From positions 1,488,001 to 1,552,000 of the forward strand of contig NZ_AP022606.1 of assembly GCF_010728725.1 (NCBI RefSeq): a stretch of DNA of 64,000 bases, given 5' to 3'. The position numbers and the translations under genes were made by a program. A model generated the notes under the pieces. That model searched no databases and was not told the origin of the DNA. It worked only from the letters and a program-made list of their open reading frames with translations. The stretch comes from Mycobacterium branderi (GTDB lineage Bacteria > Actinomycetota > Actinomycetes > Mycobacteriales > Mycobacteriaceae). Shown piece after piece: positions 1 to 64,000 of the stretch (the stretch's first letter is position 1; each line of letters opens with the position of its first letter).

Positions 1-119
1 TCGGCGTGCGGCGTTGTCCAGTAGTCATCGGCGACCTCTCGCGGAAGGTCGGCCCGGAACCGGACCGGATAAATCCCAGAGAGGGTCTTGGTGGGGGTGA
101 TCGACGGTGTCGGGGTCAT
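1..119 (-). CDS. 5' fragment of an EthD-like protein (partial)
   Basis: An ATG at 119 opens a frame that runs off the left edge, giving 39 complete codons. AAGGAC lies a few bases upstream of the start. The visible N-terminus contains SGIYPVRFRADLP followed by DDYWTTPHA. The pattern of a short strand followed by a Tyr-Trp-x-x-x-His segment resembles the opening of EthD/dimeric alpha-beta barrel proteins, but that is a weak family call from 39 residues. The gene is divergent from the TetR gene at 313 and shares its control region, so it may be that regulator's target. Confidence 0.5.
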   Translation of the reverse strand, partial: MTPTPSITPTKTLSGIYPVRFRADLPREVADDYWTTPHA

Positions 120-220
120 GGCGTGTCCTTGTCGGGCGGATGACTGCGTGCAGACAGAGCGGTGAGGCTCGCTTGGCTCATGGTGTCGACTCGAGCCGCG
201 AGGTCCTCCCATAGCCAGAT

Positions 221-274
221 TTTCTGATGAAATCATCACAAGGTGTGGGCACGCATGTCAAGACTTTCTGATAA
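221..274. promoter_or_regulatory. Putative TetR operator pair (TTTCTGATRA boxes)
   Basis: In the 193-bp divergent region between the left-edge gene and the TetR gene, TTTCTGATGA (221-230) and TTTCTGATAA (265-274) repeat in the same orientation, 44 bp apart or about four helical turns. The first box is part of the dyad TGATGAAATCATCA (225-238), with arms TGATG and CATCA. The area is AT-rich against a GC-rich background. TetR proteins commonly bind such sites in their own divergent promoter; binding here is inferred. Confidence 0.4.
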
Positions 275-312
275 CTTTATTCAAGATCGAGGCGGACGGA
301 GAGACCCGAACC

Positions 313-960
313 ATGACCACCGAAGTCTCCACACAGTCCACGCGCCGGCCTGACCCGCGCAAAGCACGTACTCGTGCGGCCTTGATTGCCGCCGGTCGCC
401 GGCTCCTGGCCGATGGGCGCACCGCGGTGAGCGTCCAAGAGATCACCAATGAGGCCGGCGTGGGTTTCGGCAGCTTCTACAACCACTTCGACAGCAAGGA
501 GGAACTCTTCGCCGAGGCGGTCGCCAGCACCCTCGACGACTGGGGCCAGATGCGCGATCTCCTTGTTGAAGGCATCCACGACCCTGCAGAAGTGTTCGCG
601 ACCAGCTTCCGGATGCTTGGCCGCATGCAACGAGAACTTCCTGAGCTCGTTCGGGTGGTGCTCAACCAAGGCATGTCCGTGTTGCTGACCGATCGTGGAC
701 TGCGGCCACGTGCGTTGGTCGACCTGCAACGGGGTATTGAGACCGGACGGTTCAGTGTTCCCGACGCCGACATGGCGTTGATGATGTCGGGTGGGGCTCT
801 GCTCGGACTCATGCAACTCCTTGACGCCGATGCCGACCTCGACAGTGCGCAGGTGTCCGACGACTACGCACGACACGTGCTTCTCATGCTCGGCCTCGAT
901 GCTGGGGAGGCTGACCGGCTGGTGGCGCTTCCGCTCCCGCTGCTCCCCATTCCCGAGTGA
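313..960 (+). CDS. TetR/AcrR family transcriptional regulator
   Basis: A 215-residue one-domain regulator. The N-terminal helix-turn-helix is clear: a helix with RTRAALIAAGRRLLADG (about residues 19-35), then the DNA-reading segment VSVQEITNEAGVGFGSFYNHF, in which FYNHF is the family's conserved end of the recognition helix. The rest is a helical ligand-binding domain without recognisable identity. It starts at the ATG 11 bases after GGACGGAGAG. It is divergent from the fragment at 1-119, with candidate operators between them, so local autoregulation is likely. The inducer cannot be read from the sequence. Confidence 0.85.
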   Translation: MTTEVSTQSTRRPDPRKARTRAALIAAGRRLLADGRTAVSVQEITNEAGVGFGSFYNHFDSKEELFAEAVASTLDDWGQMRDLLVEGIHDPAEVFATSFRMLGRMQRELPELVRVVLNQGMSVLLTDRGLRPRALVDLQRGIETGRFSVPDADMALMMSGGALLGLMQLLDADADLDSAQVSDDYARHVLLMLGLDAGEADRLVALPLPLLPIPE

Positions 961-1045
961 GTTGATCCGACTGTGTCAGGACAGCCCAGCGTTGATCGCC
1001 CTACGCGTTCAGGGCATCGCGAAAGCCCCTACAAGTCGTCCGTGC

Positions 1046-1070
1046 CGAGATGCAGCGAAGATTGACAAGA
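1046..1070 (+). repeat. 25-bp dispersed repeat, copy A
   Basis: CGAGATGCAGCGAAGATTGA followed by CAAGA. The same 25 bases occur at 12261-12285 in the same orientation, and a diverged copy lies inverted at 13834-13858. This copy lies in the 238-bp gap between the first TetR gene and the 3' end of the leftward catabolic operon. No open reading frame in this gap is convincing. Confidence 0.75.
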
Positions 1071-1198
1071 CACGCCCTATCCCACACCGTTCCCTCTGGA
1101 AGTTCGTTCAATTGCAGTCGCCGATGACACCCGAATACGTGGGCAAAGGTTCGACGTGAATCGCAGACGACTTTCGCGGCGATCCGTCCGTGCAATAA

Positions 1199-2371
1199 CT
1201 AAATCGCACCCGATAGACGGAGGCGCTGGATTCCAGCCGCGTCGTAGCCGGCCAGTGCCCCGAGTAACTCCTCCGTATGCTGCCCAACCTGCGGCGCCGC
1301 CGGCGGTGCAAACCGTTCGTCGGGCTTGGTCTTGATGCACGTTCCCACCAACCGCTGCGGCGCCCCATCCGGCCGAGGCTGTTCGTAGACGAGTCCACGA
1401 TCCTTGACATGGTCGTCGTCGAACAGGTCCGCCCCCAAAAATGCTGGTGCCCCTGCAATATCGGTTGCGATGAAAAAGTCCATCCACTCTCTGCGTGTGC
1501 GGCTCTCGAAGATTGCGGTCAACTCTCTGCGCAGCCGGACCTCTGTTTCGGCATCTGTTCCCGGCTGTTGGCGCCCTGGTTCGTAGAGGTCCATCCTGTC
1601 GACTGACTCGCAGAATCTCAGCCAGAACTTGTCCTCTAAAGCGTTGAACACCACAAAATTTTGATCCCGTGTTCGGTAGTACTGGTAGCGAAGCGATGCG
1701 CGGATTCCCTCACCGGAGGAGGGTTGACCGTTCGCCAACGCCGCGAGGTGCTGAAAATTCCAGTTGATCGCCGCGTCAACCTGCGCCACTTCGATGTATT
1801 GCGGCTCGCCGTCGCGTCCGGCGGCGTGCAGCGCGGCCAGTACGCCCATGGCTGCGTACAGCGGCCCCGCCAGAACACCCGTGGTCCCGCTGGCCGCCCC
1901 CGAAAGCCGTGGCGTGCCATCCGCGTCGATTATCGGCGGACTCAAGCCGGCGAAACAGTCGAAGGACAGCCCGTGGGTAGCCAGGCGGGTGTAGGGGCCG
2001 TAGCTGCCCATCCCATTGAGCACGCAGTACACAATCGTCGGGTTTACTGCGACGACGTCGTCATAGCTGAAACCGAGGCGATGCGCGGCTCCATAACGGA
2101 GACCGTCGATCACCACCCCCGACGTCGCCGCCAGGCGGCGAAAAGCCTCTTGACCCTCAGCTGTTTTCAGGTTTAGCGCGACGCTCTTCTTGCCCCGATT
2201 CCAATGCGAGTCCTGCAGTTCGCCACCGGACACCGCCGAACCGCGGAAACCGCCGCCGCCGGGCGGCTCGACCTTGATCACCTCTGCGCCCAGGTCGGCC
2301 AGATGCCCGCCCAGTGCATCCGTGGAGAACAGTGACACCTCGAGGACTCGGACATCCCTGAGAAGTTCCAC
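1199..2371 (-). CDS. CaiB/BaiF-type CoA-transferase (class III)
   Basis: About 390 residues, the usual length for a class III CoA-transferase, which moves CoA between carboxylic acids. The N-terminus has the family signature VRVLEVSLFSTDALGGHLADL with LGAEVIKVEPPGG, and later LYAAMGVLAALHA. The GTG at 2371 is preferred because GGAAAGGG precedes it; an upstream GTG at 2401 is possible. Aligned by eye to formyl-CoA transferase, the position of the catalytic Asp is Val in the segment GVLAGPLYAAM, so activity is uncertain. It is the last gene of the leftward operon P450-amidohydrolase-ALDH-CaiB and probably activates, or helps activate, the acid made upstream. Confidence 0.85.
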   Translation of the reverse strand: MELLRDVRVLEVSLFSTDALGGHLADLGAEVIKVEPPGGGGFRGSAVSGGELQDSHWNRGKKSVALNLKTAEGQEAFRRLAATSGVVIDGLRYGAAHRLGFSYDDVVAVNPTIVYCVLNGMGSYGPYTRLATHGLSFDCFAGLSPPIIDADGTPRLSGAASGTTGVLAGPLYAAMGVLAALHAAGRDGEPQYIEVAQVDAAINWNFQHLAALANGQPSSGEGIRASLRYQYYRTRDQNFVVFNALEDKFWLRFCESVDRMDLYEPGRQQPGTDAETEVRLRRELTAIFESRTRREWMDFFIATDIAGAPAFLGADLFDDDHVKDRGLVYEQPRPDGAPQRLVGTCIKTKPDERFAPPAAPQVGQHTEELLGALAGYDAAGIQRLRLSGAI

Positions 2372-2414
2372 AATGCGCCCTTTCCAGCCCGAACACCGCA
2401 CGCAAGCGGGTGCG

Positions 2415-3941
2415 CTACATCATGGTGATTGATTTCAGCTCGGTGTATTCCTCGAAGCCCCAACGCCCTTGCTCTCGGCCGAGTCCGCTTTGCTTGAAGC
2501 CGCCGAATGGCCCGCCGCCGTTGAACATGCCGCGCGCCGGCAGCGACCAGCCGGGGCCCTGCCCGCGACCGGGGTTGGTTCCCAGATCGACACCGGGTGC
2601 AACGGTCTGCACCATGATGGTGCCCGTTCTGACCCGCCTTGCGACGTTGAAACCCTTTGCGGCGTTACGGGTCATCACCAGACCCGCCAGACCGTAGATG
2701 GAGTCGTTCGCGATGCGGATGGCTTCGTCTTCGGACCGATAGGTGATCACCGCCAGCACGGGCCCGAACACCTCGTCCTGGCACAGCCGCATATCGTTGC
2801 GGCAGTCGACGAACGCCGTAGGTTCGTAATAGAAGCCGCGCTCGAGATGCTCGGGACGTTTGCCGCCGACCACCAGCCGCGCGCCTTCCTGTTTGCCCGA
2901 CTCGACGAAGGTCTCCACTCGTTGACGTTGCTGCTCCCTGATCAGCGGGCCGACGACAGTGGCGGGATCACGCGGGTCCCCCACCGTGATCATGGGGGCC
3001 ATAGCTTTGAGTCCCTCGACATACGCGTCGAGCAGGTGCTCGGGCAACAGCAGTCGCGACGTGACGGTGCATGCTTGTCCGGCGTGCATCAGCACCTGTC
3101 CGAATCCTATTCCCGCAACGTCGCTTTCGGTGACGTCGTCGAGGACGATGTGCGCGCTCTTGCCGCCCAGTTCGAGTTGAGCGCGTTTCATCGTTGCCGC
3201 CGAGACTTCGCGGATGCGCCGGCCGGTCGCCGTCGAACCGGTGAACCCGATCATATCGACGCCGGGGTGGGTACACAGCTCCTCGCCGACGCCCGCACCT
3301 CCCACGACGACGTTGAACACCCCGGGCGGCAGGCCCGCTTCCTCACCGACCTTGGCCAGCTCCAAGGCATTCATCGGGGTCCACGGATGGGGCTTGAGTA
3401 CCACGGCGCAGCCAACAGCCAAGGCGGCCAGACACTTTTGAATGTTGATCGAGAAAGGGAAGTTGAACGGCGTAATGACGCCGACCACTCCGACCGGTTC
3501 GCGCACCACCGTCACCCCGCCCAGACCGGTCGGCGACACGACGGGCCCGCCCGGCGTCTCGACCCACGTCACATCGTGCTCGACGAACTCGCCGTAGTAG
3601 TGGGCCGCCTCGATTGCACCCCCGACCTGAACCAGGTCGGTGAGGAAGCCGGTCGAGCCGATCTCGGCGACGATCAGCTCGCGAAGTTCCGCTCTGCGCG
3701 CGTCGAGGATCTCAGCAAACCGCTTGATGATCTTTGCCCGTTCCCGCACGGACATCCATGGCCACGGCCCCTCGTCGAAGGCGCGCCTGGCGGCCTCGAT
3801 CGCCATAGCCGCCTGCTTTGGCCCACCGTCGACGACCCGCCCGATCAGCTCCTCGGTGGCCGGATCGATGACATCGATGGTGCCGACGGCGTTTTCGCTC
3901 GACCACTGGCCGTCGATGAAGTTCTGGTATTCACGCATCAT
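2415..3941 (-). CDS. NAD(P)-dependent aldehyde dehydrogenase
   Basis: A 508-residue ALDH superfamily enzyme that oxidises an aldehyde to a carboxylate in the cytoplasm. Visible landmarks are PFNFPFSIN near residue 158, the cofactor-fold stretch GFTGSTATGR (232-241), the general-base motif QLELGGKSA with Glu257, and the catalytic Cys291 in HAGQACTVTSR. The C-terminal GGFKQSGLGREQG is also typical. Two adjacent ATG codons (3941, 3938) follow CGGAG, so the start could be either. It is 20 bases downstream of the amidohydrolase in the same operon. In context it would take the product of the alcohol dehydrogenase encoded in the opposite arm. Confidence 0.93.
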   Translation of the reverse strand: MMREYQNFIDGQWSSENAVGTIDVIDPATEELIGRVVDGGPKQAAMAIEAARRAFDEGPWPWMSVRERAKIIKRFAEILDARRAELRELIVAEIGSTGFLTDLVQVGGAIEAAHYYGEFVEHDVTWVETPGGPVVSPTGLGGVTVVREPVGVVGVITPFNFPFSINIQKCLAALAVGCAVVLKPHPWTPMNALELAKVGEEAGLPPGVFNVVVGGAGVGEELCTHPGVDMIGFTGSTATGRRIREVSAATMKRAQLELGGKSAHIVLDDVTESDVAGIGFGQVLMHAGQACTVTSRLLLPEHLLDAYVEGLKAMAPMITVGDPRDPATVVGPLIREQQRQRVETFVESGKQEGARLVVGGKRPEHLERGFYYEPTAFVDCRNDMRLCQDEVFGPVLAVITYRSEDEAIRIANDSIYGLAGLVMTRNAAKGFNVARRVRTGTIMVQTVAPGVDLGTNPGRGQGPGWSLPARGMFNGGGPFGGFKQSGLGREQGRWGFEEYTELKSITMM

Positions 3942-3961
3942 GCGACTCCGTCGGCCGCCGG

Positions 3962-5167
3962 CTACGTCACCGTCGGATAGGGGGCGGGCTCAAAGTCGAA
4001 GATTCGGCGGGCATTACCCTGCAGCACTTTGTACTTGTCGATGTCGGACCGGCCGTCGAGTGCCTTGTGAGCGGCCTGGAGGGAGTTGGGCCAGAGGCTG
4101 TCGGTGTGCGGATAATCCGTTTCGATCATCACGTTGTCGATGCCGATGGCGTCGAGATTGGCCGCCCCGAAGTCGTCTTCGATGAAGCAGCCGTACATGT
4201 GGTCGCGGAAGAGCTGACGCGGCGACTCCGGGAAAATCTCAGGGTCGGTGGGCACTGGGTTCAAGCGCATCGTGGCCGGGTCAACCGCCCAGTTGTTGGC
4301 CCGTAGGTATTGGTAGTCGGCGGCGACATGCTCAGCGCGCTCGATGAGGTAGGGGATCCAGCCGATGCCGCCCTCAGCCAGCACGATCTTCAGGTCGGGA
4401 AACTTCTGCAGCTTGCCCGAAAACAGCCAATCCGTCGTCGAGTTCGCCAGATTGAGGTTGATGTTGACTGCCTGAACCCCGAACGGTGCGTCGGGCGCCG
4501 TGGTGGGACTCACGGACGACGACCCGATGTGGGTGCACAGCGGCATCTTCGTCTCGTTCACCACCGCGAAGAAATCGTCCCACGCTCCCGAGTGGATGGA
4601 CGGAAACCCCAACGGATACAGGTTCTCCGAGAAGGCAATGGCTTTGGCGCCCTTGCCGGCGCACCGCAGCGTCTCCTCCACGGCGAGTTGGGTATCCCAC
4701 AACGGAATGATGATCATCGGGATGTAGCGACCGGGCGCCGCCGCGCACCACTCGTCGATGACGAAGTCGTTGTACGCTCGCACGCACTTGAGACCGAGGT
4801 CGCGGTCACCGAGGTGGGCGAACATCTGACCACAGAACCGGGGGAAGAACGGAAAGTTCAATCCCGCGATCACATGGTCCTCGTCCATGTCGGGAATGCG
4901 AGCCACCGGGTCGAAGTAGGCCCGCGGCATCTCGTCGTAATTCACTGGCAGGGGGGAGTATTCGGCCGGCTTTTGGTGGGCCGCGACCAAGATGCCCAAC
5001 ACCGACGCACGCGCCTGGTCGTAGACCCAGGTATCGATGCCGTCGATACGCTCGACATGTGGGACTCGGTCACGGTCGGCGGCCGACGCGCGGTCCACCC
5101 AGAGGTTCGGCGGCTCGATGATGTGGTCGTCGACGGAGATCATCCATTGAAGATCTTGCTTGTCCAC
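3962..5167 (-). CDS. Amidohydrolase-related metal-dependent hydrolase
   Basis: A 401-residue protein of the amidohydrolase-2 (TIM-barrel) group. The first metal-binding motif is SVDDHIIEPPNLW (Asp-x-His form, residues 11-23). Later segments include CTHIGSSS, a probable metal-ligand His, and IETDYPHTDSLWP, where the conserved Asp near the C-terminus falls. Relatives hydrolyse or decarboxylate ring-cleavage products, but the substrate here is unknown. It lies between the P450 and the ALDH genes with short gaps, so it is probably co-transcribed with them. Its role could be a hydrolytic ring-opening or side-chain step. Confidence 0.85.
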   Translation of the reverse strand: MDKQDLQWMISVDDHIIEPPNLWVDRASAADRDRVPHVERIDGIDTWVYDQARASVLGILVAAHQKPAEYSPLPVNYDEMPRAYFDPVARIPDMDEDHVIAGLNFPFFPRFCGQMFAHLGDRDLGLKCVRAYNDFVIDEWCAAAPGRYIPMIIIPLWDTQLAVEETLRCAGKGAKAIAFSENLYPLGFPSIHSGAWDDFFAVVNETKMPLCTHIGSSSVSPTTAPDAPFGVQAVNINLNLANSTTDWLFSGKLQKFPDLKIVLAEGGIGWIPYLIERAEHVAADYQYLRANNWAVDPATMRLNPVPTDPEIFPESPRQLFRDHMYGCFIEDDFGAANLDAIGIDNVMIETDYPHTDSLWPNSLQAAHKALDGRSDIDKYKVLQGNARRIFDFEPAPYPTVT

Positions 5168-5234
5168 GGGGGTTCCTCCCTGGTTTCGCTATTACGTTGG
5201 CTGCGAGACGATATCGGCGGTTGTCCGACGCCCT

Positions 5235-6461
5235 TCATCGGCCGACGCGGGCGCCGGGCGTGAACACGACGGGCAGCGCGCGGTAGCCCCGGGTGACCGA
5301 GTTCCCGTGAAAATCGACTTTAGCCCCGGCCGGAATTACGTAGTCGGGTAGCCGACGAAGTGTCTGCTCGACACCTACCCGGAACTCGAGTCGGGCGAGA
5401 TTGGAGCCCAGGCAGCGGTGGACGCCGGCGCCGAAACCGAGGTGCCTGTTGGTCTGCCGGTCGAGGATGCACTTGTCCGGCTCGTCGAACTCGCGCGCGT
5501 CGCGGTTGGCGGCCGCATAATTCACCACGACCGTCTCACCTGGACAGAACTTCTGTCCGCTCACCTCGACCTCTTCGGCGACGGAACGATGCAGTCCGTG
5601 GACCGACCCGGCGTACCGGATGAATTCCTCGATCGCCGTCGGCATCAGCTGGGAATCGCGGACCAGTCGGTCGCGATCGGACGCATGGGTGCCCAGGTGG
5701 AAGAAGGCGAATGACATTGCGCTAGAGGTTGTTTCGAGCCCGGCCTGCACCAGCAGCATCACGTTCGCGACGACGTCGTCGAAGCTCAGTTTTTCGCCGT
5801 CGATCTCGGCGGCGAGCAGGACGTCGATCAGGTCGTCGCGCGGCGGTTCAGCACGACGCTTGTCGATCTCCTCGCGTACGCGGAGGTAGAGATTCGTCAT
5901 CGAGCCGTTTCGGACTTCTTCGCTCTCACCGTTGATCGCGAGGTCGGCCGTCTCGATGTAGAGCGGCACGTCCTCCACGGGCATACCGAGGAGATACCGG
6001 AAGAACACGATCCCAGGTTGTTGCCATGCGACATCGGCGAGGTCCCCGCGCCCCAACTCGATGAAGTTGTCGATCAACCCGTCGGTGACCGCGCGCACCT
6101 GGGGCTCCAGGTCTTTCATCCGGCCCGGAGAAAAATACGGATTGAGAACTTTGCGGAGTTGCTGCTGCCGCGGCGGATCCAGGGTGATGACGATGTCGCC
6201 AAACGACATCGGATTGCCTTCCAGCCCAACGGGTTTGCTGGAGAAGCTGCGCCAATCGCGCAAGATCTCGTAGCAGTCGTCGTAGCGGGTGGCCACCCAC
6301 GCGCCCCCGGGCGTGGGTCCCAGGAAAGGGACGTCCTGGTGGCTGAACGGTCCGTTCTCCCGCATCACCGCGTAGACCTCATAGAGGAATTCTTGGTCGT
6401 TGAAGTCGTCGTGGCGAAGGTCGAGATTCCGGGCGTGCTCCTCCGGCGATTTGCTCACCAT
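5235..6461 (-). CDS. Cytochrome P450
   Basis: A 408-residue soluble bacterial P450. The haem ligand is Cys350 in FGAGVHRCLGSNLAR. The I-helix has AGLETTSSAM for oxygen activation and the K-helix ExxR is in EEFIRYAG. The start is set at the ATG at 6461 because GGAAAGGA sits 6 bases upstream; a longer frame from 6509 would add an Arg-rich tail with no ribosome-binding site. It is the first gene of the leftward operon. Its electron donor is probably the 3Fe-4S ferredoxin at 9964 in the opposite arm. The CYP family cannot be assigned without a search. It likely performs the first hydroxylation of the pathway. Confidence 0.95.
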   Translation of the reverse strand: MVSKSPEEHARNLDLRHDDFNDQEFLYEVYAVMRENGPFSHQDVPFLGPTPGGAWVATRYDDCYEILRDWRSFSSKPVGLEGNPMSFGDIVITLDPPRQQQLRKVLNPYFSPGRMKDLEPQVRAVTDGLIDNFIELGRGDLADVAWQQPGIVFFRYLLGMPVEDVPLYIETADLAINGESEEVRNGSMTNLYLRVREEIDKRRAEPPRDDLIDVLLAAEIDGEKLSFDDVVANVMLLVQAGLETTSSAMSFAFFHLGTHASDRDRLVRDSQLMPTAIEEFIRYAGSVHGLHRSVAEEVEVSGQKFCPGETVVVNYAAANRDAREFDEPDKCILDRQTNRHLGFGAGVHRCLGSNLARLEFRVGVEQTLRRLPDYVIPAGAKVDFHGNSVTRGYRALPVVFTPGARVGR

Positions 6462-6552
6462 GGGTAGTCCTTTCCGCGCTCGCGCGCGAACCGGCCGAGA
6501 TCGGGACAACGCCGGCGGTCATCTCGCGCACGCCGAAATTTGGTTTGGCAGC

Positions 6553-6598
6553 ACAGTAAGTCGTCGCCAGCGTGGAGTCAAGTCACACTCGATAACTG
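6553..6598 (-). promoter_or_regulatory. Promoter and operator box of the P450 operon
   Basis: On the minus strand, a -35 element TTGACT (6581-6576) and a -10 element TACTGT (6558-6553) are separated by exactly 17 bp. Five bases upstream of the -35 lies CAGTTATCGAGT (6598-6587). The same box occurs in front of the rightward operon at 7423. The box sits between the P450 gene and the TetR gene at 6689, where a repressor of both could bind. Confidence 0.6.
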
Positions 6599-6688
6599 CG
6601 CCGGCGTCGATGGAGCCGGCCGCGGCTAGCTGGGTCGGCACGCTTGCTAGCTTCCTCTCGGAAGCCGGGTGCTCCTAAGCTATGGGTG

Positions 6689-7396
6689 ATGACTACAGGC
6701 GCGCGCCGGCGAGTTCGCGACAAGGATGGCAAGCAACGAGCTCTCCTTGAGGCTGCTGCGGAGGTCTTTGCCGAAGCGGGGTACGCGGCCGCGGCGACAA
6801 AGGAGATCGCTCGCCGCGCCGACTGCTCCGAGGCGATGCTGTTCCACTACTACGGAGACAAGCGAGGCATCTTCGAGCAAGTTGTTGCCCGACAGATCGC
6901 CGACCTTGTCGGCGAGGCCGAAGAGCAAGTCGTGGCTGCTCTGCCAGCGCGGTTCGAAGAGTATGTCGAGCAGCTGTTTTTTGCACGGCTGAGGATCGAC
7001 GACCGCAGCAGCGGTGTTCCCGGCTGGGACATTTCCAGTCGGGCGTTGTCGGATCCGGACTTCTCGGTGCGCGTGCTGCAACCCAATCACGCGCGCCGTA
7101 CGGCTGTTATCGCCGAGGGCGTTCGCCACTACCAAGCGGCCGGGCAGATCAAGACCGACGTCGACGCCGACCTGTTGGCCGAGCTGCTAGCCAACTTCAT
7201 CATCTTCACAACGAGCCTGGGACCGCGCTGGTTTGGTACCGAGGAGTCGGATATCCGCGCGCAGATCGAACTGGGCTCGAAGATCTTCGCCGACGGGGTA
7301 AGCGCATCGACTCAGCCGCCTTCCGCAAAGCGGACCGGGCGGACCCAGCGGGCCAGGCGGGCCCAGCGGGCCGCCAAGGTGCGCGCGGCCGACTAG
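6689..7396 (+). CDS. TetR family regulator of the catabolic cluster
   Basis: A 235-residue TetR protein placed between the two divergent catabolic operons. The helix-turn-helix comprises KQRALLEAAAEVFAEAGY and ATKEIARRADCSEAMLFHYY (about residues 12-50). The C-terminal tail is basic and repetitive (TGRTQRARRAQRAAK), encoded by near-repeats of a GGGCGGACCCAGC-like unit. ATG 6689 is chosen because the preceding residues are not family-like; the ribosome-binding site is poor. The identical boxes at 6587-6598 and 7423-7434 flank this gene, so it is the obvious candidate to control both arms. Confidence 0.87.
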   Translation: MTTGARRRVRDKDGKQRALLEAAAEVFAEAGYAAAATKEIARRADCSEAMLFHYYGDKRGIFEQVVARQIADLVGEAEEQVVAALPARFEEYVEQLFFARLRIDDRSSGVPGWDISSRALSDPDFSVRVLQPNHARRTAVIAEGVRHYQAAGQIKTDVDADLLAELLANFIIFTTSLGPRWFGTEESDIRAQIELGSKIFADGVSASTQPPSAKRTGRTQRARRAQRAAKVRAAD

Positions 7397-7422
7397 AGAT
7401 CCGCCGAACTCCACCCACACCA

Positions 7423-7469
7423 CAGTTATCGAGTCGCACTTGACACGCTGGCTTTGCCGTCACTAGCGT
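7423..7469 (+). promoter_or_regulatory. Promoter and operator box of the rightward catabolic operon
   Basis: CAGTTATCGAGT (7423-7434) is identical to the box upstream of the P450 operon and has the same 5-bp offset from a -35 element, TTGACA (7440-7445). A weak -10 (CTAGCG or TAGCGT, 7463-7469) follows at 17-18 bp. The downstream leader to the start codon at 7611 is about 135 bases and contains the dyad GTGCATT-N13-AATGCAC (7550-7576). Confidence 0.55.
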
Positions 7470-7610
7470 CGTTGCCAGCCAGGCCACAGCCCTGCGCACG
7501 CAGAGCTCCCTGCTCGATCGGCACGAGCGTGAGGACTTCACATTGGGGTGTGCATTCAGCGGTGCGAGTAATGCACTTGCACCAACCTCGACGCGGAAAA
7601 TGGCGGCTCG

Positions 7611-9959
7611 ATGAATCCGCTCCGAGGGGTGCGTGTTGTCGAGTGGGCGACCGAAATCGCCGGCCCGTACTGCACCAAGATGTTCGCCGACCTCGGAGCC
7701 GAGGTCATCAAAATAGAAGCCGCAGAAGGTGATCCGCTCCGCCACCGAACATTTGGCGATCGAGGCGGCACCGGCGCGTTGTTCAAATTCTTGAACGCCG
7801 GTAAGCGCTCGGTCGTCGGCACTGCGCTGTCCGAGGTGGAGGACCTGATCGTTTCAGCCGATGTGTTCGTCGATTCTCTTGGCCCCGGGGCACTCGACCG
7901 CGAGGCCCTCCTACGGCGTGCACCACACCTGGTGGTCGTGGCCCTGTCTGCGTACGGATTGACCGGACCGTACCGCGGCCGGCCCGCAACGGAGTTCACG
8001 ATCCAGGCCGAGAGCGGAACGCTGGCGTTGCGAGGTCGCCCGGACCAACCGCCCATTCAAGCGGGTGGTCGAGTCTTCGAATGGGTGATGGCCAGTTATG
8101 CCGCCGTGGGCGCGCTTGGCGCTTTGCGTCGGACTCAATTGGGCGGACCGGGCGAGATCATCGACTGCTCGTTGTTGGAGGCCTGCCACCTCAGCGCCAG
8201 CGGATTCGCTGACCTCTACCACGAGCTGGCCGGTCGCCCCCCGTTGAACGGGCCCGCCCGTCAGGTGGAAATCCCTTCCATCGAACCGACCGCGGACGGC
8301 TGGGTCGGCTTCAACACCAACACCCGCCAGCAATTCGAGTCGTTCCTGGCGATGATCGGCCGGCTGGACCTGCTCGAGGATGACCCTGCGTGGGCACTCG
8401 CCACGACGCGCTGGGAACGCCGGGAACAATGGAATCAGATTGTGCGGGAATGGACGACGGGACGTTCCACGGACGAGATCGTGGCGCTGGCCTCCGATCT
8501 GCGCATCCCCGTCTCGCCGGTCAACAATGGCCAGACGGTGCTGTACCACCCTCAGTTCGCGGCGCGCGGCGTCTGGGGCACCTCTGCCGACGGCAACTTC
8601 ACCCACCCGTTGGCGCCCTACCGGATCGATGGCCGACGACCCGCCCCAACCGACGTTGCGCCCTCGCTCGGCGAGATGACAAAAGTGCCCGCCCACAACA
8701 GGATTGCGAGGGTTGCCCACCGCTCGCCCGGACTTCCCTTGGAGGGCATACGAATTCTCGACGCGACCGCATGGTGGGCGGGCCCCTCCTCGACCCACAT
8801 TCTCGCCGCACTGGGCGCCGAGGTCATTCACCTCGAGTCGACGCAGCGCCCTGACGGTGCGCGGATGGTAGCCGCGGCGTTCGCCCATCAGCCGCAGTGG
8901 TGGGAGCGGTCGGGCATGTACCTGGCAACGAACACTAATAAGCGAGGGCTCACCCTCGACCTGTCCTCACCGGCGGGGCGGGAACTGCTGTTCAAACTCG
9001 TTGAACAGTCGGACATTCTGGTCGAGAACTTCTCGCCCCGCGTCTTCGATAATTTCGCGATCACGTGGGAGGCCGTCAGTGAGCGGAACCCTCGAATAGT
9101 GATGGTTCGTATGCCAGCCTTCGGGCTCGACGGGCCATGGCGCAACAACGTGGGTTTCGCGCAAACGATGGAGCAGATGACCGGAATGGCGTGGGTGACT
9201 GGCCATGAGTACGATCAGCCCCGCATCCCCCGCGGCCCGTGTGACCCACTGGCGGGCATGCACTCCGCGTTCGCCATGCTCACAGGCCTTCGGCAACGCG
9301 ACGAGACGGGCCGAGGATGCCTCATCGAAGTATCGATGGTCGAGTCCGCGCTCAACGCGGCTGCCGAGCAGGTCGTCGAATTCACCGCACACGGCAACCT
9401 GATATCGCGACTAGGAAATCGCAGCCGTGACGCCGCCCCCCAAGGGGTCTATCGATGCGCGGGCACCGAGCGGTGGCTGGCGATATCGGTCGCGACGGAC
9501 GAACAGTGGCGCCTACTGAAATCTGCTCTGGGCGAGCCGGATTGGGCCAACGACCCCTCGCTGGACACCCACGAAGGGCGAGTTCGGGCGCATGATGTGC
9601 TCGACAAGCACCTCGAAGAATGGGCCGGCCGCCACGACTCCTCGGCCGCAGCCGAGTTACTCGTTGGATACGGCGTACCGGCTGCGGATTTGGCAGACGC
9701 CAGGGTCGGATCGATGCACCCTCAGCTCGCCGCGCGCGGCTTCTTCGAAAGCCTCGACCATCTTGTCGCGGGACCGCATCACGTGCCTGCGATTCCCTTC
9801 AAATACCGCAGCGTCGACAAGTGGTACCGGACAGCGGCACCGACGCTGGGGCAGCACAATGCCGACATCCTCGGCGATCTGCTCGGCCTCGACGAGCCCT
9901 CCCTTGCGACCCTCGCAGAAACAGGTGTCATCGGGAACAAACCGGGCGGATTGGACTAG
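7611..9959 (+). CDS. Tandem double-domain CaiB/BaiF CoA-transferase
   Basis: A 782-residue protein made of two full class III CoA-transferase units. Unit 1 opens with LRGVRVVEWATEIAGPYC and LGAEVIKIE; unit 2 starts near residue 375 with LEGIRILDATAWWAGP and LGAEVIHLES. Aligned by eye, the catalytic Asp of the family is Glu157 in the first unit (GGRVFEWVMASY) and Asp545 in the second (GPCDPLAGMHSAF). Only the second unit therefore looks canonical, and the first may be structural or altered. Single-chain fusions replace the interlocked dimer of ordinary members. It is first in the rightward operon and followed 4 bases later by the ferredoxin, so it probably forms the acyl-CoA of the pathway acid. 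Confidence 0.9.
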   Translation: MNPLRGVRVVEWATEIAGPYCTKMFADLGAEVIKIEAAEGDPLRHRTFGDRGGTGALFKFLNAGKRSVVGTALSEVEDLIVSADVFVDSLGPGALDREALLRRAPHLVVVALSAYGLTGPYRGRPATEFTIQAESGTLALRGRPDQPPIQAGGRVFEWVMASYAAVGALGALRRTQLGGPGEIIDCSLLEACHLSASGFADLYHELAGRPPLNGPARQVEIPSIEPTADGWVGFNTNTRQQFESFLAMIGRLDLLEDDPAWALATTRWERREQWNQIVREWTTGRSTDEIVALASDLRIPVSPVNNGQTVLYHPQFAARGVWGTSADGNFTHPLAPYRIDGRRPAPTDVAPSLGEMTKVPAHNRIARVAHRSPGLPLEGIRILDATAWWAGPSSTHILAALGAEVIHLESTQRPDGARMVAAAFAHQPQWWERSGMYLATNTNKRGLTLDLSSPAGRELLFKLVEQSDILVENFSPRVFDNFAITWEAVSERNPRIVMVRMPAFGLDGPWRNNVGFAQTMEQMTGMAWVTGHEYDQPRIPRGPCDPLAGMHSAFAMLTGLRQRDETGRGCLIEVSMVESALNAAAEQVVEFTAHGNLISRLGNRSRDAAPQGVYRCAGTERWLAISVATDEQWRLLKSALGEPDWANDPSLDTHEGRVRAHDVLDKHLEEWAGRHDSSAAAELLVGYGVPAADLADARVGSMHPQLAARGFFESLDHLVAGPHHVPAIPFKYRSVDKWYRTAAPTLGQHNADILGDLLGLDEPSLATLAETGVIGNKPGGLD

Positions 9960-9963
9960 GGCC

Positions 9964-10164
9964 ATGAAACTTCATGTCGACCGGGATATGTGTCAGGGAC
10001 ACAGCCGTTGCTACGCCACGTATCCCGATCTGTTCGACATCGACGACGAAGGGACCGCCTTCGTCGTCGTGGAAAACGTTCCCCCCGAATGGGAAGACCG
10101 GGCGCACAACGCTATTGCCAACTGCCCCGAGCGTGCTATTCACATCGTCAAGGAGTCGCCATGA
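9964..10164 (+). CDS. 3Fe-4S ferredoxin (P450 redox partner type)
   Basis: A 66-residue ferredoxin. Cluster ligands are Cys10, Cys16 and Cys54 in CQGHSRC and NCPERAI. His13 stands where a 4Fe-4S protein has its second Cys, giving the CxxHxxC...CP pattern of mycobacterial P450 ferredoxins. It would carry single electrons to the P450 at 5235; no ferredoxin reductase is in the window. It starts 4 bases after the CaiB stop, and its TGA overlaps the next ATG (ATGA), so translation is probably coupled. The order ferredoxin, alcohol dehydrogenase, SnoaL protein resembles the M. tuberculosis cyp51 neighbourhood (Rv0763c, Rv0761c, Rv0760c) as recalled. Confidence 0.93.
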   Translation: MKLHVDRDMCQGHSRCYATYPDLFDIDDEGTAFVVVENVPPEWEDRAHNAIANCPERAIHIVKESP

Positions 10165-11276
10165 AGACCAAGGGAGCAGTGCTGTGGGGGCTGAACGAGA
10201 AGTGGTCGGTCGAGGAGATCGAGCTCGATCCGCCGCAGGACGGCGAGCTACTCGTCGAGTTCGAAGCGACCGGTCTATGCCATTCCGACCACCACATTCG
10301 CACCGGTGACATGTTCGGGGTGAGTTTTCCGTTGATCGGCGGACACGAAGGGGCGGGCGTCGTTCGGGAAGTCGGCCCGGGGGTCCGCGATATGGCGGTG
10401 GGAGATCACGTGGTCACCTCTTTCCTGCCGGCGTGCGGTCGCTGCCGCTGGTGCGCCACGGGCCGTCAGAACCTCTGTGATTTCGGCGCGACGATCCTGG
10501 CGGGGGTCCAGGCCGACGGCACGTTCCGGCGCCGAGCCAGAGGGCGGGGCATCGGGGCCCTTTCCGGCGTCGGCAGTTTCGCGCAGTGGGGTGTGTTGTC
10601 GGAAGCCTCGGTGGTCAAGATCGACGACGATGTGCCGCTTTCGCGCGCATGCCTTCTCGGCTGCGGCGTCACCACCGGCTGGGGTTCGGCTGTCAACACC
10701 GCAGAGGTCAGTCCCGGAGACGTCGTCGTTGTGGTGGGCTGCGGAGGCATCGGCAGCGGTGCCATTCAGGGTGCGCGGCTGGCCGGTGCGGAGGAGATCG
10801 TCGTCGTCGATATCGAACCGAGCAAGCGCGACAAGGCTTTTGAGTTCGGAGCCACGCACTTTTCTACCTCGATGGAGGAAGCAACCCAGCTCGTCGGCGA
10901 GATCACGCGCGGAGTCATGGCCGACTCGGCCATCCTCACGCCAGGCGTGCTCGAAGGCGCGATGATCAACGACGCGCTCAATGCGGTGCGCAAGGGCGGT
11001 GCCGTGGTGGCGACCGCCCTGGCATCGATGTCCGACGTGACGCCCACGCTGCCGCTGACGTTGTTCACGCTGTTCCAGAAGCGCCTCCTCGGCAGCCTGT
11101 ATGGCGAGGCCAACCCGCGGGCCGACATCCCGCGGCTGATCAGCTTGTATCGCAGCGGCAAGCTGTTGCTCGACGAGACCGTCACCACCGAGTACAAGCT
11201 CGACGACATCAATGAGGCCTACGACGACATGCTGGCCGGCCGCAACATCCGCGGGGTGATCATCCACGACCACTGA
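10161..11276 (+). CDS. NDMA-dependent (mycofactocin-associated) zinc alcohol dehydrogenase
   Basis: A 371-residue medium-chain zinc dehydrogenase. Catalytic zinc ligands lie in GLCHSDHH and GGHEGAG. The structural zinc site is the four-cysteine loop CGRCRWCATGRQNLC, and the nucleotide fold has GCGGIGSGAIQGA. The sequence matches the NDMA-dependent subfamily, whose bound NAD is recycled through mycofactocin rather than exchanged. AGGAG precedes the ATG, which overlaps the ferredoxin stop. It would oxidise the alcohol made by the P450 to an aldehyde for the ALDH at 2415. The subfamily assignment is by recognition, and no mycofactocin biosynthesis genes are in the window. Confidence 0.9.
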   Translation: MKTKGAVLWGLNEKWSVEEIELDPPQDGELLVEFEATGLCHSDHHIRTGDMFGVSFPLIGGHEGAGVVREVGPGVRDMAVGDHVVTSFLPACGRCRWCATGRQNLCDFGATILAGVQADGTFRRRARGRGIGALSGVGSFAQWGVLSEASVVKIDDDVPLSRACLLGCGVTTGWGSAVNTAEVSPGDVVVVVGCGGIGSGAIQGARLAGAEEIVVVDIEPSKRDKAFEFGATHFSTSMEEATQLVGEITRGVMADSAILTPGVLEGAMINDALNAVRKGGAVVATALASMSDVTPTLPLTLFTLFQKRLLGSLYGEANPRADIPRLISLYRSGKLLLDETVTTEYKLDDINEAYDDMLAGRNIRGVIIHDH

Positions 11277-11330
11277 CTCTGTGGGAAACGACCCAAGTTC
11301 ATTCACTCAGTCGCCGAAAGGAATTCACTT

Positions 11331-11744
11331 ATGTCCTCGCCAGCCGATGTCGTCCGCCAGTTCTGCGCGTTGATGGAGCAGCGGGACGCCGAAGCGTTGC
11401 GTCCCCTGCTCGCTGAAGGTGCTGTTTATCAGAACGTGGGAATGCCCGCCTTCATCGGACCCGATGCCATCGTGGAGAACATGGCCGCCCAATTCGCGAT
11501 GTTTCCCGACGCCTACGCCTTTGAAATCGTCAACCTCGCCAGTGAGGGTTCCGTGGTGCTCACCGAACGCCTGGACTACATCCAGGCGCCGGACGGAAGC
11601 AAGCCGGCCATCCCCGTCATGGGGACCTTTGTGGTCGACGGCGACGGGAGAATCACTCGCTGGACCGACTACTTCGATCTGAATTTGACGATGAAACTCC
11701 TTCAAGGCGAGGACATCAGCGCCCTGGTGCCCGCGACCGCATGA
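11331..11744 (+). CDS. SnoaL-like (NTF2-fold) protein
   Basis: A 137-residue single-domain protein with the cone-shaped NTF2 fold of SnoaL/limonene-epoxide-hydrolase relatives. It has a helical start with VVRQFCALMEQRDAEALRPLL, a strand region with GAVYQNVGMPAFIGP, and the C-terminal DGRITRWTDYFD common in the family. GAAAGGA lies upstream of the ATG. Members are cyclases, isomerases or hydrolases of polyketide, terpenoid or steroid intermediates; the reaction here is unknown. It follows the alcohol dehydrogenase by 54 bases and is probably in the same operon. Confidence 0.85.
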   Translation: MSSPADVVRQFCALMEQRDAEALRPLLAEGAVYQNVGMPAFIGPDAIVENMAAQFAMFPDAYAFEIVNLASEGSVVLTERLDYIQAPDGSKPAIPVMGTFVVDGDGRITRWTDYFDLNLTMKLLQGEDISALVPATA

Positions 11745-11813
11745 GCCGTGGCATAGCAGCGTCCCGCTGTCGTCTCGAAGCACCGCCAGTCGCGTGGTGA
11801 GGAAGGGACTTTC

Positions 11814-12215
11814 ATGCGAATGCCTCGTGCTGTCGCCAATTTCAACCGCCGTGTCACAAACCCAACCGCTCGGTCTCTCACACCGTGGCTCCCCTGCCTA
11901 GGGACGCTCGAGCACGTCGGCCGCAAGTCCGGCAAGCGCTATCGAACGCCCCTCTTGGTATTCAAGTCCCGGGACGGCTACGTCATTCTCGTCGGGTACG
12001 GGCCTGAGACCGACTGGCTCAAAAACGTATTGGCCGGCGGCCCAACAGTATTGCGCAAGCGGGGCAGAGCCATCGCGTTGGCCCACCCGCGGATCGTGAG
12101 TAAGGCTGAGGCCGCACCCCTTGTCGCACCGGCGCCCCGGCTGTTCTACCGCCTGTTCCCCTACAACGAAGCAGCATTGGTGCTGACGGAGACGAGCACT
12201 GGCCGATCGGGTTAG
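11814..12215 (+). CDS. Deazaflavin (F420)-dependent nitroreductase family protein
   Basis: A 133-residue protein of the Ddn-like split-barrel family. The family signature is visible as TLEHVGRKSGKRYRTPLL (about residues 31-48), followed by GYVILVGYGPETDWLKNVLAGG, the core that binds F420. GGAAGGGA precedes the ATG. F420 is typical of mycobacteria, and these proteins reduce activated double bonds, quinones or nitro groups with F420H2. It is the last gene of the rightward catabolic arm and could reduce an unsaturated intermediate. Identity of the cofactor is inferred from the family. Confidence 0.85.
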   Translation: MRMPRAVANFNRRVTNPTARSLTPWLPCLGTLEHVGRKSGKRYRTPLLVFKSRDGYVILVGYGPETDWLKNVLAGGPTVLRKRGRAIALAHPRIVSKAEAAPLVAPAPRLFYRLFPYNEAALVLTETSTGRSG

Positions 12216-12260
12216 ACAGCAGACAAGACAGCTACTGCTTGTTGTGGGCGGCCTCAGCTG

Positions 12261-12352
12261 TCGAGATGCAGCGAAGATTGACAAGAATCGCCGGTCTACT
12301 TTGGCAAGAGTTGGATGTCTCGGAGAAGGCTGTTAATTTTCGCTGCATCCTC
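12261..12352 (+). repeat. 25-bp repeat copy B with inverted partner (MITE-like unit)
   Basis: Copy B (12261-12285) is identical to copy A at 1046-1070. Its imperfect inverted partner lies at 12331-12352; read on the minus strand this is GAGGATGCAGCGAAAATTAA followed by CA. The two ends enclose a 92-bp unit that could fold as a long hairpin or be a miniature non-autonomous element. It lies 45 bases after the last gene of the rightward catabolic operon. The rest of the 258-bp gap (12216-12473) holds no convincing gene. Confidence 0.65.
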
Positions 12353-12473
12353 AGGTTGGGTCAGATCCCAGACGCCCCAATCGTCTCTGCGCCCCGAATC
12401 CGCGCCTGCGGACCCACCCCGACGGCTGCTCAATATTCACGTCCATCCGCTTCCGCTCACGCGCGGTGCTCAG

Positions 12474-13208
12474 TCAGACGGCCGTGGTGCCGCCGTCGAC
12501 CATCAACTCCATACCATTGACATAGCTCGAGTCATCCGAGGCGAGAAACAGTGCGACCGATGCAATCTCCCCAGGGCTGCCCATCTTTCCCCGCGGGATC
12601 ATTGCCTCAAACTGCGCCTTGGTCTCCTCGTCGAACAACTGCTCCTGTATCGGCGTGGCGACCTGGCCCGGGGTCAGCACATTGACCCGAATCCTCCTGT
12701 CCTTCAACTCGTTCAACCACACGCGAGCATAGGCATGCAGTACAGCCTTGCTCGCCGCGTACACACTCCAGTGAGGAAAACCCTTGACCGAAGCGATCGA
12801 CCCGGTCATGAAGATCGAGCCACCGTCGTTGAAAAGCGGCAATGCCTTCTGCACCGTGAACAGCGTGCCACGCGCGTTCAGCCCGAACGTCGCATCAAAG
12901 TGCTGCTCCGTGATCTCACCGAGCTTGCCCTCCTCGCCCATCCCCGCACTGGCCCACAACACGTCGACGGCGCCCTTTTCCCGCCTGACCACATCGAACA
13001 ACCGGTCCAGATCGTCCAGGTTGGCCGAATCCGCTTGCACACCGGTCACATTCCGGCCGATCAGCTCGACGGCTTCATCCAGCGCTTCCTGCCGCCGACC
13101 CGAGATGAAGACGTGAGCTCCTTCTTCAACGAACAACTTGGCACCGGCCAGCGCCATCCCGCTTGATCCACCAGTGATCACCGCCACCTTGCCGTCAAGC
13201 TTTCCCAT
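12474..13208 (-). CDS. Short-chain dehydrogenase/reductase with altered glycine motif
   Basis: A 244-residue classical-type SDR. The catalytic Tyr and Lys are in YAASKAV and the Ser is in MTGSIASVKG. The cofactor loop reads TGGSSGMALA, where the usual third glycine of TGxxxGxG is Ala, and the NNAG motif is replaced by WASAGMG. The start is the second of two tandem ATGs (13208), 6-7 bases after GGGG. A longer frame to 13343 runs into a decayed upstream gene and is rejected. The start overlaps the end of the LLM remnant, so the pair was probably once an operon. Substrate unknown. Confidence 0.85.
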   Translation of the reverse strand: MGKLDGKVAVITGGSSGMALAGAKLFVEEGAHVFISGRRQEALDEAVELIGRNVTGVQADSANLDDLDRLFDVVRREKGAVDVLWASAGMGEEGKLGEITEQHFDATFGLNARGTLFTVQKALPLFNDGGSIFMTGSIASVKGFPHWSVYAASKAVLHAYARVWLNELKDRRIRVNVLTPGQVATPIQEQLFDEETKAQFEAMIPRGKMGSPGEIASVALFLASDDSSYVNGMELMVDGGTTAV

Positions 13209-13607
13209 CATCACCCCATCGATCGATAACCTGGCTGGCGAAGTCGAGCATCTGGTCAAGAGTTGAGAACATTGCGAAGGCATCCACGATTCCCTCGTCA
13301 GCCTCCGACCGGGCGAGGCGCTCGAGCCTGGCGGCTGAGTCAACGGACGTGCCCGGTTCGCGGTTGATCCGCATTGCCGTCTTCAGCGCATCAGGATCGC
13401 GGCCGGCGTCCTTCGCGCACGGCGCGCAATCGACCACAGGTGGTCGGTGACCTCGTCCTGCAGCCCCTCGACCCCGAGCCAGCCGACGCCGCTGCGGCCG
13501 ACCCGGCGCATCGCGGCCTCGCTGGCACCGCCGATCCAGATGGGCGGGCCGCCGGGCTGGACCGGGCGCAGGTCGGCATGGACCGGCGGCAACGAGAAGA
13601 ACTCGCC
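13195..13607 (-). pseudogene. Truncated, frameshifted LLM flavin oxidoreductase remnant
   Basis: The C-terminal half of a luciferase-like (LLM, probably F420-type) oxidoreductase. From 13607 leftward one frame reads GEFFSLPPVHADLRPVQ, then GGPPIWIGG, both typical of the family. The match then passes into another frame near 13410, which carries DALKTAMRINREPG and ends DFASQVIDRWGDDGKA. The N-terminal half is absent: similarity stops where a MarR remnant on the other strand begins. The frameshift and truncation make it a pseudogene. Its 3' end overlaps the start of the SDR. Confidence 0.7.
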
Positions 13608-13611
13608 GGCT

Positions 13612-13782
13612 GGCCGCGCCGCCATCGAGAAGGCAGCGCCCAGGCACGTGGAGGACGTCCGCCGGAACTTCATCGACCTGCTCACCCCGGCTGAACTCGA
13701 CATGCTCGCCGCCCTCAACGAACGAATCCTGCACCACCTGGCAGAGACGACGACTTCCCGGGCCGATGACGAGCCCTCGTAG
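13612..13782 (+). pseudogene. C-terminal remnant of a MarR family regulator
   Basis: On the plus strand, the residues GRAAIEKAAPRHVEDVRRNF and then IDLLTPAELDMLAALNERI match the C-terminal dimerisation helices of MarR proteins. The DNA-binding wing and everything upstream are missing: the frame passes directly into antisense of the LLM remnant. It cannot encode a functional regulator. The abutting broken ends of two opposed genes mark a deletion or recombination joint near 13608. Confidence 0.6.
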
Positions 13783-14263
13783 ACTTCATAGGTGCACGAG
13801 CAGGTGACAACGTTTCAAACAACTGGTACCTGTTTGTCAATCTTCATTGCATCTCGACTGTAGGTTCTCATTTTCAGTGTCCTATCGCGATCGCCCGAAC
13901 TGCGGTAATGCGAGTTGTTTCACGAGATGTCATTGGTGACTTGTCTCAAATCCGCGTTATTTGTTCAGAGCAGCCGGGCTGGCGGCAGGGTCGTCACGCC
14001 GCCACTCGGCGGCCAGCGAGCGGGGCCGTAGGCGCCCATGGTCGGCGACTCATGGTTTGTCGCTCCGCCGTCACCCGGAACAGCCGGCCTGGTTCTCGGC
14101 AAGCCGCGACCGGCGGGGTCGAGCCACTTGCTGCTACATCCCCGCGGTGATACGAGCGATCACATTGGAGAGGTGGCGTCGAGCGGGATGATCGACGACC
14201 TCGCCTGTTATGTCGCCCGTGATCAGAGGTGCGCCCGACGGCGACGCAGGGGCGCAGCGCGAC
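13783..14263. other. 481-bp gap with no recognisable gene
   Basis: After the MarR remnant there is a dyad, CAGGTGACAA...GGTACCTG (13801-13832), then repeat copy C, then about 400 bases. Plus-strand frames here are short, without a ribosome-binding site or any family resemblance. The region between 13900 and 13960 is AT-richer than its surroundings. It may be decayed coding DNA, but I cannot identify a parent gene. Confidence 0.5.
13834..13858 (-). repeat. 25-bp repeat family, copy C (inverted, diverged)
   Basis: Read on the minus strand this is GTCGAGATGCAATGAAGATT followed by GACAA. It differs from copies A and B only at AT versus GC in the middle of the shared segment. Orientation is opposite to copy B, so B and C form inverted ends of a 1.6-kb segment carrying the SDR and the two pseudogenes. 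Confidence 0.65.
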
Positions 14264-14857
14264 TCAAGAGGCGACTCGTAGCCATATTTCGCTGCAGGTC
14301 TGTCGCGCTTGAGTCAGGCGGGCGGGCGACACTCGGGAGGCTTGATAGAAGTTGCGTTCGATCATCCAGCACAGAGCTTCAGCGATGGCCGCCGATTGGT
14401 CGGGCCCCTTACCGGCCGGCACTCCCATGTGCTCGAGTATTGCGGTGATCGCAGCGACGAAGATGTCGGCTGTCTCTTTCCAGAGCGCATCGAGTTGCGG
14501 AACTGTTGCCGCAAGGTCGATCGCCGTGCGCATGACGACGCCGTGCTCGCGCCACAGATCCTCGGTCCGTCTCATGGCGGTATCGATCGCCTTTGCCCCG
14601 CTGGCGGCGTCTTCGCTTGCCGCGCGCGATTTCTCGTGCAGCACCGTGACGGTGCGGGCGAACAGCGCGGTGATGACTTCCTGCTTGGATCCGAAATAGA
14701 AGTAGAGCGCTCCGCGGGTGATGCCAGCGCGTGCGGCGATGTCGGCGATCGTCATCGCGTCGTAGCCGATGGCGCCCAGTAACTCCTCGGCCGCGTCCAG
14801 GATCGCGGCCTCGCGGAGGTCACCTTTGCGGGGTTCGCCCGCTCGTCGCCGGGTCAA
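14264..14857 (-). CDS. TetR family regulator, EthR-like C-terminus
   Basis: A 197-residue regulator with the helix-turn-helix MTIADIAARAGITRGALYFY and FGSKQEV. The C-terminal half contains ALCWMIERNFYQAS, reminiscent of the WMxERxFY segment in the EthR group, which binds hydrophobic ligands. The start is a TTG whose bases overlap the TGA of the upstream SDR (TTGA), indicating translational coupling. The neighbour SDR at 14854 is therefore its most likely functional partner. Ligand unknown. Confidence 0.85.
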   Translation of the reverse strand: MTRRRAGEPRKGDLREAAILDAAEELLGAIGYDAMTIADIAARAGITRGALYFYFGSKQEVITALFARTVTVLHEKSRAASEDAASGAKAIDTAMRRTEDLWREHGVVMRTAIDLAATVPQLDALWKETADIFVAAITAILEHMGVPAGKGPDQSAAIAEALCWMIERNFYQASRVSPARLTQARQTCSEIWLRVAS

Positions 14858-15705
14858 CTCGCCGCAATCTGATGGCCGTCGGGGAAATCGGTGCTGCGTG
14901 ACAATGGCTCCCAGGCCGCGATGTCAGCGTCGACCGCGTCGCGTCCGGCGCGGATCAGCCGTAGCGCATCGGATCCCAGTACGAGGTGGCGGGGTGGCTG
15001 CACAGCGTCGACGACGGTCAGGATGGCCGTCGCGGCCTTTGCCGGATCACCGAGCTGGTTGCCGTTGGCGTGCAGGCGTGCCGAACGGATCGGCTCGAAC
15101 ACCGTGTCGTAGTCATCGATGGCGCGTTCGGCGCGGACCATTGACCGGCCCGCCCAAGCCGTCCGGAAGGACCCGGGTTCGATTGCGGTGACGTGGATCC
15201 CGAACCCGGCGACTTCCTTGCCGATACTCTCCAGCAGGCCTTCGAGCGCGTACTTGCTGGCGCAATACGCCGAGAGCCCCGGTACCGTCATCAACCCGCC
15301 CATCGAGGTGACCGCCATGATGTGTCCGGCCCGCCGCTTACGCATGTACGGCAGCACCGATTGCACGGTGGCGGCAGCCCCGAAGAAATTGGTCTCAAAC
15401 TGCGCGCGTACCTCCGACAGCGGCGTCTCCTCGAAGACGCCCTCCAATCCGTAACCGGCGTTGGCGATCAGGACATCGATAGGCCCGATGGACGCTTCGG
15501 CTTCGGCGACGGTGTCGATGACCGCCGCGTGGTCGGTGACATCGAGGATCCGGCCGTGGGCCTTCGCGTCCAGTGCGTCGAAAGGGGCCAGATCGGCGGT
15601 CTTGCGCACCGTGCCGATGACGGTGTGGCCGGCTTCCAGCGCACCGTGCGCGAAGGCGCGGCCGAGTCCGCTGCTGACACCGGTGATGAAGAACGTCTTG
15701 GGCAT
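14854..15705 (-). CDS. Short-chain dehydrogenase/reductase
   Basis: A 283-residue classical SDR. It has cofactor motif TGVSSGLGRAFA (residues 8-19), the structural motif ANAGYG, catalytic Ser in VTSMGG, and Tyr/Lys in YCASKYAL. Arg in GTVRKT after the second strand hints at NADP preference. The C-terminal extension (LVLGSDALRLIRAGRD) is typical of bacterial oxidoreductases of this subgroup. It is transcribed with the TetR gene that overlaps its stop codon. Substrate cannot be told. Confidence 0.9.
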   Translation of the reverse strand: MPKTFFITGVSSGLGRAFAHGALEAGHTVIGTVRKTADLAPFDALDAKAHGRILDVTDHAAVIDTVAEAEASIGPIDVLIANAGYGLEGVFEETPLSEVRAQFETNFFGAAATVQSVLPYMRKRRAGHIMAVTSMGGLMTVPGLSAYCASKYALEGLLESIGKEVAGFGIHVTAIEPGSFRTAWAGRSMVRAERAIDDYDTVFEPIRSARLHANGNQLGDPAKAATAILTVVDAVQPPRHLVLGSDALRLIRAGRDAVDADIAAWEPLSRSTDFPDGHQIAAS

Positions 15706-15849
15706 GACACGAGCCTACGCAAAAATCAACGCAGTGTCGAGTTTTTTCATCGCTACGTCGATTTGCATGGCTGGCGCAGATCGATGACTTACCTCCGACA
15801 GCGCTCACCAATGAGCGCAATACGGTCGTAAAGCAAAGCAGGCGGCGGC

Positions 15850-16380
15850 CAGCAGCGGAGGACGCGGTTTCTCCCGTGGTTTGGGGAATGACCACACCGG
15901 CTCGAAATCGAAGAAGGGGCCGTGGTGTTCGGACTCGTCGGTAGTCCACAACGCACTCAGGGCCTGCACCATGTCGGCGAGCGCGCGGTATCGGTGCGAC
16001 CATTTGATGGGCCGGGACTGTTCTAGTTCGGCGCGAAATCCGACGCCGATGCCTAGCCGTAAACGGCCGCCAGTCATCTGGTCGAGGGTTGCGACTTGCT
16101 TTGCGAATGTGAATATTTCATGCTCGAGCGGCAAGGCCACGGATGTGCCGACACGAAGCTCGGTCGTGGCCTGAGCCGCCGCCATCAAGGACAGCAGCGG
16201 ATCCCACATCTGCTTCTGCGCCCGAAACAGAGAGGGATGGAAGGCGCCTTAGGCCGACACGGGAATCTGCGGGTGTTCGCCGACCCACATGGATTCGAAA
16301 CCGCGCGACTCGAGTTCGACGCCAAGCGTGCCGGGACAGATGTCGTGCGGCGTGTTGAGGGACACGAATCCCAGGTCCAT
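15850..16380 (-). pseudogene. Frameshifted and truncated LLM F420-type oxidoreductase
   Basis: The N-terminal half of an LLM oxidoreductase starts at ATG 16380 with MDLGFVSLNTPHD and reads to MWVGEHPQIPVSA, where a TAA (16251-16249) ends the frame. The protein continues in another frame with RAQKQMWDPLLSLMAAAQ, GTSVALPLEHEIF and LRLGIGVGFRAE. Similarity breaks off at about 15850, after KPRPPLL, so the C-terminal half is lost. It is not the missing half of the remnant at 13195: the two overlap in the aligned region and differ, so they are separate decayed genes. Confidence 0.75.
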
Positions 16381-16431
16381 GGATACTCCGTTCGAGTCGG
16401 AGGTGTGTCGCTGTATGACGGAGCAGAAGTC

Positions 16432-17361
16432 CTAACCGAGGCGGGCGAGTTCGCTGAGCAGTTCCCGAGTGCGTTGGGCCGATGCCTTTCGTTGTGCTCG
16501 GTCATCACCGACTCCGATGGGCTGTGCCCAGATGTCGGTGGCCCCCGCATCGAGCATGTCCTGCAGTTGTTTTCGCACCGACTCCTCGTTGCCGATGATC
16601 GCGACATCGGCAGGGGTGGCGCCGCCACCCGCCTCGATGACCCGCTGATAGTTGGTCATCCCCGCGTACATCGTCGACATCGCCGCGGTGGCCGCCCGGG
16701 CCTCGACGAGGTCGTCGTGCACGGCGACGGGTAGTCCAGCTACGATCCTTGGCGGTGGCCGACCCCATTCCGTGGTCGCGTGGCGCAGTGCGGGTGCGAT
16801 GCGGCATTCGATGACCGATGGCGACGCCATCCAGAGCACGACTCCATCGGCGAAACGACCTGCAATACGCAACATCCGGGGTGACAGCGCCGACAGCAGC
16901 AGCGGCACCTCATTGTCGAGTTTGACCATCCCGGCGGGACTGCGGGTTGTCCAGTCCTGACCGGAGTAGTCGACTTCCTCGCCCCGCAACAGGGCACTGA
17001 TGATGCGCAGATATTCTTCGGTGTTCCTGCCGGGATGGTCGTAGGACACGCCGAGCACGCCGCTGACGAGCGGCTCGTGCGAGGGGCCCAGCCCGAGCGT
17101 GAATCCCGGGCGGCCCATGGCATTTGCCGCGGCGGCTACCCGGTTAGCCTGCAGCAGCGGGTGGCAGGGATACGTCTGGAGTACGGCTGTACCCAGTTCG
17201 ATCGAGGTGGTGGCCCGTCCCGCCAGCGCCATTGCCACCAGCGGGTCGCCGGCCACCGTGCTGGCGTACCACAGGGACGTGAAGCCCTCGGCTTCAGCTG
17301 CTTGGGCCTGCTCGATGATCTTGTCGGTCGATGAGGCGCCGCCGGTCAGCCCGATCCGCAT
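16432..17361 (-). CDS. LLM class F420-dependent oxidoreductase
   Basis: A 309-residue TIM-barrel oxidoreductase of the luciferase-like family. Visible family segments are MRIGLTGGASSTDKIIEQA, GTAVLQTYPCHPLLQA, FTLGLGPSHEPLVSGVLG and the C-terminal IIGNEESVRKQLQDML. The start is ATG 17361 with GGAGAG 7 bases upstream, and the longer frame to 17385 lacks support. Such mycobacterial enzymes normally use F420 to reduce or oxidise alcohols, imines or enoyl groups; FMN cannot be excluded. It lies downstream of the SDR at 17452 and beside a decayed paralogue. Confidence 0.87.
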   Translation of the reverse strand: MRIGLTGGASSTDKIIEQAQAAEAEGFTSLWYASTVAGDPLVAMALAGRATTSIELGTAVLQTYPCHPLLQANRVAAAANAMGRPGFTLGLGPSHEPLVSGVLGVSYDHPGRNTEEYLRIISALLRGEEVDYSGQDWTTRSPAGMVKLDNEVPLLLSALSPRMLRIAGRFADGVVLWMASPSVIECRIAPALRHATTEWGRPPPRIVAGLPVAVHDDLVEARAATAAMSTMYAGMTNYQRVIEAGGGATPADVAIIGNEESVRKQLQDMLDAGATDIWAQPIGVGDDRAQRKASAQRTRELLSELARLG

Positions 17362-17451
17362 CGCGGCTCTCCAATCTTTTTGCATGTCAACGGATATGCG
17401 CGCCAGTGATTGTGTTCGTCATTCATGGATACGCGCTTGCTCCTTGAGAGC

Positions 17452-18195
17452 TCAGATCACCGCGCCGCCGTTGACGCCGATGATCTGACCCGTGATGTAG
17501 CCCGCCTCGTCGGAGCACAGGACAGCGCACACAGCGGCGATGTCCTCGCCAGTGCCCAGCCTGCCGACCGGGGAGGCCTTGGCAAGGTGCTTGACGGGGG
17601 GAAGGTTTCCCGCCTCCTGCGCCGCGCGAAGCATCGGGGTGTCAACGGAAAACGGCGGCACCGTGTTGGCGGTTATCCCGTGGGCCGCGTATTCGAGCGC
17701 GATCGTTCGCGTCAGCGCGATCACACCGCCCTTGGATGCGGAGTAGTGGCCTTGTCGGGGCGATCCCGTCTGTGCCGCCGTCGAAGAAATCGTGACCACA
17801 CGCCCCCAACCGGCCTCGACCATGTCCGGCAGCGCGGCCTGCAGGCACAGAAACGTGCCGGTGAGGTTCACCGCGAGATGGCGGTTCCAGTCCTCGATCG
17901 TGATCTCGCCGAATGGCTTGAAGCCAGTGATCGCCGCGCTGGTAACCAAGAGCTGGACGGGGCCGAGCGCGCGCCGCACCGACTCGAACGCCGCTGCGAC
18001 ACTGGCGCTTTCGGCGACGTCGGCCAGTACCGCGATTGCGTGGGCGCCGTCGGCCTGCACCTGGGCCGCCACTTTCTCGGCAGCTTCTTCGTTTACGTCC
18101 AACACCGCAACGCGATGGCGGTCGCGGGCCAGTCGTTCGACGATGGCCCGCCCGATTCCCGACCCACCGCCGGTTACTACCGCCACGCGACTCAC
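17452..18195 (-). CDS. Short-chain dehydrogenase/reductase (FabG-like)
   Basis: A 247-residue classical SDR. It has TGGGSGIGRAI (residues 8-18), Asp in VAVLDVNEEA suggesting NAD preference, catalytic Ser in ISSTAAQTG, and Tyr/Lys in YSASKGG. The NNAG motif is TSAAITG. It starts at GTG 18195 with GAAGGCGAG upstream. Two operator-like motifs lie just upstream at 18226-18257, identical in type to those before the SDR at 19061, so both genes appear to respond to the TetR protein at 18300. It may act on a hydroxyacyl-CoA or an alicyclic alcohol; this is a family-level guess. Confidence 0.9.
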   Translation of the reverse strand: MSRVAVVTGGGSGIGRAIVERLARDRHRVAVLDVNEEAAEKVAAQVQADGAHAIAVLADVAESASVAAAFESVRRALGPVQLLVTSAAITGFKPFGEITIEDWNRHLAVNLTGTFLCLQAALPDMVEAGWGRVVTISSTAAQTGSPRQGHYSASKGGVIALTRTIALEYAAHGITANTVPPFSVDTPMLRAAQEAGNLPPVKHLAKASPVGRLGTGEDIAAVCAVLCSDEAGYITGQIIGVNGGAVI

Positions 18196-18225
18196 AATGC
18201 TCGCCTTCCACCCGCCGTGGACCTG

Positions 18226-18257
18226 CTATACGATCGTTCAGTCTATACAGACGTACA
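18226..18257 (-). promoter_or_regulatory. TetR operator pair upstream of the SDR at 17452
   Basis: On the minus strand TGTACGTCTGTATAG (18257-18243) and TGAACGATCGTATAG (18240-18226) are tandem copies of a TGNACG-N3-GTATWG motif with centres 17 bp apart. Two further copies lie upstream of the SDR at 19061. The sites are 31-62 bases before the GTG start, a position where bound repressor would block transcription. Confidence 0.6.
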
Positions 18258-18299
18258 GCGCACTCACAAGGCTGGGTACGAAGCGCCCGCTGCGGCGAG

Positions 18300-18935
18300 T
18301 CAGCGTCGGCGAGTCGGAGCCTTCTTCCTGCGGCGGCGAGGCTTGGCTGGTGGTTCGACGGCGTCCAGCAAGCGCTCGCACGCGGCGATCAACTCGGCGT
18401 GGGCGGTATCGACGCCCACGCTTTCCTCCAACTCAAGGAGCTTCGGAACACCGTTGATCAGCAGCACCACGGCATCGAACGAAAGATCAGCGAGGAGCCG
18501 GGCGCCTTTCCCGAATTTTGCCACCAGCGCGTCGACCTGGACTCTGCGTATGCTGTCCGTCGCGGCGGCGATCTGGGAACGAATAGATTTGCGGTGGTTG
18601 CCAAGTGCCATGAACTCCGTCATCAGAGCACTCGTCGACTCGTGCCAACTGCTCTCCCACAACGCATGAAGTGGATCGTCGGGTCGCCGCTGAAGTTCCT
18701 CGGTCAACCATCGCAGGTTCCGCTCGGAGTAGCGGCGAATGGCGGCGACGAAGATGTCGTCCAGCGAGGGAAAGTAGTACTGGACGAGGCTTGGTGTCAC
18801 GCCAGCCTTCGCGGCCAATGCGCGATACGTGACGCTCGCATATCCCTCCTCCAGCATCATCTGCGCAACGGCCTCGAGCAAGGCGTCACGCGTCTGTGAA
18901 GTCTCTGCTCCTACGCGGCGGGGCGATGCTGCCAT
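18300..18935 (-). CDS. TetR family regulator flanked by its probable operators
   Basis: A 211-residue TetR protein. The helix-turn-helix has ALLEAVAQMMLEEGYASVTY and ALAAKAGVTPSLVQYYF. The tail is strongly basic (PPAKPRRRRKKAPTRRR). The start is ATG 18935, five bases after GGGAGG; an in-frame GTG two codons earlier overlaps that ribosome-binding site. The protein is divergent from the SDR operon at 19061. Four copies of one 15-bp motif flank its gene, two on each side, so it probably represses both neighbours and itself. Confidence 0.88.
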   Translation of the reverse strand: MAASPRRVGAETSQTRDALLEAVAQMMLEEGYASVTYRALAAKAGVTPSLVQYYFPSLDDIFVAAIRRYSERNLRWLTEELQRRPDDPLHALWESSWHESTSALMTEFMALGNHRKSIRSQIAAATDSIRRVQVDALVAKFGKGARLLADLSFDAVVLLINGVPKLLELEESVGVDTAHAELIAACERLLDAVEPPAKPRRRRKKAPTRRR

Positions 18936-18982
18936 GTCCACCTCCCTGATGGTTCATGGCATTTTCACATGCCGACGACCGC

Positions 18983-19028
18983 TGTACGGGTGTATTGTAC
19001 CGAGCTAGAATCCTGTACGGTCGTATAG
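18983..19028 (+). promoter_or_regulatory. TetR operator pair in the divergent promoter
   Basis: TGTACGGGTGTATTG (18983-18997) and TGTACGGTCGTATAG (19014-19028) lie 31 bp apart between the TetR gene and the rightward SDR gene. They share TGTACG-N3-GTAT with the pair at 18226-18257. The core TAC-N4-GTA is palindromic. The -10 element is not obvious and may overlap the second copy. Confidence 0.6.
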
Positions 19029-19060
19029 CACATGCAAGCGCGAAGGGAATGTAGGTCCGA

Positions 19061-19897
19061 ATGGCAGGAAAGGTCGGGGGCAAGGTGGCCTTCATCACCG
19101 GTGCGGCCCGCGGGCAGGGTCGCAGCCATGCCGTAACGCTCGCGCGTGAGGGTGCCGACATCATCGCCATCGATGTGTGCAAGCAGCTCGACGGAGTCAA
19201 ACTGCCGATGTCCACACCCGACGACCTAGCGGAGACCGTGCGCCGGGTCGAGGCGCTCGGACAGCGCATCATCGCATCGCAGGTCGATGTTCGAGACTTC
19301 GACGCCATGCGGGCCGCGGTCGACGACGGTGTCGCACAGCTCGGGCGCCTGGACATCGTGCTCGCCAATGCCGCCCTCGCCAGCGAGGGCACGCGCCTGA
19401 ACCGGATGGACCCGAAGACGTGGCGCGACATGATCGACGTCAACCTCAACGGCGCGTGGATCACCGCGCGGGTGGCGATACCCCACATCATGGCCGGCAA
19501 GCGCGGCGGCTCGATCGTGTTCACCAGCTCGATCGGCGGCCTCCGCGGCGCCGAGAACATCGGCAACTACATCGCGTCCAAACACGGGCTGCACGGGTTG
19601 ATGCGCACCATGGCCCTGGAACTCGGTCCGAGAAACATCCGCGTCAACATCGTCTGTCCGAGCAGCGTCGCCACACCCATGCTGCTCAACGAGCCGACCT
19701 ACCGGATGTTTCGGCCCGACTTGGAAAATCCCACCGTGGAGGACTTCGAGGTCGCGTCCCGGCAGATGCACGTGCTTCCGATTCCGTACGTCGAACCCGC
19801 CGACATCAGCAACGCCATCCTCTTCCTGGTCTCCGACGACGCGCGCTACATCACCGGGGTCGCACTACCGGTCGACGGCGGCGCCCTCCTCAAATAA
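19061..19897 (+). CDS. Mycofactocin-coupled SDR family oxidoreductase
   Basis: A 278-residue SDR with hallmarks of the mycofactocin-coupled subfamily. It has AFITGAARGQGRSHAVTLA at the cofactor site, DIIAIDVCKQ after strand 2, and the insertion MSTPDDLAETVRRVEAL. Catalytic Ser is in TSSIGGLRG and Tyr/Lys in YIASKHG. Members of this family hold NAD tightly and pass electrons to mycofactocin. The ATG follows AAGGGAATG. It heads a plus-strand operon with a CMD-like protein, another SDR and a SnoaL-like protein, under the TetR operators at 18983-19028. Confidence 0.9.
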   Translation: MAGKVGGKVAFITGAARGQGRSHAVTLAREGADIIAIDVCKQLDGVKLPMSTPDDLAETVRRVEALGQRIIASQVDVRDFDAMRAAVDDGVAQLGRLDIVLANAALASEGTRLNRMDPKTWRDMIDVNLNGAWITARVAIPHIMAGKRGGSIVFTSSIGGLRGAENIGNYIASKHGLHGLMRTMALELGPRNIRVNIVCPSSVATPMLLNEPTYRMFRPDLENPTVEDFEVASRQMHVLPIPYVEPADISNAILFLVSDDARYITGVALPVDGGALLK

Positions 19898-19933
19898 GCA
19901 GCCGTACAACACAACTCGAAAGGATCAGCTTCC

Positions 19934-20545
19934 ATGTCACGCGTGACACCACTTCGTTTCCGGGACTGGCCGCCGGAGATGCGCGACGCGATGGCCGCCC
20001 TCATGCCACCCAATCCGCGCCATCCCGCACCGGTCACCAAGGACCGCCCCAAAGCGGAGAACGCACTGGGGACGTTGGCGCACCACCCATCCCTGGCGCG
20101 GGCATTCTGCACGCTGCAGGGACACCTGCTGATGGGAACCACGCTGAGCATGCGGCACCGCGAAATGCTCATCCTGCGCACCGCCGCCGTACGTGGATCC
20201 GCCTACGAATGGACACATCACAACTTCATTGCGCCCGACGGCGGCATCAGCACCGAAGATGTCGCGCGGATCGCCTTCGGTCCGACCGCGCCCTATTGGA
20301 GCGAATTCGAGGTCGCACTGCTGCGATGCGTGGACGAGCTCATCCACGACGGCCAACTGAGCGATGCCACGTGGGCCACCCTGTCGAGCGAATTCGGCAC
20401 CCAGCAACTTCTGGACACGATGTTCACGGTCACTAGCTACGACGCCCTGATGCGCATGCTGAAAACCTGCCAGGTCCACTTGGAGGACGACGTCCGGGAA
20501 CTTCGCGCCAAGGCAGGACTTTCCGTCGACGGCGACGGCGCATGA
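19934..20545 (+). CDS. Carboxymuconolactone decarboxylase family protein
   Basis: A 203-residue helical protein of the CMD/AhpD-like family. It has LGTLAHHPSLARAF, HLLMGTTLSMRHREMLILR and AYEWTHHNFIAPDGGIS, matching the core of the domain. The paired cysteines of AhpD peroxidases are absent, so a thiol peroxidase role is unlikely and a decarboxylase, hydratase or isomerase-like role is possible. GAAAGGA precedes the ATG. It is 36 bases downstream of the mycofactocin-type SDR and clearly in the same operon. Confidence 0.87.
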   Translation: MSRVTPLRFRDWPPEMRDAMAALMPPNPRHPAPVTKDRPKAENALGTLAHHPSLARAFCTLQGHLLMGTTLSMRHREMLILRTAAVRGSAYEWTHHNFIAPDGGISTEDVARIAFGPTAPYWSEFEVALLRCVDELIHDGQLSDATWATLSSEFGTQQLLDTMFTVTSYDALMRMLKTCQVHLEDDVRELRAKAGLSVDGDGA

Positions 20546-20593
20546 TCGTGCGTCCCGTGCGGCTTCGCCGCGGCAGACATCAGGAGTTGATCG

Positions 20594-21364
20594 ATGAGTG
20601 ATCGGTTCGCGCTGACCGACAGAGTTGCAGTCATCACGGGCGCCGGCACGGGCATCGGCCGGGCCAGCGCCCTCGTCCTGGCCGAGCACGGTGCGGATAT
20701 CGTGCTGGCCGGACGGCGGCCCGATCCTCTGCAGGCGACGGCCAAGGAGGTCGAGGCGCTCGGACGCCGGGCGTTGATCGTGCCGACCGACGTCACCGAA
20801 ACCCAGCAATGCCAAGACCTCGTCGATGCCACCCTGGCCGACTTCGGGAGACTCGACATCCTGGTCAACAACGCGGGCGGGGGTGAAACCAAAGGCATCA
20901 CCAGATGGACCGAGGAAGAGTGGCACAATGTCGTGGACCTCAACCTCGGCAGTGTGTGGTTCCTCTCGAGGTGCGCAGTGAAGCCGATGATGACACAAGG
21001 CAGCGGCGCAATCGTCAACATCTCGTCCGGCGCGAGCCTGATCGCCATGCCACAGGCCGCCATCTATGCCGCCGCCAAGGCCGGCGTGAACAACCTCACC
21101 GGGTCAATGGCCGCGGCCTGGGGACGCAAGGGCATCCGGGTCAATTGCATTGCCTGCGGAGCCATCCGAACAGACGGACTGCTGGCAGACGCAGCGAAAG
21201 GCGGATTCGACGTCGACCAGCTGGGCGCCATGAACGCCATGGGGCGAATAGCCGAACCCGATGAAATCGGCTACGGCGTCCTCTTCTTCGCCTCGGATGC
21301 AAGCAGCTACTGCTCCGGCCAGACCCTGTACATCCACGGCGGCCCCGGTCCCGCCGGCATCTGA
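20594..21364 (+). CDS. Short-chain dehydrogenase/reductase
   Basis: A 256-residue classical SDR. It has TGAGTGIGRAS (residues 16-26), VLAGRRPD after strand 2 (Arg-Arg suggests NADP), NNAGGG, Ser in NISSGASL, and Tyr/Lys in YAAAKAG. The C-terminal YCSGQTLYIHGG is typical of FabG-like members. CAGGAG precedes the ATG. It is the third gene of the operon from 19061. The substrate is unknown but presumably shared with the mycofactocin-type SDR. Confidence 0.9.
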   Translation: MSDRFALTDRVAVITGAGTGIGRASALVLAEHGADIVLAGRRPDPLQATAKEVEALGRRALIVPTDVTETQQCQDLVDATLADFGRLDILVNNAGGGETKGITRWTEEEWHNVVDLNLGSVWFLSRCAVKPMMTQGSGAIVNISSGASLIAMPQAAIYAAAKAGVNNLTGSMAAAWGRKGIRVNCIACGAIRTDGLLADAAKGGFDVDQLGAMNAMGRIAEPDEIGYGVLFFASDASSYCSGQTLYIHGGPGPAGI

Positions 21365-21398
21365 ATCAATCCTGATCCCCAAACCAAGGAGCATCTCA

Positions 21399-21953
21399 GT
21401 GACAAGCACCGACATCGACCTCGAAGCACTGCGCCGCGACCTGCAGTACGTCAAGGACAAGATTGAGATCCGCGACCTCATCCATACCCAGGCCCGTGGA
21501 CACGACCGCCATGATGTCCCACTGATGACCAGTGTCTACACCGACGACGGCGTCGACGAGCACGGACCTACGGTGAAAGCGGCTGCAGACTACGGTGATT
21601 GGGCCAACGCGGCGCACTCCGCTGCCTTCGACCAGCACTCGCACAACATCACGACACACACCTGCGAGATCGACGGCGACGTCGCGCACAGCGAGAGCTA
21701 CGTCATCGTGCAAGCGCGCGCCGGCAAGACGCTCATCATGATGGGCGGCCGATACATCGACCGCCTTGAACGCCGCGACGGCACGTGGAAGATCGCGCTG
21801 CGCCGCTGCACCGTGGAGTGGACGCTGCAGGGCGACGGGTCGGCACTGAAGTCGGGTAACTTCGCCGGCTTCATCAAGGGCAGCTGGGACACCAACGACG
21901 TCTCCTATGCGCGACCCCTCACACAGGACGACACCAACATCGAACGCTGGTAA
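21399..21953 (+). CDS. SnoaL-like domain protein (NTF2 fold)
   Basis: A 184-residue NTF2-fold protein with KDKIEIRDLIHTQARGHDRH, VYTDDGVDEHGPT, HNITTHTCEIDGD and the strand MMGGRYIDRLERRDGTWKI. It starts at GTG 21399, 7 bases after AAGGAG; a longer in-frame extension would overlap the upstream SDR. Such proteins occur as isomerases, dehydratases or hydroxylase subunits in steroid and aromatic catabolism. The His and Asp in the first helix region resemble catalytic dyads of dehydratase-type members, but this is not certain. Last gene of the operon from 19061. Confidence 0.85.
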   Translation: MTSTDIDLEALRRDLQYVKDKIEIRDLIHTQARGHDRHDVPLMTSVYTDDGVDEHGPTVKAAADYGDWANAAHSAAFDQHSHNITTHTCEIDGDVAHSESYVIVQARAGKTLIMMGGRYIDRLERRDGTWKIALRRCTVEWTLQGDGSALKSGNFAGFIKGSWDTNDVSYARPLTQDDTNIERW

Positions 21954-22060
21954 CGATTTCCAGGTCCGGAGTAGCGGTGCTAATGCCTTGCTCGGCGGCT
22001 AGATCCGGCAGAGCGCGTTTATTTACTACGTATTCAGCCTTGGGATTGAACAACCCGCGT

Positions 22061-22130
22061 GTCTCACCAACTTGGCGGATTCGCCATCGCTCGGCCATCA
22101 CTCGTGATATTCCGCCAAGATTCGTGAGAC
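22061..22130. repeat. Long imperfect inverted repeat downstream of dnaB
   Basis: GTCTCACCAACTTGGCGGA (22061-22079) pairs with TCCGCCAAGATTCGTGAGAC (22111-22130), giving nearly 20-bp arms around a 31-base loop. It lies in the 204-bp AT-richer gap between the convergent SnoaL-like gene and dnaB. It may be a bidirectional terminator or the relic of a small element. No T-run follows, so a terminator role is not assured. Confidence 0.5.
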
Positions 22131-22157
22131 CCTACATGTCGGCGGCGGCCTCCTCAA

Positions 22158-23960
22158 CTATCTCGCCATGTTGGCGAATCTCGAAAGATGCAACTGGTGT
22201 GCGACTGTGACAGTCTTTGTCGGCCCATTGCGGTGTTTGGCAATGATCAAGTCCGCCTCACCGCCTCGCGGGTCGTCACGCTCGAAGGCGTCTGGCCGGT
22301 GTAGCAAAATCACCATATCCGAATCTTGTTCTAACGAACCGGATTCGCGTAGATCAGCTAACATCGGCTTCTTGTCGGTACGCTGCTCGGGTCCGCGGTT
22401 CAGCTGGCTGATCGCGATCACCGGAACTTCCAGCTCCTTGGCCAAAAGCTTTAAATGCCGGGAGAATTCGGATACCTCGACCTGCCGCGACTCGAACTTC
22501 TTGCCCGACGTCATCAGCTGCAGGTAGTCCACCACGATCAGTCGCAGATCGGCCTTTTGCCGCAACCGCCGCGCCTTCGCACGGATCTCCATCATGGTCA
22601 GGTTCGGCGAGTCGTCGATATACAGTGGCGCTTCGCTGATTTCGCTCATCCGCCGCGCCAGCCGGGTCCAGTCGTCGTCGCTCATCCGGCCCGAACGCAT
22701 GTCGGACAGCTTGATTTTCGCCTCAGCCGACAACAGCCGCATCACGATCTCGGACTTGCTCATCTCCAGCGAGAAGATGACGCTGGCCATCCGATGCTTG
22801 ATCGAGCAGGACCGCATGAAATCCAGCCCGAGCGTCGAGTTGTGCGTCGGAACCATCCCCCGCCCGGCCAGATACAGCTGCATAGGGTTGTCGACCTGCA
22901 CGCAGCGCACCGGGACGCTGCGCACCCGTCGCACCGCGTCCAGCTGCAACACCGGCGCCATCAGCGTCGCGCCGCCTTCGGCGTATCGCCCGATCGAGCC
23001 GGCGCCGGCGATTGTGTCCAGGCCGCAACGCAATTGGGCCGTGGTGCGGATGCCGTAGCCCGTCGGCCACTGGTGATCGGCGTCGGCGACGATGACCGTG
23101 CCGTCGGAGAACTCGACCTCGTAACAGGGCCGGCCCACCATGGCCTCGGTGGCGGCCACCACGCGCGTCGGCTGCCCGTCGGCGCCGAGCAACGCATCAC
23201 CGACCGCGACATCGCCCATTGTGGTCCAGCCGGTCGGGGTCGGCAGCGGGGTGTTGAGCGCCAGCGCCTTCCCCACACCGGGCCGGGCCGCGATGATGAT
23301 CATCTGCCCGGGATGCAGCCCATTGGTCACCTCGTCGAGTTCGGTGAACCCGGTCGGCACGCCGCGGGCCACCCCACCGTTGGAGGCGATCGCGTCGATC
23401 TCGTCCATCGTGGGCTGCAGCAGATCCTCCAGGGGCACAAAGTCCTCGGAGAGCCGCCGATCGGTCACGTCGTAGATCTCGGCCTGCGCCCGGTCCACCA
23501 CCTCGGCGACGTCGGCGCCCTCCGCGCCCGCATAGCCGTACTGCACCACCCGGGTGCCCGCCTCGACCAGCCGGCGCAACAACGCCTTCTCGGCGACGAT
23601 GCTCGCGTAGTAGCCGGCGTTGGCGGCCGTGGGCACCGTCGAAATCAGATCGTGCAGATACGGCGCCCCGCCGATCCGGCGCAGCAGGCCGCGCCGATCC
23701 AGCTCGGCGGCCACCGTCACCGCGTCGGCCGGCTCGCCGCGCCCGTACAGATCGAGGATGGCGTCGTAGATGTTCTGATGCGCGGGGCGGTAGAAGTCAC
23801 CGGGCCGCAGCCGCTCCAGCACGTCGGCGATGGCGTCCTTGGACAGCAGCATCCCGCCCAGCACCGACTGTTCGGCGGCGAGGTCCTGCGGCGGTTGGCG
23901 GCCGTAGTCCTCGCTGGGGGTGTCCATGCCCGGCTGACCGAGGTCGTCGACGACCGCCAT
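22158..23960 (-). CDS. dnaB: Replicative DNA helicase DnaB with embedded intein
   Basis: The precursor is 600 residues. The spliced helicase would be 457, the usual length. DnaB is the hexameric helicase that opens the fork and binds primase and loader. The N-terminal domain starts PPQDLAAEQSVLGGMLLS (23-40). The RecA-like ATPase has Walker A AARPGVGK at 224-231, continued by ST after the intein, and Walker B RLIVVDYLQLM. The C-terminal GPEQRTDKKPMLADLRESGS is conserved. The intein separates Lys231 from the next Ser, so the precursor cannot bind ATP until it splices. It lies downstream of the rpsF-ssb-rpsR-rplI operon in the same direction. Confidence 0.97.
   Translation of the reverse strand: MAVVDDLGQPGMDTPSEDYGRQPPQDLAAEQSVLGGMLLSKDAIADVLERLRPGDFYRPAHQNIYDAILDLYGRGEPADAVTVAAELDRRGLLRRIGGAPYLHDLISTVPTAANAGYYASIVAEKALLRRLVEAGTRVVQYGYAGAEGADVAEVVDRAQAEIYDVTDRRLSEDFVPLEDLLQPTMDEIDAIASNGGVARGVPTGFTELDEVTNGLHPGQMIIIAARPGVGKALALNTPLPTPTGWTTMGDVAVGDALLGADGQPTRVVAATEAMVGRPCYEVEFSDGTVIVADADHQWPTGYGIRTTAQLRCGLDTIAGAGSIGRYAEGGATLMAPVLQLDAVRRVRSVPVRCVQVDNPMQLYLAGRGMVPTHNSTLGLDFMRSCSIKHRMASVIFSLEMSKSEIVMRLLSAEAKIKLSDMRSGRMSDDDWTRLARRMSEISEAPLYIDDSPNLTMMEIRAKARRLRQKADLRLIVVDYLQLMTSGKKFESRQVEVSEFSRHLKLLAKELEVPVIAISQLNRGPEQRTDKKPMLADLRESGSLEQDSDMVILLHRPDAFERDDPRGGEADLIIAKHRNGPTKTVTVAHQLHLSRFANMAR
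22839..23267 (-). other. Mini-intein in DnaB (class 3 type, 143 residues)
   Basis: The intein covers residues 232-374 of the precursor. It begins with Ala (ALALNTPLPTPTGWTTMGD) rather than Cys or Ser, and ends GMVPTHN before extein Ser. The class 3 residues are present: Trp at intein position 67 (ADADHQWPT), the block F Cys at position 122 (PVRCVQVDNP), and Thr in the terminal PTHN. The penultimate His and C-terminal Asn needed for cyclisation are intact. No LAGLIDADG homing-endonuclease region is present, so the element cannot home. The insertion point (between GVGK and ST) is the one I recall for mycobacterial DnaB inteins. Confidence 0.93.
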
Positions 23961-24411
23961 GAGCTCCCCACCTCCTCCGGCACATCGCTCGAACGTGCAT
24001 TCGAGATCCGGCGATTCGACGTTAAGTCAAGCCACCGACAACGCCTCGCGACGGGTCGACGCTAAAGGTTGCTGGCAAGGCGTCCAAACGGTGCTGTTTA
24101 TGAAGCTGTGCATCGGGTGTGCATATCCGTCGCCCCCTGTGTTGAGGCGGGTGTGGAAAACCTGTGGAGCACTGTCGAGGGTTACTGCATTTCTGCAGAT
24201 AGGCGCACCACAATGGCGTGGAGTTTGTGTGGATGAGAATCTCTTCGGCGTGTCGTGACAGGTTGCCGTTTCGGGCGTGTTGCGTATCGGCCAACCGTGC
24301 CGGGCGTTAACAGACGGTTACGTTCACAGCGCGGGCGGCGCGCCGAAAAGTTCGCCAGCCAACACGACAACCCCGGCGGCGTGGCTGCCACCGGGGTGCG
24401 TGAAGAAAGAT
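23961..24411. other. 451-bp gap between rplI and dnaB
   Basis: No gene is supported here; the H37Rv gene recalled at this position (Rv0057) has no visible counterpart. The gap is AT-richer in the middle and holds three one- or two-mismatch DnaA-box-like 9-mers: TGTGGAAAA (24152), TGTGGAGCA (24163) and TGTGGATGA (24228). A terminator-like hairpin lies beside rplI. The dnaB promoter should be in the left part. Confidence 0.4.
24371..24396 (-). terminator. Hairpin terminator after rplI
   Basis: CCCCGG...CCGGGG arms extended by GGC/GCC form a GC-rich stem of about 10 bp with a small loop. It lies 16-41 bases past the rplI stop on the minus strand. It is followed by TTGTCGTGTT, moderately T-rich. 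This suits an intrinsic terminator of the ribosomal-protein operon. Confidence 0.5.
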
Positions 24412-24870
24412 CTAGCTCTCCGCGGCGACGTCCAGCGCGATCTCGACGTTGACGTCGGGATGCAGGTGCACCGTGACGGGGTGGCTGCCGACGGACTTGA
24501 TGTGCGCCTTGGGCAGCCGCACGATGCGCTTGTCGAGGTTGGGCCCGCCCGCCTTCTTGATGGCGGCGACGACGTCGCCAGCGGTCACCGAGCCGAACAG
24601 CTTGCCCGTGTCGCCCGCCGTCTTGACCGGCAGCGAGACCGAGCCCAGCGCCTCGAGCGCCGCCTTGATCTCGTTGGCGTGGTCCAGATCGCGCACCTGC
24701 TTGGTTTCCCGGGCGCGGCGAATGTCGTCGGCCTGCTTCTGGGCGCCGCGGGACGCGACGATCGCCAGTCCGCGCGGCAGCAGGTAGTTGCGGCCGTATC
24801 CGTCTTTGACCTCGACGGTGTCGCCGACGGAACCGAGGTGGTCGACCTCGGCAGTCAAAATCAGCTTCAT
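24412..24870 (-). CDS. rplI: 50S ribosomal protein L9
   Basis: A 152-residue L9 that binds 23S rRNA at the base of the L1 stalk. The N-terminal domain has [20 protein letters not shown] and [16 protein letters not shown]. The long connecting helix ([15 protein letters not shown] onward) and the C-terminal domain with [18 protein letters not shown] are intact, and the length is normal. Last gene of the rpsF-ssb-rpsR-rplI operon, with a hairpin after its stop. Confidence 0.97.
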
Positions 24871-24894
24871 CGTTGTGTGCTTTCCGTTCTGGGT

Positions 24895-25149
24895 CTAGCG
24901 CGCCGAGGAGGTGAAGGGCAGCAGCGCCACCTCGCGGGCATTCTTGACGGCTAGGGCGATGTCGCGCTGGTGCTGCACGCAGTTGCCGGTGACCCGGCGC
25001 GCCCGGATCTTGCCGCGCTCACTGATGTAGGTGCGCAGCAGCGCGGTGTCCTTGTAGTCGATCACTTGGTCCTTCTTGGCGCAGAACACGCACTTGCGTG
25101 TCTTGACCGGCTTCTCCGGAGCCGGACGCCGCTTGTTGCTCTTGGCCAT
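24895..25149 (-). CDS. rpsR: 30S ribosomal protein S18 (cysteine-containing form)
   Basis: An 84-residue S18 that sits next to S6 on the small subunit platform. The N-terminus contains [10 protein letters not shown], a CxxC pair, with another Cys in TGNCVQHQ. This matches the zinc-binding form (rpsR1 in M. tuberculosis), as opposed to the cysteine-free paralogue used under zinc limitation. It lies between ssb and rplI with short gaps. Confidence 0.97.
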
Positions 25150-25179
25150 GTCTATCTCTTTCGTTCTTTGGTTCAGGTG

Positions 25180-25698
25180 TTAGAAGGGTGGTTCGTCGTC
25201 GCCGCCGCCGAACGAGCCCGAGGCCGGAGCGCTGCCCCACGGGTCGTCGCCGGTGGCGCCCGCGGCCGGTGCCGCCGGCTGCCGCGAACCTCCGCCGCCG
25301 CCTCCGCCGAAACCGCCGCCTCCGCCGCCGCTGCGGCTGGCCTTGTTGACCTTGGCGGTGGCGTAGCGCAGTGAAGGCCCGATCTCGTCGACCTCGACCT
25401 CGACCACCGTGCGCTTCTCGCCCTCGCGGGTTTCGAACGAGCGCTGCTTGAGCCGCCCCTGCACGATCACCCGCGATCCCCGGGTCAGGCTTTCGGCCAC
25501 GTTCTCGGCGGCCTCACGCCAGATGTTGCACCGCAGGAACAGCGCCTCGCCGTCCTTCCATTCCCCGCTTTGGCGGTCGTAGATGCGCGGTGTGGAGGCC
25601 ACGGTGAAGTTCGCCACGGCAGCACCGGACGGGGTGAACCGCAGCTCGGGGTCAGCGGTCAGGTTTCCGACGACGGTGATGGTGGTGTCACCAGCCAT
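25180..25698 (-). CDS. ssb: Single-stranded DNA-binding protein
   Basis: A 172-residue SSB. The OB-fold occupies residues 1 to about 115 ([19 protein letters not shown] at the start, [15 protein letters not shown] at the end). A Gly-rich linker with [14 protein letters not shown] runs across the middle, and the acidic tip GGGDDEPPF docks partner proteins. Length and tail match mycobacterial SSB. It is co-transcribed with rpsF and rpsR and supplies replication and repair. Confidence 0.97.
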
Positions 25699-25825
25699 TA
25701 GCTCCTCCTGGGATTGGCATTGGGCTGAGCCTACGCAACGGCTCCGACGCGCCGCGGCCGTTCGCCCACAGGCGCCCGCCGACGATGCGGGCCGGACGGC
25801 CCCGGGAGAAGCCGGGCAATCGGCA

Positions 25826-26116
25826 TCAGTGCTTGTCGGTGCGCATCACCTTGGTGCGCAACACGGACTCGTTCAGGGACAGCTGACGGTCGAGCTCGGA
25901 CACCGTCGCCGGCGCGGCCTTGACGTCGATCACCGCGTAGATGCCCTCGGCATGCTTGGCGATTTCGTAGGCCAGTCGGCGCCGACCCCAGATGTCGACC
26001 TTCTCCACTGTTCCGCCGTCCTTGCGGATGACATTGAGAAAGGCCTCCAACGACGGAGCTACGGTGCGCTCGTCGAGGGTGGGGTCAAGGATGACCATGA
26101 TTTCGTATGGACGCAT
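25826..26116 (-). CDS. rpsF: 30S ribosomal protein S6
   Basis: A 96-residue S6, which pairs with S18. The start [17 protein letters not shown] and the segment [16 protein letters not shown] are diagnostic. ATG 26116 is preceded by GATGAGGT. A longer frame to 26407 lacks any similarity and overlaps the neighbouring membrane protein gene. First gene of the rpsF-ssb-rpsR-rplI operon; 127 bases separate it from ssb. Confidence 0.97.
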
Positions 26117-26201
26117 GGGAACCTCATCACCTCCTATGGTCGTGTGCGGCCACGGTCTTCTCCGTGGCAGGAGGGTCGCCTGCGTCGGCAACCGGATCAG
26201 G

Positions 26202-27830
26202 TTACCGGACGACGGTTGAGCTTGCGAAATCGCGCTCCGGCGATGGAGCTGGAGCCCGCAGCGCTGCCGGGCGTAGCCAATCCGGCAGCCAACCGGGCGG
26301 CGCGTCGGCGGCATCGTCGAACTCCCCGCCGGTCGGGTCGTCAACCCGGCCGGCCCAACGGACCAGATCCTCGCCGGGACGATAGATCTCTCGTACCACC
26401 AGCACACACAACCCCACCACCGCCAGGTCGCGCAGCAGCACCGCCGCGGTGAACCACTGCTCGGGCAGGCCGCGGTTGGGCGTGCTGTAGAGGTAGTACA
26501 TCCGCGGCACCCACACCAGCGCGTCGAGCGTCATCCACGCCAACAGGACCCGCCGATGCGGCAACGCCAACACCGCCAGCGGCACCAGCCACAGCGAGAA
26601 CTGCGGGCTCCACACCTTGTTGGTCAACAGGAACGCCGCCACCACCAGTAAGGCCAGTTGCGCCACCCGCGGCCGCTGCGGAGCGGTCAGCGCGATGTAA
26701 CCGATTGCGGCGCAACAGGATACGAACAACACCGCAACGACGGTGTTGAGCACCGTCGGCGGCTGCCAAAAGCCCAGCGAAGGGTCGAAACCCCGCCAGC
26801 CGGTGAACGACTTGACGACGTTGTACAGCGAATCCATGTCGTCGCCGCGGCGGGTGTTGAGCCGGAAGAACTCCGACCAGCCGCGCGGAAACAGCACCAT
26901 CACCGGCAGATTGACCAACAGCCACGTCACGGCCGTCGCCGCCGCGGTGCGGGCCAGTTCACGCAGGCGGCCGGTCCGGATTCCCAGCACCAGCAGCGGG
27001 CCCAGTAGCAACACCGGATACAGCTTGGCGGCGACCCCCAAGCCGATCAGCACACCGGCCAGCACCGGCCGTCGGCGCGCCCAAGCCAGCAGCCCACCCG
27101 TCGCCAAAGCCGTTGCCAGCGCGTCGAAATTCGTGAACGCCTGAAAGATCAGCAGCGGGGACGCGGCCACCAGCGCGGCATCCCACACCCGTCGGCCCGC
27201 CAAATTCGCGGTGGCCCAGACGGTCGCCAGCCAGGCCAACGCCAAACCGATTGCGGCGACGTCGAAGAACACCACCACCTCGGCGATCACCGGCAGTGCG
27301 ATCAGCTTGCTCAACGCGGTGTAGGTCTTGGCCAGCGCCATTGACACGTACTGGTAGACCCCGGTCAACACCGGATACTCCATGTAGCGCACCGCGGGCT
27401 GGCCGTCGTAGCGGATCTGCGGTTTTCCGCTGGCGTCCGTTTCGACCCAGCTGGACTTGTACGGAAACTTGCCCTGGCTCAACAACTCTGCGCCGTAGAG
27501 CGGCACCGTGTCCGAGTAGCACAGCTCGTAATAGGCGCGCTGGTTGCCCCAGTTGGCCACCCGCTGATCGGCCGGCCCCGTCCCGGTGGTCACCAGGCAG
27601 GGCGCTTTCGTCGACCAGCCCAGCGCCAGGAACACCAGAGCGATCGCGAACATCACCCGCAGCGGCGTGAGGAACCTGGCCCGGCCGATCAGCGCGTGCC
27701 GGCCGACTGGACCGCCGATGACGCTCGACATCGCCGAGCCCAAAAAGTCTGTGCGGCTGGGGCAATCGCGATCGTCGGCGGAGCGCCGGTCGGCAGCCAA
27801 CTGCCGTGGCGAGACGGTGTCGCCCGTCAC
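26202..27830 (-). CDS. GT87-like polytopic membrane glycosyltransferase
   Basis: A 542-residue membrane protein with about ten hydrophobic segments. Among them are [14 protein letters not shown] near the N-terminus and [20 protein letters not shown], followed by [10 protein letters not shown] and [16 protein letters not shown]. It resembles the GT87 polyprenol-dependent mannosyltransferase family and the M. tuberculosis protein Rv0051. It would add a sugar on the outer face of the membrane, perhaps to lipoglycans, but the acceptor is unknown. The GTG start overlaps the ponA1 stop by 4 bases (GTGA), so it is translationally coupled to ponA1. Confidence 0.8.
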
Positions 27831-30388
27831 GGCGGCGGTGGCGCTGCGGGAGTCTCGGGTGCGCCCGGCGGCGACGGCGGCGGCCCCGGGCCGACGGGCA
27901 CGGTGGTCGGCGGCCCGACCGGGATCGTAATGCCCGGCGCCACTTCAATTGTGGGCTGGATGACCGTCACCTGCGGCGGCGGTGGTGGCGGCGGCGGCGC
28001 GGCCGGCACACCGGCGTATCCGCCGATCTCGGTGGGCTTCGGGAACGATTCGTTGTTGGTGCCTTTCAGCGCGCCGTCCATGGTCGCCTTCCAGATGTCG
28101 GACGGCAGGCCCGAGCCGTACACCGGGCCACCCCACTTGTTCACCAGCGGCTGGTCACCCTGCACAGTGCCGACCCACACCGCCGTCGACAGCGACGGCG
28201 TGTACCCGACCATCCAGGCGTCCTTGTTGGCGTCCGTATCGCCGAGCTGCGTGGTACCGGTCTTGGCTGCCGACGGCCGTCCGCCGGCCAGGTTGTGGCC
28301 GCGGGAGTAGCCGGCGATCGGCTGCATCGCCGAGGTGACGTTGTCGGCGACGGCCTTGTCGATGCGCTGCTCACCGGAGTTGTCCTGGGTGGCCGCGTCG
28401 AAGAGCACCCGGCCCTCGGAGTTGACCACCTTCTCCACGAAATGCGGCTGGTGGTAGACACCCGAGGCGGCCAGCGTGGCATACGCCGAAGCCATGTCGA
28501 TCACGCGAGTCTGATACTGCCCCAACACGATTCCGTTGTTGGGCGGCCCGCCCTGGCCATCCTCCGACAAAGTGTGCGACACGCCGGGGAAGCTGGTGGC
28601 GATGCCGGCCTGGTGGGCGGCCTGGGCGACGTCCTCGGGGCCGTTTTTCAGTTTCAGCATCAGCCGGTAGTAGGAGGTGTTCAGCGAACGCTTGAGTGCC
28701 TCGGCGATGTTGCAGGTTCCGCAGCTTTCGCCCTCGACATTGCTGATCTTGATGCCGTTGACGGTCAGCGGGGAACTGTCCACCTGATAGCCCAGCCCGA
28801 TGCCTTGCTCGAGCGCGGCCACCAACGCGAACACCTTGAACGACGACCCGGTCTGCAGCCCGGCCTGCGCGAAGTCGAAGCCGTTGGCGTCCGCCCCGCC
28901 GTAGTAGGCCTTGACCGCGCCGGTGTGCGGGTCGATCGAGACCACCGCGGCCCGCATGTCGGGATCCTGTCCATCCATATACGTCGACACGGCCTTCTCG
29001 GCGGCCCGCTGGGCCTGCATATCGATCGTGGTGGTGACCTGCAGGCCCTGCGTGTTCAGCGTCTGCTCGTCGATGTTGAACAGGTCGAGCAGTTCCTTGG
29101 TCACCTGCCGCTCGATCAGCCCGTTGGGCCCGGTGGTCTGGTTCTGCGCCCGGGCGGCGTCCGGCGGCAGCGTCGGCGGAAACTGCTGCGCCGCACGGTC
29201 CTTCGGTGCCAGCGCCCCGGTCTCGACCATGCCGTCGAGCACCCAGTTCCAGCGTTCCTTGGCACCGTCGAGGTCGACGGCGGGATCCAGCGTCGACGGC
29301 CGCTGGATCAGCGCGGCCAGCAGCGCGCCCTCGGCGACGGTGAGCTGCTCGACGGGTTTGTCGAAGTACGCCTTGGCCGCCGCGGAAATCCCGTAGGCGC
29401 CGCGACCGAAATAGATGATGTTCAAATACGCCTGCAGCACATCGTCTTTGGACCACTGGCCCGACATCTTGGTGGCGACGACGAGTTCTTTGGCCTTGCG
29501 GATCAGGCCACCCACCCCGGCGCGCTGCGCGCCCACCAGCGCGTTTTTGACGTATTGCTGGGTGATGGTGGACCCGCCCTGCGTGTCGCCGCCGAAGATG
29601 TTGTTCTTCACCGCCCGCGCGAAACCGGTCAGCGAGAACCCCGGATTCGAATAGAAGTTGCGGTCCTCGGCGGCCAGCACGGCCCGGCGCACATGCACCG
29701 GCACCTGGTTGATGTTCACGTCGACCCGGTTGCCTTCGGGCGGAACAATTTTCGCCAGCTCGGTGCCGTCGCTGGCCAGGATCGTCGACACCTGGTTGGT
29801 GCGGATGTCGCCCGGCTTGGGCACGTCGACAATGAAGTAGGCCATCGCGAACGTGACGATCGGCAACAGCAGCAGCACCACCGCGGCCACGTAGAGCCCG
29901 CGGCGCACCCACAACCAGTTGATCCGCCGCAGCCAGCTCCAGTCCAGTTGGCGCAGCCAATCCCAGTTCGGTTGGCCGGGCTTGCGCGGCGGCGGACCGG
30001 GCGGGCCCCCGCCCGGCGGCCGACCGCCCAGCCCCAGTTCGCGGTCCCGACGCCGGGGCGGTGGCGTGGCATCGAGCGCGGCCTTGACCTGCTCGACCGG
30101 GTCGCGGCTGGGACGTCGCGGCGGTGGTGGTGGCGGCGGCGTGCCGTCCAGCGCGGCCTTGACCGCTTCGATCGGGTCGCGCAGCCGTTGCGATTGCTCG
30201 TCGACGACCGGCGGCAGGATCGTCGTCAGCCGGTCGTCGGGCGGCACCGGACGCCGATGCCGGGGCGGCGGGCCGGATGCCCGGCGAGTGCCGTTGTCGC
30301 TTTCTGACGGGCGTGTGCTGTCGCCGTCGGCCCGTGACCCGCCTGGGACGTCACTGGCCGACCGGTCTTGTCGCCCTTCGTTATTCAC
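27827..30388 (-). CDS. ponA1: Bifunctional penicillin-binding protein PonA1 (class A)
   Basis: An 853-residue bifunctional peptidoglycan synthase. A Pro- and Arg-rich cytoplasmic region has two near-repeats (DPIEAVKAALDGTPP and DPVEQVKAALDATPP). One membrane span follows (near nucleotide 29860), then the transglycosylase domain with AAEDRNFYSNPG and GGSTITQQYVKNAL. The transpeptidase domain has the active-site serine in TGSSFKVFALV, then SLNTSYYRL and KTGTTQ. The tail is Pro-rich. The start is GTG 30388, overlapping the previous gene's end; a longer frame to 30607 is antisense-like. It elongates and cross-links peptidoglycan at the growing pole. Confidence 0.96.
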   Translation of the reverse strand: MNNEGRQDRSASDVPGGSRADGDSTRPSESDNGTRRASGPPPRHRRPVPPDDRLTTILPPVVDEQSQRLRDPIEAVKAALDGTPPPPPPPRRPSRDPVEQVKAALDATPPPRRRDRELGLGGRPPGGGPPGPPPRKPGQPNWDWLRQLDWSWLRRINWLWVRRGLYVAAVVLLLLPIVTFAMAYFIVDVPKPGDIRTNQVSTILASDGTELAKIVPPEGNRVDVNINQVPVHVRRAVLAAEDRNFYSNPGFSLTGFARAVKNNIFGGDTQGGSTITQQYVKNALVGAQRAGVGGLIRKAKELVVATKMSGQWSKDDVLQAYLNIIYFGRGAYGISAAAKAYFDKPVEQLTVAEGALLAALIQRPSTLDPAVDLDGAKERWNWVLDGMVETGALAPKDRAAQQFPPTLPPDAARAQNQTTGPNGLIERQVTKELLDLFNIDEQTLNTQGLQVTTTIDMQAQRAAEKAVSTYMDGQDPDMRAAVVSIDPHTGAVKAYYGGADANGFDFAQAGLQTGSSFKVFALVAALEQGIGLGYQVDSSPLTVNGIKISNVEGESCGTCNIAEALKRSLNTSYYRLMLKLKNGPEDVAQAAHQAGIATSFPGVSHTLSEDGQGGPPNNGIVLGQYQTRVIDMASAYATLAASGVYHQPHFVEKVVNSEGRVLFDAATQDNSGEQRIDKAVADNVTSAMQPIAGYSRGHNLAGGRPSAAKTGTTQLGDTDANKDAWMVGYTPSLSTAVWVGTVQGDQPLVNKWGGPVYGSGLPSDIWKATMDGALKGTNNESFPKPTEIGGYAGVPAAPPPPPPPPQVTVIQPTIEVAPGITIPVGPPTTVPVGPGPPPSPPGAPETPAAPPPP

Positions 30389-30824
30389 TGGCCGTGCGAG
30401 CGCCGTTGCGCGCCGTCCGCGTGCTGCGCGCCCCCTTGGACGGACGGGCCGGACGGGCCGGTCGCGGCGCGCCGAGCACATACGACTTGACCAGGTGATT
30501 CCAGCTGCAAGTCCGGCATACCTCCACCACGTGGACCGAGAACTCCTCGAAACGCGACGCCAGCATGACCAGCTCTTCGGCCGTGCGCGCCGATCCCGAT
30601 ACCGCACCCAAGTGGTCGCCGAACACCCACGACACCAGCGTGAGCTGCTCCTTGCGGCAGATCGGGCACATCACCGGGCTGGGCTTGCCGTGGAATTTCG
30701 CGGCACGCAGCAGGTAGGGGTTGGCGTCGCACACTTCGGACACCCCTGTCCTGCCCGAGTACACCTCGGCCAGCAGTGAGCGACGCCGAAGCGCGTAGTC
30801 CACCACCTGTCGCTGCAGTCGCAC
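30381..30824 (-). CDS. DUF5318-like zinc-ribbon protein
   Basis: A 147-residue cytoplasmic protein, conserved in mycobacteria next to ponA1 (Rv0049 in H37Rv). Two Cys pairs, VMCPICRKE and VEVCRTCSWNH, suggest a zinc ribbon. The rest includes LLAEVYSGRTGVSEVCDANP and a basic tail. The start is GTG 30824 (VRLQRQVVDYALRRR); upstream residues to 31148 are not conserved and overlap the next gene's end. The overlap with ponA1 implies co-expression. No function is known to me. Confidence 0.85.
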   Translation of the reverse strand: MRLQRQVVDYALRRRSLLAEVYSGRTGVSEVCDANPYLLRAAKFHGKPSPVMCPICRKEQLTLVSWVFGDHLGAVSGSARTAEELVMLASRFEEFSVHVVEVCRTCSWNHLVKSYVLGAPRPARPARPSKGARSTRTARNGARTASE

Positions 30825-30874
30825 GTTGACCAGAGTACGTGCGGATCGCCGTTGCCGAGTGCTTGCCCGGCGGG

Positions 30875-32056
30875 TTAGGACGCGCTGACGTCTCCGAGCC
30901 CGCTGAGGAATGCCGACCGGACCGGTTCCGTGGGCGTCGCCGCGTTGTCCTCCAGCAACCCACGCTGCGCCAGGAGCGGCCGCACGCCCTCGCCGAACGT
31001 GTACGCCTCCTCCAGATGCGGATAGCCGGACAGGATGAAGTGCTGTAGGCCCAGCGCCGCGTATTCGGCGATGCGGTCGGCGACTTCTTGGTGGGAACCG
31101 ACCAGTGCGGTGCCCGCGCCGCCGCGAACCAACCCCACCCCGGACCACAGGTTGGGATAGATCTCCAGACTGCGGGCGTCGGCGCCTACAGTGAAATCAC
31201 CTCCGCCACCGTGTAATTGGCGCATCCGTTGCTGGCCCTCGGACTCCGAGCGGGCCAGCGACCGCTGTGCGGCCGCCACGGTGTGCGGGTCGAGCCCCGA
31301 CAGCAGCCGGTTTGCCTCCGCCCAAGCCTGTTCGCTCGTGTCGCGGGAGATGACGTGCAGCCGGATTCCGTAGCCGAGGACGCGCCCTTGCGCCGACGCC
31401 AAGCCACGGATCCGGTCCAACTTGTGGCTGACCTGCTCGGGCGGCTCACCCCAGGTCAGGTAGGTGTCGGCGAATCGGGCCGCGACCCGGCCCGCCTCCG
31501 CCGACGAGCCGCCGAAGAAGACGGCCGGCAACGGCTCGGGACGTCGCGCCAGCGACGCCTGCTCGACCCGCAGATGCTCCCCGGTGAAAGTCACGGGGTC
31601 CTCCGAGGTCCACAGCCGGCGAACGATGTCGAGAAACTCCGCACACCGCTCGTATCGGGCCTCCTTTGTCAGGAAGTCGCCGAACGCCCGCTGCTCGATG
31701 CTCTCGCCGCCGGTGACCACGTTGAGCAGCAACCGCCCCTGCGATTGCCACTGAAAGGTGGCGGCCATCTGCGCGGCCAGCGTCGGGCTGATGAGCCCGG
31801 GCCGCAGCGCAACCAGGAATTTCAGCGATTGGGTGGCGTCGAGCAGCATCGCCGTGGACAGCCAGGCGTCTTCGCACCATTGACCGGTCGGCGTGAGGAC
31901 GGCCTCGAAGCCGTTGATCTCGGCGGCCTGCGCGAGCTGGATCAGGTACCGCAAATCGGCGGGCCGGTCGCCGCGCATGGTGCTGCCATGCCCGCCGGCG
32001 ATCAGGTTGCGGGAGTCTCCGTAGGTAGGAAGAAACCAATGCAGATGTATTGACAC
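30875..32056 (-). CDS. FMNH2-dependent alkanesulfonate monooxygenase-like protein (SsuD/LLM)
   Basis: A 393-residue luciferase-like monooxygenase. The N-terminus reads HLHWFLPTYGDSRNLIAGGH. The body has LSTAMLLDATQSLKFLVALR, LLLNVVTGGESIEQRAFG, FFGGSSAEAGRVAARFADTY and LSGYPHLEEAY. These are standard for SsuD-type enzymes that release sulfite from alkanesulfonates using FMNH2 and oxygen. GTG 32056 is the start. No ABC transporter or NADPH-FMN reductase of an ssu operon is adjacent, so the true substrate could be different. It is divergent from the DUF1707 gene. Confidence 0.88.
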   Translation of the reverse strand: MSIHLHWFLPTYGDSRNLIAGGHGSTMRGDRPADLRYLIQLAQAAEINGFEAVLTPTGQWCEDAWLSTAMLLDATQSLKFLVALRPGLISPTLAAQMAATFQWQSQGRLLLNVVTGGESIEQRAFGDFLTKEARYERCAEFLDIVRRLWTSEDPVTFTGEHLRVEQASLARRPEPLPAVFFGGSSAEAGRVAARFADTYLTWGEPPEQVSHKLDRIRGLASAQGRVLGYGIRLHVISRDTSEQAWAEANRLLSGLDPHTVAAAQRSLARSESEGQQRMRQLHGGGGDFTVGADARSLEIYPNLWSGVGLVRGGAGTALVGSHQEVADRIAEYAALGLQHFILSGYPHLEEAYTFGEGVRPLLAQRGLLEDNAATPTEPVRSAFLSGLGDVSAS

Positions 32057-32164
32057 GCTATTCAGTTATGCCCGACGGCCGGCGCCGCGAAAAGGCTTCG
32101 GCCCAGCCTGATTAGAACTGCGGTTCCGCGATCACCGCCAGCATGGGCTTCTACGATCATCGCC

Positions 32165-33001
32165 GTGGCGACGACGGCGACCCGGGCCAAGGACAGCGAC
32201 CGGCAGGACACCTGCCGCATTCTCGACGGGGCCCTCGACGAGGGCCAGCTGTCGATGGAGGAGCACCGCGAACGGGTCAGCGCGGCCACCAGCGCCGTCA
32301 CTCTCGGCGATCTGCACGCGCTGGTCGCCGATCTGCAGACCGCCAGCGCGCCGGTGCAGCTGCCGTCGCTGAAATCGGCCCAGCCGAAGTTCGGCGGCGC
32401 CGGCATCGCGGCGGCCGCCCTCGTGGTGGCGGTGCTGCTCGGTGTCGGCATCGGCTGGGGGCTCTACGGCAACACCAGCTCGCCGCTGAGTTTCACCTCC
32501 GATCCCGGCGCCAAGCCGGACGGCGTCGCGCCGGTGGTGCTGACCCCGCCGCGCCAACTGCAGTCGCTGGGCGGCCTGACCGGCCTGCTGGAGCAGGCTC
32601 GCAAGAAATTCGGCGACACCAAGGGCTATCGGCTGGTCATCTACCCCGACTACGCGGTGATGGATCGCGCCGACCCCAAGGAAGATCGCCGGGTTCTGAG
32701 CTACACCTATCGCGGCGGGTGGGGCGATCCGAACAGCTCGTCCAAGAGCAGCGACGCCGTCCTGGTCGACTTGGGGCAGTTCCACCCGAAGGCGACGGTC
32801 GGCATTCTGCGTGGGGCGCCCGAAACGCTGGGCATCAAGCCCTCCGACGTCAAGACCACGTATCTGATCGTGGAGCCGTCGCGCGACCCGACCGCGCCCG
32901 AGACGGTGTCGCTGTCGGTGTATGTCTCCAGCGACTACGGCAGCGGCTACATCCAGTTCGCCGGCGACGGAACCGTCAACCGGGTGAACTATCCCTCCTG
33001 A
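32165..33001 (+). CDS. DUF1707 domain membrane protein
   Basis: A 278-residue protein related to Rv0048c. The DUF1707 domain is at the N-terminus: AKDSDRQDTCRILDGALDEG and then LSMEEHRERVSAATSAVTLG. One membrane span follows (IAAAALVVAVLLGVGIGW, about residues 80-97). The rest is a predicted exported domain with KFGDTKGYRLVIYPDYAVMD. It starts at GTG 32165. Function is unknown. DUF1707 precedes membrane anchors in many actinobacterial envelope proteins, so an envelope role is an inference. It is followed at 108 bases by the PadR gene in the same direction. Confidence 0.82.
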   Translation: MATTATRAKDSDRQDTCRILDGALDEGQLSMEEHRERVSAATSAVTLGDLHALVADLQTASAPVQLPSLKSAQPKFGGAGIAAAALVVAVLLGVGIGWGLYGNTSSPLSFTSDPGAKPDGVAPVVLTPPRQLQSLGGLTGLLEQARKKFGDTKGYRLVIYPDYAVMDRADPKEDRRVLSYTYRGGWGDPNSSSKSSDAVLVDLGQFHPKATVGILRGAPETLGIKPSDVKTTYLIVEPSRDPTAPETVSLSVYVSSDYGSGYIQFAGDGTVNRVNYPS

Positions 33002-33041
33002 GCGCCTGAACGGCGGGCGAATACCGGGTGTGGTGCTAAAT

Positions 33042-33081
33042 ATATCGGGGCGATACTATGTCGCGAGGCGTCGATATGTCC
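33042..33081 (+). promoter_or_regulatory. Probable PadR promoter/operator
   Basis: Inverted arms ATATCG (33042-33047) and CGATAT (33072-33077) surround a central CGATACTATGTCG. A -10-like TACTAT lies at 33054-33059. CGATA...ATGTC recurs as CGATATGTC at 33072. The AT-rich dyad over the promoter, about 30 bases before the PadR start, suggests autoregulation. Confidence 0.4.
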
Positions 33082-33109
33082 TAACGGTGCGAGCAAAGGA
33101 GGTGACTCG

Positions 33110-33652
33110 TTGCTGGAGCTTGCCATCCTCGGACTCCTGCTCGAGTCGCCCATGCATGGCTACGAACTGCGCAAACGCTTGACCGGCCTGCTCGGAGCGT
33201 TCAGGGCGTTTTCGTACGGCTCGCTGTACCCGGCGTTGCGCCGGATGCAGGCCGACGGGCTGATCGCCGAGGACGCCGCCCCGGCCGGGACCCCGGTGCG
33301 CCGGGCCCGGCGGGTGTACCAGTTGACCGAGGCCGGCCGCCAGCGCTTTTCCGAGCTGGTCGCCGACACCGGCCCGCAGAACTACACCGATGACGGCTTC
33401 GGAGTGCACCTGGCGTTCTTCAACCGCACTCCGGCCGAGGCGCGCATGCGCATCCTGGAAGGCCGCCGCCGCCAGGTCGAAGAGCGCCGCGAGGGCCTGC
33501 GTGAAGCAGTGGCGCGGGCCAGCAACTCGCTCGATCGCTACACCCGCCAGCTGCATCAACTGGGGCTGGAATCGAGCGAACGTGAAGTCAAGTGGCTGAA
33601 CGAGCTGATCACAGCCGAACGCGTGGCGCAACGCCGCGCCGAGCAGTCCTAA
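33110..33652 (+). CDS. PadR family transcriptional regulator
   Basis: A 180-residue regulator. The N-terminal winged helix has [39 protein letters not shown] and [17 protein letters not shown], diagnostic of PadR. The C-terminal half is helical (Vir-type dimerisation). It starts at TTG 33110 with the strong site AGGAGGTGA 5-6 bases upstream, decisive for the start. Its gene is immediately upstream of ino1, as in M. tuberculosis (Rv0047c-Rv0046c), so it could control inositol synthesis; effector unknown. Confidence 0.92.
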
Positions 33653-33701
33653 CCCAATCCAAGCAACGCACGACACAGGTAGAAGTAAGGAGAACGCCCC
33701 T

Positions 33702-34799
33702 ATGACTGAGCAAACCGCGGCAGAGGCGCAGCCGGAAATCCGGGTCGCCATCGTCGGCGTCGGCAACTGCGCGTCCTCGCTGGTTCAGGGCGTCGAGTAC
33801 TACCACAACGCCGACGAGACGGCGACGGTGCCGGGCTTGATGCACGTGCGGTTCGGGCCGTACCACGTCCGCGACGTCAAGTTCGTCGCGGCGTTCGACG
33901 TGGACGCCAAGAAGGTGGGCTTCGACCTGTCCGAGGCCATCTTCGCGTCCGAGAACAACACCATCAAGATCGCCGACGTGCCGCCCACCAACGTGGTGGT
34001 GCAGCGCGGCCCGACGCTGGACGGCATCGGCAAGTACTACGCCGACACCATCGAGGTCTCCGACGTCGAGGCCGTCGACGTGGTCAAGGTCCTGCGCGAC
34101 GCCGAGGCCGACGTGCTGGTCTCCTACCTGCCGGTGGGTTCGGAAGAGGCCGACAAGTTCTACGCGCAGTGCGCGCTCGACGCCGGGGTGGCGTTCGTCA
34201 ACGCGCTGCCGGTGTTCATCGCCTCGGACCCGGTGTGGGCGGCCAAGTTCACCGCCGCCGGGGTGCCGATCGTCGGCGACGACATCAAGAGCCAGGTCGG
34301 CGCGACGATCACCCACCGGGTGATGGCCAAGCTGTTCGAGGACCGCGGTGTGCAACTGGACCGCACCATGCAGCTCAACGTCGGCGGCAACATGGACTTC
34401 CTCAACATGCTCGAGCGTTCGCGGCTGGAGTCGAAGAAGATCTCCAAGACCCAGGCCGTCACATCCAACGTGCAGCGCGAGTTCAACACCAAAGACGTTC
34501 ACATCGGACCGTCCGATCACGTCGCCTGGCTCGACGACCGCAAGTGGGCCTACGTGCGGCTGGAAGGTCGCGCTTTCGGCGATGCGCCGCTGAACCTGGA
34601 GTACAAGCTCGAGGTGTGGGACTCGCCGAACTCGGCAGGCGTCATCATCGACGCGATCCGGGCGGCCAAGATCGCCAAGGACCGCGGCATCGGCGGCCCC
34701 GTGATCCCGGCGTCCGCGTACCTGATGAAGAGCCCGCCGCAGCAGCTGCCCGACGACGTGGCGCGCGCCCAGCTCGAGCAGTTCATCATCGGCTCGTGA
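33702..34799 (+). CDS. ino1: L-myo-inositol-1-phosphate synthase
   Basis: A 365-residue NAD-dependent isomerase converting glucose 6-phosphate to inositol 1-phosphate. This is the first step toward mycothiol and phosphatidylinositol lipids (PIM, LM, LAM). It has the Rossmann motif [16 protein letters not shown], the catalytic region [17 protein letters not shown], and [18 protein letters not shown]. Short form typical of actinobacteria. AAGGAG lies upstream of the ATG. It follows the PadR gene by 49 bases, and a hairpin separates it from the hydrolase that follows. Confidence 0.97.
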
Positions 34800-34800
34800 G

Positions 34801-34843
34801 TTCGGCGCGATAGTCGTCGCTGAGCGCACATAAGCGCGCCGAA
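34801..34843 (+). terminator. Hairpin after ino1
   Basis: TTCGGCGCG (34801-34809) and CGCGCCGAA (34835-34843) are perfect 9-bp arms around a 25-base loop, starting at the base after the ino1 stop codon. There is no T-run, and the next gene begins only 6 bases later. It may attenuate rather than end transcription. Confidence 0.35.
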
Positions 34844-34848
34844 TTCGC

Positions 34849-35712
34849 ATGAACGAGTTCGACTTCCTGCACGAGAACGCCGAACAGGCCGGCGTGGATA
34901 CGGTGCCGGCCGTCGCGCGCGTCGAACATGGTCCCATCAGCGCGCTCACGTGGGGCGACGACGCACCCCGCGTCGTCTTCCTGCACGGCGGCGGGCAGAA
35001 CGCGCACACCTGGGACACCGTGATCGTCGGGCTGGGCGAGCCGGCCGTCGCGGTCGACCTGCCGGGCCACGGGCATTCCGCGTGGCGCGACGACGGTGAC
35101 TACTCGCCGCAGCGCAACGCTGCCGCGCTGGCCCCGGTGTTGAGCGACCTTGCGCCGCAAGCCGATCTGGTTGTCGGGATGTCGCTGGGCGGGCTCACCG
35201 CGATCCGGCTGGCAGCGATCGCACCCGAGCTCGTCAGCGAGCTCGTCCTGATCGACGTCACTCCGTCGGCACTGCAGCGGCACGCCGAAATGACCAAGGA
35301 ACAGCTCGGCACTGTAGCGCTCATGCACGGCGAGCGGGAATTCCCGAGCTTCCAGGCCATGGTGGACCTGACTGTCGCCGCGGCACCGCACCGCGAGGTC
35401 AAGGCCTTGCGGCGCGGCGTATTCCACAACTCGCGCCAGCTCGACAACGGCAACTGGACGTGGCGGTACGACGCCATCCGCAGCTTCCCCGACTTCGCCT
35501 CGCTGTGGGACGACGTCGACGTCGTGTCCGCGCCCGTCACGCTGATCCGCGGCGGCGCGTCCGGCTTCGTCAACGATCAAGATGTTGCCGAATTAAGCCG
35601 TCGTGCAAAGCATTTCCGTGGCGCACACATCGTGGAAGGATCCGGGCATTCGGTGCAAAGTGATCAGCCGCGCGCGCTGACCGGCATTCTGCGGGCCGTT
35701 CTCGACGGCTAA
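34849..35712 (+). CDS. Alpha/beta hydrolase (Rv0045c-like esterase)
   Basis: A 287-residue alpha/beta hydrolase. It has the oxyanion segment VVFLHGGGQNAHTWD, the nucleophile Ser in VVGMSLGGLTA, a probable acid near VTLIRGGASGFVND, and the catalytic His in VEGSGHSVQSDQ. The M. tuberculosis counterpart is an esterase on short acyl esters, as I recall. It starts at ATG 34849, with only a weak ribosome-binding site near the hairpin after ino1. Cytoplasmic, with no signal peptide. Natural substrate unknown. Confidence 0.9.
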   Translation: MNEFDFLHENAEQAGVDTVPAVARVEHGPISALTWGDDAPRVVFLHGGGQNAHTWDTVIVGLGEPAVAVDLPGHGHSAWRDDGDYSPQRNAAALAPVLSDLAPQADLVVGMSLGGLTAIRLAAIAPELVSELVLIDVTPSALQRHAEMTKEQLGTVALMHGEREFPSFQAMVDLTVAAAPHREVKALRRGVFHNSRQLDNGNWTWRYDAIRSFPDFASLWDDVDVVSAPVTLIRGGASGFVNDQDVAELSRRAKHFRGAHIVEGSGHSVQSDQPRALTGILRAVLDG

Positions 35713-35722
35713 CGTGGGTGCC

Positions 35723-36523
35723 ATGACTCGTCCCGTCCGCATCGGTGTTCAGCTTCAGCCGCAGCATGCCGCCCAGTACGCCCAGATCCGCGACGCCGTT
35801 CGCCGCTGCGAGGACATCGGCGTCGACATCGCCTTCAACTGGGATCACTTCTTTCCGCTCTACGGCGATCGCGACGGCCCGCACTTCGAATGCTGGACGA
35901 TGCTGGGCGCCTGGGCCGAGCAGACGTCGCGCATCGAAATCGGCGCGCTGGTCAGCTGTAACTCCTACCGCAACCCGGAGTTGCTCGCCGACATGGCCCG
36001 CACTGTCGATCATATTTCGGACGGTCGGCTGATCCTGGGCATCGGGTCGGGTTGGAAACGCAGGGATTACGACGAGTACGGCTACGAGTTCGGCACCGCG
36101 GGCAGCCGTCTCGACGACTTGGCCGCGGCGCTGCCCCGGATCAAATCGCGGCTGGCCAAGCTCAATCCGCCGCCCACCCGCCAGATTCCGCTGCTGATCG
36201 GCGGCGAGGGAGAGAAGAAGACCCTGCGCCTGGTCGCCGAGCATGCCGACATGTGGCACAGCTTCGCCAGCGCCGATACCTATCCGGCGAAGGCCGACGT
36301 GCTGGCCCGGCACTGCGCCGCGGTCAGCCGCGACCCGGACGCCATCGAGCGGTCGGCCGCGGTGGGGGGTGAGACCGGCCGCGGTCGGGGCGCCGACGCG
36401 TTGATCGCCGAGGCCGAGGCGTTGACGGGCCTGGGCGTGACCCTGTTGACCGTCGGCTCGACCGGCCCGGACTATGACCTGAGTGCCGCCGAAACGCTGT
36501 GCCGGTGGCGCGATAAACGTTGA
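35723..36523 (+). CDS. LLM class F420-dependent oxidoreductase
   Basis: A 266-residue LLM protein, like Rv0044c. It has [20 protein letters not shown] at the start, [57 protein letters not shown] and [20 protein letters not shown]. These are standard for F420 enzymes of the family. The start is ATG 35723; a GTG three codons upstream is possible. It follows the hydrolase gene by 10 bases and is likely co-transcribed. Substrate unknown. Confidence 0.9.
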
Positions 36524-36566
36524 ACCTCGACGTAAACCGGCGCGGGGTGCGAAACTCGAAAGGGAC

Positions 36567-37244
36567 ATGCCGAAGAAATACGGCGCGAAAGAGAAGGACC
36601 AGGTTGTTGGATACATCCTCAACCTGGTCCTGACCGGCAAGCTGCGCACCGGTGACCGGGTCGACCGCAACGAGATCGCCGAAGTGCTCGGGATGAGCCG
36701 CGTCCCCATTCAGGAGGCGCTCGTCCAACTCGAACACGACGGCGTGCTGTCCACCCGGTATCACCGCGGCGCGTTCGTCGAGAGATTCGACTCCGACACC
36801 ATTCTCGAGCATCACGAATTGCACGGCGTGCTCAACGGAATCGCGTCGGCGCGTGCCGCCGCCAACCCCACGCCGCGGATCCTGGATCAGCTCGACGCCC
36901 TGATGCGCACGCTGCGCACCACGAAGGAGCCGCGCGCCTTCCAGCAGGCCGCCCGCGACTATCGCCGCGCCGTCGCCGACGAGTACGCCGGGCCGCGACT
37001 GCACGCGGCGATCCGCGCGTCGACCGCCCTGATTCCGCGCGCGTTCCTGCTGAGCTACCCCAACGTCATCGCCGAGATGCTGCCGTTCTACGAGGAGGAG
37101 ACCGCCGCGATCCACCGCCGCGACACCGCCGCGGCCCGGGCCGCATGCGCCGGCTGCGCCGCGCTGATGGCCAGGATCATGGTGGCCGAACTCGTTCGAC
37201 GCCGAGTGCTCGACCCGCCCGAACGGCCCGCCGTCGCGTTCTGA
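36567..37244 (+). CDS. GntR family regulator (FadR-type)
   Basis: A 225-residue GntR protein. The winged helix includes [39 protein letters not shown] and [18 protein letters not shown]. The C-terminal FCD-type helical domain has [16 protein letters not shown] and [19 protein letters not shown] precedes ATG 36567, fixing the start. Here it stands 21 bases upstream of the ABC transporter fusion gene, so it may sense the amino acid carried by that transporter. The homologue in H37Rv (Rv0043c) lacks this neighbour as I recall. Confidence 0.9.
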
Positions 37245-37265
37245 ACCGGCCGGTACGTTGCGACT

Positions 37266-39050
37266 ATGAACGTCCTCGCCGGAAAGCTCCTCGCGACGAT
37301 CGCGGTGACCCTGATGGTGTCCGGCCTCGCGGCGGCACCACCCGCGGCGGCCGACATCAACCAGTGCGCGCCGTCCGGGGTGGAGAACGCGACGGCGTTG
37401 CCACCGAAGCTGGCCACCGCCAAACGCCCCCGCGAGGACAAGTACACGACCGCCGGCGTCGAGCCGCTCGATTCCGTCGACGTCCCGGCGCTGGGTCTGA
37501 TCACGCCGGGCACCCTGACCGTCGGCACCGTCTCGGAGGCGCCGCCGAATGCCTGCATCAACCCCGCCGGGCACTACACCGGTTTCGACAACGAGCTGCT
37601 GCGGGCCATGGCCGCCAAGTTGGGTTTGCGGGTCCGCTTCGTCGGCACCGACTTCGCCGGCCTCCTGGCGCAGGTGTCGTCGCGGCGCTTCGACGTCGGC
37701 TCGGCGTCGATCATGGCCACCGACGCGCGGCGCCGCACGGTGGGCTTCACGAACGGCTATGACTTCGGTTACGCCTCGCTGGTGGTGCAGCCCGGCTCGC
37801 CGATCACCGGGTTCGACGACCTGGCCGCCGGACAGCGCATCGGCGTCGTCCAAGGCACGGTGCAGGACGCCTACGTCGTCGAGACCCTGCACCTGCAACC
37901 GGTGAAATTCCCCGACATCATCACCGCGTACACCAGCCTGAAGACCCACCAGATTGACGCGTGGGTGGCCGGCGGGCTGGAGGCGATGAACGCGGTGCGG
38001 CCGGGCGACCCGGCCGCGATCGTCGCCAACACGTTCAGCGAGGGCGACTTCGTGGCCTACGCCGTCGCGAAAGACAACCGGCCGCTGATCGATGCGCTCA
38101 ACTCCGCGCTGGACGCCGTCATCGCCGACGCGACCTGGTCGGGGCTGTACTCCGACTGGGTGCCGCGGCCGCTGCCTCCGGACTGGAAACCGGGTTCCAA
38201 GGCAGCGCTGACGCCGCACCTGCCGGACTTCGCGAAGATCGCCGAAAAGCATCACCGACCGCAAACCGGGCCGCCTGCACCGACATCGACGCTGGCCCAG
38301 CTGCGGGATTCGTTCCTGGACTGGGACCTCTACAAGCAGGCCATCCCGGTGCTGCTCACGACGGGGCTGCCGAACACCCTGATCTTGACCGTCAGCGCCA
38401 GTGTCATCGGGTTGGTGGTCGGGATTGTGCTGGCCGTCGCCGGAATCTCCCACACGCGGTGGCTGCGCTGGCCGGCGCGGGTGTACACCGACATCTTTCG
38501 CGGCCTGCCCGAAGTGGTGATCATCCTGCTGATCGGCCTCGGAGTGGGACCGATCGTGGGCGGGTTGACCCACAACAACCCCTATCCGCTCGGTATCGCC
38601 GCGCTGGGGCTGACCGCCGCGGCGTATGTCGGCGAGATCTTCCGCGCGGGCATCCAAAGCGTCGACGCCGGCCAGCTCGAAGCGTCCCGGGCGCTGGGCC
38701 TCTCCTACCCCGCCTCGATGCGGCTGGTGGTTGTTCCCCAGGGCATCCGCCGGGTGTTGCCCGCGCTGGTCAACCAGTTCATCGCACTGCTGAAGGGATC
38801 GGCCCTGGTCTACTTCCTCGGGCTGATCGCCGGTCAGCGGGAGCTGTTCCAGGTCGGCCGTGACTTCAACGCCCAGACCGGCAGCTTGTCCCCGCTGGTG
38901 GCCGCGGGTGTCTTCTACCTGATACTGACCATCCCGCTGACCCATCTGGTGAACTACGTCGACAAGCGGCTTCGCCAAGGCCGCGCCGCGGTGGAGCCGC
39001 CCGACCAAGTCGACGCCCTCGCCTCGGCAACCGGACAGGAGATGCTATGA
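37266..39050 (+). CDS. Amino-acid ABC transporter: binding protein fused to permease
   Basis: A 594-residue fusion. A signal peptide (MNVLAGKLLATIAVTLMVSG, then AAAPPAAAD) leads into a GlnH-type binding domain with GTLTVGTVSEAPP, GFDNELLRAMAAKLGL and GVVQGTVQDAYVVETL. Near residue 350 a HisM/GlnP-type permease begins. It has about five spans, TDIFRGLPEVVIILLIGLG, and the ATPase-docking EAA loop EASRALGLSYPASMRL. This architecture imports polar amino acids, glutamine-type by family; specificity is not readable. It overlaps the ATPase gene by 4 bases (ATGA). Confidence 0.93.
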   Translation: MNVLAGKLLATIAVTLMVSGLAAAPPAAADINQCAPSGVENATALPPKLATAKRPREDKYTTAGVEPLDSVDVPALGLITPGTLTVGTVSEAPPNACINPAGHYTGFDNELLRAMAAKLGLRVRFVGTDFAGLLAQVSSRRFDVGSASIMATDARRRTVGFTNGYDFGYASLVVQPGSPITGFDDLAAGQRIGVVQGTVQDAYVVETLHLQPVKFPDIITAYTSLKTHQIDAWVAGGLEAMNAVRPGDPAAIVANTFSEGDFVAYAVAKDNRPLIDALNSALDAVIADATWSGLYSDWVPRPLPPDWKPGSKAALTPHLPDFAKIAEKHHRPQTGPPAPTSTLAQLRDSFLDWDLYKQAIPVLLTTGLPNTLILTVSASVIGLVVGIVLAVAGISHTRWLRWPARVYTDIFRGLPEVVIILLIGLGVGPIVGGLTHNNPYPLGIAALGLTAAAYVGEIFRAGIQSVDAGQLEASRALGLSYPASMRLVVVPQGIRRVLPALVNQFIALLKGSALVYFLGLIAGQRELFQVGRDFNAQTGSLSPLVAAGVFYLILTIPLTHLVNYVDKRLRQGRAAVEPPDQVDALASATGQEML

Positions 39051-39784
39051 CCGCTCCAGCGCCGGTATCGTTGGCGGCCAAGGACATTCACCTCTCCTTC
39101 GGGCACAACGTAGTACTGCGTGGCGTCGACCTCGACGTGCCCGCCGGCAGCACGGCGGCGATCATCGGCCCGTCGGGCTCTGGCAAGTCGACGTTGCTGC
39201 GCACCCTCAATCGGCTGCACGAGCCCGACCGCGGCGACGTCCTGCTCGACGGCCGCTCCGTGCTCGGCGACGACCCCAACCGGGTGCGCCAGCGCATCGG
39301 GATGGTGTTCCAGCACTTTAACCTCTTCCCACACCGCAGCGTGTTGGACAACGTGATGCTGGCGCCGCGCAAGCTCAAGCGATTGCCGGCCGACGCGGCA
39401 CGCGAACTGGCGCTGGCGCAGCTGGACCGGGTCGGCATGAAACACAAGGCCGATGCCCGCCCGGGCGCGCTGTCGGGCGGTCAACAGCAACGTGTCGCGA
39501 TCGCCCGCGCGCTGGCGATGGGCCCGCAGGTGATGCTCTTCGACGAGGCCACGTCGGCGCTGGACCCGGAGCTGGTGAAGGGCATCCTGGCGCTGATCGC
39601 CGAGCTGGGCGACGAGGGTATGACGATGGTTGTCGTCACCCACGAAATGGGTTTTGCCAGGTCGACAGCCGACGCCGTCGTGTTCATGGACCACGGCGCG
39701 GTGGTGGAAACCGGACCGCCCGAGCAGATCTTCGAGGCCGCCGAAACCGAGCGGCTGCAGCGGTTCTTATCACAAGTACTTTGA
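39047..39784 (+). CDS. Amino-acid ABC transporter ATP-binding protein
   Basis: A 245-residue GlnQ-type ATPase. Walker A is IIGPSGSGKSTLLR, the Q-loop is GMVFQHFNLFPH, the signature is LSGGQQQRVAIARAL, Walker B is VMLFDEATSALD, and the switch His is in VVVTHEMGFA. All catalytic residues are present. Its ATG overlaps the stop of the fused binding protein/permease gene. The two genes form a complete importer, with two copies of each protein per complex by family precedent. Confidence 0.95.
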   Translation: MTAPAPVSLAAKDIHLSFGHNVVLRGVDLDVPAGSTAAIIGPSGSGKSTLLRTLNRLHEPDRGDVLLDGRSVLGDDPNRVRQRIGMVFQHFNLFPHRSVLDNVMLAPRKLKRLPADAARELALAQLDRVGMKHKADARPGALSGGQQQRVAIARALAMGPQVMLFDEATSALDPELVKGILALIAELGDEGMTMVVVTHEMGFARSTADAVVFMDHGAVVETGPPEQIFEAAETERLQRFLSQVL

Positions 39785-39839
39785 CAGCAAAAGCGATTTT
39801 GGCGACTGGTTCGGAGCAATCCGGTTAGACTGGCGAATT

Positions 39840-40343
39840 ATGGCGGAACGCGAAGCCACCGTGCCGGAAGTGACACAGCTGGCTGAGGGTCTACACCGCA
39901 CGCTGTCCAAGCTTTTCTCCATTCTGCGCCGCGGCGACCCCAGTGCCGGCGCCGCAACCGCGGGCGAGCTGACCCTGGCCCAGCTGTCGATCCTGGTGAC
40001 GCTGCTCGACCGGGGTCCGATCCGGATGACGGACCTGGCCGCACACGAGCGGGTGCGCACCCCCACCACCACCGTGGCCATTCGCCGGCTGGAGAAGATC
40101 GGTCTGGTGAAGCGGTCGCGCGACCCGTCCGATCTGCGGGCGGTGTTGGTTGACATCACGCCGCGTGGTCTGGCGGTTCACCGCGAGTCGCTGGCGAACC
40201 GGATTGCCGCGCTGGCCGGGATGCTCAGCAAACTCAGCGAATCCGAACTGGAAACCCTGACCAAGGCGCTTGCGCCGCTGGAACGCTTGGCGACTCTCGA
40301 GCCGGCCACCCCTGCCTGCCCCGGCGAGGCCGAGCAGGCGTGA
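39840..40343 (+). CDS. MarR family transcriptional regulator
   Basis: A 167-residue MarR protein like Rv0042c. The winged helix contains LTLAQLSILVTLLDRGPIRM, VRTPTTTVAIRRLEKIGLVK and RSRDPSDLRAVLVDITPRG. The start ATG 39840 is preceded by a TAGACT-like element 13 bases upstream (TTAGACTGGCGAATTATG), so a short or leaderless mRNA is possible. The longer frame from 39630 overlaps the ATPase gene. It may share a transcript with the SDR that follows 30 bases later. Confidence 0.9.
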   Translation: MAEREATVPEVTQLAEGLHRTLSKLFSILRRGDPSAGAATAGELTLAQLSILVTLLDRGPIRMTDLAAHERVRTPTTTVAIRRLEKIGLVKRSRDPSDLRAVLVDITPRGLAVHRESLANRIAALAGMLSKLSESELETLTKALAPLERLATLEPATPACPGEAEQA

Positions 40344-40373
40344 AAGCCCTAGCGCCACAACTGTATTGACCGC

Positions 40374-41039
40374 ATGCCCACTGCATTGATCACCGGCGCC
40401 AGCCGGGGTATCGGTTCGGCGATTGCCGCCGCACTGGCCCCGACGCACACCTTGCTGCTGGCCGGTCGGGCTTCGGCTGCGCTGGACGCCGCGACGCGGC
40501 GTCTCGGCGCGACCGCGCTTCCGCTGGATCTGGCCGACACCGACGCGATCCCGGCGGCCACCGAGTCGATCACCGAGCTCGACGTGCTGGTGCACAATGC
40601 CGGGGTCTCCATGCCGGGTCACGTCGCCGAGTCCACCGTCGAGCAATGGCGTACCACTTTCGACGTGAATGTCGTTGGCGCGGTGGCTGTTACGTTGGCG
40701 CTGCTGCCCGCGCTGCGGCGAGCCGGCGGCCAGGTGGTGTTCATCAACTCGGGCTCCGGTCGCAGGGTGTCGCCGGGGATGGCGTCCTATTCGGCGAGCA
40801 AGTTCGCGTTACGCGCGTTCGCCGATTCGCTGCGCGCCGACGAGCCCGCGTTGCGGGTCACCACGGTGTATCCCGGCCGGGTCGACACCGACATGCAGCG
40901 CGAGCTAGTGGCCTACGAGGGCGGCGACTACGACCCCGGCCGGTTTCTGCGGCCGGAGACCGTCGCCGCGGCGGTGGCCAATGTGGTGGCCACCCCGCCC
41001 GACGGGCACGTGCACGAAGTGGTGCTCCGCCCCCGTTGA
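40374..41039 (+). CDS. Short-chain dehydrogenase/reductase
   Basis: A 221-residue SDR, shorter than average. It has ALITGASRGIGSAIAAAL (residues 4-21), HNAGVSMPGH, Ser in INSGSGRRV, and Tyr/Lys in YSASKFAL. The C-terminus ends soon after the last helix (VHEVVLRPR), as in the YdfG/DltE-like compact group. ATG 40374 is the start. It is convergent with leuS, whose stop lies 7 bases beyond. Substrate unknown. Confidence 0.88.
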   Translation: MPTALITGASRGIGSAIAAALAPTHTLLLAGRASAALDAATRRLGATALPLDLADTDAIPAATESITELDVLVHNAGVSMPGHVAESTVEQWRTTFDVNVVGAVAVTLALLPALRRAGGQVVFINSGSGRRVSPGMASYSASKFALRAFADSLRADEPALRVTTVYPGRVDTDMQRELVAYEGGDYDPGRFLRPETVAAAVANVVATPPDGHVHEVVLRPR

Positions 41040-41046
41040 GCGCTGA

Positions 41047-43929
41047 CTAGACGACCAGGTTGACCAGGCGGCCGGGCACCACGATGACCTTGCGGACCGA
41101 CGCGCCGTTCAGGAATGCCTGCACCTTCTCGTCGGCCAGCGCGGCGGCTTCCAGGGTGTCGTTGTCGGCGTCGGCGGCCACCACCACTTTTCCGCGCACC
41201 TTGCCGTTGACCTGCACCGGGTATTCGGCCGTCTCCTCGACCAGATAGGCGGGATCGGCCACCGGGAACGGGCCGTGCGCCAAAGAGGTGGCGTTGCCCA
41301 GCCGCTGCCAGAGCTCCTCGGCCACATGGGGGGCCAGCGGCGCCAGCATCAGCACCAGCGGCTCGACCGCGGCGCGCGCAGTGACGGCTTGCTTGGTCAG
41401 GTGATTGGTGTACTCGATCAGCTTGGCCACCGCAGTGTTATTGCGCAGCGCCGCATAGTCTTCGGACACGCCAGCGATGGTGCGGTGCAGCTGGCGCAGC
41501 GTGTCGACGTCGACCTTCGCATCGTTGTCGACCCGGTTGCGGCCGGTCTGCTCGTCGACCACCAGCCGCCACACCCGCTGCAAAAACCGGTGCGCGCCAA
41601 CGACATCCTTGGTGGCCCATGGACGCGACGCCTCCAGTGGCCCCATCGACATCTCGTACACGCGCAGCGTGTCGGCGCCGTAGTCATCGCAGATCTCGTC
41701 GGGCGAGACCGAATTCTTCAGGCTCTTACCGATTTTGCCGAATTCCTGGAAGACCTCGACCTCGCCGTCCGGTCCTGAGTAGAAGAACTTACCGTCGCGT
41801 TCCACCACGTCGGCGGCCGGCACATAGGATCCGCGCGCGTCGGTATAGGCGAACGCCTGAATGTAGCCCTGGTTGACCAGGCGGCGGTACGGCTCGCGCG
41901 AAGTGACGTGGCCCAGGTCGTAGAGCACCTTGTGCCAGAACCTCGCATAGAGCAGGTGCAGCACCGCGTGCTCGACACCGCCGACGTAGAGGTCCACACC
42001 ACCCGGGTCGTCCGGGCCGTGCTCGGCCGGTCGCGGACCCATCCAGTAGGCCTCGTTCTCCTTGGCGCAGAACCGCTCCGGGTTGTGCGGATCGGTGTAG
42101 CGCAGCTCGTACCACGAGCTGCCCGCCCACTGCGGCATCACGTTGGTGTCGCGGGTGTAGGGCTTTAGCCCGTCGCCGAGATCCAGTTCGACGTGCACCC
42201 AGTCGGTGGCCTTGGCCAGCGGCGGCTCGGGCTCGCTGTCGGCGTCGTCGGGGTCGAACAGCACCGGGGAGTAATCGGCTACGTCGGGCAACTCGACCGG
42301 CAACGCGGCTTCGTCCAGCGGGTGCGGGCGCCAGTCGCTGTCGTAGACGATCGGGAACGGCTCGCCCCAATACCGCTGCCGCGCGAAAAGCCAGTCCCGC
42401 AGCTTGTATTCGACCCGCGCCCAGCCGCGGCTGTCGGCTTCCAGCCGGGCGGTCATGGCCTTCTTGGCGGCGGCCACATCCATCCCGTCGAGAAAGCCGG
42501 AGTTCACGAGGACACCGTCACCGGTGTAGGCGTCCTGTGAAATGTCGCCGCCGGCAATCACTTCGACGATCGGCAGGCCGAGCTCGCGCGCGAACTCCCA
42601 GTCGCGGTGGTCATGGCCCGGGACGGCCATGATCGCCCCGGTGCCGTAGCCGACCAACACGTAGTCGGCGATGAAGATCGGGACTTGCTGGCCGTTGGCC
42701 GGGTTAGTCGCGTAAGTACCAAGGAAGACACCCGTTTTCGCCTTGTTCTCCTGGCGCTCCAGGTCGGACTTGGCGACGATCGACTGCCGGTAGGCCTTCA
42801 CCGCCTCGGCGGGTGTGGCGGCGCCGAAAGTCCAGTGCGGGTCGACGCCGTCGGGCCACTCGGCGGCGACCAGCCGGTCGACCAACTCGTGCTCGGGCGC
42901 CAGCACCAGATAGGTGGCGCCGAACAGGGTGTCGGGCCGGGTGGTGAACACCTCGATGTCGCCGGCGTCGCTGCCGAACAGCGCCGCGGCACCGGTCGAG
43001 CGGCCGATCCAGTTGCGCTGCATGGTCTTGACCTTGTCCGGCCACTCCAGCAGGTCCAGGTCATCCAGCAGCCGGTCGGCGTAGGCGGTGATGCGCATCA
43101 TCCACTGCCGCAACCGTTTGCGGAACACCGGAAAGTTGCCCCGGTCGCTGCGGCCGTCGGCGGTGACCTCTTCGTTGGCCAGCACGGTCCCCAATCCCGG
43201 GCACCAGTTGACCATCGAGTCGGCCCGGTAGACCAGCCGGTAGCCGTCGATCACGTCGGCGCGCTCACCGGCCGACAGCGTCGCCCAGTCCCGGCCGTCG
43301 TCCAAAGTGCGCTCGCCGGAATCGAATTCGTCGATGAGCTCGGCGATCGGCCGCGCCTTGTTGGCGGTGGTGTCGAACCACGCGTTGTAGATCTGCAGGA
43401 ATATCCACTGCGTCCACTTGTAGAACTCGGGGTCGGTGGTGGCAAAGCTTCGCCGGGTGTCGTGGCCGAAGCCCAGCCGGCCCAACTGGCGCCGGAAGTT
43501 GACGATGTTGGCCTCGGTCCGGGTCCGCGGATGGGTCCCGGTTTGCACCGCATACTGTTCGGCAGGCAGCCCGAACGCGTCGAAACCCAACGCGTGCAAC
43601 ACGTTTCGGCCGGTCATCCGAAAGTAGCGGGCATAGACGTCGGTGGCGATGTAACCCAGCGGGTGACCGACGTGCAGGCCCTCGCCGGACGGATACGGGA
43701 ACATGTCCTGGACGAACATCTTGTCGTCGGGCACCGGCGATCCGTCGGCCGGCGCCAGCGAGCCGACCGGGTTGGCCACGTTGAACGTCCCCCAGCGGGT
43801 CCAGTTGTCCTGCCAGGTCCGTTCGATGCGACCGGCCAGCTCCGCGGTGTAGCGGTACCGCGGCGCATCGGAGTCCGCCTCATCGGCGCCCGGGACGGCG
43901 CCGGCTGCTGCGGTCGGGGATTCGGTCAC
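41047..43929 (-). CDS. leuS: Leucyl-tRNA synthetase
   Basis: A 960-residue class I synthetase charging tRNA-Leu. The HIGH motif is [16 protein letters not shown] (about residues 76-91). The editing domain carries the [16 protein letters not shown] and TGTHPRTR region features. The KMSKS loop reads [16 protein letters not shown], a common actinobacterial variant. The C-terminal anticodon-binding domain and the terminal [12 protein letters not shown] region are present. Length is normal. The acidic, Ala-rich N-terminal 25 residues are an actinobacterial extension. Confidence 0.98.
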
Positions 43930-44099
43930 GTCACACAGGGTATAAGGAGCGCGCCGACCGCCTTCCGGCCACAGCTTGGTCTCGGTTTCGTCGCGTACCG
44001 ATCAGGGGTTCATCCCAGGTCCGTCTCAAGCCTGTCCACAGCGGTTTCCGCTGGTTACAGTCGGCCTCTAACGCCGATCCGAGGGAAGGAGCGACTCTG

Positions 44100-44960
44100 A
44101 TGACGCAGATTGCCCGCGGCCTGCGGGTACTGGCAGCCGGTGTCGTCGTCGGCGTCGCAGGTGTGATGTGCGTCGCCGCCACGGCCAGCGCAGACCCGAT
44201 GTTTCCGCCCGGCCCCAACCCGGTGCCGGCCCCCGCCCCGCCCCTGACCCAAAACGCGCTCGGGGCCGTCGGCAACAGCACGCCGGGCACCGCCCCCTCG
44301 GTCGCCCCGCGGATCGCGGCACCGCAACCGGCCGCAGCGCCGCAACCTGCCGCAGCGCCGGCACCGGCTGCGCTGGTGCCGGCGGCCAGCGGGACACTGC
44401 GCGACTACTTCGCCGGCAAAGGCGTCAAGCTCGAACCGCAGCAGCCGCAGAACTTCAAGGCGCTCGACATCACCTTGCCGGTGCCGCCGCGCTGGACGCA
44501 GGTGCCCGACCCCAATGTGCCCGACGCGTTCGCCGTCATCGCAGACCGATCCGGCACCGGCAACAGCCTCTACACGTCCAACGCGCAGGTGGTGGTCTAC
44601 AAACTGATCGGCGACTTCGACCCCCGCGAGGCCATCACCCACGGTTACGTCGACAGCCAGCAATTGCCGGCCTGGCAGACCACCAAGGGCGCGATGGGCG
44701 ATTTCGGCGGATTTCCGTCGTCGGTCATCGAAGGCACCTACCGACAAAACGATATGACGCTCAACACATCTCGGCGCCACGTCATCGCCACGTCGGGGCC
44801 GGAGCGTTACCTGGTGTCGCTGGCGGTCACCACCGGCGTCACGCAGGCCGTCGCGGACGCGCCCGCCACCGACGCGATCATCAACGGCTTCCGGGTGACT
44901 GTGCCGGGCGCCAACCCGCCCGCCGCTGCGCCGGCTGTTGTTCCCGCGCCGACGCGCTGA
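44100..44960 (+). CDS. Proline-rich secreted protein (Mtc28/LpqN-like)
   Basis: A 286-residue exported protein resembling Rv0040c (Mtc28). A signal peptide spans about residues 1-31 with core [20 protein letters not shown] and cleavage near ASADP. A Pro/Ala-rich linker with repeats ([19 protein letters not shown]) follows. The folded LpqN/LpqT-like domain contains [20 protein letters not shown] and [21 protein letters not shown] Pro/Ala tail closes the protein. GAAGGAG precedes the ATG. There is no lipobox Cys, so it is secreted or wall-associated. Function unknown. Confidence 0.9.
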
Positions 44961-44994
44961 TCGTCAGGCGCGGGGGCCTCAGTATTGTGGCCCC

Positions 44995-45336
44995 ATGCTG
45001 ATCGCCGGACTCCTGTGCATGGGCATCGCGATCGCCTGCGCCGCACTCGGGTTGTGGTCGCTGTCACGTCCCCGGCCCGGCGACACCGCTGCGCAGGTGA
45101 CGCGCTCGGTCGCGCCGACACAGCTGGCGGCCGCGGTCATGCTGGCGGCCGGCGGCGCGGTCGCCCTGGCCGGACCGCGTCCGGCGGGCGGTGTGCTGGT
45201 CGGCGTGTGCGTCGTCGGGGCGGTCGGCACCGTGGCCGCCGGATCGTGGCAGAGCGCCCGGTACGCGTTGCGCCGCCAAGCGACACCCGCCCTATGCGTT
45301 GGAGACTGCGCGGCCTGCACACTGTCTTGTCGCTGA
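44995..45336 (+). CDS. Small transmembrane protein (Rv0039c-like)
   Basis: A 113-residue protein with three hydrophobic stretches: MLIAGLLCMGIAIACAALGL at the N-terminus, LAAAVMLAAGGAVALAG and VLVGVCVVGAVGTVAAG. A Cys-rich end, CVGDCAACTLSCR, is unusual for a membrane protein and could bind metal or a cluster. ATG 44995 is the best start, since the 5' extension of the frame overlaps the upstream gene. It corresponds in place and size to Rv0039c. No function known. Confidence 0.75.
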   Translation: MLIAGLLCMGIAIACAALGLWSLSRPRPGDTAAQVTRSVAPTQLAAAVMLAAGGAVALAGPRPAGGVLVGVCVVGAVGTVAAGSWQSARYALRRQATPALCVGDCAACTLSCR

Positions 45337-45346
45337 TGCGCCGGGC

Positions 45347-46327
45347 ATGCTGAAGCGGCTGTCGGCGCTGCCCGTCGACACCTTCTTATTGGCGTTGCTG
45401 GTGACGGTGGCGCTAGCGGCGGTGTTCCCGGCGCGCGGTGCTGCGGCCGAGGTGGTGTCGATCGCGGCCAAGGTCGCGATCGCGGTGCTGTTCTGGCTCT
45501 ACGGTGCCCGGCTCTCGCCGCAGCAGGCGTGGCACGGAATGCGGCAGTGGCGGCTGCACCTCTTGGTGTTGGCGACCACATTCGTGGTCTTCCCGGTGTT
45601 GGGGTTGGCGTGTCGTGTGCTGGTGCCGTGGCTGCTGACGCGCGACCTCTATCACGGTCTGCTGTTCCTGTGTCTGGTCCCGTCGACCGTGCAGTCCTCG
45701 ATCGCATTCACTTCGATTGCGCGGGGCCATGTTTCGGCCGCCATCGTCAGCGCGTCGCTGTCCAACATCGTCGGCGTGGTCGTGACCCCGCTACTCGTCT
45801 TGCTGCTGATGCACACCAGCGGCGCACCGCGCGTAGATGCCACCGCGATACGTGACATCGTGCTGCAGTTGTTGTTGCCGTTCGTGGCGGGCCAGTTGAT
45901 GCGGCCGTGGATCGCCGGCGTGATTGCCCGGCGCGGTGTGCTGACCAAGGTGGTCGACCGCGGGTCGATCCTGCTGGTGGTCTACACCGCGTTCTCGATG
46001 GGCATGGTCGAGCGAATCTGGCTCAGCGTCGGGGTGTGGAAGGTGGTCGCGGTCACGGTGGCCAGCGCCGTGTTGCTGGGATTGGTGCTGGCATTCACTT
46101 GGCTGATCGGCCGGCTGGCCGGGCTGGACCGCGGCGACGCGATCGTGCTGCTGTTCTGCGGCTCGAAAAAGAGTCTGGCGTCGGGGCTTCCGATGGCGCT
46201 GGTGCTGTTCCCGGCGGCGACCGTCGGCGTCATCATGTTGCCGCTGATGCTCTTTCACCAGATACAGCTGCTGGTGTGCGCGGTGATCGCCAGCAGGTTG
46301 TCGCGCGAACCGCTCAGTTGCGGCTGA
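45347..46327 (+). CDS. Bile acid:sodium symporter family (SBF-like) transporter
   Basis: A 326-residue membrane protein with about ten spans. It has LLALLVTVALAAVFPARGAA at the start, ATTFVVFPVLGLACRVLVPW, LCLVPSTVQSSIAFTSIARG, the substrate-crossover motif region, and IVLLFCGSKKSLASGLPMAL. It matches the SBF-like/YfeH branch of the bile acid:Na symporter superfamily. It starts at ATG 45347, only 10 bases after the previous stop. The last 14 bases overlap the convergent yqgE-like gene. The transported compound is unknown. Confidence 0.88.
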   Translation: MLKRLSALPVDTFLLALLVTVALAAVFPARGAAAEVVSIAAKVAIAVLFWLYGARLSPQQAWHGMRQWRLHLLVLATTFVVFPVLGLACRVLVPWLLTRDLYHGLLFLCLVPSTVQSSIAFTSIARGHVSAAIVSASLSNIVGVVVTPLLVLLLMHTSGAPRVDATAIRDIVLQLLLPFVAGQLMRPWIAGVIARRGVLTKVVDRGSILLVVYTAFSMGMVERIWLSVGVWKVVAVTVASAVLLGLVLAFTWLIGRLAGLDRGDAIVLLFCGSKKSLASGLPMALVLFPAATVGVIMLPLMLFHQIQLLVCAVIASRLSREPLSCG

Positions 46328-46922
46328 GGTCGATCGGATGGGTGGCCAACAGCGACAGCGGCATCGGCTGACGTCGCAGTACCCGGCCCCACAGGTCCAC
46401 CCTCGGCGGTACCAAGACGTCAGAAGGCAAGGCGGACAACACAATCCAGTCGTCGCGCTCGATCTCGCCCTCGAGCTGGCCGATGGTCCACCCGGAGTAG
46501 CCGGCGAAGATCCGCACCCCCTCCACCAGCGGGGCGATCGACTCGGGGTCGGCGTCCAGATCGACCATCGCCAGTCGCCCGGACACATGCCGCAGGCCGG
46601 GTACACCGTCGGGCTCTGCGCCGACCCGTAGCACCGACAAGCACAGTGCGGCGTCACGTTTCACCGGTCCGCCGATGAACATCGTCTTGGGTTTGGCGGC
46701 CAGCTTGGCCCATTGCGGCAGCACGTTGTAGACGGCGGTTTCGCTGGGCCGGTTCAGAACCACCCCGAGCGTGCCGCCGTCGTTGTGCTCGACGATGTAG
46801 ATCACGCTGCGGCGAAACGTCGGCTCGAGCAGGTCGGTGTTGGCCAGCAGCAACGTGCCCGCACGCACACGATGCGCCGCGGGAGCGACGTAGTCCTCGG
46901 GGTCTTCATGCTGCGCCACCAC
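46314..46922 (-). CDS. YqgE/AlgH family protein (UPF0301)
   Basis: A 202-residue protein of the UPF0301 family (Rv0038 in M. tuberculosis). It has RVRAGTLLLANTDLLEPTFR, VIYIVEHNDGGTLGVVLNRP, FIGGPVKRDAALCLS and IFAGYSGWTIGQLEGEIERD. These are diagnostic, although the family's biochemical role is unsettled. GTG/ATG at 46922 is the start. It is divergent from the MFS gene and convergent with the SBF-like transporter. Confidence 0.93.
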   Translation of the reverse strand: MVAQHEDPEDYVAPAAHRVRAGTLLLANTDLLEPTFRRSVIYIVEHNDGGTLGVVLNRPSETAVYNVLPQWAKLAAKPKTMFIGGPVKRDAALCLSVLRVGAEPDGVPGLRHVSGRLAMVDLDADPESIAPLVEGVRIFAGYSGWTIGQLEGEIERDDWIVLSALPSDVLVPPRVDLWGRVLRRQPMPLSLLATHPIDLSRN

Positions 46923-46995
46923 ACCATCATCGCATCAGCGCGCGGCCGTCGTGGCGAACAAACGGGGCGCCGCTTGATATTTGTAGGGTGGGTTG

Positions 46996-48327
46996 GTGGC
47001 TTGGCGCGGTGCCGGCTTGCCGGGCCACACCGTGGAAGTAGGTCTCGTGATTCACACCCGCCCGCCTGTGGCTGTCTGGCGCTCGGTGCGCAGCCTGCGC
47101 GACTTCCGGCGGCTGCTGGAGTTGCGTGCGGTCAGCCAATTCGGCGACGGGCTGTTCTCTGCGGGCCTGGCCGGGGCGCTGCTGTTCAATCCCGAGCGGG
47201 CGGCCAGTCCGCTGGCCATCGCGGGCGCGTTCGCGGTGCTGTTCTTGCCCTACTCGCTGCTGGGTCCGTTCGCCGGCGCGCTGATGGATCACTGGGATCG
47301 GCGGCTGGTGCTCGTCGGCGCCAACGTGGGCCGGCTGATATCGGCCGGTGCGGCGGGTGTGCTGCTGGCTGCCGGAGAGGGTGACCTGCCGGTGCTGTGC
47401 GGCGCGCTGATCGTCAACGGCTTCGGTCGCTTCGTTTCGTCCGGGCTCTCGGCGGCGCTGCCGCACGTGGTCCCCCGCGAGCAGGTGGTGACGATGAATT
47501 CGATCGCCACCGCGACCGGCGCGGTTGCGGCTTTCCTGGGCGCAAACTTCATGCTGGTGCCGCGCCGAATTTTCGGGTCCGGCGACTACGGCGCCGCGTC
47601 GATCATCTTTCTGGTTCTGGTTCCGGTGGCGATCGCGCTGGTGTTGTCGCTGCGATTCGGCGCCCACGTGCTCGGGCCCGACGACACCAAACGCGCGATC
47701 CACGGATCGGTGGTCTACCTCGTCGTCACCGGCTGGCTGCACGGGGCGCGCACGGTGCTGAACCGTCCGACCGTCGCGGGCACCCTTGCCGGGCTGGCTG
47801 CGCACCGGATGGTGTTCGGCATCAACACGCTGCTGGTGCTGTTGCTGGTGCGCCACGCCGGTGGCACGTCACCCGGCGGGTTGGGCACCGCGGTGCTGTT
47901 CGTCGCGGCCACCGGGACAGGCTCGTTTCTGGCCAACGTGCTGACGCCACCGGCGGTTCGCCGCTGGGGTCGCTATACGACGGCCAACGGCGCGCTGGCG
48001 ATTGCGGCCGCCATTCAGCTTGTCGGGGTCGGTCTGCACCTGCCGGTGATGGTGGTCTGCGGGTTCTTCCTCGGCACCGCCGGGCAAGTGGTGAAGCTGT
48101 GCGCCGACACCGCCATGCAGATCGACGTCGACGACGCGCTGCGCGGGCACGTGTTCGCGGTGCAGGATTCGCTGTTTTGGGTGTCGTTCATCGCGGCGAT
48201 CACCGGCGCGGCGGTCGTCATTCCCGACGACGGGCATGCGCCCGTGTTGGTGCTGACCGGGACGGTGCTGTATCTGGCCGGCCTAGCGGTGCATGCGCTG
48301 GTTGGTCGGCGGGCGATGAGCGCGTAG
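46996..48327 (+). CDS. Major facilitator superfamily transporter
   Basis: About 443 residues with twelve hydrophobic segments, related to Rv0037c. It has [20 protein letters not shown] at the start, [19 protein letters not shown] (the MFS loop 2-3 motif) and [20 protein letters not shown]. The start is unsure. GTG 46996 is placed because TAGGGT (46984-46989) lies six bases upstream, matching a leaderless mycobacterial transcript. GTG 47047 ([13 protein letters not shown]) is the alternative. Substrate unknown; a drug efflux role is only a family guess. Confidence 0.87.
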
Positions 48328-48393
48328 CGCGAAGAGAGCCGCCGCCCACAGGCCCGGTCGGCGGGCGATGAACGGTCGCTAAGGTAATCCCCG

Positions 48394-49170
48394 ATGACCG
48401 GGCTTGATGCGATCGTGGCTGACTTACGCGCCGAGAGCGACGAACTCGACGCCTTGGTGGCGCCGCTTGCCGATGACCGGTGGGCCGAGCCGACACCCGC
48501 CCCGGGCTGGACCATCGCCCACCAGATCGGGCACCTGCTGTGGACCGACCGCGTGGCGTTGACATCGGTCACCGACGAGGCCGGCTTCGGCGAACTGCTG
48601 CAAGCCGCATCGGCCAACCCCGCCGGCTTCGTCGACGCCGGAGCCGAAGAGCTGGCGGCCACGAAACCTGGTGAGCTGCTTGCCGATTGGCGAACCACCC
48701 GCACCCGGCTGCACGACGCGCTGTTGACCGTTCCCGACGGCCGCAAACTGCCGTGGTTCGGTCCGCCGATGAGCGCGGCGTCGATGGCCACCGCGCGGCT
48801 GATGGAGACGTGGGCGCACGGCCTGGACGTGGCCGACACGCTCGGCCTCACTCGACCGCCCAGCGCACGCCTGCGATCGGTTGCGCACATCGGCGTGCGG
48901 GCCCGCGACTACGCCTTCGCCGTCAACGGATTGACCCCGCCGGCCGAGCCGTTCTTCGTCGAGCTGCGCGCACCCGACGGCGGGGTGTGGTCGTGGGGCC
49001 CGCCCGACGCGGCGCAGCGGGTCACCGGCAGCGCCGAGGACTTCTGTTTCCTGGTCACCCAACGCCGGCCGCGCCGCACACTGGACGTCACCGCCCACGG
49101 CGCCGACGCGGAGCGTTGGCTCGACATCGCGCAAGCCTTCGCCGGGCCGCCGGGGCCGGGGCGGAGCTAA
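48394..49170 (+). CDS. Mycothiol-dependent maleylpyruvate isomerase-like protein (TIGR03084 type)
   Basis: A 258-residue DinB-fold protein like Rv0036c. The metal-site helices carry [20 protein letters not shown] and [14 protein letters not shown], with the His residues spaced as in mycothiol-dependent enzymes. A C-terminal domain with [20 protein letters not shown] follows. It could use mycothiol in isomerisation or transfer, but the reaction is not known. ATG 48394. The gene is the last of the leuS-side block before the Rv3906c-type gene. Confidence 0.85.
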
Positions 49171-49243
49171 CCTTCCGGCGACTGTGAACGCTGCGACGGC
49201 TGTACGGCGCGTCGCGTCGCCAGGTTCACACTCGGCGCGGTGG

Positions 49244-49753
49244 TTAGAGCGTGGTAGCGCCGTCGGCGGCGCCGTCGCCGTCGCTATCGGTCAGCCGCAC
49301 ATCCCACCGGCCGTCGCCGTCGGTGTCCACAAATCCCGTCACGCCGCCGTCGCCAGCACACATCACCCGGTCGGCCAGCCCGCCGCCGTCGCTGTCGACC
49401 AGCCGGTCATCGACGGCGCCGTCACCGTCGAAGTCGACCAGCGGCCCGCCGGTGTGCTCGACGCCGTCGAGCCCGAACCAGCGCAGCTGCCCGCCCCGGT
49501 CGACGGCCACCGCCCAGGTGCCGGTCCCGTCATCGGTGAAATAGCTTTCCGGCGTCCCGTCGTTGTCGACATCCAGCACGGCGTGGTCGGCCAGCCCGTC
49601 GCCGTCGAGATCCGCCAGCGCGTCATCACGCAACCCGTCACCGTCGAAGTCCAGCCCGACCGCGTCGAGCCGGCCGTCGCCGTCGACGTCGAGATCGGGC
49701 TGGCCGGTCCACATCGCCGCCGTACCGTCGCCGGTGCCCAAGCAGTACTCCAT
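49244..49753 (-). CDS. Calcium-binding-repeat protein (Rv3906c-like)
   Basis: A 169-residue acidic protein built almost wholly of Asp/Gly repeats: DLDVDGDGRLDAVGLDFDGD, DLDGDGLADHAVLDVDNDG, VDFDGDGAVDDRL and DTDGDGRWDVRLTDSDGDG. The DxDxDGxxD spacing is that of EF-hand-like or thrombospondin-type calcium sites. No signal peptide is seen. It corresponds in size and position to Rv3906c, once annotated as pullulanase-like, which is not supported by any catalytic domain. It is 23 bases downstream of pcnA and probably co-transcribed with it. Confidence 0.8.
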   Translation of the reverse strand: MEYCLGTGDGTAAMWTGQPDLDVDGDGRLDAVGLDFDGDGLRDDALADLDGDGLADHAVLDVDNDGTPESYFTDDGTGTWAVAVDRGGQLRWFGLDGVEHTGGPLVDFDGDGAVDDRLVDSDGGGLADRVMCAGDGGVTGFVDTDGDGRWDVRLTDSDGDGAADGATTL

Positions 49754-49776
49754 GCCGGTCAGACGCGGCGCACCCG

Positions 49777-51219
49777 CTACCGGTTCCCCCGCGCCTTCCA
49801 CCAGGCCAGCAGCTCGGCCGTCGCCTCCTCGTGCGACAGCGGCCCGCGCTCCAGCCGAAGCTCCTTCAGGTAGCGCCACGCCTCGCCGACCTGCGGCCCG
49901 GGCGGGATGTCCAGCAGCTTCATGATCTCGTTGCCGTCGAGGTCGGGCCGTACACGCTGCAGGTCTTCGGCCGCGGCCAGTTCGGCGATCCTCGCCTCGA
50001 GGTTGTCGTAGTTGGCCTGCAGCCGGGCGGCCCGCCGCTTGTTGCGGGTGGTGCAGTCGGCCCGCACCAGCTTGTGCAGCTTTCCCAGCAACGGACCGGC
50101 GTCGGTGACATAGCGGCGCACCGCCGAATCGGTCCACTTGCCGTCTCCGTAGCCGTGGAATCGCAGATGCAGGTACACCAGCTGCGAGATGTCGTCGACC
50201 ATCTGTTTGGAGTACTTCAACGCCCGCAACCGCTTGCGGGCCATCTTGGCGCCGACCACCTCGTGATGGTGAAAACTCACCCCGCCGTCGGCCTCGTGTT
50301 TGCGGGTGGCCGGTTTGCCGATGTCGTGCAGCAGCGCCGCCCAGCGCAACACCAGATCCGGGCCCTCGTCCTCTAATTCCATGGCCTGCCGCAGCACTGT
50401 CAGCGAATGCTGGTAGACGTCCTTGTGCTGGTGGTGCTCGTCGATGGCCATCCGCATGCCGCCGACCTCGGGCAGCACCACGTCGCCCATGCCCGTCTGC
50501 ACCAGCAGATCGATCCCGGCGGCCGGGTCGGCACCGAGCAGCAGCTTGTCCAGTTCGGCGGCCACCCGTTCGGCGGTGATGCGGCTCAGCTCGGGCGCCA
50601 TCTCCTCGATCGCCGCGCGGACCCGCGGCGCCACGGTGAAGCCCAGCTGCGAGACGAACCGGGCGGCGCGCAGCATGCGCAGCGGGTCGTCGCCGAACGA
50701 CACCTCCGGCGCTGCGGGGGTGTCGAGTGTCCCGGCGCGCAGCGCCGCCAAACCGCCTAGCGGATCGATGAATTCGCCCGGCCCGGTTGGCGTGACGCGC
50801 ACCGCCATCGCGTTGACGGTGAAGTCGCGGCGGGACAGATCGGCTTCCAGGGAGTCCCCGAAACGCACCTGGGGGTTGCGCGACACCCGGTCGTAGCGGT
50901 CCGCGCGAAACGTGGTGATCTCCAGGCGGTGCCCGTCCTTGCCCACGCCGACGGTGCCGAACTCGATTCCGGTGTCCCACAAGGCATCCGCCCACGGCCG
51001 CATGATCTTCTGCACCTGTTCGGGGTGCGCGTCGGTGGCGAAATCCAGGTCGGGGCTAAGCCGCTGCAGCAGCGCGTCGCGCACGGACCCGCCCACCAGG
51101 TACAGCTCGTGACCGGCCGCAGCGAACGCCGCGCCGAGTTCGCGCAGCAGGTCGGCGTGCCTGTTCAACGCGACGGCGGCCGCGGTCAGCAGATCGGCGT
51201 CGTGGGCGGTTTCGGGCAC
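49777..51219 (-). CDS. pcnA: CCA tRNA nucleotidyltransferase
   Basis: A 480-residue class II nucleotidyltransferase that adds CCA to tRNA 3' ends (named pcnA, Rv3907c, in M. tuberculosis). The head domain has LVGGSVRDALLQRLSPDLDF with the catalytic Asp pair in DLDF, and RRDFTVNAMAVRV. The neck has DPLRMLRAARFVSQLGF. The C-terminal HD domain has LLHDIGKPATRKHEADGGVS with HHHEVVG, which may add phosphohydrolase activity. It starts at GTG 51219. It is divergent from mutT4. Confidence 0.96.
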   Translation of the reverse strand: MPETAHDADLLTAAAVALNRHADLLRELGAAFAAAGHELYLVGGSVRDALLQRLSPDLDFATDAHPEQVQKIMRPWADALWDTGIEFGTVGVGKDGHRLEITTFRADRYDRVSRNPQVRFGDSLEADLSRRDFTVNAMAVRVTPTGPGEFIDPLGGLAALRAGTLDTPAAPEVSFGDDPLRMLRAARFVSQLGFTVAPRVRAAIEEMAPELSRITAERVAAELDKLLLGADPAAGIDLLVQTGMGDVVLPEVGGMRMAIDEHHQHKDVYQHSLTVLRQAMELEDEGPDLVLRWAALLHDIGKPATRKHEADGGVSFHHHEVVGAKMARKRLRALKYSKQMVDDISQLVYLHLRFHGYGDGKWTDSAVRRYVTDAGPLLGKLHKLVRADCTTRNKRRAARLQANYDNLEARIAELAAAEDLQRVRPDLDGNEIMKLLDIPPGPQVGEAWRYLKELRLERGPLSHEEATAELLAWWKARGNR

Positions 51220-51295
51220 GTTCGATGAGCCTAGTCGGGTGGTTAACGGCGAGTGTGCCCTGGAACGCTAAGGCGTGCCAGCTACTATCGCTTGG

Positions 51296-52039
51296 GTGTC
51301 GGACGGCGAACAAGCCAAACCCCGCCGGCGCCGCGGCAGGCGTCGGGGTCGCCGCGCCTCCGGGACAGCCGAAAACCGCGCCGACAAGGCGGCAGTCGAC
51401 GGCGCGGTCCCGACCGCTGAGTCAGCTAAATCGGGTCGGGGACGCTCGACCCGGCGCGGCCCCGAGCGGCTGCGCACCGTGCACGAAACCTCCGCGGGCG
51501 GACTGGTCATCGACGGCATCGACGGGCCCCGCGAAGAGCAGGTCGCCGCACTCATCGGTCGCGTCGACCGCCGTGGCCGCATGCTGTGGTCTTTGCCCAA
51601 GGGCCACATCGAACTCGGCGAGACCGCCGAGCAGACTGCGATCCGGGAAGTCGCCGAGGAGACCGGCATTCAGGGCAGTGTGCTGGCCGCGTTGGGCAGC
51701 ATCGACTACTGGTTCGTCACCGACGGCCGACGGGTGCACAAAACCGTGCACCACTATCTGATGCGGTGCGCGGGCGGTGAGCTGTCCGACGAGGACCTCG
51801 AAGTCGCCGAAGTGGCGTGGGTGCCGATCCGGGAGCTGCCGTCGCGGCTGGCCTACGCCGACGAGCGGCGCCTGGCCGAGGTGGCCGACGAACTGATCGA
51901 CAAGTTGCAAGCCGACGGCCCGGCGGCGTTGCCGCCGCTGCCGCCCACCACACCGCGCCGACGCCCGCAGACGCATTCGCGCGCCCACCATCGTCAACCC
52001 GCGCCGGGCCGGAAGAACGGTCGCGGTCCCGGGCCGTGA
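51296..52039 (+). CDS. mutT4: NUDIX hydrolase MutT4
   Basis: A 247-residue Nudix protein (Rv3908-like). A very basic N-terminus ([16 protein letters not shown]) leads to the conserved core [15 protein letters not shown]. The Nudix box runs from [20 protein letters not shown] onward, with all acidic metal ligands present. It is predicted to hydrolyse oxidised or other nucleoside diphosphate derivatives. The start is GTG 51296 (VSDGEQAK); TACTAT at 51283-51288 seven bases upstream suggests a leaderless transcript. Its TGA overlaps the GTG of the next gene. Confidence 0.93.
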
Positions 52040-54570
52040 CCGGGCTCCGGCTGTTCCAAGCGGCGACCCGCTGCGCCCGGCTTCGCCGCACTTGCGATCG
52101 CCACGGGCTGTTCCAAGCGGCGACCCGTCCCCCTCGCCGCTCCGCGGCTGGGGGTGCCCCCAGCGCCCGGCTTCGCCGCACTTGCGATCGCCACGGGCGC
52201 GCCGCCCTGCTGCGCCTCGCCGCCGTGGCCGGCATCCTGGCCGGTCTGGCGGCCGTGCCCACGTTTCCGGCCGCCGCGCCCCGCGCCGTCGCGGGCGAGC
52301 CCGGTACGACTCCGTTCGTGCAGGTACGCGTCGACCAGGTGACCCCCGACGTGGTCACCACCACCAGCGAACCGGTCGTCACGGTCACCGGGATCGTGAC
52401 CAACGTCGGCGACCGCCCGGTGCGTGACGTGATGGTTCGCCTCGAGCGGGCGGCGGCCGTCAGCTCGTCGGCGGGTCTGCGCACCAACCTCGACGGCGGC
52501 ACCGACCAGTACGAGCCCGTCGGCGACTTCCTGACCGTGGCCAGCGAACTGCAACGCGGCCAGAACGCGGGATTCACCCTGTCGGCCCCGGTGCGCTCAC
52601 TGACCCAGCCGTCGCTGGCGATCGACAAGCCGGGCGTCTACCCGTTGCTGGTCAACGTCAACGGGACACCCGACTACGGGGAACCGGCCCGCCTCGACAA
52701 TGCCCGCTTCCTGCTGCCCGTGATGGGCGTGCCCGCCGACCCCGCCGACAAGTCCTCGGATGCGCTGAGTTCCGTCGTCGCGCCGGACACGTCCAAACCG
52801 GTGCAGGTGACCATGCTGTGGCCGCTGGCCGACCGGCCGCGGCTGGCCCCCGGCGTCCCCGGCGGCACGATCCCGGTGCGGCTGATCGACGACGAGCTGG
52901 CGACCTCCCTGGCCAGCGGCGGCCGGCTGGACATCCTGCTGTCCGCGGCCGAATTCGCCACCAGCCGCGACGTCGACCCCGACGGAGCCGTCGGCCGCTC
53001 GCTGTGCCTGGCCGTCGACCCGGACCTGCTCGTCACGGTCAATGCCATGACCCGCGGTTACGTTGTCTCGGACACCCCCGACAGCAGCGGTCCGGGGACG
53101 CCCGTACACCCCGGCACCGGCCAGGCCGCCGCGGTGAGCTGGCTGGACCGGTTGCGCGCGTTGGCGCACCGAATGTGCGTGGCGCCCACCCCATACGCCC
53201 AGGCCGACCTCGACGCAGTGCAACGGGTGGGCGACGCGGGGCTCGGCGACGCCGCCGGCATCGCGACCGCGGGCGACATCGTCGACCAGATCCTGGGCGT
53301 GGCCTCCATCCGCGGAGCCACCCTGATCGCCGACGGCTTGTTGACCCGACGCAGCGTGGACCTGCTCGGCGCCAGCCCCGGCACGGTGGCGGTCGCGGCG
53401 GCCGAGTTCTCCGGACAGGACTCCGCCACCGGCGAGCCGGCGACTGCGGACATCGCGCCGCGCCGGTTGTCGCCGCAGGTCGTGGCCGCGCCGTTCGACC
53501 CGACCGTCGGCGCCGCCCTGGCGGCGGCCGGCACCGATCCCGTCGCACCGACCTACCTGGATGCCTCGCTCGCGGTCCGGCTGCGGCATGACTCGGCCAC
53601 CGCGCGCCGCCAGGACGCCCTGGGCTCGATGCTGTGGCGGAGCTTGCGGCCCGACGTCGCGCAGCGCGCCGAGATTCTGGTGCCGCCGCCGACCTGGACT
53701 CTGCAATCCGACGACGCGGGCGCCATCCTGACCACGCTGGCCGCCGCCGTTCGGTCGGGGCTGGCAGTGCCGCGGCCGTTGCCGGCTCTGATCGCCGACA
53801 CCTCCGCAGTCAACGCCGCACCCCGGCCCGTCAGCAACGACATCGCCCCGCGCGGACGGTTCGACGACGTCGTCATCGCCCAGATCGCCGGCGAGCTGGG
53901 GCGGCTCGGCGGGCTGACGTCGGCGCTGACCACCGACGTGCGCACCGGGTTGACCGGCGCCGGCTACACCGCGCCGCTGCGTGAGGACATGCTGCGCGCG
54001 GTCAGTCAGTCGGAGCGACCGGACACCCGCAACGGGCTGGCGCACCGGCGCGTGCAGATCGTCGGCGCCACGATCGACGACCTCTACGGGTCGGTCACGA
54101 TCGTCAACCCGGGCGGGTCCTACACCCTGGCCACCGAGCACAGCCCGCTGCCGCTGGCGCTGCACAACGGCCTGGCGGTCCCGATCCGGGTGCGGCTGCA
54201 CGTCGACACCCCGCCCGGCATGACCGTGACCGACCTCGGTGAAATCGAGCTGCCGCCGGGATATCTGCCGCTGCGGGTGCCGATCGAGGTCAACTTCACC
54301 CAGCGGGTGGCCATCGACGTGTCGCTGCGCACCCCCGACGGTGTGCCGCTGGGCGAGCCGGTGCGGTTGTCGGTGCACTCCAACGCCTACGGCAAGGTGC
54401 TGTTCGCGATCACGCTGAGCGCGGCGGCGGTGCTGGTGACGCTGGCCGGGCGCCGGCTGTGGCACCGCTTCCGCGGTCAGCCCGACCGCGCCGACTTGGA
54501 CCGTCCCGACCCTCGCGAAATGGAGCGGCCACCGGTGGTCGACCGCGTCGAGGAGGAGCACCCGGTATGA
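52036..54570 (+). CDS. Large exported envelope protein (Rv3909-like)
   Basis: An 844-residue protein with a hydrophobic export segment ([20 protein letters not shown], about residues 57-76) and a C-terminal membrane anchor ([20 protein letters not shown]) before an acidic cytoplasmic tail. The large extracytoplasmic part has no catalytic motif I recognise. The GTG start overlaps the mutT4 stop (GTGA). Unlike the M. tuberculosis protein (about 802 residues, recalled), about 50 extra N-terminal residues are encoded by a tandem repeat. It overlaps the MurJ-fusion gene by ATGA, so it is probably part of the same cell-wall module. Confidence 0.85.
52051..52198 (+). repeat. Tandem repeat inside the 5' end of the Rv3909-like gene
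   Basis: CTGTTCCAAGCGGCGACCCG occurs at 52051-52070 and again at 52108-52127. A 36-bp unit beginning GCGCCCGGCTTCGCCGCACT occurs at 52073-52108 and identically at 52163-52198. The second copy is interrupted by a GC-rich palindromic stretch around CTGGGGGTGCCCCCAG. The repeat is in frame and yields LFQAATR and [11 protein letters not shown] twice. A related copy lies inverted at 58155-58176. Confidence 0.85.
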
Positions 54571-57500
54571 GCTCGGCCGGCCGGCGCGTGCCGCTGTCGG
54601 CGCGGCTGTCGTCGCCGACGCCGCTGGAGGCCACGGCACCTCAGCAGCGCGTCGAACTGTCCGACGCGGCGCTGGTGTCGCGGTCGTGGGGAATGGCGTT
54701 CGCGACGCTGGTCAGCAGGATCACCGGGTTCGCCCGGATCGTGCTGCTGGCCGCCATCCTTGGCGCGGCGCTGACCAGCGCCTTCTCGGTGGCCAACCAG
54801 CTGCCCAACCAGATCGCCGCGCTGGTGCTGGAGGCGACGTTCACCGCGATCTTCGTGCCGGTCCTCGCGCGCGCCGAACAGGACGACGCCGACGGCGGGC
54901 AGGCGTTCGTGCGGCGCCTGGTCACGCTGGCCACCACGCTGCTGCTGGTCACCACGCTGCTGTCGGTGGCCGGCGCGCCGCTGCTGGTGCGGCTGATGCT
55001 GGGCGCCAGCCCACAGGTCAACGAGCCGCTGACCACCGCGTTCGCCTACCTGCTGTTGCCGCAGGTGATCTTCTACGGGCTGTCCTCGGTGTTCATGGCA
55101 ATCCTGAACACCCGCAACGTGTTCGGGCCGCCGGCCTGGGCGCCCGTCGTCAACAACGTCGTCGCGATCGCCACACTCGGCGTCTACCTGGCCGTGCCGG
55201 GGCAGCTGTCCGTCGATCCGGTCAAGATGGGCAACGCCAAGCTGCTGGTGCTCGGCGTCGGCACCACGCTCGGCGTGGTCGCGCAGACCGCGGTGCTGCT
55301 GGTGGCGATTTGGCGCCAGCACATCAGCCTGCGTCCGCTGTGGGGAATCGACCAGCGCCTCAAACGCTTCGGCGCGATGGCCGCCGCGATGGTGCTCTAC
55401 GTGCTGATCAGCCAGCTCGGCTTCATCATCGGCAACCAGATCGCCAGCACCGCCGCCGCGTCCGGGCCGGCGATCTACAACTACGCCTGGCTGGTCCTGC
55501 AGCTGCCGTTCGGCATGATCGGGGTGACGGTGTTGACCGTGGTGATGCCGCGGCTGAGCCGCAACGCGGCCGCCGACGACACGCCCGCCGTGCTGGCCGA
55601 CCTGTCGCTGGCCGCCCGCATGACGATGATCACGCTGATCCCGACGGTGGCGTTCATGACGGTCGGCGGTCCGGCGATCGGCAGCGCGCTGTTCGCCTAC
55701 GGCCGGTTCGGCGAGGTCGACGCCGGCTACCTGGGTGCCGCGATCGCGCTGTCGGCGTTCACGCTGATCCCCTACGCGCTCGTGCTGTTGCAGTTGCGGG
55801 TCTTCTACGCCCGCGAGCAGCCCTGGACGCCGATCGTGATCATCGTCGTCATCACCACGGTCAAGGTCGCCGGGTCGCTGCTGGCGCCGTACGTCACCGC
55901 CGACCGCGAGCTGGTCGCCGGCTATCTGGGCCTGGCCAACGGGCTGGGGTTCCTGGCCGGTGCGATCGTCGGCTACTTTCTGCTGCGCAACGCGCTGCGG
56001 CCACCCAGCCGGCACCTCATCGGTGCCGCGGAAACGCGGACAATCCTGGTGACCATCGCCGCGTCGCTGCTGGCGGGCCTGGTCGCGCACGTGGTCGACC
56101 GGCTGCTTGGGCTGGAAACCCTGACAGCGCACGGCGGCGGGGCCGGCTCGCTGCTGCGCCTTTTCGTGCTCGCGGTCATCATGGTGCCGATCATGGCCGC
56201 GGTGATGCTGCGCGCGCAGGTGCCGGAGGCGCACGCCGCGGCGGCCGCTGCCCGTCGATGGCTCGGCGGGACAGGCGGAAAATTAGCCGCCGGCAAGGCC
56301 GCTGCGCCCGACCACCTGTCCGGGGTTGGCGCGGTCACGTACTCTGAGCAGAGGAATTCGTTGGCGCCGGGGGGGTATCCGGTCCGGGGACCCATCCGGC
56401 GAATGCCTCCCGAGCGGGTAGCCGGGACTGGGATGGGGAAAGGACCGGAGGTGACCGACGGCCCAACACACAGCACCTCATCCAAACCTGCATCCGAGAC
56501 TGAACGGTCGCAACAGTCCGCCGACGACTTCCAGCCGGACATTCCGCCCGACGCCCAGGTCCGCACTGTCTCAGCGCCCCCGCCCAAAGACGCGGACGAC
56601 CCGCTCGAGTTCGACGCGCCACGCGAGCCGGCGCCCGGGCCATCGCCGCGGGAGGACCTGCACCTGGTACCCGGTGCCAGCATCTCCGGTGGCCGCTACC
56701 GATTACTCGTATTCCACGGCGGCCGACCGGGATTGCAGTTTTGGCAGGCCCTTGACACCGCGCTGGACCGGCAGGTGGCGCTGACGTTCGTCGACCCGGA
56801 CGGGACGCTGCCCGACGACGAACTGCGCGAAATCCTGTCTCGCACCCTGCGGCTCAGCCGCATCGACAAGCCCGGCGTCGCCCGGGTGCTCGACGTGGTG
56901 CACACCGGCCGCGGCGGGCTGGTGGTCGCCGAGTGGATCCGCGGCGGCTCACTGCAGGAGGTGGCCAACACGTCGCCGTCGGCGGTCGGAGCGGCCCGCG
57001 CGATGCAGACCCTGGCCGCCGCCGCCGAAGCCGCCCACCACGCCGGCGTCGCGCTGTCGATCGACCACCCCAGCCGCGTGCGGGTCAGCATCGAGGGCGA
57101 TGTGGTGCTGGCTTTCCCGGCGACCATGCCCGACGCCACGCCCGACGCCGACATCCGCGGCATCGGCGGCGCACTGTATGCCCTGCTGGTCAACCGGTGG
57201 CCGCTGCCGGAGTCCGGGGTGCGCAGCGGCCTGGCGCCGGCCGAGCGCGATCCGTCCGGTCACCCGGTGGAACCGCGGCTGATCGATCACGAGATTCCGT
57301 TCCAGATCTCCGCGGCCGCCAGTCACGCCATTCAAGGTGACGGCGGGATACGCAGCGCGGCAACGCTTTTGAACCTACTGCAGCAGGCGACCGCGGTAGC
57401 CGACCGGACGGATCTGCTGGCGCCGATCGACGAAACGGCGCCGGGCGCCGGCCGGCCGGGGCCGTTCCGGCGCAGCGGACCGGAGGACGACGAGGTTCGG

Positions 57501-58145
57501 CTGCGGCGCCGACGCAACGTGATGATCGGGGTGGGTGCCGCGGTGGCCGTCATCGTGGTCGCGCTGCTGGTGCTGGCCACGGTGCTGGGCCGCATCTTCG
57601 GTGACCTCGGCGGCGGCCTCGACAAGGACCGGCTCGGCCTCAACGCGCCGTCGTCGAGCACCACGTCGACAACCGGCAGTCCGGCGGCGTCGGGCAGCAT
57701 GGTCAAACCCTCGAAGGCGACCGTCTTCTCCCCCGAGGGCGAGGCCGACAACCCGGGCCAGGCCGGCCAGGCGATCGACGGTAACCCGGCCACCGCCTGG
57801 GCAACCGACACCTACACCGACGCCGCGCCGTTCCCCAGCTTCAAGAACGGCGTCGGGCTGTTGCTGCAGCTGCCCAAGCCCACCACCGTGGGCACGGTGA
57901 CCGTCGACATCTCCAGCACCGGGACAAAGGTGCAGATTCGCTCGTCGCCGACGTCGTCTCCCGCCAAACTCGAGGACACCACGGCGCTGACCCAGCCGAC
58001 GGCGTTGCACCCCGGGCACAACAGCATCCCGGTCAACGCGTCGGCGCCGACGTCGAACCTGCTGGTGTGGATCTCCACCCTGGGCACCACCAACGGCAAG
58101 AGCGAAGCCGACATCTCCGAAATCACCGTGCAGGCCGCCTCCTGA
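54567..58145 (+). CDS. murJ: MurJ-type lipid II flippase fused to a pseudokinase (MviN/Rv3910)
   Basis: An 1192-residue fusion. Residues 1 to about 570 form a MurJ/MviN core of about 14-15 spans (ARIVLLAAILGAALTSAFSV, then QLPNQIAALVLEATFTAIFV). After a linker, a kinase-like domain begins near residue 704 (ISGGRYRLLVFHGGRPGLQF). It lacks the catalytic HRD and DFG motifs, so it is a pseudokinase. A membrane span (AVAVIVVALLVLATVLGRIF, near 990) and an exported beta-rich domain follow. In M. tuberculosis the pseudokinase binds FhaA after PknB phosphorylation. RBS GAGGAG; ATGA overlap with the previous gene. Confidence 0.96.
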   Translation: MSSAGRRVPLSARLSSPTPLEATAPQQRVELSDAALVSRSWGMAFATLVSRITGFARIVLLAAILGAALTSAFSVANQLPNQIAALVLEATFTAIFVPVLARAEQDDADGGQAFVRRLVTLATTLLLVTTLLSVAGAPLLVRLMLGASPQVNEPLTTAFAYLLLPQVIFYGLSSVFMAILNTRNVFGPPAWAPVVNNVVAIATLGVYLAVPGQLSVDPVKMGNAKLLVLGVGTTLGVVAQTAVLLVAIWRQHISLRPLWGIDQRLKRFGAMAAAMVLYVLISQLGFIIGNQIASTAAASGPAIYNYAWLVLQLPFGMIGVTVLTVVMPRLSRNAAADDTPAVLADLSLAARMTMITLIPTVAFMTVGGPAIGSALFAYGRFGEVDAGYLGAAIALSAFTLIPYALVLLQLRVFYAREQPWTPIVIIVVITTVKVAGSLLAPYVTADRELVAGYLGLANGLGFLAGAIVGYFLLRNALRPPSRHLIGAAETRTILVTIAASLLAGLVAHVVDRLLGLETLTAHGGGAGSLLRLFVLAVIMVPIMAAVMLRAQVPEAHAAAAAARRWLGGTGGKLAAGKAAAPDHLSGVGAVTYSEQRNSLAPGGYPVRGPIRRMPPERVAGTGMGKGPEVTDGPTHSTSSKPASETERSQQSADDFQPDIPPDAQVRTVSAPPPKDADDPLEFDAPREPAPGPSPREDLHLVPGASISGGRYRLLVFHGGRPGLQFWQALDTALDRQVALTFVDPDGTLPDDELREILSRTLRLSRIDKPGVARVLDVVHTGRGGLVVAEWIRGGSLQEVANTSPSAVGAARAMQTLAAAAEAAHHAGVALSIDHPSRVRVSIEGDVVLAFPATMPDATPDADIRGIGGALYALLVNRWPLPESGVRSGLAPAERDPSGHPVEPRLIDHEIPFQISAAASHAIQGDGGIRSAATLLNLLQQATAVADRTDLLAPIDETAPGAGRPGPFRRSGPEDDEVRLRRRRNVMIGVGAAVAVIVVALLVLATVLGRIFGDLGGGLDKDRLGLNAPSSSTTSTTGSPAASGSMVKPSKATVFSPEGEADNPGQAGQAIDGNPATAWATDTYTDAAPFPSFKNGVGLLLQLPKPTTVGTVTVDISSTGTKVQIRSSPTSSPAKLEDTTALTQPTALHPGHNSIPVNASAPTSNLLVWISTLGTTNGKSEADISEITVQAAS

Positions 58146-58154
58146 CGTAGCGGT

Positions 58155-58176
58155 GATCGCAAGCGCGGCGAAGCCG
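58155..58176 (-). repeat. Third copy of the CGGCTTCGCCGC repeat
   Basis: On the minus strand CGGCTTCGCCGCGCTTGCGA followed by TC differs at one base from the core of the 36-bp unit at 52073 and 52163. It lies in the 98-bp gap between the MurJ fusion and sigM, inverted relative to the other copies. It shows that the unit is a dispersed element rather than a local duplication. Confidence 0.65.
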
Positions 58177-58243
58177 TCGTTGCCATAGACATAGCCCACA
58201 CGGGTGAAGTGCCGGGCTCGCGCTGGCTGGTTAGTGTCCGGCC

Positions 58244-58855
58244 GTGGATCTCGGCAACCGGGCGCGGCAGGAACGCAGCGACGCCGAACTGCTGGCCGAC
58301 CACGTCGCCGGGGACCGCTACGCGTTCGAAGAGCTGTTCCACCGCCACCACCGCCAACTGCACCGCCTTGCCCGGCTCACCAGCCGTGACCCGGAGGACG
58401 CCGCCGACGCGCTGCAGGACGCGATGCTCTCGGTCCACCGCGGCGCCAAATCCTTCCGGCACGACGCCGCCGTCAGCAGCTGGCTGTACCGCATCGTGGT
58501 GAATGCGTGCTTGGATCGGTTGCGCCGCAACAGGTCTCACCCCACCGCCACGCTGGACGACGATCACGCGGTGGCCGACCGGACCGCGCAGGTGGAGACG
58601 GCGATCGCGGTACAGCGAGCGCTGATGCGGCTGCCCGTCGAGCAGCGTGCCGCGGTGGTGGCCGTCGACATGCACGGCTACTCCGTCGCCGACACCGCCC
58701 GGTTACTGGGCGTCGCCGAAGGGACCGTCAAGAGCCGGTGTGCCCGCGCGCGGGCCCGGCTCGCGGCGGCGCTGGGCCACCTCGACAGGGACACCGGGCC
58801 CGGGATGTCGCACACTGAGGCCGATGGCCGAGAATCACGACGACGCGGAGGCTGA
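58244..58855 (+). CDS. sigM: ECF sigma factor SigM
   Basis: A 203-residue ECF sigma factor. Region 2 has FEELFHRHHRQLHRLARLTS, DPEDAADALQDAMLSVHRGA and SWLYRIVVNACLDRLRRN. Region 4 has RLPVEQRAAVVAVDMHGYSV with GVAEGTVKSRCARARARL. It starts at GTG 58244; TAGTGT at 58232-58237 six bases upstream suggests a leaderless mRNA. It recruits RNA polymerase to a set of late envelope and secretion genes in M. tuberculosis. The anti-sigma gene overlaps its end by 32 bases. Confidence 0.95.
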   Translation: MDLGNRARQERSDAELLADHVAGDRYAFEELFHRHHRQLHRLARLTSRDPEDAADALQDAMLSVHRGAKSFRHDAAVSSWLYRIVVNACLDRLRRNRSHPTATLDDDHAVADRTAQVETAIAVQRALMRLPVEQRAAVVAVDMHGYSVADTARLLGVAEGTVKSRCARARARLAAALGHLDRDTGPGMSHTEADGRESRRRGG

Positions 58856-59330
58856 TCCGCCGCGCAAGCCCACACACGCCGCCCGCCCGGGCAGCCGGCC
58901 GCTGCGGGTGATGGCGGCGGTGGCCGGCCTGGCCGCGGCCGGCGTCGCCGTCGCGCTCGGGACAGCCGCGCTCGTCAGCGAGCCGGCGGGGACCCCCAGC
59001 AGCCCGATCACCGCCGAGCACATCACGGTGTCGCGGCCGCCTGCGGCGATTCCGTTGTCCGACACCCAGATCCTCGCGCTGCTCGACCGTCCGCCCGACT
59101 ACGGCCCGCTCGACGATCCCCAGCGGCGCGGGTCGTGCCTGACCGGCCTGGGGTATGCCGCCTCGGTCCGGGTGCTCGGCGCCCGGCCCATCGAGATCAC
59201 CGGTCGACCGGGCGTGCTGCTGGTGCTGCCCGGCGACACGCCCGACGCGGTGACGGCGCTGGCCGTGGCGCCGGCCTGCAGCGCGGCCGACACCGGGTTG
59301 CTGGCTGACAGGTCGGTTCCCCGTCCGTAG
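58824..59330 (+). CDS. rsmA: Anti-SigM factor, apparently lacking its sigma-binding domain
   Basis: A 168-residue membrane protein in the place of Rv3912 (RsmA). A short N-terminus ([20 protein letters not shown]) leads at once to the single span [18 protein letters not shown] (about residues 32-49). The exported domain has [40 protein letters not shown] and [17 protein letters not shown]. As recalled, the M. tuberculosis protein is about 254 residues with a roughly 75-residue cytoplasmic anti-sigma domain before the span; no such domain is visible here. Translation is coupled to sigM by a 32-base overlap. Sigma inhibition is doubtful. Confidence 0.8.
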
Positions 59331-59428
59331 GATGCGGGACGATCCCGTGCGCCGGGCTCCGGGAACAGCGCCGCATACCCTGGCGTTCGAAGTGTCTGAA
59401 CCCGGCCCCAAGCATCCGAAAGGCTCGT

Positions 59429-60433
59429 ATGACCGCCAGCAGCCCTGTGCACAATGTGATCGTTATCGGATCCGGGCCGGCCGGATACACCGCCGCCCTC
59501 TACACCGCCCGCGCCCAGCTGGCGCCGCTGGTGTTCGAGGGCACATCCTTCGGCGGCGCGCTGATGACGACCACCGAGGTGGAGAACTACCCGGGTTTTC
59601 GCGACGGCATCACCGGCCCGGAGTTGATGGACCAGATGCGTGAGCAGGCGCTGCGGTTCGGCGCAGACCTGCGCATGGAAGACGTCGAATCGGTGTCGCT
59701 GGACGGCCCGGTGAAGTCGGTGGTGACCGCCGACGGCGAGACCCATCGGGCGCGGGCCGTCATCCTGGCGATGGGCGCCGCGGCGCGCTATCTGCACGTG
59801 CCCGGCGAGCAGGAGCTGCTGGGCCGGGGGGTGAGTTCCTGTGCCACCTGCGACGGGTTTTTCTTCCGCGACCAGGACATCGCCGTCATCGGCGGCGGCG
59901 ACTCGGCGATGGAGGAAGCCACCTTCCTGACAAGGTTTGCCCGCAGCGTGACGATCGTGCACCGCCGCGAGGAGTTCCGCGCTTCCAAGATCATGCTGAA
60001 CCGGGCCCGCGGCAACGAGAAGATCCGGTTCGTCACCAACAGCGTCGTGCAGGCGGTCGAAGGCGACACCACGGTCACCGGGCTGCGGCTGCGCGACACC
60101 ACCACCGGCGCAGAGACCACCCTGGCCGTCACCGGGGTATTCGTCACGATCGGCCACGATCCCCGCTCGGAGTTGGTGCGCGGCGCCGTCGACCTCGACC
60201 CTGACGGGTACGTACTGGTCCAGGGCAACACCACCCACACCTCGCTCGACGGTGTGTTCGCCGCCGGTGACCTGGTGGACCGCAGCTACCGCCAGGCGGT
60301 CACCGCCGCGGGCACCGGCTGCGCCGCGGCCATCGACGCCGAGCGTTGGCTGGCCGAGCACGCGGACACCGCAGAGCCCGCCCCGGCCAAGGCCGCCGGT
60401 TCCGCCGGAACGATGATTGGAGTACCTCGATGA
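59429..60433 (+). CDS. trxB: Thioredoxin reductase
   Basis: A 334-residue low-molecular-weight thioredoxin reductase. The FAD motif is [18 protein letters not shown], the redox-active pair Cys138/Cys141 is in [10 protein letters not shown], the NADPH motif is [19 protein letters not shown], and the C-terminal FAD motif is [19 protein letters not shown]. It reduces thioredoxin with NADPH. GAAAGG precedes the ATG. It overlaps trxC by 4 bases (ATGA) and lies downstream of sigM; in M. tuberculosis trxB2-trxC is likewise placed. Confidence 0.97.
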
Positions 60434-60762
60434 CCGCCAACACCGGTACCCCCGTGGAAGTCTCCGACGCGACTTTCGCAACCTACGTGTTGTCCAGCAA
60501 TACGCCTGTGCTGGTTGACTTTTGGGCCACTTGGTGCGGACCGTGCAAGATGGTGGCGCCCGTGTTGGCTGAAATCGCCGCCGAAAAGGCCGGGCAACTC
60601 ACCGTTGCCAAACTCGACGTCGACGCCAATCCGGAGACCGCGCGTGATTTCCAGGTGGTTTCGATTCCCACGCTGATTTTGTTCAAAGACGGTCAGCCGG
60701 TGAAACGGATCGTCGGCGCCAAGGGCAAGGCGGCGCTGTTGCGGGAGCTCTCCGACGTGTAG
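60430..60762 (+). CDS. trxC: Thioredoxin
   Basis: A 110-residue thioredoxin. The active site is WCGPC at residues 35-39 in [16 protein letters not shown], and the cis-Pro is in [13 protein letters not shown]. The ATG overlaps the trxB stop, so reductase and substrate are made together. Cytoplasmic disulfide reductase supporting ribonucleotide reductase, peroxidases and methionine sulfoxide reductases. The longer frame starting at 60346 is out of keeping with the family. Confidence 0.97.
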
Positions 60763-60883
60763 TTGCGACACCGTCGCAATTTGCCTGGGGTTTTCCCGAA
60801 ATCGAAGACCGTCTGAGACAATACCGCCAAGCCTGTCAAGCAATGGGCAGGGCCGATCACACTGGCTCACCGGAGGCCTTGGA

Positions 60884-62104
60884 ATGTCGACTCCGCATCG
60901 CGGCGCCGGCGAAGCGCTGCGCTGTGGTGACCGCAGCGCAGCGGTCACTGAGATTCGCGCTGCGCTGGCCGCATTGGGCCATCTGAGCAGTCCGGACGAA
61001 GACCTCACCACCGGACGACATGTCGCCCTCGACCTGTTCGACGAGGAGCTCGACCACGCGGTTCGCGCTTTTCAGCAGCACCGCGGCCTGCTGGTGGACG
61101 GTGTCGTCGGCGAGGCCACCTACCGCGCGCTCAAAGAAGCGTCCTATCGGCTCGGTGCCCGCACACTGAGTCACCAGTTCGGTGCGCCGATGTACGGCGA
61201 CGACGTCGCGACGCTGCAGGCCAGGCTGCAAGATCTGGGTTTCTACACCGGGCTGGTCGACGGATATTTCGGGCTGCAGACACACAACGCGCTGATGTCC
61301 TACCAGCGTGAGTACGGGCTGTATGCGGACGGCATCTGCGGCCCGGAGACGTTGCGCTCCTTGTACTTTCTCAGCGCGCGGGTCAGCGGCGGGTCTCCGC
61401 ACGCCATCCGCGAAGAGGAGCTGGTGCGACGGTCCGGCCCGAAGCTGTCCGGGAAGCGAATCATCATCGACCCGGGCCGCGGCGGTGCGGACCACGGGCT
61501 GATCACACAAAACGCGAACGGTCCGATCAGTGAAGCAGATATCTTGTGGGACTTGGCAAGTCGCCTCGAAGGCCGGATGACTGCGATCGGCATGGAGACA
61601 TTCCTGTCGCGGCCGACCAACCGCAGCCCGTCGGATGCCGAACGGGCCGCAACAGCCAACGCCGTCGGCGCCGACCTGATGATCAGCCTGCGCTGCGCAA
61701 CCCTGGCCAGCCCGTCGGCCAACGGCGTGGCGTCTTTCCACTTCGGCAACTCGCACGGCTCGGTATCCACCATCGGGCGCATGCTGGCTGACTTCATTCA
61801 ACGAGAAGTGGTGGCGCGCACTGGATTACGCGACTGCCGCACCCACGGCCGCACGTGGGATCTGTTGCGACTGACTCGTATGCCGACGGTTCAGGTCGAC
61901 GTCGGTTACATCACCAACCCGCGCGACCGGGCCATGCTGGTTTCCACTCAGACCCGCGACGCGATCGCCGAGGGCATCCTCGCCGCGGTCAAGCGGTTGT
62001 ATCTGCTGGGCAAAAACGACCGTCCCACAGGGACTTTCACCTTCGCCGAGCTACTGGCTCATGAGTTGTCGGTGGAGCAGGCCAGCCGGCTCAGTGGTTC
62101 GTAG
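60884..62104 (+). CDS. cwlM: CwlM, amidase-fold regulator of peptidoglycan synthesis
   Basis: A 406-residue cytoplasmic protein without signal peptide. Two peptidoglycan-binding repeats are present, with DHAVRAFQQHRGLLVDGVVG and MYGDDVATLQARLQDLGFYT. An amidase_3 fold follows: KRIIIDPGRGGADHGLI, MISLRCATLASPSANGVASF, VDVGYITNPRDRAML. The usual zinc-ligand His of DPGHGG is Arg199, so hydrolysis is unlikely. In mycobacteria CwlM, phosphorylated by PknB, activates MurA. The C-terminal 14 bases overlap the convergent Rv3916c-like gene. Confidence 0.95.
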   Translation: MSTPHRGAGEALRCGDRSAAVTEIRAALAALGHLSSPDEDLTTGRHVALDLFDEELDHAVRAFQQHRGLLVDGVVGEATYRALKEASYRLGARTLSHQFGAPMYGDDVATLQARLQDLGFYTGLVDGYFGLQTHNALMSYQREYGLYADGICGPETLRSLYFLSARVSGGSPHAIREEELVRRSGPKLSGKRIIIDPGRGGADHGLITQNANGPISEADILWDLASRLEGRMTAIGMETFLSRPTNRSPSDAERAATANAVGADLMISLRCATLASPSANGVASFHFGNSHGSVSTIGRMLADFIQREVVARTGLRDCRTHGRTWDLLRLTRMPTVQVDVGYITNPRDRAMLVSTQTRDAIAEGILAAVKRLYLLGKNDRPTGTFTFAELLAHELSVEQASRLSGS

Positions 62105-62822
62105 CCGACGAGCCAGCCGCTACCGGCTGCTGCAGTTGCGCGCTTTCCAGTAGTCGCTCCAGGGCGGCTTCGACCTCGGCCTTCCACCCCAGCCCTTTGT
62201 CGAGTTCCAGCCGCAGCCGCGGGAAGTATCGGTGCGGCGCGACTTCGACGAACCCCACGTCGCGCAGAAAGTCGGCGCTGATCACGCAGTGGTCCACCGA
62301 ACAGTCGCCGACCGATTCCAGCACCGGCCGCAACTCGGGGTCGACCGCGCGCGGATCGGCCAACTCGGCAACCTCCGCGGTGCGCCCGAAGGCCTCCAAT
62401 GCCCGCACTCCGCGGCGGACCAGCTCGTCGACCACCCGGGAAATGAGGCTGTACGGCAGGTCGTCGGCACCGCGCCCCGGCTCCACGCCCATCGACGTGA
62501 GCAGGACCGCGTCGGCCGACACCGGGGCGGTCGGAAACCGGTGGGCCCGCGGCACCGCCCGCGGCGGCGCGTAGAGCACGTATCCCAGGCACGGCGGTTC
62601 GCTGGGCTCGCAGTCCGCCGGGGCGGCCGTGGCCACCTGGCCGCACGATCCCCACTCCAGCATCACCATCGACAGCCAGGCTTCCTTTTCGAATTCCGGG
62701 TCTGCGAGGTGGTCGCCCTTGCCGAGGATCGCGGGGTCCACTTCCCAGAAGACGCAGCGGCGCGCATGCTTGGGCAGCTGCTCGAAGGCCTCGAGCCGCA
62801 GCGGTGTGATTCGAGCAGTCAC
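62091..62822 (-). CDS. GNAT-like acetyltransferase protein (Rv3916c-like)
   Basis: A 243-residue conserved protein. The first part (PLRLEAFEQLPKHARRCVFW) and the middle (PCLGYVLYAPPRAVPRAHRF, then DAVLLTSMGVEPGRGADDLP) follow the GNAT arrangement. The C-terminal part has DCSVDHCVISADFLRDVGF and HRYFPRLRLELDKGLGWK. The clear acetyl-CoA loop is diverged, so enzymatic activity is unproven. It starts at GTG 62822. It lies between cwlM and parB, as in M. tuberculosis, and is not linked to a known pathway. Confidence 0.82.
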   Translation of the reverse strand: MTARITPLRLEAFEQLPKHARRCVFWEVDPAILGKGDHLADPEFEKEAWLSMVMLEWGSCGQVATAAPADCEPSEPPCLGYVLYAPPRAVPRAHRFPTAPVSADAVLLTSMGVEPGRGADDLPYSLISRVVDELVRRGVRALEAFGRTAEVAELADPRAVDPELRPVLESVGDCSVDHCVISADFLRDVGFVEVAPHRYFPRLRLELDKGLGWKAEVEAALERLLESAQLQQPVAAGSSATNH

Positions 62823-63058
62823 TAGACTTCTGCGCCTCCGTGCGGTGCTGCCATCGACCCGGCCGCTGATATTTGCTGACAGCCCTTCCAGGATAGGAGC
62901 ATCGGGCCCCGCCGGGCCAGTAACGCCGTGTGGCCGGCCTCGCAGCCGTTCCGATTACGAAAAGTGCTGGGGCGCAGTATCTTTGGCAGATTTCGACGTT
63001 GGCCGGCCCGTTGGGGCGACGCCAGTGTCACAGTGACGTAATTACCCGGTGTGGATAT

Positions 63059-64000
63059 TCAGGCCTTCGACGCGTTCATCAAGTCGACGATGCGCTGCAA
63101 ATCGTCCACCGAAGCGAACTCGACGACGATCTTGCCCTTGCGTTTGCCGAGGCTGACCGTCACGCGGGTGTCGAAGGCGCTGGAGAGCCGCTCAGCAACG
63201 TCTTGCAGCCCGGGCATGTGGATCGGCTTGCGCTTGGGAGGGGCGGGCTTGCTCACATCGCCGCGATTGGCCAGGGTCACGGCCTCTTCGGTGGCCCGCA
63301 CCGACAAGCCCTCCGCGACGATCCGGGCGGCGAGTTCTTCTTGAGCTTCCGGGCCCCCCTCCAACGACAGCAGGGCCCGGGCATGGCCCGCCGATAGCAC
63401 CCCGGCGGCGACCCGGCGCTGGACCGCGATCGGCAGCCGGAGCAATCGGATCATGTTGGTGATCAGTGGCCGGGACCGCCCGATGCGGGCGGCCAGTTCG
63501 TCGTGGGTGACCCCGAACTCGTCGAGCAGTTGTTGGTAGGCTGCCGCTTCTTCCAACGGGTTCAGCTGGACCCGATGGATGTTCTCCAGCAGGGCGTCGC
63601 GGAGTAGGTTGTCGTCGCCGGTTTCGCGCACGATGGCAGGGATCGCCGTCATTCCGGCCTGCTGGGCGGCGCGCCAGCGCCGCTCCCCCATCACCAACTG
63701 GTAGCGCTGACCGTCCTGGCTTGCGCTCAGCGCTCGGACCACGATCGGTTGCATGAGACCGAATTCGCGGATCGAGTGCACCAGTTCGGCCATGGACTCG
63801 TCGTCGAACACCTGGCGCGGCTGGCGCGGATTGGGCTCGATCAGCGCCGGGTCGATCTCGCGGTAGACCGCGCCCATCCCGGCCGCTCCCGTCGCCGCCG
63901 GCCCGCCCAGTACCACGTCGGCGGCGGCGTCGCCCATCCGCGGGCCCAGGCCCTGCGAGCCGGCTTCGCCGTCTGCCGGTCCGGTCGGGATCAGCGAGGC
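63059..64000 (-). CDS. parB: Chromosome partitioning protein ParB (5' end beyond window)
   Basis: 314 codons are visible and the frame stays open to the right edge, where it reads [14 protein letters not shown]. The start codon is therefore outside the window; the internal ATG at 63937 is not the start. The CTP/DNA-binding core has [34 protein letters not shown] (arginine box) and [18 protein letters not shown]. The helix-turn-helix is [20 protein letters not shown]. The C-terminal dimer domain has [19 protein letters not shown] and [18 protein letters not shown]. It binds parS and loads on origin DNA with ParA. No parS (GTTTCACGTGAAAC) was seen in the window. Confidence 0.97.

Follow-up and report, generated by a model that had tools for sequence, protein, structure and literature searches.

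In Mycobacterium branderi, the reading frame of the helicase DnaB is interrupted within its Walker A motif by a 143-residue insert. This locus raises two questions: what is the insert and how would the helicase be freed of it, and how does an intein without an endonuclease persist? The window, i.e. the whole stretch of DNA analysed, covers 64,000 nucleotides (contig NZ_AP022606.1, positions 1,488,001 to 1,552,000), and all features described here lie on its minus strand. The dnaB precursor (22158..23960) has 600 residues, consisting of an N-extein of 231, the intein of 143 and a C-extein of 226, and its reading frame matches Pfam DnaB and DnaB_C as well as TIGR00665 above their cut-offs. The N-extein (residues 1–231; 23268..23960) ends in AARPGVGK, the first part of Walker A, and the C-extein (22158..22838, stop codon included) starts with STLGLDF. 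The helicase models treat residues 232–374 as foreign, with DnaB_C resuming at residue 375 (Pfam) and TIGR00665 covering residues 23–599 (NCBIfam). This bears out the original prediction of a 600-residue DnaB frame in which helicase homology resumes past residues 232–374, and 600 minus 143 gives the spliced length of 457 residues that it had named. The dnaB gene is flanked by genes for L9, S18, SSB and S6 (Pfam), which is its usual chromosomal setting. A search of the genome (5.98 Mb, 2 contigs) with the DnaB protein gave no second match at E up to 0.001. With a single DnaB match, whose P-loop the insert splits, splicing is presumably needed, as had been supposed. By DnaB comparison, M. kyorinense, Mycobacterium sp. 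MFM001 and M. celatum are the closest named relatives.

The insert (22839..23267; DnaB residues 232–374) runs from ALALNTPLP to MVPTHN, is followed by Ser, and lies between the Lys and Ser of Walker A (GVGK/STLGLDF), the DnaB-b site. In a sequence search against solved structures it matched 6rix_A with an E value of 2.2e-69 and 6bs8_A with one of 6.2e-62, both over query residues 1–143, and also 6riy; end-to-end matches of this strength are not due to chance. An AlphaFold2 model of the intein, built on an alignment of 21 sequences, has a moderate mean pLDDT of 69, with residues 1–16 and 90–102 below 50. When this predicted model was submitted to Foldseek, 6rix, 6riy and 6bs8 came top among the solved structures, with other inteins after them, and the E values of 1.6e-15 (6rix_B) and 1.2e-14 (6bs8_A) point to a HINT fold. 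The Pfam Hint and intein models stay below their cut-offs on the insert (PF05203 E 0.037), and the weak NF038136 and PF05203 matches are to intein or Hint parts; annotation by such models alone could therefore miss it. The lack of a match to Hint-domain models had been named as what would refute the assignment, and on Pfam alone it would do so, but the match to solved class 3 inteins overrides it. No endonuclease family in Pfam or NCBIfam matched the insert at E up to 1, which agrees with the predicted lack of an endonuclease domain and makes it a mini-intein.

Class 3 inteins are characterized by a WCT triplet consisting of B:12 Trp, F:4 Cys and G:5 Thr, as described in PMC5050341. In the window intein, Trp67 (23067..23069), the block F nucleophile Cys122 (22902..22904) and Thr141 (22845..22847) align with Trp67, Cys124 and Thr143 of M. 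chimaera MchDnaB1, in the numbering given in PMC7664689. Ala1 (23265..23267) provides no N-terminal nucleophile, and the DxxH motif of block B contributes Asp62 (23082..23084) and His65 (23073..23075). The intein end PTHN/S comprises His142, the terminal Asn143 (22839..22841) and Ser+1 (22836..22838), which is both the Walker A Ser and, by the role reported in PMC6195587, the second nucleophile; class 3 inteins end in His-Asn with Ser, Thr or Cys at +1. All 236 distinct site-b alleles have Ala1, Asp62, His65, Trp67, Cys122 and Thr141, and all 109 of a first, overlapping set have the class 3 residues; the parsing of these relatives demanded the terminal His-Asn (THN in the first rule, HN in the later one) but set no condition on the Trp, on either Cys, or on Asp62 and His65. 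The Ala start, Trp67, Cys122 and the PTHN/Ser end were all as claimed, the third class 3 residue being Thr141. With its end-to-end match to 6rix and 6bs8 and its class 3 residues kept, the class 3 mini-intein predicted in the DnaB Walker A motif stands, and the insert is an ordinary member of a known family, the DnaB-b (DnaBi1) class 3 mini-inteins. Against four close relatives, the dN/dS of the intein is 0.12–0.16 and that of the extein 0–0.08, and intein dS is about equal to extein dS for the three nearest. Judged by these ratios, the intein is under purifying selection, less tightly than the helicase.

It is almost certain, by analogy with tested relatives, that the insert is a DnaB-b (DnaBi1) class 3 mini-intein that would splice by the class 3 route. 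In M. smegmatis DnaBi1, the block F Cys is reported to attack the N-terminal splice junction, and the N-extein is then taken by Ser+1, with later steps much like those of class 1 (PMC6195587). A branched intermediate via the internal Cys is described for the relatives (PMC6195587, PMC7664689), and a Cys-His-Thr triad was proposed from the M. chimaera structure (PMC7664689). Residues of the window intein align with this triad and with the block F Cys and Ser+1 of the tested relatives. In the proposed mechanism, DnaB would be made as a 600-residue precursor whose Walker A loop is interrupted at GVGK/S, the intein would fold as a HINT domain, and Cys122, aided by His65 and Thr141, would attack the bond after Lys231 to form a branched thioester. 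The N-extein would then pass to Ser+1, Asn143 would cyclise, and an acyl shift would yield the 457-residue helicase with its P-loop intact. In M. smegmatis DnaBi1, a Cys48–Cys118 disulfide is reported under peroxide, and every Cys48 substitution tried abolished splicing (PMC6195587). The equivalent redox partner in the window intein is Cys48 (23124..23126), and a Cys48–Cys122 disulfide is probably possible under oxidation, which would hold splicing back as in the M. smegmatis relative. Zinc is reported to be bound at C118, V119 and Y128 (PMC7360933), the equivalents of which in the window intein are C122, V123 and Y132.

The closest known system is M. chimaera MchDnaB1 (6rix, 6riy), a class 3 intein of the same host protein and the best match in both sequence and fold; it has 145 residues, two more than the window intein, and the identity is about 70–72%. 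M. smegmatis DnaBi1 (6bs8, 6own) shares the P-loop site b, class 3, the lack of an endonuclease and both redox-toggle cysteines, but has 139 residues, and the window intein possesses a third Cys (Cys81). Moreover, M. smegmatis DnaB has a second intein, at site a, whereas site a is empty in the window. The M. leprae DnaB intein is by description at the same site, of class 3 and without an endonuclease (PMC6195587), and has 145 residues (table in PMC8861304) against 143. The 417-residue DnaB-b inteins, such as that of Mycobacterium sp. E3251 (L078), resemble the window intein in site, class 3 residues and kind of N-block (intein codons 1–67), but L078 also matches LAGLIDADG_3 and Hom_end above cut-off, has additional sequence that begins at residue 70, and differs in its inner tract.

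The M. tuberculosis DnaB intein, of which the insert had been thought an endonuclease-free relative, belongs elsewhere. It is likewise an intein in DnaB, but it is described as a class 1 intein at site a, in the H4 motif (PMC6195587; Kelley 2018), with 416 residues (table in PMC8861304), and PMC7360933 gives DnaBi1 as not conserved in M. tuberculosis. Inteins of that family have the H4 insertion and Cys1; in the window, site a is empty (ESG/SLEQD, 22335..22340, by sequence comparison) and the insert lies at the P-loop with Ala1. Since site and class both differ, the idea that the insert is a copy of the M. tuberculosis intein was rejected, and the proposed kinship is not supported. In M. celatum and M. 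kyorinense, an insert starting with Cys is found at site a, which is empty in the window and in MFM001; its presence varies among very close species. A literature search found no papers on the DnaB inteins of M. celatum or M. kyorinense.

Across the genus, 276 of 396 genomes surveyed have an intein match at E up to 0.001, and 137 of the 276 have a full-length match of mini size (counted from hand-copied rows). Loci for the conservation analysis were recruited by similarity to the window intein or to one large intein and parsed by a K/S insertion rule. From 249 loci, 245 were parsed, and merging of 9 duplicates left 236 distinct site-b inteins; of the 137 genomes with full-length mini matches, a part contributed loci. 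Among the four unparsed loci, L264 is a short stretch, and L174, L192 and L291 show normal motifs, Cys48 included, that the parsing pattern missed. The first, overlapping set was drawn from 141 loci, with no end found in L071 and L108 and with L141 being another gene. The 236 alleles fall into two size classes, 129 minis of 136–146 residues and 107 large alleles of 270–417, the latter comprising 67 of at least 400 residues and 40 shortened ones of 270–399. A length of 143 residues, which had been held to be remarkable and very compact, is common in this company, given the 129 minis, the 145 residues of the M. leprae intein and a plasmid copy of only 130. Longer DnaB inteins in some mycobacteria are already listed by databases. 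Most of the loci L224–L263 are shortened large alleles, many of which match the 417-residue form at both ends only, without its middle stretch. Five large alleles were read over their whole length, and in these the extra sequence begins at residue 70. According to PMC5050341, DnaB-b inteins lack endonucleases; LAGLIDADG_3 and Hom_end were above cut-off in two of ten longer inteins scanned (L078 and L098), with L091 below. Since only L078 and L098 pass, the inteins of 217–278 residues have no assigned extra domain.

Inserts at this site also occur in dnaB genes on plasmids. The 130-residue intein (L151) lies in the dnaB of the M. alvei plasmid pJCM12272 and ends in LTHN rather than PTHN. Inteins of 233–237 residues occupy the same DnaB site in L153, on an M. 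avium plasmid, in L075, which is an additional dnaB of the M. kyorinense DSM 45166 assembly, and in L073 and L074 from Mycolicibacter; L073 and L075 give no Pfam match above cut-off, yet have Pro68 as in minis. A recent arrival of the window intein from phage was rejected, as none of 365 matching phage records covers 80% of the query; the 30 of these 365 matches that are listed have 46–76% coverage and 40–60% identity. The same genome contains a RecA intein (G000:C1:4692771-4693019; locus L141:232-2364), in a 710-residue RecA frame with LAGLIDADG_2 above and Intein_splicing below cut-off, and this insert appears to begin with Cys.

The original prediction held that the intein persists without homing, and this is only part of the story. 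For 232 alleles (126 mini and 106 large, classed by length; four others without a full flank were left out), the mini/large label requires 37 changes on the extein (dnaB) tree, 23 of them forced by well-supported branches. So many changes of the mini state on the dnaB tree point to exchange between alleles. On the N-block tree the label requires 34 changes, 6 of them forced, this short alignment resolving less. Codons 1–67 of the intein (23067..23267) track the host gene whether the allele is mini or large, whereas in codons 68–143 (22839..23066) mini and large alleles differ, most strongly around codons 70–80 and fading toward the C-terminal end. The excess of between-class over within-class divergence is about 1–5% in every 60-base extein segment and every varying segment of the N-block (codons 1–66), and 17–25% in the last 36 codons. 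Among disjoint mini–large pairs whose flanks are at least 0.90 identical, all 20 show lower similarity in the last 36 codons than in the N-block (means of 0.697 and 0.870, with 0.918 for the flanks); so do 43 of 62 same-class pairs, by a small margin (0.898 vs 0.911).

It is very unlikely that the switches between mini and large reflect replacement of whole inteins by horizontal transfer or homing. Such movement is made thinkable by the existence of phage, plasmid and chromosomal relatives and by the LAGLIDADG matches in two of the ten longer inteins scanned, but codons 1–67 would then have moved as well, and they track the flanks alike in both kinds of pairs: at 87–89% flank identity, the N-block identity is 0.811 for same-class pairs (847 pairs) and 0.808 for mini–large pairs (655 pairs), with 0.784 and 0.650, respectively, in the last 36 codons. 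The left edge of the class-specific tract is sharp, since at 89–92% flank identity codons 57–67 give 0.836 between and 0.857 within classes, and codons 70–80 give 0.435 and 0.802. The right edge fades, with between-class values of 0.541 (−36 to −25), 0.736 (−24 to −13) and 0.732 (−12 to −1) and within-class values of 0.789, 0.860 and 0.846. Nor does it seem likely that each mycobacterial mini arose alone, as the large intein of its own lineage lost the endonuclease region by deletion, in spite of the many switches on the dnaB tree and the 40 of 107 large alleles already shortened. At residue 68, 128 of 129 minis have Pro and all 107 large alleles have Leu. A tree of mini codons 70–80, matched by the RTT motif, together with the last 36 codons (226 of 232 rows; the large rows L209, L222, L223, L248, L253 and L259, which have no RTT motif, were left out) needs a single change of class label, with an SH-aLRT of 99, against 51 for the C-extein and 35 for the N-block in size-matched controls; codons 70–80 alone need 2 changes and codons 57–67 need 43. 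The large-only insert sequence is in none of the tract trees. The last 36 codons alone require 5 changes (2 forced) and the last 26 alone 11, against 37–50 for four 36-codon controls; that the tail alone needs more than one change is more congenial to local deletion. The sister pair L322 (mini) and L206 (large) leans the same way, its last 24 codons being nearly identical (1.00, 0.94), as local deletion would leave them, although even these two differ in the segment before the tail (0.72). Local deletion fares better outside Mycobacterium: the minis of other genera (7 in the named set) have no Pro68, and the two-class count on a wider protein set is 6 with and 2 without them, so that the minis there probably arose separately.

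A different objection is that the class signal past codon 67 stems from convergent amino-acid selection, the mini tails adapting to the missing large insert, and not from shared ancestry. Many positions past codon 67 do differ in amino acid by class, and the synonymous measure for codons 68–75 is mixed and mostly negative, where few between-class pairs share an amino acid and codons 70–75 of the large alleles belong to the insert. In the last 36 codons, however, synonymous differences at codons for the same amino acid carry the class signal (mean 0.049–0.058), which is absent from the N-block and exteins (about 0.005 in flanks and N-block; Mann-Whitney p of 3e-6 and 2e-6, with codons not fully independent). 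At third positions, codons 70–80 plus the tail need 9 changes against 47 for the C-extein, and the last 36 codons 17 against 48, 53 and 59 for controls. We regard convergence as improbable on these grounds. That the insert is a splicing-dead remnant, with DnaB working around it, is hardly credible, because the insert interrupts Walker A in the single DnaB that was found; a nonfunctional insert was rejected on account of the class 3 residues, all of which are kept, and the low dN/dS.

A single split by class in the homologous codons past 67, set against no fewer than 23 switches on well-supported branches of the dnaB tree, suggests exchange of an internal tract instead of fresh local deletions. 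The simplest account suggested by these results is one old split of the inner tract into mini and large forms in Mycobacterium, followed by repeated tract exchange through recombination. The fading right edge and the L322/L206 pair count against the simplest form of this exchange model, and the near-identity of the L322 and L206 tails means that the tail is sometimes left out of the exchange. The mosaic result is based on a small number of tract columns, fast tree-building, loci recruited by similarity and a single genus. No description of mini/large tract exchange was found in paper titles or the starts of abstracts, in a search that covered mostly open-access literature. On the joint reading, which we consider likely, two old families share the P-loop site, one mini and one large, some of the latter with an endonuclease. 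At least about twenty switches between them would have taken place by exchange of the inner tract only, from codon 68 to varying points in the tail and usually including the region of the catalytic Cys, while the first 67 codons stayed with the host. On the same reading the minis would be a long-lived, recombining lineage and not products of repeated local decay, and the redox cysteine pair would be older than endonuclease loss, so that redox sensing would not have originated as a substitute for homing.

The age of the cysteine pair turns on Cys48. This residue is called non-conserved in PMC6195587; all 236 distinct site-b alleles, mini and large alike, have Cys here, as do all 109 of the first, overlapping set, other genera included. 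In nine distant class 3-like inteins compared by eye (eight phage records and one phage-like plasmid), the position is Cys in six and Ser or Thr in three; one of the six, L149, begins with Cys and may be of another class. Because Cys48 occurs in both size classes and lies within the N-block common to them, the redox link is unlikely to have been acquired after endonuclease loss at site b. On these alignments, Cys48 probably predates that loss.

What, then, does the locus add? With the insert, a family in which structures are already solved gains a further natural class 3 mini-intein. What goes beyond this is the pattern of allele exchange, a computed result that is relevant to the survival of inteins lacking an endonuclease. 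If mini and large alleles do exchange parts by recombination at their site, the splicing domain must tolerate parts that have long diverged, and persistence without homing need not require a benefit to the host. The presence of Cys48 in the large alleles too argues for a cysteine toggle older than the mini state.
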